The notes beneath the pieces are model-generated. The model was not told the DNA's origin, did no database searches, and worked only from the letters and a program-made list of their open reading frames with translations. DNA of 42,553 nt, from NCBI RefSeq assembly GCF_000531125.1, contig NZ_CBTK010000064.1, positions 1 to 42,553 of the forward strand, written 5' to 3'. This document shows positions 1-42,553 of this stretch, piece by piece. How positions within the stretch are numbered: position 1 is the stretch's first letter; every line of letters starts with the position of its first letter. The translations under genes and the position numbers were made by a program. Origin of the DNA: Candidatus Contendobacter odensis Run_B_J11. Lineage in GTDB: Bacteria > Pseudomonadota > Gammaproteobacteria > Competibacterales > Competibacteraceae.

Positions 1-56
1 AAGCCGATGTTCTAGCCCAGGCCGCAAATCATCGCCATCACAGGAAAATTTACAGG
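1..56. repeat. Right end of a short inverted-repeat (MITE-like) element, copy A
   Basis: The 20-base terminal sequence ATCACAGGAAAATTTACAGG lies at 37-56. The preceding bases (1-36) closely match the interior of the copy at 13714-13851, so this is the right end of the same element family. Its left part is outside the window. The bases that follow (AGGAGG then a T-rich run) also follow copy B, so the true boundary may lie a little further right. No transposase is encoded inside these elements. Confidence 0.55.
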
Positions 57-96
57 AGGCTTAATTTTGCGTTTTTGAAACCGCATTCATCAGGTT

Positions 97-285
97 GTGT
101 CTACTATGAAGAAAGCACTGTCTCAAGGTTCATTACCGTCTTTAAATAAATATCTGTCAGCACCGGCCCTATTGAGTCAAGTGCGCCAAGCGTTTGAACG
201 GATTTCCGATCCCCGTCGTTATGGTCAACAATTCTCGTTGTCGGATGTTCTAATGTCAGGGTTGGCGGTTTTTGGGGTCCTGTAA
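97..285 (+). pseudogene. N-terminal fragment of a DDE-type transposase
   Basis: This 62-codon reading frame starts at GTG 97 or, more conventionally, ATG 106. It has the look of the N-terminus of an IS4/ISAs1-like transposase: a basic start, a helical segment containing the motif FERISDPRR, then SLSDVLMSGLAVFG. The frame stops exactly where the terminal repeat of copy B begins (279), so the stop codon comes from the inserted element. The rest of the protein is missing except for a possible C-terminal piece at 413-562. It is non-functional as it stands. The family assignment rests on recall of similar transposases and is moderate. Confidence 0.5.
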
Positions 286-415
286 ATTTTCCTGTGATGG
301 CGAGGGTTAGCAGCGTCAGGCTAAGGCGTTGACTGCATCTAACCTATTGATCCAACCAAGTGATATTCATTTTACCTGCCTGCCCCACAATTCCGATCAC
401 AGGAAAATTTACAGG
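279..415. mobile_element. Short non-autonomous inverted-repeat element (MITE-like), copy B
   Basis: CCTGTAAATTTTCCTGTGAT at 279-298 is the exact reverse complement of ATCACAGGAAAATTTACAGG at 396-415. This gives a 137-bp element with perfect 20-base terminal inverted repeats and no coding capacity. It sits between an N-terminal and a C-terminal transposase fragment. Its ends match copies at 37-56 and, imperfectly, 13714-13851. I could not define a convincing target-site duplication. The interior does not resemble the 13.7-kb copy, so the family is defined by its ends. Confidence 0.6.
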
Positions 416-562
416 AGGTTTCATTTTGAAAAAATCCGGGCACGGGATCGGTGGCACTTGACGAGTCGGATCGCACGGAAGGTGTTGGCTCACACCCTGG
501 GTATTTTTGTGAACCGGCTCCTCGGCTGCTCAGACCTCCAGTTCGAGGGACTGATCGCCTGA
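413..562 (+). pseudogene. C-terminal fragment of a DDE-type transposase
   Basis: The open frame running into the TGA at 560-562 encodes a typical transposase C-terminus: RWHLTSRIARKVLAHTL followed by NRLLG and LQFEGLIA. It is probably the tail of the same transposase whose N-terminus lies at 97-285, with the central DDE region lost and copy B in its place. No start codon of its own is convincing; the upstream part of the frame is read out of the inverted-repeat element. It converges on the truncated recombinase, whose 3' end it overlaps. Confidence 0.45.
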
Positions 563-1420
563 AAAGTCGAACATCGCGTGGTTCTTGGTCGCTTTAACGG
601 TGAGCGTGCGCTCATTCAGATTAATATGTTCCCAACGCAGTCCGGCGGCTTCCTCGCGGCGCAGTCCAGTCAACACCAGCAGCATTAGATAATCGCGTCC
701 GGTCGGTTCCAGGGTTTGCACCCCTGACCACCAAGCAGGCATCTGTGCAACCTTAACTAAAGTTTGCCGACGTTCTACCCGCACCCATGAGCCGAGTTGC
801 CCCAATCGTTTGACTGGATTAAGGATAATTTGAGATGTGCCGTCCGGGTTCAGATATTCCCCGGCGGCGAAGTTGAACAGCGCTGACAGAACGCGCATCG
901 CTAAATTGGCTCTGGCTCCGCCGTGCCCATCAATCAAGGCAGCATGGCGTTCTACGACTTGGGCTTGAGTGATGTCTACCAGTGGCAAATCTTGCCAGTC
1001 CAGCAGATAAAGGCGGATCGCGTCGCGGTAGTTTTGGCGGGTAGAGGGTTTGAGGTTGCGCTTGGCGGTTAGATACGCCTCCAGCACTGTGCTTAATGCC
1101 AAACGCTGTCGTTCGGCCCGTTGCTGTACCCGGACTTGTTTAGCGGCAACCGGGTTGATGCCTTGGGCAATGTCGCCATTGAGTGAACTGACTTGTTTGC
1201 GAGCCAGTTCGGGGGAGATTTCGGGATAGCGCCCTAACCGGATACGTTCCGGTTTGCCATCCAGCCAGCGGTAGAGATAGAAGGTCTTGGTTCCCGCTGG
1301 GGTAATTTGCACCGCCAGACCCGGAACTTTGGCGTCATAAACGAAATACCGCGCCGGTTTAGCTTCGAGGGTGTCCAAGGCGGTCTTGGTAAAGCTGATC
1401 CGGTGTTCGCTACGCTTCAT
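530..1420 (-). pseudogene. Truncated tyrosine recombinase (P4-type integrase)
   Basis: The N-terminal part (DUF4102-like) has the pattern 'FVYDAKVPGLAVQITPAGTK' and then YLYRWLDGKPERIRLGRYPE. A SAM-like DNA-binding core follows, with the first catalytic arginine in TGLRREEAAGL. The product is 296 aa, whereas family members are about 400. It ends soon after KATKNH, so the HxxR box and the nucleophilic tyrosine are absent. The 3' end runs into the transposase fragment, which suggests truncation by IS insertion or deletion. The start at 1420 is chosen because GGAGG lies 7 bases upstream; an upstream in-frame ATG at 1519 has no such site. No tRNA attachment gene is visible beside it. Confidence 0.7.
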
Positions 1421-1592
1421 GGCCTTGCCTCCAAGTTCCCGCATAGCACGGGAGGTGGTATGTGCTATGCCAGTGCTATGTTTTTCCGCAATTTTCCGCA
1501 ATTCATAGCAACGCCACACAAGGCCATTTTAGTATAACTGTTTGATTAAACAACTCCTCTCAAGGCAGTGCAAACCCGCGCAAATCGGCTTT

Positions 1593-2717
1593 TTAGAACT
1601 TCATCTCCTCGAAGAACTTCTTCGCCTTATCCAGCCAGCCCTCTTCTTGCGGGGTGTGGTGCTTACCACCCTTTTCCATGGTGTTGGCGAATTTCTGCAA
1701 TAACTCCTTCTGCTCCTTGGTCAGATTAACCGGGGTTTCAACCCCCACCCGGCACAGCAAATCACCCGTTGGACCACCTCGCACCGGTTTAACCCCCTTA
1801 CCGCGAACCCGGAACACCTTGCCGGTCTGAGTTTCGGGCGGAATCTTCAGACTCACCCGCCCATCCAGAGTCGGCACTTCCCGGTCGCCGCCCAGCGCCG
1901 CAGCGGTAAAACTGATCGGCACTTCGCAGTACAAATCATTGTCCTCGCGAGTAAAAATCGGGTGCGGCTTGACCCGAATCTGCACATACAAATCGCCGGG
2001 CGGCCCGCTGTATTCCCCGGCCTCGCCTTCGCCCGCCAAGCGGATTCGGTCGCCGTTGTCTACCCCCGCCGGAACCTTGACCGATATCGTCTTCTGTTCC
2101 TCGACCCGACCGGCGCCCCGGCAGGTCTCGCAGGGTTCGGGAATGATCGTGCCCCGTCCCTGGCAGCGTGGGCAGGTTTGCTGAATCGAGAAAAAGCCCT
2201 GTTGCATCCGTACTTGACCGACGCCGCGACAGGTTGGACAAGCAATGGCTTTAGTGCCGGGCTTGGCGCCGCTGCCGGCACAGGCGGCACAGCTCACCAA
2301 AGTCGGCACCCGGATCTTGGCGGTAGTGCCGAATACGGCCTCTTCCAAAGTTAAATCCAGGTTGTAGCGCAGATCAGCGCCCCGGTAGTTCTGATTACCA
2401 CCGCTGCGGGCACCGCCGAAGATGTCGCGAAACACCCCGCCGAAGATGTCATTCAAATCCGCCGGACCGCCCCCTCCGCCACCGGCTGGACCCTCCACCC
2501 CGGCGTGACCGAACTGGTCGTAAGCGGCTCGCTTGCGCGCATCGCTCAGCACCTCGTAGGCTTCCTTAGCCTCCTTGAACTGTTCCTCGGCTACATGGTC
2601 GCCAGGATTGCGGTCGGGATGATGTTTCATCGCCAGCCGCCGGTAAGACTGCTTGATTTCAGCCTCGCTGGCGTTGCGGGCCACATTGAGAATTTCGTAA
2701 TAGTCGCGTTTGGCCAT
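1593..2717 (-). CDS. dnaJ: Chaperone protein DnaJ
   Basis: This cytoplasmic co-chaperone delivers unfolded proteins to DnaK and stimulates its ATPase. The 374-aa length is standard. In order it has the J domain with the HPD motif (about residue 34), a Gly-rich linker (about 75-110), four CxxCxGxG zinc-finger repeats (about residues 140-210) and the C-terminal substrate-binding domains. It is third in the grpE-dnaK-dnaJ operon, 108 bases after dnaK. A stem-loop in that gap could lower its expression relative to dnaK. The start [10 protein letters not shown] is the normal DnaJ N-terminus, although its Shine-Dalgarno sequence is weak. Confidence 0.98.
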
Positions 2718-2764
2718 GATTCGTCTTGCGTTGCGGAGGGCGGTCAGAGTGTAAAAGGGCTAAA

Positions 2765-2800
2765 ACCAAAAATCCGAGAGTGCGCGAAGCACTCCCGGAT
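2765..2800 (-). terminator. Stem-loop with T-run between dnaK and dnaJ
   Basis: On the minus strand an 11-12 bp stem (ATCCGGGAGTGC paired with GCACTCTCGGAT, one mismatch, loop TTCGC) is followed by TTTTGGTTTT. This has the form of an intrinsic terminator just after dnaK. Because dnaJ follows on the same strand without an obvious promoter, it is more likely a partial terminator or mRNA-stabilising element that sets the dnaK:dnaJ ratio. Confidence 0.6.
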
Positions 2801-2825
2801 TGCTAGTTTACCGCAGCCGTAGCGT

Positions 2826-4763
2826 CTACTTCTTCACTTCCTCAAACTCGGCATCCACCACCCCGTCATCGGCTGGCTTGTGAGCGCCGCCGCCAGGGCC
2901 GTGCGGACCGCCAGGTCCATCCTCCGGACCAGCGCCGGACTGACTGTACAGCCGTTCGGCCAGCTTGCCGGATACTTCGCCCAAGGTCCGGGTCTTGGCC
3001 TCGATAGCGCTCTTGTTGTCGGTCTTGATCGTGGTGCGCAGATCGCTGATCGCCGCTTCGATGGCCGAGCGTTCGCCGCCTTCCACTTTGTCGCCCAAAT
3101 CGCGCAGCGTCTTCTCGGTGGCGTGAATCAGGTTTTCGGCCTGGTTGCGGGCGTTGACCAACTCGTGGAACTTCTTATCTTCCTCGGCATGGGCCTCGGC
3201 ATCGCCGACCATCCGCTTGATCTCATCCTCGGACAGGCCGGAACTCGCCTTGATGACGATGCGGTTCTCCTTGCCGGTCGCCTTGTCCTTGGCCGACACA
3301 TGCAGAATGCCATTGGCGTCAATGTCGAAGGTCACTTCGATCTGCGGCACCCCTCGCGGTGCGGGCGGAATATCCTGCAAGTCAAATTTGCCCAGCGACT
3401 TGTTGGCCGAGGCCATCTCGCGCTCGCCCTGCAACACATGCACTGTCACCGCCGTCTGGCTGTCATCGGCGGTCGAGAAGGTCTGCTGCGCCTTGGTCGG
3501 GATGGTGGTGTTCTTCTCGATCAGCTTGGTCATCACCCCACCCAGGGTTTCGATGCCCAGCGACAGCGGGGTTACGTCGAGCAGCAGCACGTCTTTAACC
3601 TGCCCGCCCAGCACCCCGCCCTGAATCGCGGCACCGACTGCGACCGCCTCATCGGGATTCACATCCTTGCGCGGATCCTTGCCGAAGAACTCGCGCACCT
3701 TGTCCTGCACCTTGGGCATCCGGCTCTGACCACCAACCAGCAGCACATCATCAATCTGAGCGATGCCCAAGCCGGCATCTTTCAGCGCGGTGCGGCAGGG
3801 GCCGATGGTTTTATCCACCAAATCCTCGACCAGCGATTCCAGCTTGGCGCGGGTCAGCTTGAGATTCAGATGTTTTGGCCCGCTGGCGTCGGCGGTAATG
3901 TAGGGCAGGTTGATATCACTCTGCTGGCTGGAGGACAACTCGATCTTGGCTTTCTCAGCCGCTTCCTTGAGCCGTTGCAGCGCCAGCGGATCGTTGGCCA
4001 GATTGATACCGGACTCGCGCTGAAACTGCTCGATCAGGTGATCGATGATCCGCTTGTCGAAGTCCTCGCCGCCCAGGAAGGTGTCGCCGTTGGTTGAAAG
4101 TACCTCGAACTGCTTTTCACCGTCCACTTCGGAGATTTCAATGATCGAGACATCAAAAGTGCCGCCGCCCAGATCGTAGACCGCGATCTTGCGATCCTTG
4201 GTGCTGGACTTGTCCATGCCAAAGGCCAGCGCCGCCGCCGTCGGCTCGTTGATGATGCGCTTGACCTCCAGCCCGGCGATGCGCCCGGCATCCTTGGTGG
4301 CTTGGCGCTGGCTATCGTTGAAATAGGCCGGCACCGTGATCACCGCTTCGGTGACTGGATGACCGAGATAGTCCTCGGCGGTCTTCTTCATCTTCATCAA
4401 CACCCGCGCCGAAATTTCCGGCGGAGCCATTTTCTTGCCACGCGCCTCAACCCAGGCATCGCCATTGTCGTTCTTGACGATCTTGTAGGGTACAAGGTCG
4501 ATGTCTTTCTGCACCTCCGGTTCGCCAAAGCGACGGCCGATCAGCCGCTTGACCGCGAACAGGGTGTTGTGCGGATTAGTCACCGCCTGACGCTTGGCCG
4601 GCTGGCCGACGGTGATTTCGCCGTCTTCCAGGAAGGCGACGACCGAAGGCGTGGTCCGGTCACCTTCACTGTTCTCAATCACCCGGGGCTTGCCCCCTTC
4701 CATCACCGCTACACAGGAATTGGTGGTGCCCAGGTCAATGCCGATAATTTTGCTGCTGCTCAT
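2826..4763 (-). CDS. dnaK: Molecular chaperone DnaK (Hsp70)
   Basis: This is the ATP-dependent Hsp70 chaperone, acting in the cytoplasm with DnaJ and GrpE. The 645-aa length fits the family. The first nucleotide-binding motif, [14 protein letters not shown], is at residues 7-20. The second phosphate loop is in [12 protein letters not shown] (about 195-206), and the adenosine motif is in [12 protein letters not shown] (about 340). The substrate-binding domain and helical lid follow. The C-terminus is Gly/Pro/His-rich and ends in the conserved [10 protein letters not shown] sigma-32-like promoter lies directly upstream in the 217-base gap after grpE, so dnaK can be induced separately from grpE. 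Confidence 0.99.
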
Positions 4764-4842
4764 TGGACATACTCTCTGAATTTGGAAGATTCGGTTTTTA
4801 GTCCGGGACTTTCGCTAATAAACCGGGTGTCGCCCTACCGGT

Positions 4843-4865
4843 GAAAACGGGTATCCCGTCTTTTC
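4843..4865 (-). other. Stem-loop in the dnaK 5' untranslated region
   Basis: GAAAACGGG TAT CCCGTCTTTTC forms a compact hairpin (5 bp core ACGGG/CCCGT, extended by A:T pairs around a single bulged base). It lies about 80 bases before the dnaK start and downstream of the sigma-32-like promoter, so it would be in the dnaK leader RNA. It could be a grpE terminator or a leader structure. Confidence 0.35.
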
Positions 4866-4938
4866 AGCAGGTGACCGGATTCCCGCTGACGCGGAAATGA
4901 CGGAATGCGAAAGTCCTGTAGTCTTTACTTACCGCCAG

Positions 4939-4966
4939 ATATGGGGGCGGATGGGCTGTTTTCAAT
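4939..4966 (-). promoter_or_regulatory. Sigma-32 (heat-shock) promoter of dnaK
   Basis: On the minus strand, ATTGAAA (4960-4966) is followed after 13 bases by CCCCATAT (4939-4946). The heat-shock consensus is CTTGAAA and CCCCATNT with a 13-15 base spacer, so the -10 matches fully and the -35 differs only at its first base. It lies in the grpE-dnaK gap. Confidence 0.75.
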
Positions 4967-4980
4967 AGCCGGAGCCGGAT

Positions 4981-5565
4981 TCAACTCGCCGGTTTGGGCA
5001 GGGCTTGAGCAACGAGTACCTTGGCTGGGCGGAGCAGGCGCTCGTTGAGCAAATAGCCCTTTTGCAGCACTTGCACCACGGTATTCGGCTCGGCCTGGTC
5101 GGTCGGCAACATCGCCATGGCTTCATGCTCGTTCGGATTGAATTTGGCCCCGAGCGGATTCAGCTCACGAGCGCCGAACTTTTCCATCGCCGCTGCCAGT
5201 TGCTTGAGCGTCAGTTCAACCCCTTCGCGCAGCTTGGCGACCTCTACCGCATCGTGAGTCGCTGCCAGCCCCAGTTCCAGGCTGTCACGCGCCGGCAGCA
5301 ATTCGCTAAAAAACCGCTCCAGGGCAAATTTATGGGCGTTCTGCACGTCGCGCTCAGCGCGCTTGCGCAGGTTTTCCATCTCGGCGTGAGCGCCCAGATA
5401 CAGCTTCCAGTGGTCGTCAGCCTTGGCCAGCGCCTGATCCAGTTCGCGTTGCACTGCCTCGAACTCCTCGTGGCTGACCGGGGGCGCATCCGCTGCCGAC
5501 ACCGCCTCCGCAAAGGATGGAGTCGCCCCGGCGTAAGGATCCAAGGGGGGATTGATAGGGGTCAT
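4981..5565 (-). CDS. grpE: Nucleotide exchange factor GrpE
   Basis: GrpE releases ADP from DnaK to restart its chaperone cycle; it is a cytoplasmic homodimer. The 194-aa protein has the usual variable acidic N-terminus. A long helix follows (about residues 35-105, containing AEMENLRKRAERDVQNAHKF), then the C-terminal beta domain with the motif FNPNEHEAMA and the ending LLNERLLRPAKVLVA. The start at 5565 is preferred over an ATG at 5574: the GGAG at 5576-5579 is about 10 bases from the former but touches the latter. It is first in the chaperone operon and has its own heat-shock promoter. Confidence 0.96.
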   Translation of the reverse strand: MTPINPPLDPYAGATPSFAEAVSAADAPPVSHEEFEAVQRELDQALAKADDHWKLYLGAHAEMENLRKRAERDVQNAHKFALERFFSELLPARDSLELGLAATHDAVEVAKLREGVELTLKQLAAAMEKFGARELNPLGAKFNPNEHEAMAMLPTDQAEPNTVVQVLQKGYLLNERLLRPAKVLVAQALPKPAS

Positions 5566-5628
5566 TGAATACATTCTCCGTCACTAATGAAATCAGTCGG
5601 GTGGCGCTGTCGCCTTTCATTACGGCGG

Positions 5629-5656
5629 AGGTGGGGGTCAACGGTGGAATTTCAAG
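5629..5656 (-). promoter_or_regulatory. Sigma-32 (heat-shock) promoter of grpE
   Basis: On the minus strand, CTTGAAA (5650-5656) is a perfect -35. It is followed after 13 bases by CCCCACCT (5629-5636), one base off the CCCCATNT -10. It lies about 65 bases before the grpE start. A second CTTGAAA occurs at 5673-5679 without a matching -10. Confidence 0.75.
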
Positions 5657-6369
5657 GGTACGGCGGATGAGCTTTCAAGATGCCGCCCCTTCCAAACGAA
5701 TCGCAGCGCACCGACTCCATGAATCAGGGGAGAACAGCAATCTAACGCCCCGCGCAGGCTCGACGCTTCCCCAGTAATTCTGCTTGCAGCCGAGCCAATT
5801 CCTGCCGCAACTGAGACGCTGTAAGAACAACACCTTTAAGTATCGAACGAAGTCGGATTGCCGCCTGGATGGAAAAGCGGGACGCTCCGAGTCAGCGACT
5901 GCTGGATAACCGGGAACTGAAGGCGTTGGCCACCGCTGGTGGAAAATGGGCTGAGACATTTTCTCGGGCACGATTATCGGGCGCAAGGTAAGGAGTTGGC
6001 CAACTTTGGCTATGGTGCTGCCAATGAGGAACTTATGGACAATAAGTGGCAGGCATTGCTCTGAGAACCTTGGGTCGGGAGATTTATCGACGGCAGGTTG
6101 CGCCGTATTCGAGACCTCCCGGTTTTTAATCACCAGAACCATTTTAAGGCCCGCTACGAAAAACGATTGCAGGAAAAGTAGGGACAGCAAATGGATAGAG
6201 GTCCCTAATTTTCCGTAGAGCTACACCGGATAACAAATGGTGATGGTGGGAAAAACACTCCATCTGTTTGATTCCATTTGCCTAACATCAGTCTCAGCCA
6301 CCGCGCCATTCGGCGCGGTCAGCTTGAGTGACTGGTTGGGCGGAGGTGTCACTAACACTATAGAAGCTG
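5657..6369. other. Region with no intact gene; coding debris
   Basis: No frame here looks like a functional gene. On the plus strand an interrupted frame (5921-6181) has protein-like composition and is listed separately. On the minus strand a short frame ending at the TAG at 5742-5744 reads LTASQLRQELARLQAELLGK near its end, which looks like the tail of a coiled-coil protein, but it has no start or upstream continuation. The remainder up to 6369 shows nothing recognisable apart from a small GC hairpin (GCGCCATTCGGCGC) near 6305. Confidence 0.5.
5921..6181 (+). pseudogene. Decayed unidentified coding fragment with an in-frame stop
   Basis: A single plus-strand frame runs from 5921 through a TGA at 6062-6064 to a TAG at 6179-6181. 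Both halves have natural-looking protein composition: GHDYRAQGKELANFGYGAAN before the stop, and RDLPVFNHQNHFKARYEKRL after it. The upstream part is lost, since another stop sits at 5918-5920. I do not recognise the family. The reading as a nonsense-mutated remnant is inference from composition alone. Confidence 0.3.
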
Positions 6370-6822
6370 CTAGTAACAAGTTGGTTGGTAATAGTAGTGA
6401 TAGTACCGGACATAATAGCCTCTGGTCTTCTTGCCTGCTTCATCGGCAAGAGCCAATATCTCGGCTTTATTTTTATCCGATTCCCGGGCAATTTTTCGGG
6501 CTTCGTCCAACCATTCTTTTATAACGTCAGCGGCTGGCTGAGCCGCAGCAGATGCTGCTGCCTTGTCAGGAATGATTTCCTTAACGCGGCTTTCCTTCAG
6601 CATGCGGGCCGCAGAGATCAAAGCGATGGGATCCTGCTGGGCTTTGCCGTATTGTGCGATTTCGCTCGCAAATTTTGCCCACCCTGCTGCCTGAGCAGCG
6701 GCGATTTCAGTTTTCGCTTTATCGTCGGAGCTATTGTCTTCAGCGACAGCCAAACCAACGGTAGCCGGCAGAACAAGGATGGCGGCGATAAACACAAAAA
6801 ATTGTCTGAGTGCAGCTTTCAT
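6370..6822 (-). CDS. Small exported protein with a tyrosine-rich C-terminus
   Basis: This 150-aa protein is of unknown family. Residues 1-27 form a clear Sec signal peptide (basic start, hydrophobic core FFVFIAAILVLPATVGLAVA), so the product should be periplasmic or secreted. The middle is Ala/Lys-rich and probably helical. The last 17 residues (RGYYVRYYHYYYQPTCY) contain nine tyrosines and one cysteine, which is very unusual. AGAGGAG lies 6-7 bases before the ATG. It is the last gene of the exported caspase cassette, 234 bases after the caspase/DUF4384 gene, so it may be co-transcribed or separately promoted. No catalytic motif is visible. Confidence 0.65.
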   Translation of the reverse strand: MKAALRQFFVFIAAILVLPATVGLAVAEDNSSDDKAKTEIAAAQAAGWAKFASEIAQYGKAQQDPIALISAARMLKESRVKEIIPDKAAASAAAQPAADVIKEWLDEARKIARESDKNKAEILALADEAGKKTRGYYVRYYHYYYQPTCY

Positions 6823-7009
6823 AATCTACTCCTCTCGGTCTAGGGCTGGGTAAAGATAGGTTACCTGTTTGGATCACTTCGAGGCCAACAGTGCAATAGA
6901 CAGAATAGGCTGATATGGTAATAGATAGAATCTATATAGCACATCAGTACCAAAACCATCTTAGACTACAAAATTAGGTTTTACAACCATACGGATGTGC
7001 AACCTTTCC

Positions 7010-7024
7010 GATCACACCGTGATC
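7010..7024. repeat. Small palindrome in the caspase-small protein gap
   Basis: GATCAC ACC GTGATC is a perfect 6-bp inverted repeat about 33 bases past the stop of the caspase/DUF4384 gene. It has no T-run, so it is not a standard terminator; it could be an operator for the downstream small gene. Confidence 0.3.
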
Positions 7025-7056
7025 ACGCTATCGAACTCGTCGCAAGACAGGTAGCA

Positions 7057-8814
7057 TCATGGCCCAGTAAAAACGCTATGGATGCCTATTTGGTGTTTGA
7101 TTGCTTGTAGATGACGATCCAGAACGGCTTCAATCTGATTAGCCTTTTGGCCGCCATTCATGTCCTGAAGTTCCTTATGCAACCCTGTTAGCGGCTTTTC
7201 GCTGAAAATGACTACGAAATGATCGCCACCATACGGAGGGTCCACGTTAAGATTCAAGAGGTAGGGTTGATTCATCGGAACCTCCAAGGGGTCTTTAATT
7301 GTTCCATCCTGGATAGGATAGAGATAATTAATAGTGCCATCGGATGCAATATTGAATAAAGTTAGACAAGGATATTTCTGGTTACTGGTTTCCAAGGTCA
7401 CTTGTTCGCCAGCGCGATGGAGGCGATCATTTGGCTTTAATACGATAGTCGGACTCACTACCTCGCTACGTTTCTTAACGCGCTCAACAGCGATCAGTTT
7501 GTCGAATACCTTGGTTGCATAAGCGATTTCAACGCCACCAACAGGGGCAGCGGCTTGCGTCTTTGCCCGTGAAAACGCTCTGGTTTCCTGGATCTTCTGT
7601 TGACGACCATCATAGATCACATCGCCAAGTTGAGAAAATACCTTCTCTTTACCAATATCCCAAATAGCGTTAGCAGTTTGATTATTATTAGTGGTTTTCG
7701 CCTGACCGAGGATCGGTCGCCATTGATTTTCAGCGAGAGCATGAGGCACATTGGTGACAAATACCGTGAATTCCGTTGGCTGTTTCGCGGCGGTGGTGGT
7801 CGCTACTTCTGCATTGGCAGATGGTTTCCCATCTCCTTCATGAGCAGACGGCGGCCTGGCATTGATCGGGATGGAAAAATCGACGCCACCGCCGGAGAAC
7901 TGCGGCGTCTGTTGCCCGTCAGTGAGCATGCGAACGTTTTCGGTGACGAGGTGCTGAAGCCTTTCGCTGGAAATCCCTCGCGCCTTGTTGGCAACATCAA
8001 AACGCAAGACCTTGGCGAAGGCCATGCTCAAAGCAGCTCGGGGTTGTTTGGAATCGGGGTCGGTGATTTCGACTACTTCCTGATCATCAGCAACAGCGCC
8101 GATACCGAGAACATTACTGGCAACCCCGCGATCATTAACGATTTCCCCCTTCTTAGCGCTGGCAATAACGTTTTCTCCTCCCCGGCCTTTAGAACCGTAG
8201 AGTGCAGTAAGCGCATCGTTTTCGATATTGAGAGCGGGAATAGAACGTGTTTTAAATTTTTTTGGCGCAGAAAAGGCGCGGGTCATGGTTCCGGAATGGC
8301 AGGAATCCGCGATGAACAGGATTTTCAGATCAGGCGTTTCCCGAAATAAGGCATCTATCTCATCATCAACGATGCGCTGATAGCTCGTTTGACCGCGATC
8401 AGCGAAATTTGCCAGAATAAAATTTTCATCCAGGCCGGACTGTTCCGAATTGGCTACATGCTCCTTCTCCTGAGAACCGTGACCTGCATAAGCAAAGACA
8501 AGAACATCGTCTTTTTTAGCTTGGCTGGTGAGAGATTTCCATTTGCTAAAAATGCTATCCCGATCTGCTTCCTTGTCCTGAAGCAAAATGACTTGCTTGG
8601 CTCCAGCTTGCCTGAGCGCGTCAGCGATGTCGTTGGAATCGTTAACCGCTCCATCCAGTGTTGGGAAGCTTTGATAGTCGTTAACGCCAATGATTAAACC
8701 ATAGAGATCAGCCGCACTAACCGGGGTCGCCGCGAACAGGATAGACAGCCAAAACAACCAACCTGTCCCAACGAGATGATGGGTGATTGATAGAAAGGAA
8801 CCGTGTTTTTTCAT
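7057..8814 (-). CDS. Exported caspase-like (peptidase C14) protein with C-terminal DUF4384 domain
   Basis: This is a prokaryotic caspase homologue of 585 aa. Residues 1-35 form a signal peptide ending near PVSAA, so it should act in the periplasm or outside. The caspase domain (about 37-320) has the catalytic His112 in AYAGHGS and Cys172 in IADSCHSG. Residues about 455-545 resemble DUF4384 (KPNDRLHRAGEQVTLE, then LYPIQDG). The linker before it contains TRAFSR at 411-416, and a related TRAFSA follows the catalytic Cys at 178-183. Enzymes of this class usually cleave after Arg or Lys, so such sites could be processed; that is inference. GGAG lies 6 bases before the ATG. It starts 64 bases after the WD40-caspase gene, which indicates an operon. 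Confidence 0.85.
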   Translation of the reverse strand: MKKHGSFLSITHHLVGTGWLFWLSILFAATPVSAADLYGLIIGVNDYQSFPTLDGAVNDSNDIADALRQAGAKQVILLQDKEADRDSIFSKWKSLTSQAKKDDVLVFAYAGHGSQEKEHVANSEQSGLDENFILANFADRGQTSYQRIVDDEIDALFRETPDLKILFIADSCHSGTMTRAFSAPKKFKTRSIPALNIENDALTALYGSKGRGGENVIASAKKGEIVNDRGVASNVLGIGAVADDQEVVEITDPDSKQPRAALSMAFAKVLRFDVANKARGISSERLQHLVTENVRMLTDGQQTPQFSGGGVDFSIPINARPPSAHEGDGKPSANAEVATTTAAKQPTEFTVFVTNVPHALAENQWRPILGQAKTTNNNQTANAIWDIGKEKVFSQLGDVIYDGRQQKIQETRAFSRAKTQAAAPVGGVEIAYATKVFDKLIAVERVKKRSEVVSPTIVLKPNDRLHRAGEQVTLETSNQKYPCLTLFNIASDGTINYLYPIQDGTIKDPLEVPMNQPYLLNLNVDPPYGGDHFVVIFSEKPLTGLHKELQDMNGGQKANQIEAVLDRHLQAIKHQIGIHSVFTGP

Positions 8815-8878
8815 CGAGGTCTCCTGCCTTCAAGCATGCAACGTTGTGTTTCACGCTATAGCGTCGGCTTCACGCGGT

Positions 8879-11800
8879 TCAATTCTTAATGGCGGTCAAA
8901 GGGAACGCTAACCGGGTTAAATCATTGCCACGAGGAATTGCCGCCGGGCGTTGGGTGTATTTGGGCTGCCGTTTACGAATCTCCATGATTTCATTGTAAA
9001 CGAAGCTGGCGATTTGAAGCGCGGTTACCTTTGTGTCGCGCCGGCCCGCCGCATCTCCATTGAGTCCCATAAGCACGGCATAACCAAAAAGGCCGTTACC
9101 CGAGCGTTTGTTATCCACTGTGATGTACTCGTCAGCAGCCTCCTCCCCAGCGCCGGCAGCGGCGATCATGAGTAACTCTCCAAAACTCTCGCGTGCTTTG
9201 GAGAGCGCCTCAGACTGCTGATCCAAATCGCTGCTTTTCACGTCATAAGCTCCCGAATGACAAGAATCGAGAAAAATAAGAACATGGTTCGCTTTATCGG
9301 AAATTTTTGCCAATTTTTCTCCAAGCACTTTCTGGGAAATGGCCGTCTGCACATAATCATTAACGAGTGAATTCTGGGGGATAAAATAGTAGATATTATT
9401 ATTATTCATTCCGTGCCCAGCCAAATAAACTACTACGGTGTCCTCCCGAGAGGTAATTTGATTGGCAATCTGATCTAACGCCTTTTCGATTTCCGCACGT
9501 GTGGCTTGCTGATCATACAGGCGCAAAACGGAAGCTTTGCCGAAATCTGAGCTTGCATTCTTTTCCAGCAACGCTGCGACATCCTGGGCGTCCTTAACCG
9601 CGAAACGCAAGGTGACTCCGGCTTCACGGTACTGATTTATTCCTATCGATAGGATGTGAAGTGTGGGTTTTTGGCCTCGCGTCGCTATTTCAGCGGGAGC
9701 GGCCACTGCCGGGACCACCAGTTCCACAAGGCTGCTTTTACCATTGGCCCTGTTGCGACCATCGGAGGCCCGCACTTGGAGTCGGTTCACTCCTGGGTCC
9801 AGTTCCAGATCCCGTTCCAGAATGACTTCGCCGTCCTTCACCGTACTCTCCGTGACGGGAGTTGATGAAGCATTTGCGACTGACGCGGCGACCGCCCGTG
9901 AAAAGCCACGTGTTTTAGCGTCGGCGTTTTCTACGACAACGCCATTGCGCAACAGGTGAATCTCACCCACGCCGCCATTTCGTTCCTTGAGTTTAAAGCG
10001 CAATCGCACCCGATTTTTACCCATGGGAAGTTCATCCCGTTGCAATACCGGTTCCTCTTGCTTGATTTCGGGCGCAACCGACGCGGTTGTCATTGGGGTA
10101 GCCGGGGTAGCCATGAGTTGCTGGGTCCGGGAAAAGGCGCGTGTGGCCCCTTTTCCAATAGGAAAACAGGAACCTGTGCCCGTTACTGGGGTTGTAGCAG
10201 CAACAGGGGGCGTGGCAACCGGCGTCGCCGAGGTCGCAACCGGCGTTGAGGCAGGGGCCACCCGCCGAAAGGCGCGGGTGAGAGAGTCGGTTTTCTCCAG
10301 CAGACAATACTCAATCAATTCCACCTCTGGGACTGGCGCAACAAAAAGCCCGTTAATGACCTCTTGCGCCTGGGCGAATTGGGTTTGCAGAGCGGCTTCA
10401 TGTCCGCCCATCATCTTTCGGCTCAACAGCGATGGCGAGTAGAAACTCTGATAAAGCTGGCCGAATGTGATCCATTCGGGGGTTTTATTAGCGCCGCGAT
10501 TCAGGTGATAGCCCGCCAGATTTTTACCGCCGTCCATGGAGTGGGCAAAGAAACCCTCTTTCGTCCATGCAATCCAGCGTGCGCCGTCCACGCTGAGAAA
10601 AAGGACGGCAAATTTCTCAATGCTGGCTTGACGACCAGGCTGGCTTGGTTGCAACCGATACCAATGTAGAGCGCCATCGGCCAGGGCGGCCACCAAATAG
10701 CGGCCATCCCGGGAGAGATTGACCCCATAAGCCGCCGCAGGCACATCCACTTTAACCAGTTCTGCGCCTTGAGCGTTAAACCAACGCATATAAAAGTCCG
10801 TCCCCAAGACAAACCCACTATGATCCGGGGCAATAGCCAGGCTGCGGGATGTCTCGTTACGGGCCAGCGCAATAGAGTGTTTTTTCATAAAAATCGGCGT
10901 TGTGGCGCCTTCCCATTGATCAACCGGCAAGAGGACATCATGAGTGATCGGTGGGGTCAATCCCGAGTCTCGAGGGGGATTAATCGTTAGTTCCTGCCGA
11001 GACAAGTCGAAGCGAGCCACCTGCTGAGAGGTAAGCCGCCACTCCACTACCAAGCCGTCGGCGGAAAGGGCGAAATGATGGCGAAAGATGCCGCGAAAAT
11101 CGGTAATGGGTGAATCATGACGGGCGAGGGAACGACCCTCTGGAGTGATGATTCCCCAAGAGGGTTCCGCCGTGGCATAAAGCCATGCCCCATACGGCAG
11201 GGTAGCCAGACTGGTGATCGTATTTTCTGCTACCGGCATATCCACCGGGTTGCCGCCGCTTTGCGGCCAGCGTCGAATCATTCGTTGATCGCCCTTGCCA
11301 GCGCCACCCGCAGCCAATAAGTCTCCATTTGACCAAGCGACCGAGGAAAGATTTTCTCCAGCCAATCCCTCGACGCTCGGACTTTGCACGACCTTGCCAT
11401 GAGTGGCATCAATGAGGTCTACTTTAACTTTATCCTTGTAGCCCACTGCGAGAATGCGGCCATCTTCGGAAAAGGCAAGGCCATAGGGTTGTCTTCCACC
11501 GCTACCTTTTACCTGATGGAGGAGCTGGATTTGAGCGTCGTAAATACGAATAAAACCGTCATCACTACTGGTGGCCATACGTCCATCATTGGCAAAGGCG
11601 ATCCAGTTACAGGAAAAACCATATGTTAAATCTTCTGCCACTTTTTTGCCGGTGGCGCTATCCCAAACCATGATGCCCTTGGCGCTGCCAAAGGCTGCAG
11701 CGAAACGGATTCCATCCGGGGAATAGGCAAGGTGGAGGATTTCCGAGGGCAACTTGGAAAGACGGTTCTTCATCCGCAGGCTTGAGGTATCGTACAGATA

Positions 11801-12211
11801 AAGAGCGAAGGTGTTTTCATTATTAGTAATAGCGCCGGCAAGAATCGCGGTTTTGCCATCAGGAGAGAGCGCGCCCGCATAAATGGAACCGTCGAGACCC
11901 TCGCCAATAGGGACGCGCAGCACACCCCGAAGATCGCCTCCGGGTAGATTCCACAGGCGAGCAGTTTTGTCGTCCGAGACGGTGAGAAGTAACGTTCTAT
12001 CCTGGTTCAACGAAATGCGGTTAATAATAGCCGTATGCTCGCCCGCTTCAATGCGCAAATAGGGCGACTCCGCTGCTGCTGGAGCCGGATCGGCTAAAAC
12101 TTGGAAAGATGTTGTCAGTACAGTGAGAAGCAGAGTAATTAACCAGTGTTTGTGAGAAACAATGGAAGATTGCGGACAAGAAAAAATCTTTTTAGTATTA
12201 CAGGAGTCCAT
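8879..12211 (-). CDS. Exported WD40-like beta-propeller and caspase fusion protein
   Basis: This large protein has 1110 aa from the chosen start. A long signal peptide ends near QVLADPAPAAA (about residue 45). Residues about 50-560 hold WD40-like repeats (for example LLLTVSDDKTARLWNLPGGD and IRFAAAFGSAKGIMVWDSAT). A linker rich in Ala, Thr and Pro follows (about 640-720), then an Ig-like beta segment (about 725-835) and a C-terminal caspase domain with His933 in YLAGHGM and Cys984 in FLDSCHSG. TRAFRR (645-650), TRAFSR (690-695) and TRGFSR (767-772) recur in the linkers. Start 12211 has an AGGA 8 bases upstream; ATG 12274 has none. The propeller could bind a target that triggers the protease; this is inference. 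Confidence 0.82.
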   Translation of the reverse strand: MDSCNTKKIFSCPQSSIVSHKHWLITLLLTVLTTSFQVLADPAPAAAESPYLRIEAGEHTAIINRISLNQDRTLLLTVSDDKTARLWNLPGGDLRGVLRVPIGEGLDGSIYAGALSPDGKTAILAGAITNNENTFALYLYDTSSLRMKNRLSKLPSEILHLAYSPDGIRFAAAFGSAKGIMVWDSATGKKVAEDLTYGFSCNWIAFANDGRMATSSDDGFIRIYDAQIQLLHQVKGSGGRQPYGLAFSEDGRILAVGYKDKVKVDLIDATHGKVVQSPSVEGLAGENLSSVAWSNGDLLAAGGAGKGDQRMIRRWPQSGGNPVDMPVAENTITSLATLPYGAWLYATAEPSWGIITPEGRSLARHDSPITDFRGIFRHHFALSADGLVVEWRLTSQQVARFDLSRQELTINPPRDSGLTPPITHDVLLPVDQWEGATTPIFMKKHSIALARNETSRSLAIAPDHSGFVLGTDFYMRWFNAQGAELVKVDVPAAAYGVNLSRDGRYLVAALADGALHWYRLQPSQPGRQASIEKFAVLFLSVDGARWIAWTKEGFFAHSMDGGKNLAGYHLNRGANKTPEWITFGQLYQSFYSPSLLSRKMMGGHEAALQTQFAQAQEVINGLFVAPVPEVELIEYCLLEKTDSLTRAFRRVAPASTPVATSATPVATPPVAATTPVTGTGSCFPIGKGATRAFSRTQQLMATPATPMTTASVAPEIKQEEPVLQRDELPMGKNRVRLRFKLKERNGGVGEIHLLRNGVVVENADAKTRGFSRAVAASVANASSTPVTESTVKDGEVILERDLELDPGVNRLQVRASDGRNRANGKSSLVELVVPAVAAPAEIATRGQKPTLHILSIGINQYREAGVTLRFAVKDAQDVAALLEKNASSDFGKASVLRLYDQQATRAEIEKALDQIANQITSREDTVVVYLAGHGMNNNNIYYFIPQNSLVNDYVQTAISQKVLGEKLAKISDKANHVLIFLDSCHSGAYDVKSSDLDQQSEALSKARESFGELLMIAAAGAGEEAADEYITVDNKRSGNGLFGYAVLMGLNGDAAGRRDTKVTALQIASFVYNEIMEIRKRQPKYTQRPAAIPRGNDLTRLAFPLTAIKN

Positions 12212-12382
12212 GATGTAATCCTGATTAGGTTCGGGATGGATTCTCGAAAATGCCAAATGAGATAAAGTTCGCATTGAATTTGGAAAAATACCGATTATCT
12301 AGGTAGGAAGCGGATGGAGGGAGGAGGAAGGAAGCAGCGCATCCCTCCGTTTATCCCCCTCAAACCCGTTTACCACTTATTA

Positions 12383-13468
12383 TCACGAAGCCGCTTTTTC
12401 TCCTCGCGCCTTGATTATATAGGCAAGGCTGGGGCGATGTTCCAGCAGACTGGTTTTTTCATAACCGTCGTCCGCCACGGCCACTTCATTTTGATAATTC
12501 TTAGCCGTCCTAACAGTAGTTTCCGCCTTGTTCTGAGTAGAGGAAAACTTGGAAGCGAGTTGCACAGCCTCGGGCTTGCCACCCGTTTTCCTATTAACCT
12601 CTTTCTTTGTATCGGCTGCCTTTTTAGCCGCAATTTTGCGATTTTCAAGCTCCGCCGTCGGCTTTTTGTTGGCGGATCCTTTCCGATTTTTAGCGATATC
12701 TCTATCGATTTTTGCCACCTCCTGCATGTATTCTCTATCAATTTGTTTGTTATTGACATCGATGCGTTTTTTCGCTTCCCGCTGTTCTGCCGGCGTTAAC
12801 CTGGAGATGTCAAATTCGGCCACCATCTGATCATTGGCGTACTGGTATTCTTCCTGGCGCTTGCCGATATTCTCGGCCACCATCTGCATCAGATTGTTAT
12901 CGCGGCGGACTTGTTCTTGGAGTTGGCTCCAGCGGCGTTGCGCTTCGCCTCTGGATATCCGTTTAGCGGCGTAAGCGGCGCGAATCCGGTCACGCTCTCC
13001 CACGCGACAAGCAATCAGTGCTCTGACCGCTATATCTGCTTTATCCAGCTCGTTGGCTTCTCGGGTCAGGTCGTTTCTAATTACTAAAACGGCCTGATCA
13101 CGACCTTGTTCCATACGGCTCTTGTAGTAACCGCCAATAGCCCCAGCCACTCCGCCTACGGCAGCGCCAATCAGGGCGCTTTTGGCGATATCGTGACCAG
13201 ACCGCCCTGATAGGGCAGCGATAAGCCCACCGGTCAGTGCCCCGGTCGCCGCCCCGGTCGCCGCCCCCTTGATCATATCCTCGGCGAAGAAATTGCCGGT
13301 AGAATCGAGCGCTACCACATTGGAGCGACAAAGATCTGAACCATCATCAGGGCCAATGCGTTCCTCGCGAGTTAAGGGCGTAGCACAACTGGTGAGCATC
13401 AGAGTACTCGCTACCAAGGCGATTGTCTTAAGATTGATGTGCCGGGGGACAATATTACAATACAGCAT
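12383..13468 (-). CDS. Glycine-zipper lipoprotein with coiled coil
   Basis: This 361-aa protein has a lipoprotein signal: a hydrophobic segment ending LMLTSC, with the lipid-carrying Cys at about residue 28. Residues about 65-115 are a glycine-zipper segment (GAATGAATGALTGGLIAAL, then ALIGAAVGGVAGAIGGYY) that could insert into or associate with a membrane. Most of the rest (about 120-330) is charged and helical, likely coiled coil. It is the first gene of the minus-strand caspase cassette, with AGGGAG 8 bases before the ATG and 171 bases separating it from the WD40-caspase gene. Its position suggests a membrane anchor or effector partner for the caspases. That role is inference; no known specific function is recognised. 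Confidence 0.72.
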   Translation of the reverse strand: MLYCNIVPRHINLKTIALVASTLMLTSCATPLTREERIGPDDGSDLCRSNVVALDSTGNFFAEDMIKGAATGAATGALTGGLIAALSGRSGHDIAKSALIGAAVGGVAGAIGGYYKSRMEQGRDQAVLVIRNDLTREANELDKADIAVRALIACRVGERDRIRAAYAAKRISRGEAQRRWSQLQEQVRRDNNLMQMVAENIGKRQEEYQYANDQMVAEFDISRLTPAEQREAKKRIDVNNKQIDREYMQEVAKIDRDIAKNRKGSANKKPTAELENRKIAAKKAADTKKEVNRKTGGKPEAVQLASKFSSTQNKAETTVRTAKNYQNEVAVADDGYEKTSLLEHRPSLAYIIKARGEKAAS

Positions 13469-13713
13469 GGATGCATCTCCCTAAATTGTTAAACAGTTTT
13501 TTTATCGTACCAGTTAGCTGGGTTATAAAATTGACGAGAAGAATGACTATCACTTGATATAGCGCTTCTCGATGAGCTGTAATCGCATCCAGCCACAAAG
13601 TCCTCTCAATTTCCCCTTTTTCAAAGGCGGGAGGCACATTAGCAGCAGGGGAATTCTGCCCATTAGCCCACATTAGTATAGCGCTCACTTACAGGTTGTG
13701 GAATAAGTTCCAT

Positions 13714-13851
13714 CCTGTAAATTTTCGTGTGATCCGAATGACAGGTTGGGCGAACACAGCGCACGCTACTCACCAGGATCAACAGGCTGGATGAAGCTGA
13801 TGCTCTAGCCCACGCCGCAATCCATCGCCATCACAGAAACATTTACCGAGG
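13714..13851. mobile_element. Short inverted-repeat (MITE-like) element, copy C
   Basis: CCTGTAAATTTTCGTGTGAT at 13714-13733 and ATCACAGAAACATTTACCG at 13829-13848 form imperfect terminal inverted repeats about 138 bp apart, the same length as copy B. The right half (13794-13851) matches bases 1-59 of the window closely, so it is a full-length relative of copy A. It has no coding capacity. It lies between the caspase cassette and hemN. The rest of the 13469-13893 gap shows only the AT-rich upstream region of the lipoprotein gene. Confidence 0.6.
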
Positions 13852-13893
13852 AAACAACACGAAGACAGCGAACGACGGGGTTGGCGAACGACC

Positions 13894-15276
13894 CTAGATC
13901 ACCCGTGAAAACCGCTGCTGCTTCTGCGCACGCAGATAGCGGTCGAACACCATGCAGATATTGCGGATCAGCAGCCGACCAGGCGGCAATACCCGAATTC
14001 CGGCAGTATCCAGTTTCAGCAAGCCATCAGCCTGCATATCTGTCAGTTCCGCCAATTCCATCGCAAAGTAGTCGCCGAACACCATGGCATACTGGCGCTC
14101 AATTGCAGCGAACTCGAGAGTAAAGTTGCAGATCAGCGCCGTGATCACAGCCCGCCGCAAGCGGTCATCGGCATTCAACCGTACTCCTCTAAACACGGCC
14201 AACCGATTATCATCAATCTGGGCGTAATACTCTTCCAAACCCTTCAGATTCTGGCTGTAACTATCGCCGACCATGCCGATAGAAGTCGCGCCGAAACCGA
14301 TTAGATCGCAATCCGCATGAGTGCTATAACCCTGAAAATTGCGATAGAGCGTTCCGGCTTGCTGCGCTAATGCCAGTTCATCATCCGGCTTGGCGAAGTG
14401 ATCCATCCCGATGTAGACATAGCTCGCTGCGGTCAATTGCTCAATCACCGCTTTTAGAATCTCCAGCTTCACTGCGGGTGGCGGCAGGGCACTGGCATCA
14501 ATCTGGCGCTGGGTCTTGAATAACTCCGGCAGATGGGCGTAGTTGAACACTGAAATTCGGTCGGGATTCTGGGCAATAATCTCGGCTACGGTACGGCTAA
14601 AGCCAGCGACGCTTTGATGTGGAAGTCCGTAGATCAAATCCACACTAATCGACTTAAACCCTTCGTGGCGGGCCGCCTCCATTACCTTCAGCGTGATCTC
14701 TTTAGATTGAAGGCGGTTGACCGCTTTCTGCACTTGTGGATCGAAATCCTGCACTCCCAAACTCAGCCGATTGAAACCAAGTTCGCGCAACAGCGCCACC
14801 GTATGATCATCGGTTTCACGGGGATCTACTTCAATCGAATACTCGCCGCTATCACTGTCCAATAGATGGAAATGCTCTCCGGTAACTCGCATTAACTCAC
14901 GCATTTCATCGCTGTTAATGAAAGTGGGAGTACCGCCACCCCAATGCAATTGAGTAACAGGTCGCTCTTGATTAAATAAAGCACCCTGTAATGCCAGTTC
15001 CCGGTAGAGATGATCGAGATAAGGCGTAGTATGACGGCGATTCTTGGTGACAATTTTATTGCAGGCGCAATAGAAACACACTGTGTCGCAGAACGGGATA
15101 TGAAAATACAACGACAACGGTCTGCCACTGGCATTGCTGGCGATAGCCTGCTCCCGATACTCGTCCGCACCAAAGCCGTCGTGAAATTGCACCGCAGTCG
15201 GGTAGGAGGTGTAGCGGGGACCGGCCTGATCGTATTTGTGAATCAGGGTCAAATCAAAAATGATGGCGGTGTCCAC
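13894..15276 (-). CDS. hemN: Oxygen-independent coproporphyrinogen III oxidase
   Basis: This radical-SAM enzyme converts coproporphyrinogen III to protoporphyrinogen IX without oxygen, a late step of haem synthesis in the cytoplasm. The 460-aa length matches HemN. The [4Fe-4S]-binding motif Cys63-xxx-Cys67-xx-Cys70, followed by Cys72, lies in FHIPFCDTVCFYCACNK. The family motif LHWGGGTPTF and the C-terminal HemN domain are present. The start is a GTG at 15276, with AAGGAGG 6-7 bases upstream. That ribosome site overlaps the stop codon of prmB, 12 bases away, so the two are very probably co-transcribed and translationally coupled. Confidence 0.95.
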   Translation of the reverse strand: MDTAIIFDLTLIHKYDQAGPRYTSYPTAVQFHDGFGADEYREQAIASNASGRPLSLYFHIPFCDTVCFYCACNKIVTKNRRHTTPYLDHLYRELALQGALFNQERPVTQLHWGGGTPTFINSDEMRELMRVTGEHFHLLDSDSGEYSIEVDPRETDDHTVALLRELGFNRLSLGVQDFDPQVQKAVNRLQSKEITLKVMEAARHEGFKSISVDLIYGLPHQSVAGFSRTVAEIIAQNPDRISVFNYAHLPELFKTQRQIDASALPPPAVKLEILKAVIEQLTAASYVYIGMDHFAKPDDELALAQQAGTLYRNFQGYSTHADCDLIGFGATSIGMVGDSYSQNLKGLEEYYAQIDDNRLAVFRGVRLNADDRLRRAVITALICNFTLEFAAIERQYAMVFGDYFAMELAELTDMQADGLLKLDTAGIRVLPPGRLLIRNICMVFDRYLRAQKQQRFSRVI

Positions 15277-15288
15277 GGGCGACCCTCC

Positions 15289-16194
15289 TTATAACTGGCG
15301 CAATTGTGCGGCGTTCAACAGAAACACCCCTTGCCCACCGCGCTCGAATTCCAGCCAGGTGAAAGGCACCTCTGGCAGCGCCTCGCACAAGGCATACTGG
15401 GCGTTACCGACCTCAACGATTAGCAGTCCGTCACGTTTCAGATAGTCGGCGGCCTGGAGCAGAATCTGCTCCACCATATCCAAACCTTCCGCACCGGCCA
15501 CCAAACCCAACCGGGGTTCGTGATGGTACTCCGTCGGCAAAGTGTCGAGTTCAGCCAGAGCAACATAGGGTGGATTGCTGATGATCAGGTCGTAATAGCG
15601 ACCCTTCAAAGCTGAGAACAGATCGGATTGAATCACCCCGATTTGATCCTCCAGACTGTGATCGGCCACGTTGCGCCGCGCCACCTCCAGCGCCTCGGTG
15701 GAAATGTCCACTAAATCTACCCGCGCATCCGGGAACGCATAGGCGCAGGCAATGCCGATACAACCGCTGCCGGTTCCCAAATCCAGAATGTCGCCCACCT
15801 GCCGGCTGTCTGGCAACCACGGGGAAAAGTGCCGCTCGATCAATTCCGCCAGCGGCGAACGCGGAATCAGCACCCGTTCGTCCACATAGAACGGCAGGCC
15901 CATAAACCAGGCGCGTTGGGTCAGATAAGCAGCGGGCTTGCGTTCCGCGATACGCCGCTGCAACAGATGCAACACTGCCTGCTGTTCGGGCGGTGTCAGT
16001 TGCGCTTGCAGATATTCAGCGGGCAAATCCGGGGGCAGATGCAGCGCGTGCAATACCAGCGCGGCGGCTTCGTCAATGGCGTTGTCGGTGCCGTGGCCAA
16101 AGTGCAAACCGGCTGCGTTCATCTGGCTGGCGCCCCAGCGGATCAGGTCGCGCAGGGTGCGTAGATAGGGCAAAACATTGTCGTGGTCGGTCAT
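15289..16194 (-). CDS. prmB: Ribosomal protein L3 N5-glutamine methyltransferase PrmB
   Basis: PrmB transfers a methyl group from S-adenosylmethionine to a glutamine of ribosomal protein L3 during ribosome assembly. The 301-aa protein has an N-terminal helical domain (1-100), SAM motif I ILDLGTGSGCIG (136-147) and the glutamine-binding NPPY motif in DLIISNPPYV (207-210). The N-terminus (LRTLRDLIRWGASQMNAAGL, then FGHGTDNA) is typical of PrmB rather than its paralogue PrmC, which methylates release factors. It lies 12 bases upstream of hemN. Its own Shine-Dalgarno sequence is weak. The 257 bases between prmB and urtE show no further gene. Confidence 0.92.
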   Translation of the reverse strand: MTDHDNVLPYLRTLRDLIRWGASQMNAAGLHFGHGTDNAIDEAAALVLHALHLPPDLPAEYLQAQLTPPEQQAVLHLLQRRIAERKPAAYLTQRAWFMGLPFYVDERVLIPRSPLAELIERHFSPWLPDSRQVGDILDLGTGSGCIGIACAYAFPDARVDLVDISTEALEVARRNVADHSLEDQIGVIQSDLFSALKGRYYDLIISNPPYVALAELDTLPTEYHHEPRLGLVAGAEGLDMVEQILLQAADYLKRDGLLIVEVGNAQYALCEALPEVPFTWLEFERGGQGVFLLNAAQLRQL

Positions 16195-16451
16195 CGGAGT
16201 CGGGTTCGCAGTGGAAACGGCTTCTCCCGGAGAGCGGGAGCAAAGTGATTGAACGCCGGCAACGGCTGATCAACATCACTTTCCGATGATACTCAGGAAA
16301 TCACCTTTCGGGTAAGGCGTGGAGCCTTTTTAGGAAGCTGACGCGAAAGCCCAGCATCGACTTCAGGTCGTGATCGGCAGGCGCTTGAGGTTGCTGAGGC
16401 AGGAGCAGCCCACGCCGACTTCAGCGCGGGCCGGCAGGAGCAAGCTTGTAA

Positions 16452-17222
16452 TCACACCGTCAAATACTGTCGCACCAGGCCGTCGTCCAAATCGGCCATC
16501 GCCCCGGTCGCTACCGGACGACCTTTATCCACGATACAGAACTGCTGCGCGACCCAACGGGCGAATGGCAACTTTTGCTCGACCAGCAACACGGTCATGC
16601 CCTGTTCCTCATTCACCCGGCGGATGGCCGTCCCGATTTCGCGGACGATGGCGACCTGCTCGCGAATCTGGTCGGTTTGCTCCTGGTTCAGGCGACGAAT
16701 GACCCGGCCAATTTCGCGCACGACGTTGGGCTGAATGCCCTCGGTCGGCTCGTCGAGAATCAGCATCTTCGGCTCCAGCACCAGGGCGCGGCCAATGGCC
16801 AACTGCTGCTGTTGTCCGCCGGAGAGATCGCCGCCCCGCCGCTTGAGCATGGTTTTGAGCACCGGGAACATTTCGTAGATCAACTCCGGCACTTGTCGTG
16901 GCCGGCGCGGATTGACCGCCAGGCCGATTTTCAGGTTTTCCTCCACCGTCAGCAGCGGAAAGATCTGCCGGCCCTGCGGCACATAGCCGATGCCGAGCGG
17001 AGCGCGCCGTTCCGCCGCCGACCCGATCAGATTTTCGCCTTGAAAGGCGACCCGCCCAGAGCGAATCGGCAACAACCCCATGATGCATTTCAGCAAGGTG
17101 GTTTTGCCGACGCCGTTGCGGCCCATCAAACAGAGCACAGCGCCGCTCGGCACCTCCAGATCAAGATCCCACAGAGTATGGGATTCGCCGTAATACTGAT
17201 TCAGCGCTTCAATGGTGAGCAT
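16452..17222 (-). CDS. urtE: Urea ABC transporter ATP-binding protein UrtE with an internal duplication
   Basis: UrtE is one of the two ATPases that power urea uptake. Walker A (GRNGVGKTT), the signature LSGGQQQQLAIGRAL and Walker B (MLILDEPTEGIQP) are all present. The protein is 256 aa, whereas UrtE is usually about 230. The excess comes from a 25-residue tandem duplication just after Walker B: VREIGRVIRRLNQEQ is repeated as VREIGTAIRRVNEEQ (residues 168-207). The first repeat unit ends in TDQIREQVAI. The start at 17222 has GGGAGG 5-6 bases upstream and overlaps urtD by 14 bases. It is last in the urtABCDE operon. Confidence 0.93.
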   Translation of the reverse strand: MLTIEALNQYYGESHTLWDLDLEVPSGAVLCLMGRNGVGKTTLLKCIMGLLPIRSGRVAFQGENLIGSAAERRAPLGIGYVPQGRQIFPLLTVEENLKIGLAVNPRRPRQVPELIYEMFPVLKTMLKRRGGDLSGGQQQQLAIGRALVLEPKMLILDEPTEGIQPNVVREIGRVIRRLNQEQTDQIREQVAIVREIGTAIRRVNEEQGMTVLLVEQKLPFARWVAQQFCIVDKGRPVATGAMADLDDGLVRQYLTV

Positions 17223-18030
17223 CCTCGCCTCCCAGATAGACCTCAATGACCAAGGGATCGACCTGCAACTCATCCAGCCGCCCTTCGGCCAGCACCCGCC
17301 CCTGATGCAGTACGGTCACTTGATCGGCGATGGAGCGGACGAAGCCCATGTCGTGCTCGACCACGACGACGGAGTGGTTGCCGGCCAATGATTTGAGCAG
17401 TTCAGCGGTGCGCTCCATTTCCGCCGGCGTCATCCCGGCGACCGGCTCATCGACCAGCAGCAATCGGGGTTCCTGCATCAGCAACATCCCGATTTCCAGC
17501 CATTGCTTCTGACCGTGCGCCAGTACCCCGGCGAGACGTTGCGCCTGCTCGTTCAGGCCGACCTGGTCCAGCACGGCGCTAATCCGGTCGCGCTCTTCGC
17601 CGCTCATCCGGGTGGTCATCAGCCCGCGCAACCGTTTAGCGCCGGACATCGCCAGTTCCAGATTTTCCAGCACGGTCAGCGGTTCGATCACGGTCGGTTT
17701 CTGAAACTTGCGGCCAATGCCAATGCGGGCAATGGCCGGTTCGTCGAGTTTGAGCAAATCAATGGTCTGGCCGAAGAACACTCGCCCGGCATCCGGCTTG
17801 GTCTTGCCGGTGATGATGTCCATCATCGTGGTCTTGCCAGCGCCGTTGGGACCGATGATGCAGCGCAATTCGCCGTCGCCGATATACAGCGACAGGTTAT
17901 CAATCGCCTTGAACCCGTCGAAGCTCACGGTGACGCCTTCCAGATACAACAGAATGCCGTGCGTCGCATCCACCGGCGCGACCGGGGTGTGCATACCCGC
18001 AGCCTCCGGTTCAAAAATCAGCTCGCTCAT
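17209..18030 (-). CDS. urtD: Urea ABC transporter ATP-binding protein UrtD
   Basis: UrtD is the second ATPase of the high-affinity urea transporter, on the inner face of the membrane. This 273-aa protein has Walker A (GPNGAGKTT), a signature region in which LAHGQKQWLEIGMLL replaces the canonical LSGGQ (usual in UrtD), and Walker B (LLLVDEPVAGM) with VVEHDMGF. The start at 18030 (MSELIFEPE) is preferred because it overlaps the urtC stop as ATGA, a classic coupling arrangement. An open frame extends upstream to 18126, but entirely within urtC. Confidence 0.95.
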   Translation of the reverse strand: MSELIFEPEAAGMHTPVAPVDATHGILLYLEGVTVSFDGFKAIDNLSLYIGDGELRCIIGPNGAGKTTMMDIITGKTKPDAGRVFFGQTIDLLKLDEPAIARIGIGRKFQKPTVIEPLTVLENLELAMSGAKRLRGLMTTRMSGEERDRISAVLDQVGLNEQAQRLAGVLAHGQKQWLEIGMLLMQEPRLLLVDEPVAGMTPAEMERTAELLKSLAGNHSVVVVEHDMGFVRSIADQVTVLHQGRVLAEGRLDELQVDPLVIEVYLGGEDAHH

Positions 18031-19118
18031 GATGCGGTCTCCCGACGGCGGCGCAACAGTCCGATCAACCCATAAGGCAGGAGGAGGGTGACGGCTACGA
18101 ACAGCCCGCCGAGGGCGAACAGCCACACCTCCGGCAAGGCGGCGGTCAGCCAGGATTTACTGTAATTGACCAGCACTGCCCCGACCACCGCTCCGACCAG
18201 GGTACCGCGCCCGCCGACCGCCACCCAAATCACCGCCTCAATCGAGTTCAAAGGCGCAAATTCACCGGGATTGATAATGCCGACTTGCGGCACATACAGC
18301 GCCCCGGCCACTCCCGCCAGCATCGCTGAAAAGGTGAAAACCAGTGTCTTGACCTGTTCCACCCGATAGCCGAGAAAGCGGGTGCGATCTTCGGAATCGC
18401 GGATCGCGACTAAAACCCGTCCCATTCGGGTAGATACCAGCCAACGGCAAGCAAGATAACCACCCGCTAAAGCCAGCGCTGATAAGACAAATAACACGAT
18501 CCGAGTCTCATCGGCATGGATTGAATAGCCCAGAATATCCTTGAAATCGGTCAGGCCGTTATTGCCGCCAAAACCCATTTCATTGCGGAAGAAAGCCAGC
18601 ATCAGCGCATAAGTCAAAGCCTGAGTGATAATCGACAGATAAACGCCCGATACTCGTGAACGAAAGGCGAACCAGCCAAAGATGAAAGCCAGCAGCCCCG
18701 GCACGACCATCACCATCAGCGCCGCAAACCAGAACATATCGAAGCTGTGCCAATACCAAGGCAGGTCTTTCCAATTTAAAAACACCATGAAATCAGGCAG
18801 CACCGGATCGCCGTAAACCCCGCGGGTACCGATTTGGCGCATCATATACATGCCAAAACAGTAGCCGCCCAAGGTGAAAAAAGCGGCGTGACCGAGGCTG
18901 AGAATACCCATGTAGCCCCATACCAGATCAATAGATACCGCCAGCAGGGCATAGCACAGATATTTTCCAAGCAATGTGACGGTGTAAGCCGTCAGATGCA
19001 GCGGATGATCCGGCGGCACTAGCAGATTCAGTGCTGGCACGCCAATACCGATGATCATCAATACGGCCAGCAATACCAATCCGGTACGGTCGGAGAGCAA
19101 CCAACGAGGGAAGCGCAT
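18027..19118 (-). CDS. urtC: Urea ABC transporter permease UrtC
   Basis: UrtC is one of the two membrane permeases of the urea transporter and belongs to the LivM-like branched-chain permease family. The 363-aa protein is strongly hydrophobic with about eight to ten membrane segments. It carries the family motifs SIDLVWGYMGILSLGHAAFF and GYFGMYMM-like sequence near the N-terminus, the coupling region VAIRDSEDRTRFLGY, and GVAGALYVPQVGIINPGEF. It begins 3 bases after the urtB stop and overlaps urtD by four bases, so the operon is tightly packed. Confidence 0.95.
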   Translation of the reverse strand: MRFPRWLLSDRTGLVLLAVLMIIGIGVPALNLLVPPDHPLHLTAYTVTLLGKYLCYALLAVSIDLVWGYMGILSLGHAAFFTLGGYCFGMYMMRQIGTRGVYGDPVLPDFMVFLNWKDLPWYWHSFDMFWFAALMVMVVPGLLAFIFGWFAFRSRVSGVYLSIITQALTYALMLAFFRNEMGFGGNNGLTDFKDILGYSIHADETRIVLFVLSALALAGGYLACRWLVSTRMGRVLVAIRDSEDRTRFLGYRVEQVKTLVFTFSAMLAGVAGALYVPQVGIINPGEFAPLNSIEAVIWVAVGGRGTLVGAVVGAVLVNYSKSWLTAALPEVWLFALGGLFVAVTLLLPYGLIGLLRRRRETAS

Positions 19119-19121
19119 CAG

Positions 19122-20738
19122 TTAAACCTCCGCTGCCCGGCCCCGTTGCGGGAATAAACCGCGTGGCCGTTTCTGAATAAACAGAATTAAAAATACCAGC
19201 ACCACAATCTTGGCCAGCACCGCACCCGTCCAGGGTTCCAGCAGCTTGTTAGCGACGCCCAGCGACAAACCGGCCACCATCGTGCCCCACAAATTGCCGA
19301 CCCCGCCGAACACCACCACCATGAATGAGTCCACGATGTAGCTCTGGCCGAGATTGGGACCAACATTGGTCAACTGCGACAATGCAACACCGGCAACGCC
19401 AGCAATGCCGCTGCCCAGACCAAAGGTCAGCGCATCCACCCGTGCCGAGCGCACCCCCATCGCCCGCGCCATCGCCCGATTTTGCGCGACCGCCCGTACT
19501 TCCAAGCCCAAACGGGTGCGTTGCAACGCCAGCCACAGCAGCGCGAATACCGCAATACAGAAACCGACGATCACCAGCCGGTTCAGCGTGACTTCCAGCG
19601 GGCCGAGCAAAATGGTGCCGCTCATCCAGTCCGGAGCCGCCACCGAGCGATTCAGAGGCGAAAAGATCGAGCGTACCGCCTGTTGCAAAATCAGACTGAC
19701 GCCAAAGGTAGCCAGCAGGGTTTCCAGCGGGCGCCCGTAGAGAAAACGGATGATGCCGCGCTCAATAGCGATACCCACCAGCGCAGTGACCAGGAAGGCC
19801 AGCGGCACCGCCACCGGCAATGACCAGTTGACTGGCAGCCATTGCTGGGTCAACCAAGTGGTATAAGCGCCCAGCATCATCAATTCGCCGTGCGCCATGT
19901 TAATCACCCCCATTACCCCGAAAGTCACCGCCAGCCCAATCGCAGCCAGAATCAGCACGGACCCCAGCGACAATCCGAAGAACAGGGTTTCGGCCCAACC
20001 TAATAACTGCAGGCGAAACTCGGTGCGACTTAGGGCGCTCTTGGCGGCCTCGCGCACATTGGCATCGCTATCATCGGCGGCTACGCGGGTCAACCGGCCG
20101 CGAATCTCGGTTTGCATCTGACCGCCCAGTGCAGTAGCAGCGGTGGCGCGAACCGTAGCGTCATCACTGGCTAAATCCGCCAATGCCAGCGCCAGCGTCA
20201 GCGATTCCTTAATCCCGCCATCTGTTTCTACGGCTAAGCGTTCCCGCAAGGGTGCAGCGCCGGACGGATCGGGATTGCGCATAAAGGCTTCAACTGCCGC
20301 CTTGCGCTGTTGCGAATCGGCGCTGGCGAGTCCCAGACTGGCCAATCGATTCTCAATCAGACTTCGCAGGCGGTTATTGGCGGTAATCCGATCCAGACTG
20401 CGCTTGCTCACCGCTCCCAGGGCTGCCCCGGTCACGGCATCCTCAATGGTGATTTCCGCCGCATCGTTCAGGCCGATGACGGTGCGATTATTCTCTTCCT
20501 GGTAGTACAACCGACTGTCGTACAGAGCTTTCAGGATCGGGGCGAGCCGAGGATGGTTCGAGGCGGCCAGTGTTTCGACCAACTCGGCTTTGCCGTCGAA
20601 ATCGGCATCGCGCAACTGTACCAGCGTGGCCTGCACAGCCGCATCATCGGCGGCATGGGCGGGTACAACACCCAACAGAACCTGTAGCGTGAGCGCAAAG
20701 GTGAGGAACCCGGCGCGAATCAACGTGCGGGAAGGCAT
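19122..20738 (-). CDS. urtB: Urea ABC transporter permease UrtB
   Basis: UrtB is the LivH-like permease partner of UrtC. The 538-aa protein is longer than LivH because it has a signal peptide (residues 1-29, ending PAHA) and a periplasmic helical repeat region (about 30-240). This extension is normal for proteobacterial UrtB. The membrane domain follows, with LAVTFGVMGVINMAHGELMM and the conserved GLGSGIAGVAGVALSQL segment. It lies 108 bases after urtA, and the gap contains a GC-rich dispersed hairpin. Confidence 0.95.
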   Translation of the reverse strand: MPSRTLIRAGFLTFALTLQVLLGVVPAHAADDAAVQATLVQLRDADFDGKAELVETLAASNHPRLAPILKALYDSRLYYQEENNRTVIGLNDAAEITIEDAVTGAALGAVSKRSLDRITANNRLRSLIENRLASLGLASADSQQRKAAVEAFMRNPDPSGAAPLRERLAVETDGGIKESLTLALALADLASDDATVRATAATALGGQMQTEIRGRLTRVAADDSDANVREAAKSALSRTEFRLQLLGWAETLFFGLSLGSVLILAAIGLAVTFGVMGVINMAHGELMMLGAYTTWLTQQWLPVNWSLPVAVPLAFLVTALVGIAIERGIIRFLYGRPLETLLATFGVSLILQQAVRSIFSPLNRSVAAPDWMSGTILLGPLEVTLNRLVIVGFCIAVFALLWLALQRTRLGLEVRAVAQNRAMARAMGVRSARVDALTFGLGSGIAGVAGVALSQLTNVGPNLGQSYIVDSFMVVVFGGVGNLWGTMVAGLSLGVANKLLEPWTGAVLAKIVVLVFLILFIQKRPRGLFPQRGRAAEV

Positions 20739-20781
20739 GGGGCATCCTCATGATCAGGGAGGTGGAAGGAGTTCCAGCGCC

Positions 20782-20817
20782 GCCCTCACCCCCGCTCCTC
20801 CCCAAGGGGGAGGAGCA
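20782..20817. repeat. Dispersed GC-rich hairpin repeat in the urtA-urtB gap
   Basis: GCTCCTCCCC AA GGGGGAGGAGC forms a near-perfect 10-bp stem at 20794-20816. Read on the minus strand, it shares CCTCCCCCTTG...GGAGG...GGGGGTGA with the repeat inside the restriction enzyme gene at 26842-26877, so both belong to one dispersed family. At this site it could reduce read-through from urtA, which encodes the abundant binding protein, into urtB. Confidence 0.6.
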
Positions 20818-20846
20818 TCAATGCGGGAGTGAAAAGCGGGCTTAAT

Positions 20847-22139
20847 TTACTTGAAGTTTTGACCCGAACAGGTCTTGGTGACAGTGTTGTAGTTGCCACA
20901 CTTAATCGGTGCGGTCCAGTCAGCGATGATGTCCTTGCTACCTGGCAGGAAGTCGGACCAAGCGTCGCCTTCCACCAAACCCTTGGTCTTCCACACCACG
21001 TCAAATTGACCGTCAGCCTGAATTTCGCCGATCAGCACCGGCTTGGTCAGATGGTGATTGGGCAGCATCTTGGCGGTGCCGCCGGTCAGGTTCGGCGCTT
21101 CGATACCGACCATGGTTCCGATCACCTTATCCGGGTCAATAGTCTTGGCTTTCTCCACCGCCTTTACCCACATATTGAAGCCGATATAGGTGGCTTCCAT
21201 CGGGTCGTTGGTTACCCGCTTCGGGTTCTTGATGAAGTCGTGCCACTCTTTGATAAAGGCATCATTAGCCTTGCCCTTGACGCTCATGAAGTAATTCCAG
21301 GCGGCGAGATGACCCACCAGCGGCTTGGTATCAATACCGGACAATTCTTCTTCACCCACCGAGAACGCAACGACTGGAATATCCTTGGCGGAAATGCCCT
21401 GATTACCCAGCTCCTTGTAGAACGGCACGTTGGCATCACCATTAATGGTGGAAACGACAGCGGTCTTCTTGCCAGCGGAACCGAATTTCTTGATGTCGGA
21501 GACGATGGACTGCCAATCCGAATGACCAAACGGGGTGTAGTTGATCATAATATCCTCTTCCTTGACCCCCTTAGCCTTGAGATAAGCTTCCAGAATCTTG
21601 TTGGTGGTGCGGGGATAGACGTAATCGGTACCGGCCAATACCCAGCGCTTCACGCCCAAATCCTTCATTAGATAATCCACTGCCGGGATCGCTTGTTGAT
21701 TTGGAGCCGCGCCGGTGTAAAACACATTCCTGGATGACTCCTCGCCCTCGTATTGCACTGGATAGAACAGGATCCCGTTCAATTCCTCGAATACCGGCAA
21801 TACCGACTTGCGCGAGACCGAAGTCCAGCAGCCGAAGACCACCGCCACCTTGTCTTTTTGCAGCAGTTCACGCGCTTTTTCAGCGAACAGCGGCCAATTC
21901 GAGGCCGGGTCTACCACCACCGCCTCCAGCTTCTTGCCAAGCAGGCCACCCTTCTTGTTCTGGGCGTCAATCAGCATTAATACGGTGTCTTTCAGCGTGG
22001 TTTCGCTGATCGCCATGGTGCCGGACAGGGAATGCAGGACACCAACCTTGATGGTGTCGGCGGCGTGAGCCAGCGTGGCACTGAGCGTCAGCGTGCCGGC
22101 CAGCAGCCAATAGGGAATTTTCGACAATTTGTTCGTCAT
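20847..22139 (-). CDS. urtA: Urea ABC transporter substrate-binding protein UrtA
   Basis: UrtA is the periplasmic urea-binding protein that feeds the UrtBC permease. The 430-aa precursor has a signal peptide of about 26 residues (ending ATLAHA). The mature part has the type I periplasmic-binding fold, with the family motifs IKVGVLHSLSGTMAISE, VFGCWTSVSRKSVLPVFEE and LFYPVQYEGEESS. GAGGG lies 6 bases before the ATG. A sigma-54-like promoter about 60 bases upstream suggests nitrogen control, as is common for urt genes. No urease gene is present in the window. Confidence 0.96.
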   Translation of the reverse strand: MTNKLSKIPYWLLAGTLTLSATLAHAADTIKVGVLHSLSGTMAISETTLKDTVLMLIDAQNKKGGLLGKKLEAVVVDPASNWPLFAEKARELLQKDKVAVVFGCWTSVSRKSVLPVFEELNGILFYPVQYEGEESSRNVFYTGAAPNQQAIPAVDYLMKDLGVKRWVLAGTDYVYPRTTNKILEAYLKAKGVKEEDIMINYTPFGHSDWQSIVSDIKKFGSAGKKTAVVSTINGDANVPFYKELGNQGISAKDIPVVAFSVGEEELSGIDTKPLVGHLAAWNYFMSVKGKANDAFIKEWHDFIKNPKRVTNDPMEATYIGFNMWVKAVEKAKTIDPDKVIGTMVGIEAPNLTGGTAKMLPNHHLTKPVLIGEIQADGQFDVVWKTKGLVEGDAWSDFLPGSKDIIADWTAPIKCGNYNTVTKTCSGQNFK

Positions 22140-22200
22140 GCGCAGCCCTCAATGTTGTGGTTAACCCGTCTGCGTCATCCGCAAACTTGGGCATGTGGCT

Positions 22201-22216
22201 ATCAAGGACTGTGCCA
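22201..22216 (-). promoter_or_regulatory. Sigma-54-like promoter of urtA
   Basis: On the minus strand the sequence TGGCACAGTCCTTGAT matches the sigma-54 consensus TGGCACG-N4-TTGCW at 14 of the 16 positions counted, with the correct spacing of the -24 GG and the -12 element (GA in place of GC). It lies about 62 bases upstream of the urtA start. An NtrC-type enhancer would be expected further upstream; I did not find a clear one. Confidence 0.6.
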
Positions 22217-22287
22217 AGCTATAATATTGATGTTTATTAACAAGTTGCCGTTGGTAAAGTTGGATGAACTGAGTAGGTTATACCTCA

Positions 22288-22308
22288 TATGCCCTGTAAT
22301 AGGGCATA
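22288..22308. promoter_or_regulatory. Perfect palindrome upstream of urtA, possible operator
   Basis: TATGCCCT GTAAT AGGGCATA is a perfect 8-bp inverted repeat with a 5-base centre, in the AT-rich urtA upstream region, about 70 bases beyond the sigma-54-like site. The size and symmetry fit a dimeric regulator site; no T-run follows, so a terminator is less likely. The rest of the 22140-22714 gap shows no gene. Confidence 0.4.
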
Positions 22309-22714
22309 AACTCGATGAGCACGATGCAAAATAGGGCGTGTTGGTCAATGCGTGCGCGGAAATGGGGCGCTATGCGCCAGCGCGGGCCTGATTCAATGCC
22401 CGCAACCCACGCAGATTTTACCGGGTATCGGCTGTCAAGAATCCGCCAGGATTCAGTGCGTGGCATTCGCCCGTCAAGAACGAGCGCCACTCCGACATAG
22501 ATTCCCTGATCCCCGTATTACCCGGCACTGAGGATAAAAGTACAAAATCCCGGATTGTGAAATGCAACGTACTAAATTAGCGCAATGACTGCGGAACGGG
22601 CTTATAAATCATATAAAACAGCCGATAGATTGAGATATACAGCCAGCGCTATAGCTCATGGTCTGCAACGTGCATGGACTTGTTCTCAAAGCACATCGGT
22701 CAGGAGAATCATCA

Positions 22715-22882
22715 ATGAACACATACCGAGTCGAATTTACAAGTCGCAACAATAGACATTTCATCGTCAAGACCACGGTGGAAGAATCCTCTGTTGAAAA
22801 GGTCGAGTCCTGTGCATGTCAGTGGTTAGCCTATTGGATGGGCTTAAATTCAGCCGAGTTCAATATCACTATTAGGGCTTGA
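22715..22882 (+). CDS. Small hypothetical protein (55 aa)
   Basis: The frame starts MNTYRVEFTSRNNRHFIVKT, with AGGAG 8 bases before the ATG, which supports real translation. The composition is mixed, with alternating hydrophobic residues that suggest a small beta-alpha fold. It has no signal peptide and no membrane segment. Two cysteines lie in SCACQW. I do not recognise the family. It stands alone between the divergent urtA promoter region and the two-component system. A longer reading from ATG 22658 lacks a ribosome site. Confidence 0.55.
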   Translation: MNTYRVEFTSRNNRHFIVKTTVEESSVEKVESCACQWLAYWMGLNSAEFNITIRA

Positions 22883-23000
22883 TTGTTCACGAGGCCCCAC
22901 CGCCATTCAGGTAAGCCGTTCGTGGTGAACTTGTCGAACCTTGGCGAGACCATCATTGCCCAGGGACATCGGTCCAAAGACTACCTGACCGCCACCCTGG

Positions 23001-24413
23001 TCAGCGCGGCAGTTCCAGCACTGCCTCCAACCCTCCCTGGGGATGATTGCGCAGGGTCAGTTCGCCACCGTGAGCGCGGGCGATATTGCGGGCGATGCTC
23101 AATCCCAAACCGGTGCCGCCGGTGTCGCGACTGCGCGAGCCTTCCAGCCGATAAAACGGTTCAAACACTCGTTGCAATGCTGTCGTTGCAATCCCTGGCC
23201 CGTCATCCCGAATCGTCAGCACCAGCCGCTCCGACGTATCCGCCACTGTAATTTCGGCGCGGTGACCATATTTCAGCGCATTGTCTACCAGATTGCTCAG
23301 GCAGCGTTTCAACGCCAGCGGTCGGCAGAGCAGCGGTTGCTGCGCCACGCTGGCGATACGAACCTCCTGCCCGGCATCTTCGGCGTCTTCCTGCAAGCAT
23401 TCCAACAAGGCATTGAGATCCAGCGACGCCATCGGTTCGGTGTACTCACCGCCGCGCAGAAAATCCAGCGACGCCTGCGCCATTCGCTGCATATCGTCCA
23501 GATCAGCCTGAAATTTTCCGCGCAGCGGCGAATCGTCCAATAACTCAGTACGCAATCGCAGCCGGGTAATCGGGGTTTTGAGGTCGTGAGACACAGCGGC
23601 CAGAATGCGGTCGCGATCCTCGATGTAGCGGATCAATCGCTGCTGCATGGTGTTGAACGCCTGGGCAGCGCGGCGGACTTCCAGCGGTCCGGTTTCATTC
23701 AGCGGCGGGCGGCGGATGTCGCACCCCAATTCAGCGGCGGCATCGGCTAGAATGCTCAGCGGTCGAGTCAGGGTGCGCACCGCCAAGGCCACCAGCAGCG
23801 CCACCGAAACCAGAAGCACCAGCAGGATCAGCAGCAATCGCGCCGGCCAGGCGATCACTTCCTCCGGCAATACCTGCTGGAACGTAACTATGGCGCCATC
23901 ACGCAAGCGGATTTGCACCACGAAATTACGCAGTCCCAGCATCATGGCCTGCATCCGCTCGTGCGGTGGTGGTCGGGTTACCCCGTCAGGTCGCTCAGAT
24001 GAATTCCAGCGTGGACGATGGGTCGGCGGGGGTGGAGGCGGCAAGTCGTCGTTGATTTCCAATTGGAACGGGCGATCCGGTCCCAACTGGCGCTTGAGCA
24101 GAGCGCGGAACAGGGTGGTGTGATAGCGCTCATCCGGTTCCGTTTCGCTTTGCCAGGGCAGGTCCAGGCTGAGCCGGGTGGGCGGCAAATCCAGCGCAGT
24201 CACCAACCGCCGCCGTTCAGCATCGTCCAGGGTATCGAGCAGATTAACGATAGCGGCGATCCGCTGGGCGACATGCCCACCAATCGCGTGATAAAGCGCC
24301 TGATCCCGGTCTTGCAGCAGGATCGCGGCGCTGAGCAACTGAGCCAGCACCAAACCGCTGGTCAGAAATAGCAGCAGGCGACCAAACAGCGATTGCGGCA
24401 AGAGTGGCATCAA
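23001..24413 (-). CDS. Sensor histidine kinase, EnvZ/OmpR type
   Basis: This 470-aa inner-membrane kinase has two membrane segments (about 11-33 and 190-212) that flank a periplasmic sensor region of about 155 residues with a run of six prolines (about 125-130). A HAMP linker follows, then the phospho-acceptor His276 in AAVSHDLKTPITRL, and the ATPase domain with N box (NLVDNALKYG), G1 box (DDGPGIA) and G2 box (GGTGLGLSIA). The ligand is not evident. Its ATG overlaps the stop of the response regulator as ATGA, so the two are co-translated. Confidence 0.93.
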   Translation of the reverse strand: MMPLLPQSLFGRLLLFLTSGLVLAQLLSAAILLQDRDQALYHAIGGHVAQRIAAIVNLLDTLDDAERRRLVTALDLPPTRLSLDLPWQSETEPDERYHTTLFRALLKRQLGPDRPFQLEINDDLPPPPPPTHRPRWNSSERPDGVTRPPPHERMQAMMLGLRNFVVQIRLRDGAIVTFQQVLPEEVIAWPARLLLILLVLLVSVALLVALAVRTLTRPLSILADAAAELGCDIRRPPLNETGPLEVRRAAQAFNTMQQRLIRYIEDRDRILAAVSHDLKTPITRLRLRTELLDDSPLRGKFQADLDDMQRMAQASLDFLRGGEYTEPMASLDLNALLECLQEDAEDAGQEVRIASVAQQPLLCRPLALKRCLSNLVDNALKYGHRAEITVADTSERLVLTIRDDGPGIATTALQRVFEPFYRLEGSRSRDTGGTGLGLSIARNIARAHGGELTLRNHPQGGLEAVLELPR

Positions 24414-25120
24414 AATTCCCGATGGACTTGAGCGGCTAACACATAGCCTTCGTTGCGCACCGTCTTAATCAGCGCCGCATCACGCGGGTCGTCGCGCAAG
24501 CGCCGGCGCAACCGGCTGACCTGTACGTCAATGCTGCGATCAAACGGCATCGCTTCGCGGCCCTGAGTCAGATCCAGCAATTGATCGCGGTTCAATACCC
24601 GTTGCGGATGTTCCAGGAACACCCGCAGCAAGCGGTAATCGCCCGCACCCAGCGGCATCAGCACCCCATCCGGGGCGACCAGTTGGCGAGCGTCTACATC
24701 CAGGGTCCAGCCAGCAAACTGGAAGCGCCGCGTCTCGCCCGGTTCGGTGGGGAGACTGCGGGCACGCCGCAGGATGCTTTTGATCCGCGCCAGCAGTTCA
24801 CGCGGGTTAAACGGCTTGGGCAGATAATCGTCGGCGCCCATTTCCAGCCCGACGATGCGGTCGGTATCGTCGCCACGGGCGGTTAGCATGATAATCGGGA
24901 TCGGCGAGCGGGCGCGCAGGGTGCGGCACAGCACCAGGCCATCGTCGCCGGGCAGCATCAGATCGAGGATAACCAGATCGACCGGCGCCTGTTCCAATGC
25001 TGCCCACAGCCCGCGACCGTCGGCCACGCCGCTGACCCGAAAGCCATTGCGACCCAGATAATCGGCCAGTAACTCGCGTAAATCCGGATCATCGTCCACG
25101 ATAAGAAGATGGTCGCTCAT
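24410..25120 (-). CDS. Response regulator, OmpR family
   Basis: This 236-aa regulator has an N-terminal receiver domain with acidic residues DDD at 9-11, the phospho-acceptor Asp53 in LVILDLMLPG and the conserved Lys in DDYLPKPF. It also has a C-terminal winged-helix DNA-binding domain (about 135-232, ending in the family motif TVRNEGYVL). It is first in a two-gene operon with the kinase. Its target genes cannot be told from the sequence. The restriction-modification gene starts 52 bases away on the opposite strand. Confidence 0.95.
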   Translation of the reverse strand: MSDHLLIVDDDPDLRELLADYLGRNGFRVSGVADGRGLWAALEQAPVDLVILDLMLPGDDGLVLCRTLRARSPIPIIMLTARGDDTDRIVGLEMGADDYLPKPFNPRELLARIKSILRRARSLPTEPGETRRFQFAGWTLDVDARQLVAPDGVLMPLGAGDYRLLRVFLEHPQRVLNRDQLLDLTQGREAMPFDRSIDVQVSRLRRRLRDDPRDAALIKTVRNEGYVLAAQVHREF

Positions 25121-25172
25121 TAATGTCTCTCTTTAGCCACCCATTGTCGGCCCAAAAGTAACCCACATCACC

Positions 25173-28043
25173 ATGACCCCCGAAAAGTTCATCGATCTCT
25201 GGCGCGAGAATACGCTGAAAGAGCGCAGCGGCTCGCAGTCGCATTTCAATCAACTCTGCGACTTGCTGGGCGTAATCCAGCCAGCGATTGCCGATCCGCA
25301 TGGCGAGTGGTTCACTTTCGAGAAGGGGGCGAAGAAAACCGGCGGCGGTGATGGCTGGGCCGATGTGTGGAAAAAAGACTGCTTCGCCTGGGAGTACAAG
25401 GGCAAGCACAAAGACTTGAGCGCAGCCTTGCGCCAGTTACAGCAATACGCGCTGGCGCTGGATAACCCGCCGCTGCTGATCGTCTCCGACATGGCGACGA
25501 TTGAAATTCATACCCATTTCACCAACACCGTTCACACGGTGCGTCGGCTGGCGCTGGAGGATTTAGCCGATCCCGCGAAGCTGCAACTGCTGAAGTGGGC
25601 GTTCACCGAGCCAGAGCGGCTAAAGCCGACCGTCACCCGGCAGAAGGTTACCGAAGACGCGGCTACGATCCTGGGCGGTCTGGCGCAACGCCTGCGGCAA
25701 CGTGGCCACCCGCCGCTGGCGGTAGCGCACTTTATGACCCGGCTGCTGTTTTGTTTGTTCGCCGAGGACATCGGCCTGTTGCCGCATCGGCTATTCAGCG
25801 AGCTGCTGGCCCGCGCCCGCCCGTCACCCGCTGAATTTCTCTCCATGGCGGGCGATTTGTTTCGCGCCATGCACCAAGGCGGCCACTTTGGTCTGGACAA
25901 AATCGCTTGGTTCGACGGCGGACTGTTCGATGATGCCGCCTGCCTGCCGCTGCAACACACTGACCTTGACACGCTGCATTCTGCCGCCGCTCTGGACTGG
26001 TCGGAGATTGAACCGGCGATTTTCGGCACCCTGTTCGAGCGCGGCTTGGACCCGGACAAGCGCAGCCAGTTGGGCGCGCATTACACCGACGCCGGTTCCA
26101 TCGAACGGCTGATTGTGCCGGTGATCCGCGAACCGCTGTTAGCGGAGTGGGCGACGGTGAAGGCCGACATGGCGCTTCTGTTAGCCACGAAGAAGCCGAA
26201 ACGCATTCAGGCCGAGCAGACGCTGCAAGGCTTCCTGGAACGGTTGCGCACCTTCCGCGTCCTGGACCCGGCCTGCGGCTCCGGCAATTTCCTGTACGTC
26301 GCCTTGCGGACGCTGAAAGACCTTGAACACCAGGTCATGCTGGAAGCGGAGGCGCTGGGCTTGCAACGCGGCTTTCCCGCCGTTGGCCCGGAGGCGGTTG
26401 CGGGCATCGAGATCAACGACTATGCCGCCGAGCTGGCCCGGTTGACGGTCTGGATCGGCGAAATTCAATGGATGATCGGCCACGGCTACAACCTGAATGA
26501 ACAACCGATCCTCAAGCCGCTGAACCAGATTCTGTGCCGGGATGCGCTGCTGAACGATGATGGGATCGAAGCCACTTGGCCGGCGACCACGGTGATCGTC
26601 GGTAATCCGCCGTTTCTGGGCGACAAGAAACAGTTAGCCGCCTTGGGCGATGCGTACATAGCGACCTTGCGCCAGACCTATCAGTGCCGGGTTCCGGGCG
26701 CTGCGGATTTGGTTTGCTACTGGTTTGAGAAAGCGCGGGTGCTGATTGAAGCGGGTCACGTCCAGCGGGCAGGACTGGTCGCGACCAATTCCATTCGCGG
26801 CGGCGCGAATCGCAAGGTGCTGGAGCGGATTCTGAACACTGCCTCCCCCTTGACGGGGGAGGGTGGGGATGGGGGTGAAAAGCTGGCGATCTTCAATGCC
26901 TGGTCTGATCAGGAATGGTTCAATGAGGGCGCGGCGGTGCGGGTGTCGCTGGTGTGCTTCGGCAAGCAGGGCCACGGGCAGCCGGTGATACTGGATGGGC
27001 AGTCAGTGACAGCGATTCACGCGGATTTGAAGGGACGAAAGGAAGGCGATGACGGCAGCCTGGATTTAACGCAAGCCAAGCCGCTACTGGAAAACGCGGG
27101 TGTATCTTTCATCGGCACCCAAAAAAACGGTCCCTTCAACATTGCCGGTGACTTGGCGCGACAGTGGCTAAAATTACCGAACCCTAACGGTCGACCCAAT
27201 AGCGACGTGTTGCATCCATGGGCAAACGGGATGGATATTAATCGTAGATATTCAGATACATGGATTATTGACTTCGGTGTGAGTATGCCGGAAGCACAGG
27301 CAGCTTTATATGAAGCCCCGTTTGAATACTCAGCTAAATACATCAAACCGCTACGGGTCGGTAAGCGAGAAGATCGGGCAAATCAACGCTGGTGGTTAAT
27401 GCAGAGGTCAAGACCTGAACTACGCACTGCTTTACAGTCTTTAGGCCGATTCATTGCGACTTCGATGGTCTCAAAATACCGTTTCTTTGTCTGGCTAGAC
27501 AAAATCCAGCTTCCTGAAAATCTGGTCGTGGTCATCGCTCGTGACGACGACACCACCTTTGGCATCTTGCATTCCCGCTTCCATGAACTGTGGGCGCTGC
27601 GAACGTGTACATGGCTTGGCAAAGGCAACGATTCCCGCTACACGCCCACGACCTGCTTTGAAACCTTCCCGTTCCCGGATGGCTTGCAGCCGAACATTCC
27701 GGCCAGCGCCTATGTCGATGATCCCCGCGCTCAAGTTATTGCCGCCGCCGCTCAAAAACTCAACGAACTGCGGGATAACTGGCTGAATCCGCCGCAATGG
27801 GTGGATCGCCTTCCCGAAGTCGTGCCCGGTTATCCCGACCGACTCATTCCGAAACCGGAACATGCGGCTGAACTAAAGAAGCGCACCTTGACGAACCTGT
27901 ACAATCAGCGCCCGGCGTGGCTGGCGAACGCTCACCGCGATCTCGATCACGCGGTGGCTGCTGCTTACGGCTGGCCGGTGGATTTGAGCGATGATAAGGT
28001 TTTGCGGCGCTTGCTGGCGTTGAACCGGGAACGCGCTGTTTAG
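25173..28043 (+). CDS. MmeI-like single-chain restriction-modification enzyme (type IIL/IIG)
   Basis: The 956-aa protein has the type IIL layout. An N-terminal PD-(D/E)XK nuclease has Asp64, Glu74 and Lys76 (GWADVW...FAWEYKGKHKDL). A helical connector follows, then an adenine methyltransferase with motif I VLDPACGSGNFLY (363-375) and motif IV NPPF (478-481), and a target-recognition region near the C-terminus. One protein would both methylate and cut, so no partner gene is needed, and none is seen. Residues 557-569 are encoded by a dispersed GC-rich hairpin repeat inserted in frame. The recognition-domain part (about 27100-27560) is visibly AT-richer than the rest. The stop overlaps that of the convergent GH31 gene. 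The start has no clear Shine-Dalgarno sequence. Confidence 0.87.
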   Translation: MTPEKFIDLWRENTLKERSGSQSHFNQLCDLLGVIQPAIADPHGEWFTFEKGAKKTGGGDGWADVWKKDCFAWEYKGKHKDLSAALRQLQQYALALDNPPLLIVSDMATIEIHTHFTNTVHTVRRLALEDLADPAKLQLLKWAFTEPERLKPTVTRQKVTEDAATILGGLAQRLRQRGHPPLAVAHFMTRLLFCLFAEDIGLLPHRLFSELLARARPSPAEFLSMAGDLFRAMHQGGHFGLDKIAWFDGGLFDDAACLPLQHTDLDTLHSAAALDWSEIEPAIFGTLFERGLDPDKRSQLGAHYTDAGSIERLIVPVIREPLLAEWATVKADMALLLATKKPKRIQAEQTLQGFLERLRTFRVLDPACGSGNFLYVALRTLKDLEHQVMLEAEALGLQRGFPAVGPEAVAGIEINDYAAELARLTVWIGEIQWMIGHGYNLNEQPILKPLNQILCRDALLNDDGIEATWPATTVIVGNPPFLGDKKQLAALGDAYIATLRQTYQCRVPGAADLVCYWFEKARVLIEAGHVQRAGLVATNSIRGGANRKVLERILNTASPLTGEGGDGGEKLAIFNAWSDQEWFNEGAAVRVSLVCFGKQGHGQPVILDGQSVTAIHADLKGRKEGDDGSLDLTQAKPLLENAGVSFIGTQKNGPFNIAGDLARQWLKLPNPNGRPNSDVLHPWANGMDINRRYSDTWIIDFGVSMPEAQAALYEAPFEYSAKYIKPLRVGKREDRANQRWWLMQRSRPELRTALQSLGRFIATSMVSKYRFFVWLDKIQLPENLVVVIARDDDTTFGILHSRFHELWALRTCTWLGKGNDSRYTPTTCFETFPFPDGLQPNIPASAYVDDPRAQVIAAAAQKLNELRDNWLNPPQWVDRLPEVVPGYPDRLIPKPEHAAELKKRTLTNLYNQRPAWLANAHRDLDHAVAAAYGWPVDLSDDKVLRRLLALNRERAV
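26842..26877. repeat. Dispersed GC-rich hairpin repeat inserted in frame in the restriction enzyme gene
   Basis: CCTCCCCC TTGAC GGGGGAGG (26842-26862) is a perfect 8-bp stem, followed by GTGGGGATGGGGGTGA. It matches the urtA-urtB gap repeat read on its minus strand. It encodes the low-complexity stretch ASPLTGEGGDGGE (residues 557-569) within the methyltransferase region without breaking the frame. Confidence 0.65.
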
Positions 28044-30421
28044 GCCCGTACCGGCCATTGCCGACACAGCCATTCGCGCCGTTCGGTTTGCAGTGATCGG
28101 ATGACGGTGCGGCCATTGACGGTGAATTCCAGTTCCCGCAGTTCCGGGCGACCATAAACCACTGGGATAAAGCGCACCGTATCCGGTGGATAAGCGCCCG
28201 ATTCGGCAATTTCCACCTGCAACCGCTCGCCTGCACTATCCGCCGAGATGTGGGCAATACCGTAAGCGCCAGCTTGATAACGCCGCGTTTCCTGGTCATC
28301 CAGCACATACTCGAACCGCGCCGGTTTTTCCCGACAGAACAGATGCAATTCGACCGTGCTTAAATCCATGATGCTGTTGTGCAACGGCCCGGCGTAGTAC
28401 GGCACGACTGCCCCATCGCGGACGAACAGCGGCAACTCATCCAAGGCGGCGGCATACGACACAAGCTGGCCGCCTTCAACCCACTCGCCCCGATTCAGAT
28501 CAAACCAGAAACCCGGCGGCAGACGTATTGCCCGTTCCTGCATCTTCACTCCGGCGCGAACGATTTCCGGCCCTTGCCCTTCGCCGTGCAGAATCGGCGC
28601 GACCAGCAGGGCATCGCCAACCAGATACTGATCGTCCAGATTCACATATTCCGGCCCGGCGTAGTGATACAGCAGCGGACGCATCACCGGATCGCCGCTG
28701 CGCCAGTGGGCGAAAAAACACTGATACAAATACGGCAGCAAGCGGTAGCGGCTGCGAATCGCGCCCCGAATTGCCACCAGCGGCTCCAGCCCGAACTGCC
28801 ACGGTTCCTGCGAGCGGGAATGGCGGATGGAATGGTTGCGGAAGAATGGAAATAGACAGCCGGCCTGATGCCAGCGCACCAGTAATTCGGCGCTGGTGTC
28901 GTCCATGAAGCCGCCCACATCCGGCCCATTGAACGCTGCGCCGGACAGGCTCAGATTCAGCGAACACGGCAGCGCCATCCGCAGATGCTTCCAGTTGCTG
29001 GCGTTATCGCCGGTCCACACCGCACTGTAGCGTTGGGTGCCGGCGCAGGCGCTGCGAGTCAACAGGAAAGGGCGGCCCTCAGGATCGAGCCGATCACACG
29101 CTTGCCGGCTGGCCATCGCCATGAAATGAGCGTACTGGTTGTGATAGCGATCATGCGGGATCGCGCCGTGATTGAAGCGCATCTCCTCGGTGCGGCTGTA
29201 GCCGGTAGCGGGATCGTTCATGTCCAGCCACACCCCGTCCACCGCGCTGGCACGCAGAAAATCCGCCAACCGGCCCGCCCACCAGTCGCGGGTCGTCTCC
29301 AGCGTGAAATCAGGAAACACGGTATCGCCGGGCCAGACCTTGCCCACATACTCCCGCCCGCTGGCGGTCTGGCAGAACGCCGCCTGTTCCCGGCCGCTGT
29401 CATACACCGCGTAGCCAGGTTCGCGCTTGACGCCGGGATCAATAATCGTCACGGCGCGAATGCCGACCGCTTTCAAATCACGATTGAGCGCAGCGGGATC
29501 GGGAAAATCGACCCGATCCCAGGTGAACAGCCGGCAGCCGTCCATATAATCAATGTCGTACCACAAGGCGCTGACCGGCACCTCGGCGGCGGCGAACTGC
29601 GCCGCCAGTTCTCGAAACTCTGCTTCGTACTGATAACCCCAGCGGCACTGGTGATAGCCCAGCGCCCATAATGGCGGCAGCGGCGCCCGTCCGGTCAACG
29701 TCGCATAGCGCCGCGTCACCTCTGCCAAACTCGGCCCGGCCACAAGGTAAAGGTCAGTCGTGCCGCCGAGGGACTGATACCAGAATTCGCCGGACTGACT
29801 CTTGCCAGCGTCCAGAATCGCCCGACCTGGGTTGTCGAAGAACAGCCCCAGAAACCGCTCGCCCGTTTTGAGAATGGCGAAGGGAATGGCGACATAGGTC
29901 GGATCGTAGTCGTCACGACTGTAGGTGTGCCGAAACATCGCCACCACATCCACGGTCAGGCAATCAGCGCTATCGCCCAGCTTGTTGAGGCGTTTGGTGC
30001 GCTCGCCAAAGCCGTAGCAACCGTCAATGTCGCTCAGAGCGAAATTGAGTAACAAATTCTCGCTGCGGCAACCAATACCCGCAGTGACCGTTGCCAAGGT
30101 GAAATCGGCCCGTTCCAGCCGCAATTGCGTTGTACTCAGTTCGACCCTTCCGGCTTCTGCGGCGAAAAGCGCCGTTTCCGTGTCCAACCGCGCTATAACC
30201 GGTCGCCCCTCGCGCCATTCCGGCAGCACGGCATCGGAATACTGGTGTGAATCATCAACCTGAGCGTTCTCGAAGCGCAGCCGCAAACAGCCCTCGGCGA
30301 CATCGGCGCAGCGAACCCGCAACTGGACACCACGCCCGATGAGTTCAACGGTATCGCCTGCGACGGTCAGCGTATCGGCATAGTCAAAATTGAGCGGATG
30401 GATTTTCTGGCCGAAGAACAT
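28040..30421 (-). CDS. Glycoside hydrolase family 31 (alpha-glucosidase/alpha-xylosidase type)
   Basis: GH31 enzymes remove alpha-linked glucosyl or xylosyl units from oligosaccharides with retention. The 793-aa protein has the N-terminal beta-sandwich, with the family motif CYGFGERTKRLNK (135-147). The TIM barrel carries PLPPLWALGYHQCRWGY (247-263), the catalytic nucleophile Asp400 in GVWLDMNDP and the acid/base Asp472 in WTGDN. The C-terminal beta domains end the protein. There is no signal peptide, so it is probably cytoplasmic and may act on glycogen or maltodextrin breakdown products; the exact substrate cannot be read. The TAA stop overlaps the TAG stop of the convergent restriction enzyme gene in a shared TTAG. 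Confidence 0.93.
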   Translation of the reverse strand: MFFGQKIHPLNFDYADTLTVAGDTVELIGRGVQLRVRCADVAEGCLRLRFENAQVDDSHQYSDAVLPEWREGRPVIARLDTETALFAAEAGRVELSTTQLRLERADFTLATVTAGIGCRSENLLLNFALSDIDGCYGFGERTKRLNKLGDSADCLTVDVVAMFRHTYSRDDYDPTYVAIPFAILKTGERFLGLFFDNPGRAILDAGKSQSGEFWYQSLGGTTDLYLVAGPSLAEVTRRYATLTGRAPLPPLWALGYHQCRWGYQYEAEFRELAAQFAAAEVPVSALWYDIDYMDGCRLFTWDRVDFPDPAALNRDLKAVGIRAVTIIDPGVKREPGYAVYDSGREQAAFCQTASGREYVGKVWPGDTVFPDFTLETTRDWWAGRLADFLRASAVDGVWLDMNDPATGYSRTEEMRFNHGAIPHDRYHNQYAHFMAMASRQACDRLDPEGRPFLLTRSACAGTQRYSAVWTGDNASNWKHLRMALPCSLNLSLSGAAFNGPDVGGFMDDTSAELLVRWHQAGCLFPFFRNHSIRHSRSQEPWQFGLEPLVAIRGAIRSRYRLLPYLYQCFFAHWRSGDPVMRPLLYHYAGPEYVNLDDQYLVGDALLVAPILHGEGQGPEIVRAGVKMQERAIRLPPGFWFDLNRGEWVEGGQLVSYAAALDELPLFVRDGAVVPYYAGPLHNSIMDLSTVELHLFCREKPARFEYVLDDQETRRYQAGAYGIAHISADSAGERLQVEIAESGAYPPDTVRFIPVVYGRPELRELEFTVNGRTVIRSLQTERREWLCRQWPVRA

Positions 30422-30558
30422 GACAGTGATTCTCCAAGCAAGCGCTGGTGAGGGTTGCTAAATTTCGGTGAGGGCCCTCAAATATTATGCTTCAATATCA
30501 ATCAGTGGGTTTATGCGAGCCACTAACAACCATTGCTCTTTTGACAGGAGAAATTCCC

Positions 30559-30603
30559 ATGTTTTGTCGGTATTCGTCCCCTTCCCCTATTCAATACTTC
30601 TGA
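30559..30603 (+). other. Orphan start resembling the 5' end of the repeat-protein gene at 40910
   Basis: A 14-codon frame (MFCRYSSPSPIQYF) follows CAGGAG. The stretch from about 30543 to 30590 closely resembles the start of the exported repeat-protein gene at 40910 (CAGGAAAAATCCCCATG then TTTCGTCGG). It looks like the leftover beginning of a duplicated gene whose coding part was replaced by the CAP-domain gene starting at 30676, or a leader peptide. Nothing else is seen in the 30422-30675 gap. Confidence 0.4.
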
Positions 30604-30675
30604 CAGTTTTTTTCGTTAAAAATCAACAAATTATCTTTCATAGGCATCATTAAATTCAACTCAGGGTTTAAACTA

Positions 30676-32436
30676 ATGAAACCACGTTTACGATATATGC
30701 TGTTGACTTTACTGGCGTTTTTTTGGCTGCCCGCTACTCAGGCAGCGCCTGCATTGACCTCTTCGCCAATCACTGTCCCTCAAACAAGCGGAAGCATTAG
30801 TACGCCGATTTTTGAATCGGGAATCACTGCTCAAACACGGCAACTGATTCAACCCGCTGCCGCGCAACCAATGCTCTTCACGCATGGAGACCCCAGTCCC
30901 AATGAGCAGTATCTATTGGAGCTGGTCAACCGGGCGCGAGCCAACCCTGCTGCGGAAGCAGCCCGCTTGGGCATTGATCTGAACCAAGGGCTTGCTCCGG
31001 GCACCATTACCACCGCTCCCAAACCTCCGCTGGCCTTGCAACCGCAACTGATCACTACCGCTCGTGCCCACAGCCAGTGGATGCTGGATACGGACACTTT
31101 CAGTCATACCGGCGTAGCGGGCAGCAGCCCAGGGGATCGCATGGAAAGCGCCGGTTATCCATTCAGCGGGAGCTGGACATGGGGTGAAAACATTGCTTGG
31201 CAAGGTACAACGGGAACGATCCAGGTCACGGAATCCACTGCCTCAATGCATGATGGCTGGTTTTTGAGCGCGGGACATCGTGCCAATCTGATGAATGCCA
31301 GTTTTGATGAGGTCGGGATGGGTTTGTTGACTGGACGGTTTGAGAGTTGGAATGCCTTGATGGGTACCCAAGACTTTGCCCGCAGTGATGGAACGCCTGG
31401 ACCGTTGCTGACGGGCGTCGTCTATGAAGACTTGAATGGCAACGATTTTTATGACGTGGGCGAAGGCGTAGCCAACGTGACTGTTCGGCTGACTGGTGGA
31501 GCCTACTATGCAGTGACTTCCACTTCTGGAGGATTTGCCCTCCCCTACACCAGCGGCGGCGGTACCGGGCAATTGGATGTGATTTTCTCCGACGGCTCTA
31601 TTCCAGCGCCTGCAACCAGGACGGTGACCGGCACTGGGCAAAATGTGAAGCTGGACTTTGTGGTCAATGGCGAATCGCCGCCTACTTCTGCTGCCGTCGG
31701 CGTGTTCCGCAACGGCCAGTGGTTCCTCGATGCCAACGGCAACGGCACTTGGGAGGGCTGCGGCACCGAATTCTGCTTTACCGGCTTTGGTCAGGCCGGT
31801 GATATGCCCGCCTCCGGCAACTGGGACGGCGGCAGCAAGAGCTACATCGGGGTGCTGCGTTCCGGCACTGGCGAATGGTTCATTGACCGCAACGGCAACC
31901 GGCAATGGGATGGCTGCGTCGCTGACGGCTGCTATGTCGGCTTTGGTGCGCCCGGTGACCTACCCGTAGCGGGCGATTGGCACGGCACCGGCTTTGCCAA
32001 AATAGGAGTCTTCCGCAACGGGCAGTGGTTCCTCGATGCCAATGGCAACGGCAAATGGGACGGCTGCGGCACCGATCTCTGCCTGAGCTTCGGCCAAGCT
32101 CTTGATTTGCCGGTGGCAGGTAACTGGAATGGCGGTGTTCCGGCGGGGGTCGGCGTATTCCGCGCCGGGACCTGGTATCTGGACTATAACGGCAACGGGC
32201 AATGGGACGGCTGCGGTGTGGATCGCTGCTACTTCGGCAGCTTCGGCCAGGCGGGCGATTTACCCGCAGCGGGCGACTGGAACGGCGACGGCAAAGCCAA
32301 GGTCGGGGTATTCCGCAATGGCACCTGGTTCCTCGACTACAACGGCAACGGCGCATGGGACGGCTGTAGCGTGGATCGCTGCTACTTCGGCAGCTTCGGC
32401 CAGCAAGGGGATTTGCCGGTCGCCGGCAAGTGGTAA
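30676..32436 (+). CDS. Exported CAP-domain protein with Cna_B-like domain and five C-terminal repeats
   Basis: The 586-aa precursor has a signal peptide (1-24, ending ATQAA). Residues about 75-235 form a CAP (SCP/PR1-like) domain with the putative site residues His132 (RAHSQWM), Glu171 (WGENIAW) and His201 (SAGHRANLM). Residues about 245-332 resemble a Cna_B/SdrD_B beta domain (VVYEDLNGNDFYDVGEGVAN). From 341 to the end come five repeats of about 49 residues, each with VGVFRNGxWFLDxNGN, WDGCxxxxC and FGQxGDLPVAGxW. The same five repeats in the same order end the subtilisin gene. CAP domains bind lipids or are proteases in various families; which applies here is unknown. CAGGG lies 9 bases before the ATG. 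Confidence 0.85.
   Translation: MKPRLRYMLLTLLAFFWLPATQAAPALTSSPITVPQTSGSISTPIFESGITAQTRQLIQPAAAQPMLFTHGDPSPNEQYLLELVNRARANPAAEAARLGIDLNQGLAPGTITTAPKPPLALQPQLITTARAHSQWMLDTDTFSHTGVAGSSPGDRMESAGYPFSGSWTWGENIAWQGTTGTIQVTESTASMHDGWFLSAGHRANLMNASFDEVGMGLLTGRFESWNALMGTQDFARSDGTPGPLLTGVVYEDLNGNDFYDVGEGVANVTVRLTGGAYYAVTSTSGGFALPYTSGGGTGQLDVIFSDGSIPAPATRTVTGTGQNVKLDFVVNGESPPTSAAVGVFRNGQWFLDANGNGTWEGCGTEFCFTGFGQAGDMPASGNWDGGSKSYIGVLRSGTGEWFIDRNGNRQWDGCVADGCYVGFGAPGDLPVAGDWHGTGFAKIGVFRNGQWFLDANGNGKWDGCGTDLCLSFGQALDLPVAGNWNGGVPAGVGVFRAGTWYLDYNGNGQWDGCGVDRCYFGSFGQAGDLPAAGDWNGDGKAKVGVFRNGTWFLDYNGNGAWDGCSVDRCYFGSFGQQGDLPVAGKW
31696..32433 (+). repeat. Five-unit repeat module, copy 1 (in the CAP protein)
   Basis: Five tandem units of about 49 codons begin at residues 341, 391, 443, 492 and 543. 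Each has an aromatic/Gly strand (GVFRNGxWFLD), an Asn/Gly turn (DxNGNGxW), a Cys pair (DGC then C after 4-8 residues) and the strand-turn FGQxGDLPVAGDW. The units differ from each other but match, unit for unit, those at 37147-37887 and 41015-41779. Five blades of four strands would fit a five-bladed propeller; that fold is inference. Confidence 0.85.
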
Positions 32437-32518
32437 AACTCTCCCAAACTCGCCAATAGTTTCACTCCCGGTAGCCTTACTCCTGCCGGCCGCTTTGAAG
32501 CGATGAGCGTTAGAAACC

Positions 32519-32546
32519 AAGCCGGGGATCGCACCCCGGCTTTTTT
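32519..32546 (+). terminator. Rho-independent terminator after the CAP protein gene
   Basis: AAGCCGGGG ATCGCA CCCCGGCTT forms a strong stem of about 9 bp followed by a T-run (CTTTTTT), about 85 bases past the stop codon. It is a textbook intrinsic terminator. Confidence 0.88.
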
Positions 32547-32669
32547 AATGCGGCGGCAAAGCCACCACCCCGGTTATACCGTTTCTCATTAGATTCAACG
32601 GCTTTGCAAATCGCACCGGCGCAGAACCTTCCCCTGGCGCATCAACCGACCTCAAACCAAATCAGGGAT

Positions 32670-32747
32670 GGGTAGGGTGGATAAGGCGCTTTGCGCCGCA
32701 TCCACCAAGCGGCTAAGGTGGATGCGCTACGCTTATCCACCCTACCC
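32670..32747. repeat. Long imperfect inverted repeat (cruciform-type dispersed element)
   Basis: GGGTAGGGTGGATAAG at 32670-32685 pairs with CTTATCCACCCTACCC at 32732-32747. Inside it, CGCATCCACC pairs with GGTGGATGCG around AAGCGGCTAA, giving an interrupted hairpin of about 78 bases. It looks like a REP-type extragenic repeat of the GGGTAGGGTGG kind. The rest of the 32437-32834 gap holds the terminator above and a short CCCCCTTT...AAAGGGGGG hairpin near 32779-32802. Confidence 0.7.
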
Positions 32748-32834
32748 TTCGTCAATCCCGCCCGGTTAAAATAACAGCCCCCTTTAACAAAGGGGGGAGC
32801 CTGCGGTTCAAAAAACTCTACCGGCTGAACCCGC

Positions 32835-34268
32835 ATGACCGAACCCCTGATCGCATTGCTCTCACTGGCCTGGCTGCTGTGGATCGCGCTGGTTGCGGTC
32901 GGGCTGATTCTGGAGCGGCGCTCACCGACCGCCACCTTGGCCTGGCTGCTGGCGCTACTGTTCATGCCCTACTTCGGGTTTCTGGTGTACCTGCTGTTCG
33001 GGCCACGCCGGCTGCATCGGCGGCGGCGGCGCTATGGCCGTGCCCGTGCCCGCTTAATCCAGTCTACCCACCACCTGCGCCCCGGCTACACTCCATCCGG
33101 CTTCCCGACTGCTGGCCTGGAACGGCAACTGGCGCGACTGCTGGAACGACTCGGCCAAGGCGCACTCAGCCCGGCTACCGCAGTTACGGTGCTGGAAAGC
33201 GGTGACGCCTGCTTTCAGGCGCTGGAAACCGCTATCGTCGCTGCCCAGCACCACGTCCATCTCGAATACTACCTGTGGCAACCGGATCGGGTCGGAACCC
33301 GATTGCGCGATCTGCTGATAGAAAAAGCCCGGGCGGGAATCGCGGTACGGCTGCTGCTCGATCCGATGGGATCGAACCGGATTAGCCGCCGTTTCCTGCA
33401 ACCGCTGCGGGATGCGGGCGGAATGACCGCTTGGTTTAATCCGCTCCGGTTGCGCCGACTGCGACCGAATCACGTCAATTTCCGCACTCACCGCAAGATC
33501 GTGGTTTGCGATGGTCGGATCGGGTTCATTGGCGGTATCAACGTCAGCGATGCACACAGCACCCGTTGCAGCGGCGTAACCGCTTGGCGCGACACCCATT
33601 TACGCATTGAGGGCGAACCGGTACACCGGCTGCACTTCATTTTTCTGGAAGACTGGTATTTCGCCACCGATCACGCGCCCTTCCAACCGGAATTTTTCCC
33701 GCAGTTCCCCCCGCATTCGGCGGGACCTTGGCTGCAAATCGTCGAATCCGGTCCTGATAACGACCGCTATGCCATTGCCCAATGCTTCTTTGCCGCCATC
33801 AGCGGTGCCCAGCGACAGGTGTTGCTATCCACGCCCTATTTCGTCCCGAACGAGGCGCTGAACATGGCCTTGAGGAGCGCGGCTCTGCGTGGGGTGGAGG
33901 TGAAGCTACTGACGCCCAAACGCAGCGACTCGCGGCTGGTCACAGCCGCCGCCCACAGTTACTACGATGAACTGATCAGCGCTGGAGTCCTGATTCACCA
34001 ATATGGCCCGCCGATGCTGCATACCAAACTGCTGGTGATAGACGAACGCATCGCGGCCATCGGCAGCGCCAATTTCGACCACCGCAGTTTGGCGTTGAAT
34101 TTCGAGGTAGTGGCCGTCCTCTACGATGCCGGACTGGCGATACGACTGGCGCGCAGTTTTAGCGCCGACTTGCGACAGGCTCAGCGCTATGTCAAACCCG
34201 GTCGCCGCGCTTCGCTAGGCCAGCGGTTGGCAGAAGCCACCGCCCGGCTGTTATCGCCGCTGTTGTGA
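32835..34268 (+). CDS. cls: Cardiolipin synthase (phospholipase D family)
   Basis: The enzyme joins two phosphatidylglycerols to make cardiolipin and glycerol in the inner membrane. The 477-aa protein has two N-terminal membrane segments (about 4-25 and 34-56) and two HKD motifs: His219-x-Lys221-x4-Asp226 (THRKIVVCDGRIGFIGG) and His396-x-Lys398-x4-Asp403 (LHTKLLVIDERIAAIGSANF). Length and layout match ClsA. No clear Shine-Dalgarno sequence precedes the ATG. It stands alone between repeat-bearing gaps, and its link to the neighbouring exported repeat proteins is probably incidental. Confidence 0.93.
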   Translation: MTEPLIALLSLAWLLWIALVAVGLILERRSPTATLAWLLALLFMPYFGFLVYLLFGPRRLHRRRRRYGRARARLIQSTHHLRPGYTPSGFPTAGLERQLARLLERLGQGALSPATAVTVLESGDACFQALETAIVAAQHHVHLEYYLWQPDRVGTRLRDLLIEKARAGIAVRLLLDPMGSNRISRRFLQPLRDAGGMTAWFNPLRLRRLRPNHVNFRTHRKIVVCDGRIGFIGGINVSDAHSTRCSGVTAWRDTHLRIEGEPVHRLHFIFLEDWYFATDHAPFQPEFFPQFPPHSAGPWLQIVESGPDNDRYAIAQCFFAAISGAQRQVLLSTPYFVPNEALNMALRSAALRGVEVKLLTPKRSDSRLVTAAAHSYYDELISAGVLIHQYGPPMLHTKLLVIDERIAAIGSANFDHRSLALNFEVVAVLYDAGLAIRLARSFSADLRQAQRYVKPGRRASLGQRLAEATARLLSPLL

Positions 34269-34354
34269 GCGGAACTGCCGGGTTCTAACTACAATTTCCT
34301 GAATAACAGGACTTTTGCTTTGGTGTCCAAACCAGTTCTATTGTGCGGACAGCG

Positions 34355-34409
34355 CGTGGCCGGGGCTTCCAGCCCGTATTCTGTTCACCGGCTGGAAGCC
34401 CCGGCCACG
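34355..34409. repeat. Perfect 20-bp inverted repeat upstream of the subtilisin gene
   Basis: CGTGGCCGGGGCTTCCAGCC (34355-34374) and its exact reverse complement (34390-34409) flank 15 bases. It looks like a REP-type dispersed repeat. It lies 38 bases before the subtilisin start, so in the mRNA it would fold into a very stable hairpin just upstream of the ribosome site. Confidence 0.8.
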
Positions 34410-34446
34410 GTTCCACATAAGCACTCACCAGCGGGAGATATCGGCC

Positions 34447-37400
34447 ATGACCCATTTTCCAACCTTGTGCTTCTCCGTGCCCGCGTTCCGTGGGTTGCTC
34501 TGGATTGCGATTGCGCTGGTGACCGGTCTATCGCTGCCGACGCTCACTTTGGCGGCCACGCCAGACTACGCCATTGACACCCTCGCGCCCTCTCTCAGCG
34601 TCCAACCCGATCTTAATCCAGCCGCTCGTCCCCCCAAACCGTTCCGCAACCCGCTTTCGCTGCAAGATCGCAGCGCCCTTACTCAAAACCGCGCTATCCA
34701 GGTCATCGTGGAATTTGATCAGGCAGAAGTTGTGGCTATGGCCGAAACCCGACGCAGCCAAGCCGCCTTGCCCCACGATGACGCCGCCATCCTGGCCGAA
34801 CGGGTCTCGCGCTACCGTCAACGCAAAGAACAAACGCTGACCACCTTGGCGGCGGAGTCGTTCACCGTAGTGAGCGACTACAGCCACCTGCCGATGAGCG
34901 TATTGCGGGTGCAGTCGCTGGCGGCGCTGGATGCCTTGTTGCAGCAACCGGGCGTCAAGGCGGTGTACTCCGACGTTCAACTGAAACTCATGCTCAACGA
35001 AAGCTTGCCACTGATTCGGCAACCGGAAACCGCTGCTCAAGGTGGAACCGGCACTGGCGTCACGGTCGCGGTACTCGATACCGGGGTGGATTACGCCCGA
35101 GCTGCTTTCGGGAACTGCGCAACACCCGGCGGTGCGTGCAAAGTAGCGTTCGCCCAGGATTTTGCGCCCAACGACGGCGCTCTGGATGACAACGGCCACG
35201 GCACCAATGTTGCCGGTACCGTACTCGGCGTCGCGCCCGGTGCCCGGATCGCTGCGCTTGACGTCTTTGAAAACGACCTCGCTTCGTCCACTGACATCAT
35301 CGCGGCAATTAACTGGGCGATTGCCAATCAGGCCGCCTATAACATCGTAGCTCTAAATCTGAGTCTGGGCGGCAGTCGCTTCAGCTCGCCCTGCGCCTCC
35401 GATGTGTTCGCGACCCCACTCGCCAATGCTAAAGCTGCTGGCATTCTGGCGGCGGTCGCGGCGGGGAATGAAGCCTACAAAAACGCGCTGTCCTCGCCGG
35501 CCTGCGCCCCGGCAGCAGTCTCGGTAGGCGCGGTGTACGACTCGGCAATGGGTCGCATGGCGTGGAGCAACTGCACCGATGCCGCGACCCAGGCCGACCA
35601 GATCACCTGCTTTTCCAACAGCGCCAGCTTCCTGACCCTGCTGGCGCCCGGATCGAGTATCACTGCGGCCGGAATCACCCAGAGTGGCACCTCGCAGGCC
35701 ACGCCGCATGTGGCGGGCGCGATAGCGGTACTACGGGCGGCGTATCCCGGTGAATCGGTGGATGCGACCATCGGGCGGCTGACCAGCACCGGGCAGCCGA
35801 TCACCGATACTAATGGCATCACTAAACCGCGTATCGATCTGTTGAGCGCCTTTAGCAGCAACCGCACCGCCTATCTGCTGACAGTGGCCAAGAGCGGTAC
35901 CGGCGGCGGCACGGTGAACAGCAGCCCAACCGGCATTGCCTGTGGTACGAGCTGTAGCGCGAATTTTGCCGATGGCACTTCGGTCAGCTTGACGGCGCAA
36001 CCGGCAGCGGGTTCAACCTTCGGCGGCTGGGGCGGAGCCTGTGCCGGGACCGGAGCTTGTCAGGTGACGATGGCCGCGGCCAAGAGCGTGACAGCGATTT
36101 TCAATGGCGCGAGTGGAGAAATCTCGCTGGCCGAGGCGTTGGATAATGCGGCCCTGAATTGGCGTAGCGGGGGCGATGTTGGCTGGCGGGGGGTGCAATT
36201 CAGCGACCGCGACGCGGCTCAAAGCGGTGTGATCGACGATGGACAGTGGTCGGAATTGTCCGCAGCGCTAACCGGGCCGGGAACCCTCACTTTTCAGTGG
36301 CGAACATCGTCCGAGGCCGATTACGACTATCTGCTGTTCTACATTGATGATGTGTTGCAGGACTGGCTTAGTGGCGAAACCGGCTGGTTAAGCCAGACGG
36401 TGAATATCGGCGCGGGCACCCATGAAATCAAGTGGTTCTATTTCAAGGACGATTCTTTCTTCGAGGGCAGCGATGCCGGCTGGGTGGATGCGGTCGCTTT
36501 CACCCCCTCTCAAGCCAGTTTGCCCGATCTAACCGTGGTTGAAGCCACCAGTCCCGCTAATGGCACGCCCGGCGGCAAGATCGCCGTCGCCGCTACGGTG
36601 GTAAATCAGAGCGCGGTGGCGACGGGCGCTTCCCGGCTCAGCTTCTTTCTGTCGAGCGATTCGACGATTACCACCAGTGACCTCAATACCGGTTGGGGCT
36701 GTTCGCTCGATCCAATGGCGGGTGGCGCTACGGTGCGATGCAGTGGCGATATCGTGATTCCCGCCACCGTGTCGACGGGAACCTACTATCTGGGCGCTTA
36801 TGCCGATACGGTGGGGTCAGTCGCTGAAAGCAATGAAAGCAACAATGGCTTGGCGGCGACCAACCCGCTGGCGATTGCCAATTCCCTGTTGACGCTCACC
36901 CTGGCCAAGGATGGCACTGGCAGCGGCAAGGTAAGCAGCACCCCGGCGGGGATAGATTGCGGGGCCATTTGCAGCGCAAATTTCGCACCCGGAGCAACGG
37001 TCATCCTGACGGCACAGCCGGTGACCGATTCGGTATTCAGCGGGTGGGGTGGAGCCTGCGTGGGAACCGGTAGTTGCACGGTCAGCATGAATACGGCCAA
37101 GAGCGTCACCGCTACTTTCAAGCTGATCCAGTCCCAACCGGCAGCTAAGGTCGGCGTCTTCCGCAACGGCCAATGGTTCCTCGACGCCAACGGCAACGGC
37201 GCGTGGGAGGGCTGCGGCGTCGAATACTGCTTCAGCGGCTTTGGTCAAGCCGGCGACGTGCCCGCTTCCGGCAACTGGGATGGCGGTAGCAAGAGCTACA
37301 TCGGGGTGTTGCGTTCCAGCACCGGCCAATGGTTCGTAGACCGTAATGGCAACCGGCAATGGGACGGCTGCATCGCTGATGGCTGTTACAGCGGCTTTGG

Positions 37401-37890
37401 CCAAGCCGGTGATCTGCCGGTGGCGGGCGACTGGAGCGGTAACGGCGTCGCCAAAATCGGGGTGTTCCGCAACGGCCAGTGGTTTTTGGATGCCAACGGT
37501 AACGGCGCGTGGGACGGTTGCGGCACGGAACTCTGCTTGAGCTTCGGCCAGAGCGGTGATCTACCGGTGGCCGGCAACTGGAACGGGGGTCGTCAAGCCG
37601 GGGTGGGTGTGTTCCGTGCGGGTACCTGGTATCTGGATTACAACGGCAACGGGGCGTGGGATGGCTGCGGCATTGATCACTGTTACTTCAGTAGCTTTGG
37701 CCAAGCCGGTGATTTGCCAGCAGCGGGCGATTGGAACGGCGACGGCAAAGCTAAAGTCGGCGTGTTCCGCAACGGGACCTGGTATCTGGACTACAACGGC
37801 AACGGCGCTTGGGATGGCTGTAGCGTAGATCGCTGCTACTTCGGCAGTTTCGGCCAAGCCGGGGATTTGCCGGTCGCGGGCAAGTGGTAA
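34447..37890 (+). CDS. Exported subtilisin-like (S8) protease with CARDB-type and bacterial repeat domains and five C-terminal repeats
   Basis: The 1147-aa precursor has a signal peptide (1-36), then an I9-like propeptide (about 80-180) with VIVEFDQAEVV. The S8 domain has Asp211 (VAVLDTGVD), His251 (DDNGHGTNVAG) and Ser416 (SGTSQATPHVAGA), so it should be active. Next come an InlB-like 'bacterial repeat' (about 475-555), a beta-sandwich resembling proprotein-associated binding domains (about 560-680), a CARDB-like domain (about 685-805) and a second bacterial repeat (about 810-890). Five copies of the VGVFRNG repeat (901 to the end) finish it. Start 34447 has GGGAG about 9 bases upstream. The repeats match those of the CAP protein unit for unit. 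Confidence 0.9.
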   Translation: MTHFPTLCFSVPAFRGLLWIAIALVTGLSLPTLTLAATPDYAIDTLAPSLSVQPDLNPAARPPKPFRNPLSLQDRSALTQNRAIQVIVEFDQAEVVAMAETRRSQAALPHDDAAILAERVSRYRQRKEQTLTTLAAESFTVVSDYSHLPMSVLRVQSLAALDALLQQPGVKAVYSDVQLKLMLNESLPLIRQPETAAQGGTGTGVTVAVLDTGVDYARAAFGNCATPGGACKVAFAQDFAPNDGALDDNGHGTNVAGTVLGVAPGARIAALDVFENDLASSTDIIAAINWAIANQAAYNIVALNLSLGGSRFSSPCASDVFATPLANAKAAGILAAVAAGNEAYKNALSSPACAPAAVSVGAVYDSAMGRMAWSNCTDAATQADQITCFSNSASFLTLLAPGSSITAAGITQSGTSQATPHVAGAIAVLRAAYPGESVDATIGRLTSTGQPITDTNGITKPRIDLLSAFSSNRTAYLLTVAKSGTGGGTVNSSPTGIACGTSCSANFADGTSVSLTAQPAAGSTFGGWGGACAGTGACQVTMAAAKSVTAIFNGASGEISLAEALDNAALNWRSGGDVGWRGVQFSDRDAAQSGVIDDGQWSELSAALTGPGTLTFQWRTSSEADYDYLLFYIDDVLQDWLSGETGWLSQTVNIGAGTHEIKWFYFKDDSFFEGSDAGWVDAVAFTPSQASLPDLTVVEATSPANGTPGGKIAVAATVVNQSAVATGASRLSFFLSSDSTITTSDLNTGWGCSLDPMAGGATVRCSGDIVIPATVSTGTYYLGAYADTVGSVAESNESNNGLAATNPLAIANSLLTLTLAKDGTGSGKVSSTPAGIDCGAICSANFAPGATVILTAQPVTDSVFSGWGGACVGTGSCTVSMNTAKSVTATFKLIQSQPAAKVGVFRNGQWFLDANGNGAWEGCGVEYCFSGFGQAGDVPASGNWDGGSKSYIGVLRSSTGQWFVDRNGNRQWDGCIADGCYSGFGQAGDLPVAGDWSGNGVAKIGVFRNGQWFLDANGNGAWDGCGTELCLSFGQSGDLPVAGNWNGGRQAGVGVFRAGTWYLDYNGNGAWDGCGIDHCYFSSFGQAGDLPAAGDWNGDGKAKVGVFRNGTWYLDYNGNGAWDGCSVDRCYFGSFGQAGDLPVAGKW
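37147..37887 (+). repeat. Five-unit repeat module, copy 2 (in the subtilisin-like protease)
   Basis: Five tandem units of about 49 codons match copy 1 in order: unit 1 keeps CGVEYCFSGFGQ and PASGNWDGGSKSY, unit 2 GVLRSSTGQWFVDRNGN, unit 3 CGTELCLSFGQ, unit 4 GVFRAGTWYLDYNGN and unit 5 CSVDRCYFGSFGQ ending PVAGKW. Higher similarity between corresponding units of different genes than between units of one gene implies the module duplicated as a whole. Confidence 0.85.
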
Positions 37891-37908
37891 ATGAATCACC
37901 CGCTCATT

Positions 37909-37932
37909 AGCCCCGCCCCGGCGGGGCTTTTT
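37909..37932 (+). terminator. Rho-independent terminator after the subtilisin gene
   Basis: AGCCCCGC CCCG GCGGGGCT forms a perfect 8-bp stem with a 4-base loop, followed directly by TTTT. It begins 18 bases past the stop codon and would separate the protease gene from the downstream ATPase gene. Confidence 0.88.
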
Positions 37933-37991
37933 GGTGGTGGCGTTGCGCTATAGTTTCTTGCCCCCGTCCCCGCTGCATCGGAGTCCGCCGC

Positions 37992-39527
37992 ATGAAACTC
38001 AAATTACCCATCGGCCTGCAAAACCTGCGCGAGATGCGCACCCAAGGCTACGTCTATGTCGACAAAACCGCCCATGTCGCCCGGCTGGCCGAGGAAGGCA
38101 AATACTACTTTTTGGCCCGGCCCCGGCGCTTTGGCAAAAGCCTGCTGGTGGATACGCTGGCCGAAGCGTTCGCCGGTAGCCGGGAGTTGTTTGAGGGGCT
38201 GTATCTGGAAACGCACTGGGACTGGAGCCGAAAGTATCCGGTGCTGCGCTTTGACTTTGGCGAGGGCGTGCTGACCGACCGTGCCCTGCTGGACGCCACC
38301 CTGCAAGACCAGATGCGCCTCAATCACCAACGTCACGGTCTGGCGTGGCAGGAGGCCCCTATTCACATTACGCTGGCCCGGCTGGTGCGGAACCTGAGTG
38401 AGGCCGCCGGTCAACCGGTCGTCCTGTTGATTGACGAATACGACAAGCCGATTCTGGATAATTTAAGCGAGCCAGAACGGGCGCGGGCGATGCGGGAAGG
38501 GCTGCGTAACTTTTACTCAGTGATCAAAAGCCTCGACCCGCATCTCAAATTCGTGCTGCTGACTGGAGTCAGCAAGTTCTCCAAGGTCTCGCTGTTTTCC
38601 GGGTTGAACAATCTGGAAGACCTCACGCTGGATCCCCGCGCCGCGACCCTGTGCGGCTATACCCATGCGGAACTGGTCGGTGCCTTTGCCGAGTATCTGG
38701 ACGGGGTGGATTTGGCGGAAATGCAGCGCTGGTACAACGGCTACAACTTCCTCGGCGAACCGGTCTACAACCCGTTCGACATCCTTTTATATTTGCGCCA
38801 CCGTGAGTTCAAACCCTACTGGTTCGAGACCGGGACCCCGACTTTTCTCATTGAATTATTGCGCCAGCGGCAGTTTGTCATCGCCGAAGCCGACGACTAC
38901 TGGGCCAGCGAAGACCTGCTGGGGGCGTTTGAAGTGGAGGCAATTGAGCCCGAGGCGCTGCTGTTTCAGACTGGCTACGCCACGGTGCGCGAGCGGCAGG
39001 TGCGGCCCAATGGCTTTCGCTACCGGCTGGGCTTTCCCAATCACGAGGTGCGAGTCAGCTTGCCGCAGGCGGTTCTGCGCCGCTATGTGCCGAGTCGGCG
39101 CGAGCAACAACGAGCCGAAGATCGGTTGTTTCAGGCGCTGGAGCAGGATGATCCCGCAGCCCTGCGTCCCGCGTTGCACGCCTTCTTTGCCTCGATCCCA
39201 CATAACTGGTATCGCCGAAATAACCTGGCGGGTTATGAAGGCTACTGGGCGTCGCTGGTCTATTGCCTGTTTGCGGCGCTGGGGGTGGAAACCCGTGCCG
39301 AAGAAGCCAGTCATCAGGGTCAGGTGGATTTAGTGATTGAATATCAGGGGCGCGTCTGGCTACTGGAATTCAAGCTGGCCGAGGACGACGGCGGGCAACG
39401 GGCGCTGGATCAGATTAAAACCAAGGGCTATCACTTGCGCTATGCCGGACAGCCGGTGACGCTGATCGGGATGGATTTCAGTCGCGAGCAGCGCAATCTG
39501 GTCGGGTTTGCCTGGGAGCGGGGCTGA
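37992..39527 (+). CDS. AAA ATPase-like protein with C-terminal PD-(D/E)XK nuclease-like domain
   Basis: The 511-aa protein fits the AAA-ATPase_like/PD-(D/E)XK_9 family (formerly DUF1703). Near the start is the family signature LPIGLQNLREMRTQGYVYVD. A Walker A-like loop is in RPRRFGKSLLVD (about 44-55), and a Walker B-like strand in VVLLIDEYDKP (about 142-152). The C-terminal domain has the nuclease-fold signature: Asp in GQVDLVIEY followed by LLEFKL (about 442-460). The function of the family is not established. Proteins of this kind are common as multiple copies in some genomes and are variable between strains. It is transcribed alone and converges on the DUF4143 gene. Confidence 0.82.
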   Translation: MKLKLPIGLQNLREMRTQGYVYVDKTAHVARLAEEGKYYFLARPRRFGKSLLVDTLAEAFAGSRELFEGLYLETHWDWSRKYPVLRFDFGEGVLTDRALLDATLQDQMRLNHQRHGLAWQEAPIHITLARLVRNLSEAAGQPVVLLIDEYDKPILDNLSEPERARAMREGLRNFYSVIKSLDPHLKFVLLTGVSKFSKVSLFSGLNNLEDLTLDPRAATLCGYTHAELVGAFAEYLDGVDLAEMQRWYNGYNFLGEPVYNPFDILLYLRHREFKPYWFETGTPTFLIELLRQRQFVIAEADDYWASEDLLGAFEVEAIEPEALLFQTGYATVRERQVRPNGFRYRLGFPNHEVRVSLPQAVLRRYVPSRREQQRAEDRLFQALEQDDPAALRPALHAFFASIPHNWYRRNNLAGYEGYWASLVYCLFAALGVETRAEEASHQGQVDLVIEYQGRVWLLEFKLAEDDGGQRALDQIKTKGYHLRYAGQPVTLIGMDFSREQRNLVGFAWERG

Positions 39528-39560
39528 GAAGAATGACAGACAGCGAACCTGCTGCGGTTC

Positions 39561-40721
39561 TCAGGACAGACCGGGAAACACCCCTTCCATTCCCTCGACT
39601 AACGCCGCCAAAGGCACCGCCTCTACCCGCTCCGCCAGTCGATACCGCTGTGTTCCGGGATATACCACGGCGATCCGCTCCAGGTTGAGATCATCCAGCG
39701 CGATTCGCATCGAAGGCGTCAGGCGCGGCGCATCCATGCGCTTGCATTCGATCCCCAGCAGTCGCCCTTCTTTCAGCACTATCAAATCGATCTCGGCCCC
39801 GTTATGCGTCGCCCAAAAATAGGCTTCATCCGGCTCCAGCGCCTTGAAAACCTCTTCGATCACATAGCCTTCCCAGGATGCTCCGCACTTGGGATGACTC
39901 AGCAGGTGATGTGGGGAGCGGATGCCCAGCAACTGATGCAGTAAGCCAGCGTCGTTAAAATACACCTTCGGCGCTTTGACCTGCCGTTTCTTCACATTGG
40001 CATGCCAAGGCCGTAGTTGGCGGATCATGAATACCCCGGATAACACATCCAGATAGCGGCGCACGGTCGGTTCACTCACGCCCAGCGAACGGGCCGGTTC
40101 AGCCGCATTCCAGAGTTGGCCGTGATAGTGGGCCAGCATCGTCCAAAACCGGAGCAGAGCAACCGGGGGCGCGGCGATCCCGGCTTGGGGCAAATCCCGC
40201 TCCAGCACGGTTTGAATGAAGTTTTTCCGCCACGCCACACTGTCTGTTTCCGTCCGCGCCAGAAACGACCGGGGAAAACCGCCGCGCAGCCAGTGTTGCG
40301 CCTGTGCATTGACGCCGACTTCCGCCAGGCTGAATCCGGCCATGACCACGATTTCCAGTCGCCCGGCGAGCGACTCCGAGGATTGCCGCAATAATTCAGG
40401 CGATGCGCTGCCGAGAACCAGAAACCGGGCGGCTAGGGGTTGACGGTCAGCCAACACTCGCAGGATTGGAAACAACTCAGGGCGACGTTGCACCTCATCA
40501 ATTACCACCAGCCCTCGCAACTCGCGCAGGGCCGTCATCGGTTCGCTTAACCGGGCGAGACTGATGGGATCTTCAAGATCGAAGTAACCGGCAGAGTCCA
40601 CCTTGACCCATTCTCGCGCCAAGGTGGTTTTGCCGCACTGGCGGGAACCGATCAGGGCGACCACTGGATTGCGTTCCAGAGCCGTGTGGACTTTTTGCAG
40701 AAGGATGGGACGTTGAATCAT
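39561..40721 (-). CDS. ATP-binding protein of the AAA_14/DUF4143 family
   Basis: This 386-aa protein has Walker A (LIGSRQCGKTTLA, Lys31), Walker B (LVVIDEVQRRPELF) and the DUF4143 C-terminal part. The latter includes a helix-turn-helix-like SLGVSEPTVRRYLDVL, the family motif YFNDAGLLHQLLG and a PD-(D/E)XK-like AEIDLIVLKEGRLLGIECK. Function is not established; these ATPases are widespread and strain-variable. The start at 40721 (MIQRPILLQ) is the normal family N-terminus; the frame remains open to 40871 but crosses the palindromic promoter region. A small hairpin, GAACC TGCTGC GGTTC (39545-39560), lies between this and the preceding convergent gene. Confidence 0.82.
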   Translation of the reverse strand: MIQRPILLQKVHTALERNPVVALIGSRQCGKTTLAREWVKVDSAGYFDLEDPISLARLSEPMTALRELRGLVVIDEVQRRPELFPILRVLADRQPLAARFLVLGSASPELLRQSSESLAGRLEIVVMAGFSLAEVGVNAQAQHWLRGGFPRSFLARTETDSVAWRKNFIQTVLERDLPQAGIAAPPVALLRFWTMLAHYHGQLWNAAEPARSLGVSEPTVRRYLDVLSGVFMIRQLRPWHANVKKRQVKAPKVYFNDAGLLHQLLGIRSPHHLLSHPKCGASWEGYVIEEVFKALEPDEAYFWATHNGAEIDLIVLKEGRLLGIECKRMDAPRLTPSMRIALDDLNLERIAVVYPGTQRYRLAERVEAVPLAALVEGMEGVFPGLS

Positions 40722-40732
40722 TTGGGCATAAT

Positions 40733-40771
40733 ACCATGAAAATAGAAAGTTGATTTTTCGATTTTCATGGT
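40733..40771. promoter_or_regulatory. 11-bp perfect inverted repeat upstream of the DUF4143 ATPase gene
   Basis: ACCATGAAAAT (40733-40743) and ATTTTCATGGT (40761-40771) are perfect inverted repeats 17 bases apart, with further partial symmetry inside (GAAA and TTTC). The site starts 11 bases upstream of the ATPase ATG, where an autoregulatory operator or an RNA leader structure would be expected. It also lies upstream of the divergent repeat-protein gene. Confidence 0.5.
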
Positions 40772-40909
40772 TAATAAATTGCCGGGATGGGTAGAATAAC
40801 CTTGTGTGATAACCTGCTTTACAGACAACCGGCTGGACATCAGCTATCCTTACGTTGCATCCCGTTGACACATCCTTTCACCCACGCCCTTGCGGCAGGA
40901 AAAATCCCC

Positions 40910-42541
40910 ATGTTTCGTCGGCAGTTACCCCCCCCAACCGTCTCATTTAAGTTACTAATAGCATTAGGCTTATTTTTAAGCCTGTCCATCGCCCAAGCCG
41001 CGACTGGGGTCGCCGTGGGCGTCTTCCGCAATGGCACCTGGTTTCTGGATGCCAACGGCAATGGCGCGTGGGACAAGTGCCAACAGGATGGCGGATTGGA
41101 TTTATGCCTGTACAACAGCTTTGGTCAGGCCGGTGATCTGCCTGCCGTGGGTAACTGGGACGGCGGCGCGAATAGCTCCGTCGGGGTGCTGCGTTCCGGC
41201 ACCGGCCAATGGTTCATTGACCGCAACGGCAACGGAAAATGGGACGGCTGCGGGGTCGACGGCTGTTATGTCGGCTTTGGTATGGCCGGGGATTTGCCGG
41301 TCACCGGGGACTGGAATGGCACCGGTTTTGCCAAGATTGGCGTGTTCCGCAACGGCCAGTGGTTCTTGGATGCCAACGGCAACGGCGCGTGGGACGGCTG
41401 CGGCACCGACCTCTGTCTGAACTTCGGCCAGTTTGGCGATTGGCCAGTTGAGGGTAACTGGGATGGCGGATTGAAAGCAGGCGTTGGGGTATTCCGGGCG
41501 GGCACCTAGTACCTCGACTACAACGGTAACGGCAAATGGGATGGTTGCCAGCAGGACGGCGGACTGGACCAATGCCTGTATAACAGCTTTGGTCAGGCGG
41601 GCGATCTCCCGGCGGCGGGCGACTGGAACGGCGATGGCAAGGCCAAGGTCGGCGTCTTCCGCAATGGCACTTGGTATCTCGACTACAACGGCAACGGGAA
41701 ATGGGATGGGTGCAGCGTGGATCGCTGCTACGAAGGCAGTTTCGGCCAGCAAGGGGATTTGCCGGTGGCGGGTCGCTTTGGTCAAAATGTTTCTACTTAT
41801 ACCGTTACCGCCACTGCCGGAGCCAATGGCAGCATTACCCCGGCATCCCGGACGGTGAGCAAAGGGGCGACCACCACCTTCACGGTCACACCCAATAGCG
41901 GCTATACCGCCAGCGTCAGCGGCTGTGGTGGAACTCTGAGTGGAACGACCTATACCACCGGCGCAATCACTGTTGCTTGCCCGGTTATAGCGACGTTCAA
42001 CCAGAACGTCTCCACTTATGCCCTGACTGTTAGTAAGGCTGGTACGGGCAGTGGTACGGTTACTGGCACGGGTATCAATTGCGGCAGCGACTGCACGGAG
42101 AGCTATGCCAGTGGAACCAGCGTCATCTTGACCGCCACTGCTGATACGGGTTCCACCTTCGCCGGCTGGAATGGGGCGTGTTCGGGGACCGGAAACTGTA
42201 TGTTAACGATGAGCGCCGTAAAAAGCGCCGCCGCCACTTTTAATACAACTACGCAAAACTGTGACGTTGAACCCTGCTACTACATAACTCAAACGGGAGA
42301 TACTGAAGTGCCAGTTATCTTCCGGTCAGCTATCTCTGATGCTTATCTAGCCTTGCAGTTTGACGAGCGAAATCAGAACTACAACGGAGCCGTGTTTTAT
42401 TCAGAGAGTGTAGAACGAATTTCACTCTCTTTTGATCCAAAATCCGGGATGTTGTATAATTTAAACATTGGAGATGAGTATTTTTTATTTTCCGTAACTA
42501 CCTACCCTCAAACGCCAGCCGAAGGGTATCGAACGGATTGA
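40910..42541 (+). pseudogene. Exported repeat protein gene interrupted by an amber codon
   Basis: The frame begins MFRRQLPPPTVSF, with AGGA about 9 bases upstream and a signal peptide ending AQAA (about residue 31). It contains the five VGVFRNG repeats (36-290), two InlB-like 'bacterial repeat' segments (about 295-445, for example ITPASRTVSKGATTTFTV and LTVSKAGTGSGTVTG) and an unrecognised C-terminal domain (about 450-543). A TAG at 41507-41509 in repeat 4 replaces the TGG of the otherwise conserved AGTWYLDYNGNG, and the same frame continues open to 42541. The likely cause is a single G-to-A change. Without suppression only a 199-aa truncated product would be made. Unlike its two relatives it has the repeats at its N-terminus and no catalytic domain. 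Confidence 0.82.
41015..41779 (+). repeat. Five-unit repeat module, copy 3 (in the interrupted repeat protein)
   Basis: Five units correspond in order to copies 1 and 2. Units 1 and 4 carry a longer Cys loop (CQQDGGLDxCLYNSFGQ) than in the other copies, so they exchanged or diverged together. Unit 4 contains the amber codon. Confidence 0.8.
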
Positions 42542-42553
42542 TGCCGTTCAGTT

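Follow-up and report, generated by a model that had tools for sequence, protein, structure and literature searches.

A recurrent arginine motif in a paired caspase gene row of Candidatus Contendobacter odensis as a candidate set of processing sites

Two adjacent caspase homologues of Candidatus Contendobacter odensis Run_B_J11, and a small protein encoded beside them, share a short motif of the TRAFSR type. The motif is kept among relatives, is nearly confined to this gene row and changes in concert between the two caspases of more distant lineages. Judged from these patterns, it probably marks sites of Arg-directed processing in an exported two-caspase system or cascade. The window denotes the whole stretch of DNA that was analysed, which is contig NZ_CBTK010000064.1 at 42,553 nucleotides. 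To our knowledge, few natural targets of bacterial caspases have been named. Here, the sequence by itself points to a pair of enzymes, to a small candidate substrate (sp) and to five candidate bonds spread over three proteins, or six if the loop after the catalytic Cys is counted.

The gene row and its proteins

The row consists of a lipoprotein-like protein, a WD40-caspase (cas1), a DUF4384-caspase (cas2) and a small protein (sp):

12383..13468, minus strand: lipoprotein-like protein with YMGG glycine zipper (Pfam PF13441), first gene of the row, without the motif
8879..12274, minus strand: cas1, WD40, Ig-like part and C14 caspase (Pfam WD40 and PF00656; Ig-like part and export by eye), probably exported
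7057..8814, minus strand: cas2, C14 caspase (Pfam PF00656) with C-terminal DUF4384-like domain, probably exported
6370..6822, minus strand: sp, 150 aa, no Pfam family, probably exported, candidate substrate

Both caspases match PF00656 above its cut-off of 21.4 bits (cas1 at 57.8 bits and cas2 at 61.1 bits), and the DUF4384 match of cas2 scores 25 bits, under the cut-off of 27. Comparison with orthologues places the likely start of cas1 near 12211. The His (GHG)/Cys (DxCHSG) dyad is present in cas1 and cas2 and is kept in the aligned full-length orthologues, and both window caspases have an Asp two residues ahead of the catalytic Cys. In an alignment with TbMCA2, whose Asp95 and Asp211 are described as S1-pocket residues in the accessible part of the report (PMC4357240), the counterparts in cas2 are D59 and D170, with the numbering offset inferred. 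The N-termini, judged by eye, suggest that cas1, cas2 and sp are probably exported.

The sp gene occurs in five of the 39 genomes of the family, exactly those in which cas2 is present at no less than 66% identity. A gasdermin-like, pore-forming substrate was considered for sp, but neither sp nor five homologues of it matched a Pfam family. The defence-system library returned only its generic 'caspase' model, phage records yielded a single weak match, which falls on cas2 residues 40-182, and viral contigs gave no match in a pattern scan with the G438 cas2. AlphaFold2 with two-row alignments reached pLDDT of 37 for the C-terminal half of cas1 and 33 for cas2, and these models were not used.

Copies of the motif in the window

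The motif and its variants are found at the following positions:

10262..10279, minus strand: TRAFRR, cas1 linker joining the WD40 propeller to the Ig-like part; TRAFRR in 5/5 row genomes
10127..10144, minus strand: TRAFSR, second cas1 linker site; TRAFSR in 4/5 row genomes, TRAFVR in G003
9896..9913, minus strand: TRGFSR, loop of the cas1 Ig-like part; TRGFSR in 5/5, TRDYRR at the corresponding loop of G366
7567..7584, minus strand: TRAFSR, cas2 linker joining the caspase domain to the DUF4384-like domain; 5/5, with a gap in six aligned related caspases
8266..8283, minus strand: TRAFSA, cas2 loop immediately after the catalytic Cys
6406..6426, minus strand: TRGYYVR, near the C-terminus of sp; [TS]RGY[YW]xR in 5/5 row genomes

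The five stretches in the caspases had been located earlier from the sequence alone, and minus-strand translation reproduced all of them. TRGYYVR in the third gene is a variant that had been overlooked. The expression TR[AG]F[SR]R has four copies in cas1 and cas2, whereas 20000 shuffles gave 0.00025 on average and never more than one, a result to be read as a check and not as a blind test since the expression came from that earlier reading. Among all window ORFs of at least 90 aa, TR[AGST][FYW] is confined to three adjacent genes, namely cas1, cas2 and sp. In both caspases the copies occupy linkers between domains or loops, and the variant in sp lies close to the C-terminus; the sites are placed such that a cut would part one domain from another.

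Each linker copy had been described as followed by a stretch rich in Ala, Thr, Ser and Pro. This is clear for the three cas1 copies, where these residues make up 0.84, 0.52 and 0.52 of the next 25 residues (protein mean 0.30), but not for the cas2 copy (0.36, protein mean 0.27). TRAFSA, formerly taken as a weaker copy of the linker motif, is instead the version, at this locus, of a CHSGxxTR loop found across the family. Among 25 C14 ORFs, the corresponding loop position reads TR in 14 and carries Arg or Lys in 20, and the five without either residue are of the cas1 type. The loop motif is identical to the linker motif in four of nine lineages (p about 0.08), so that tracking between them is suggestive only and not significant.

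Conservation of the motif and its confinement to the row

The comparison with homologues in relatives, for which the sequence-only reading had called, found the row and all motif positions in the genome of the window and in four others (5/5). The sole deviation among the four linker sites over these genomes is the TRAFVR of G003, whose copy is broken. Only 1-2 of the 20 residues after the three cas1 sites are invariant over four genomes, which means that these stretches drift while the motif stays fixed; 12 of 20 are invariant after the cas2 site, where the contrast between motif and flank seen in cas1 is weak. At the sp site, [ST][RK]G is present in the homologues of G366, G114 and G073, and 13 of 15 sp-family proteins examined have [TSV][RK]G at the corresponding place, with R and K exchanging.

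The motif is nearly absent outside the row in the five genomes, and the same site is found in enzyme and partner, restricted to the system but for one further in-frame TRAFSR. The DNA pattern gave 49 matches in these genomes, of which 14 are inside rows. Of the outside matches, 20 were inspected; among these the motif is read in frame in just five short ORFs that overlap with longer ORFs, and in one place ahead of a likely start. An in-frame outside TRAFSR at G000:C286 precedes the likely start of an ORF that resembles a membrane protein and has no Pfam match, although this TRAFSR may still be translated. G366 has a single outside in-frame match, SRDYLR, in a 488-aa ORF. The DNA pattern showed no overall enrichment against its reversed control, with forward and reversed counts of 5 and 4 in the whole-genome scan, 49 and 81 over the five genomes (higher only in G024, 16 and 15) and 29 and 105 in a further count.

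The shorter pattern [TS]R[AG] occurs 52 times outside the Cys loop in the 25 C14 ORFs compared with 18 expected; the window and its orthologues are part of this set, and the count is not independent. A related count gave 25 compared with 2.3 in 16 proteins, biased by the choice of these proteins, and 33 control ORFs gave 10 compared with 3.9, three of the 10 being from the motif-bearing G492 row, which did not belong among the controls. TRAFRR and TRAIRR in the L162 hybrid sensor kinase downstream of cas2 were taken as chance and rejected as true sites, because the 87% identical G438 counterpart reads MRAFRR and TRAIRQ; the TRAIRR sits inside the receiver domain.

Dialects in other lineages

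More distant Pseudomonadota with the same caspase pair have SRDYRR, TRGRGR, TRGLSR/TRALKR and TRGFAR/TRAFGR, each common to both caspases. G366 has [ST]RDY[RV]R four times across its two caspases, cas1 of Azospirillum has SRAFAR twice in 3 of 3 species examined, and G451 has two loci with two dialects (TRGLSR/TRALKR and RAFVR/RGFVR). Position 4 is aromatic or aliphatic (Arg in G447), and six to seven residues are nearly fixed.

The sites co-vary between partners. On residues 4-5, which were left free by the search expression, the true cas1-cas2 pairing of six lineages ranks 1 of 720 permutations by BLOSUM and 2 of 720 by identity; on residue 4 alone, it ranks 6 of 720. This test could not include Azospirillum, G451 contig 110 or G545. 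Dialects common to both caspases would be produced by one shared reader, most simply the active sites of the caspases themselves.

A wider proposal, which we hold with slightly more doubt than belief, is that Pseudomonadota possess exported two-caspase zymogen cascades in which each operon has its own cut-site code. The code would be common to the sensor caspase, the partner caspase and a third protein (sp or CHAT) where present, would be kept apart from other codes by protease-site co-evolution, and could coexist with a second code in one genome, as in G451.

Processing sites and alternative explanations

The earlier suggestion of mutual processing sites agrees with the conservation, the near-absence elsewhere and the concerted change, although a docking motif would be expected to produce nearly the same pattern. 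Under such processing, the propeller-bearing cas1 may sense or assemble, and one caspase would cut the bonds between [TS]R and [AG] in itself and in its partner. Cutting would release the two caspase domains, one from WD40/Ig and the other from DUF4384, and sp would be trimmed close to its end or, in relatives, split from a second part that looks beta-rich. Of the two arginines, the first is more likely to be P1, given the Arg/Lys preference of C14B enzymes and the exchange of R and K in the sp family.

Several observations were counted against processing. The motif exceeds, in length and strictness, what Arg/Lys proteases commonly require, and a small-residue rule would not predict the Asp that follows the presumed P1 Arg of G366. 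Ser156 of TbMCA2 corresponds to Ala in cas2 in the alignment, cas1 of G447 has DTCFGG in place of DxCHSG, four cas2 proteins of Azospirillum that were examined (three beside a cas1) have no linker site, and two of the three tandem sp-like proteins of G418 are without the G.

The main rival, which we regard as doubtful, is an uncut docking motif that binds a groove of the partner and holds the proteins together or inactive. The groove could be a caspase exosite or the active site, which the motif would then occupy as a pseudosubstrate, or it could lie in DUF4384 or in the Ig-like part. Docking would account for the near-fixed residues, including position 4 and the second Arg, which exceed what P1 needs; the presence of several copies in one protein would add avidity, and shared dialects are compatible with any single reader. 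According to the accessible part of the report, alanine at the cut sites of a yeast metacaspase did not prevent maturation (PMC9622860), so the strictness of the motif hints at docking. However, the sites are at domain borders, followed in cas1 by flexible linkers as with cut sites, and the exchange of R and K among sp-family proteins is consistent with a basic P1.

Less probable still is that another exported Arg-specific host protease cuts the motif and that the caspases are its targets. The two basic residues per motif and the apparent export of cas1, cas2 and sp (N-termini by eye) would suit such an enzyme, but a general one would mark unrelated exported proteins and would not vary from operon to operon. 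We give little credence to a binding or modification tag without proteolysis, such as surface anchoring, glycosylation of the Ala/Thr/Ser/Pro stretch or an export factor. The low-complexity stretches after three of the four copies would suit a tag; on the other hand, the cas1 stretches drift freely beside the fixed motif, and dialects that differ even between the two G451 loci would not be explained by a general host factor.

The DNA at the copies had been called similar, which is true only to the extent that the encoded amino acids demand. The window copies agree in 12-15 of 18 bases inside the motif and in 6-15 of 30 bases on either side, flanks in other lineages agree in 5-18 of 30, and codons differ between copies and orthologues, with Ser written as AGC and as TCN in G366. 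Since codons differ and flanks are unlike, selection is, on this evidence, acting on the protein and not on a DNA repeat. An in-frame mobile or duplicated DNA element, once considered for the several similar segments within one locus, was rejected as next to impossible, given the unlike flanks with no similarity beyond the coded motif, the different codons, the fixed positions and the lack of scattered copies in unrelated genes or elsewhere in the genome.

Comparison with known systems

Palindromic elements of Rickettsia are repeated in-frame segments in coding DNA; the row likewise has repeated in-frame segments, but no DNA-level repeat was found here. Prokaryotic caspase homologues (orthocaspases, C14B) resemble cas1 and cas2 in the C14 domain, the His/Cys dyad, the Asp before the Cys and the expected Arg/Lys preference, whereas the two caspases and small protein described here additionally share an operon-specific linker motif. 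WD40 is the commonest extra domain of bacterial caspase homologues, and multi-caspase operons are known, according to the accessible part of the survey (PMC3501461).

In the maturation of CgMCA-I, several linker Arg/Lys sites are cut (Arg307, Lys263 and Arg54), and the accessible part of that report mentions no common motif around them (PMC9622860). The row also has several linker Arg/Lys sites, but here sites in different proteins share one motif. MaOC1 of Microcystis is a bacterial caspase with an antitoxin substrate encoded beside it, whose cut sites could not be determined according to the accessible part of the report (PMC7935541). The row similarly places a candidate substrate gene next to a caspase, but MaOC1 belongs to a toxin-antitoxin module. 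A literature search did not find TRAFSR, nor a title or abstract opening on such a motif.

The natural dialects provide peptides, both matched and mismatched, with which cut-site specificity could be tested directly. A YMGG-like upstream protein, identified by eye, is also present ahead of cas1 in L044-L047, G366, G438 and G492, and a protein annotated as YMGG-like is beside cas1 in three Azospirillum plasmids. A related row is present in Azospirillum lipoferum 4B, a named soil bacterium.

Motif copies and gene row in the window

The motif is carried by two neighbouring C14 caspases, cas1 and cas2, that belong to a row of four genes together with a small protein (sp):

13468-12383, minus strand: lipoprotein-like protein with a YMGG glycine zipper, first gene of the row
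12274-8879, minus strand: cas1, with a WD40 propeller, an Ig-like part (by eye) and a C14 caspase
8814-7057, minus strand: cas2, with a C14 caspase and a DUF4384-like domain
6822-6370, minus strand: sp, 150 aa, no Pfam family

The sequence-only reading had placed TRAFRR (10262-10279), TRAFSR (10127-10144) and TRGFSR (9896-9913) in cas1 and TRAFSR (7567-7584) in cas2, and re-translation reproduced all of them exactly. These four copies compare with 0.00025 per shuffle. The broader form TR[AGST][FYW] is confined to cas1, cas2 and sp among all window ORFs of at least 90 aa. The cas1, cas2 and sp proteins look exported, judged by eye from their N-termini. The sp tail from TRG on (6373-6426) consists of 18 residues that are Tyr/His-rich with a conserved Cys, and it could be a released peptide. 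The glycine-zipper protein (12383-13468) constantly adjoins cas1 (loci L044-L047, genomes G366, G438 and G492, and three Azospirillum plasmids) and is possibly a membrane anchor or effector of the caspase system.

Conservation of the motif in close relatives

Homologs of cas2 with 66-100% identity were identified in five of the 115 genomes searched, own genome included (G000 (own), G003, G019, G021 and G024). The same five are the only ones among 39 genomes of the family that hold sp, and cas1, cas2 and sp occur together in all five. All five exhibit TRAFRR at the first cas1 site, TRGFSR at the third, TRAFSR in cas2 and [TS]RGY[YW]xR in sp. The second cas1 site is TRAFSR in four genomes and TRAFVR in G003. 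In the alignment of four full cas1 proteins, all six motif residues are invariant versus only 1-2 of the 20 residues behind each site. The contrast is weak in cas2 because 12 of the 20 residues behind its site are also invariant. The motif codons differ at silent positions from orthologue to orthologue, and cas2 of G019 has a deletion just before the site while the site itself is kept. Six caspases from three nearby genomes that were aligned with cas2 exhibit no insert of the motif type. The row of G003 (L047) is broken, with cas1 split over two overlapping ORFs and a TGA inside cas2, either from decay or from assembly error; caspase genes are also broken in G073 (L082).

A degenerate DNA pattern for TR[AG]F[ST..]R, which accepts Ser in place of the first Arg and is blind to CGN-coded RR, had 49 matches across the five genomes, of which 14 fall inside the rows, versus 81 for the reversed-pattern control. 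Among the 35 places outside the rows, 15 have Ser, not Arg, as the second residue and the other 20 were read. In these 20 the motif is in frame in five ORFs (87-253 aa), each overlapped by a longer ORF. It is in frame once more as TRAFSR on own contig C286, but in the leader, ahead of where a membrane-protein-like ORF probably starts. The TRGYY pattern matched 29 places, four of them in rows; none of the 3 read among the 25 outside places is in frame in an ORF of at least 80 aa.

Lineage-specific forms of the motif

The sp profile matched five of the 369 genomes of the class, own genome included, and led to G366 of another family, which has the same three genes. Its cas1 sites are SRDYRR and TRDYRR, and its cas2 sites are SRDYVR and SRDYRR. 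The TRDYRR loop is the counterpart of the window TRGFSR loop (by eye). The Ser codons in these sites are AGC, TCG and TCA, so the sites are not DNA copies of one another. The G366 pattern matched 18 places, four in the row and one other in frame elsewhere (SRDYLR). A search with a related caspase as query matched 32 of the 398 genomes of the phylum, and motif-bearing cas2 relatives occur in four further families.

Table. Motif forms in further lineages.
G438 and G492: cas1 TRGFRR, TRGFSR, TRGFAR; cas2 TRAFKR
G447: cas1 TRGRGR, TRGRSR; cas2 TRGRGR twice
G451 contig 153: cas1 TRGLSR twice; cas2 TRALKR
G407: WD40-caspase TRGFARVEP, GRGFGRVDP; cas2 TRAFGRVAA
G451 contig 110: cas2 TRAFVRISPE; adjoining, divergently transcribed TPR-CHAT protein QRGFVRVEPG
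G545: cas2 SRGFVR; no motif-bearing neighbour seen

In G451 contig 110, QRGFVRVEPG falls within the CHAT domain of the TPR-CHAT protein (L158:5133-7763), in the form of the neighbouring caspase. The linker form [TS]R[AG][FR]x[RK] is present in seven (window included) and absent from 21 of the 28 C14 ORFs listed. The plasmids of Azospirillum lipoferum, A. ramasamyi and A. oryzae have SRAFARAK twice in cas1 (linker and Ig loop) and no linker site in cas2. In other lineages (loci L080 and L157) cas2 contains a loop resembling an EF-hand; Pfam EF-hand_5 scores below cut-off in G366 and G407. The loop looks degenerate in window cas2 (7057-8814), where a loss of calcium control is therefore possible.

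The caspase and its neighbours that were read in Rhizobium etli relatives do not exhibit such a motif. R. etli CFN 42 p42e (L175, 8503-11049) encodes one protein that by Pfam combines a trypsin domain with a C14 caspase and a DUF4384 domain. A second caspase lies on one side of it and a protein of the serpin family on the other, making a further protease network with a candidate inhibitor of its own.

Sharing of the motif between cas1 and cas2

Sites were taken from the cas1 and cas2 proteins in six lineages (window, G366, G438, G447, G451 contig 153 and G407) by mechanical use of the expression [TS]R[AGD]xx[RK], and were scored on residues 4-5, which the expression leaves free. Azospirillum (without a cas2 site), G451 contig 110 (partner begins with Q), G545 (without cas1), and G492 and the four window orthologues (same lineages) were excluded. 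With only six lineages and an expression picked after they had been seen, the true pairing ranked first of all 720 by BLOSUM similarity and 2/720 by identity, and 6/720 on residue 4 alone. The cas1 and cas2 sites are non-homologous to each other, so shared descent of the operon is not in itself a reason for their likeness.

The pattern fits a caspase cascade; anatomy and evolution are what sequence establishes. Cas1 would act as the sensor or as a scaffold, its caspase kept back behind the propeller and the Ig part, with cas2 as its partner and sp as the substrate. Cleavage at [TS]R|[AG], or else following the second Arg, would set the caspase domains free. Among proteins of solved structure, those nearest to cas2 in sequence are metacaspases, which are Arg/Lys enzymes (best E 2.3e-8); the sequence search found none for the cas1 caspase. 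In the alignment, with the chain numbering offset inferred, Asp59 and Asp170 of cas2 lie opposite Asp95 and Asp211 of TbMCA2, and TbMCA2 Ser156 faces Ala. The main rival explanation is that the motif acts as a docking motif. WD40-bearing bacterial caspases and multi-caspase operons are already known (PMC3501461), and a literature search by title and abstract start found no operon-specific motif common to the linkers of two caspases.

Wider caspase-sp family

Homologs of sp were identified in nine of the 398 genomes of the phylum, own genome included. Their N-part looks helical, and of the 15 proteins that were read (G420, G679 and G759 left out) 13 contain [TSV][RK]G. Most have a beta-rich-looking C-part, which the window lineage does not have, and the five tested have no Pfam family. 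One sp adjoins a 700-aa caspase in G685 and in G711, and three sp are near such a caspase in G418; in all these caspases [TS]R[AG] occurs after the Cys, again in the linker that comes next, and once more in the C-terminal tail. A caspase of this type with [TS]R[AG] sites is on a different contig from sp in G114, and the neighbour of sp in G691 is a CHAT-like protein (by eye). Three sp-like genes with unlike tails are in tandem at L106:9279-10668, one tail containing Tyr as that of window sp does.
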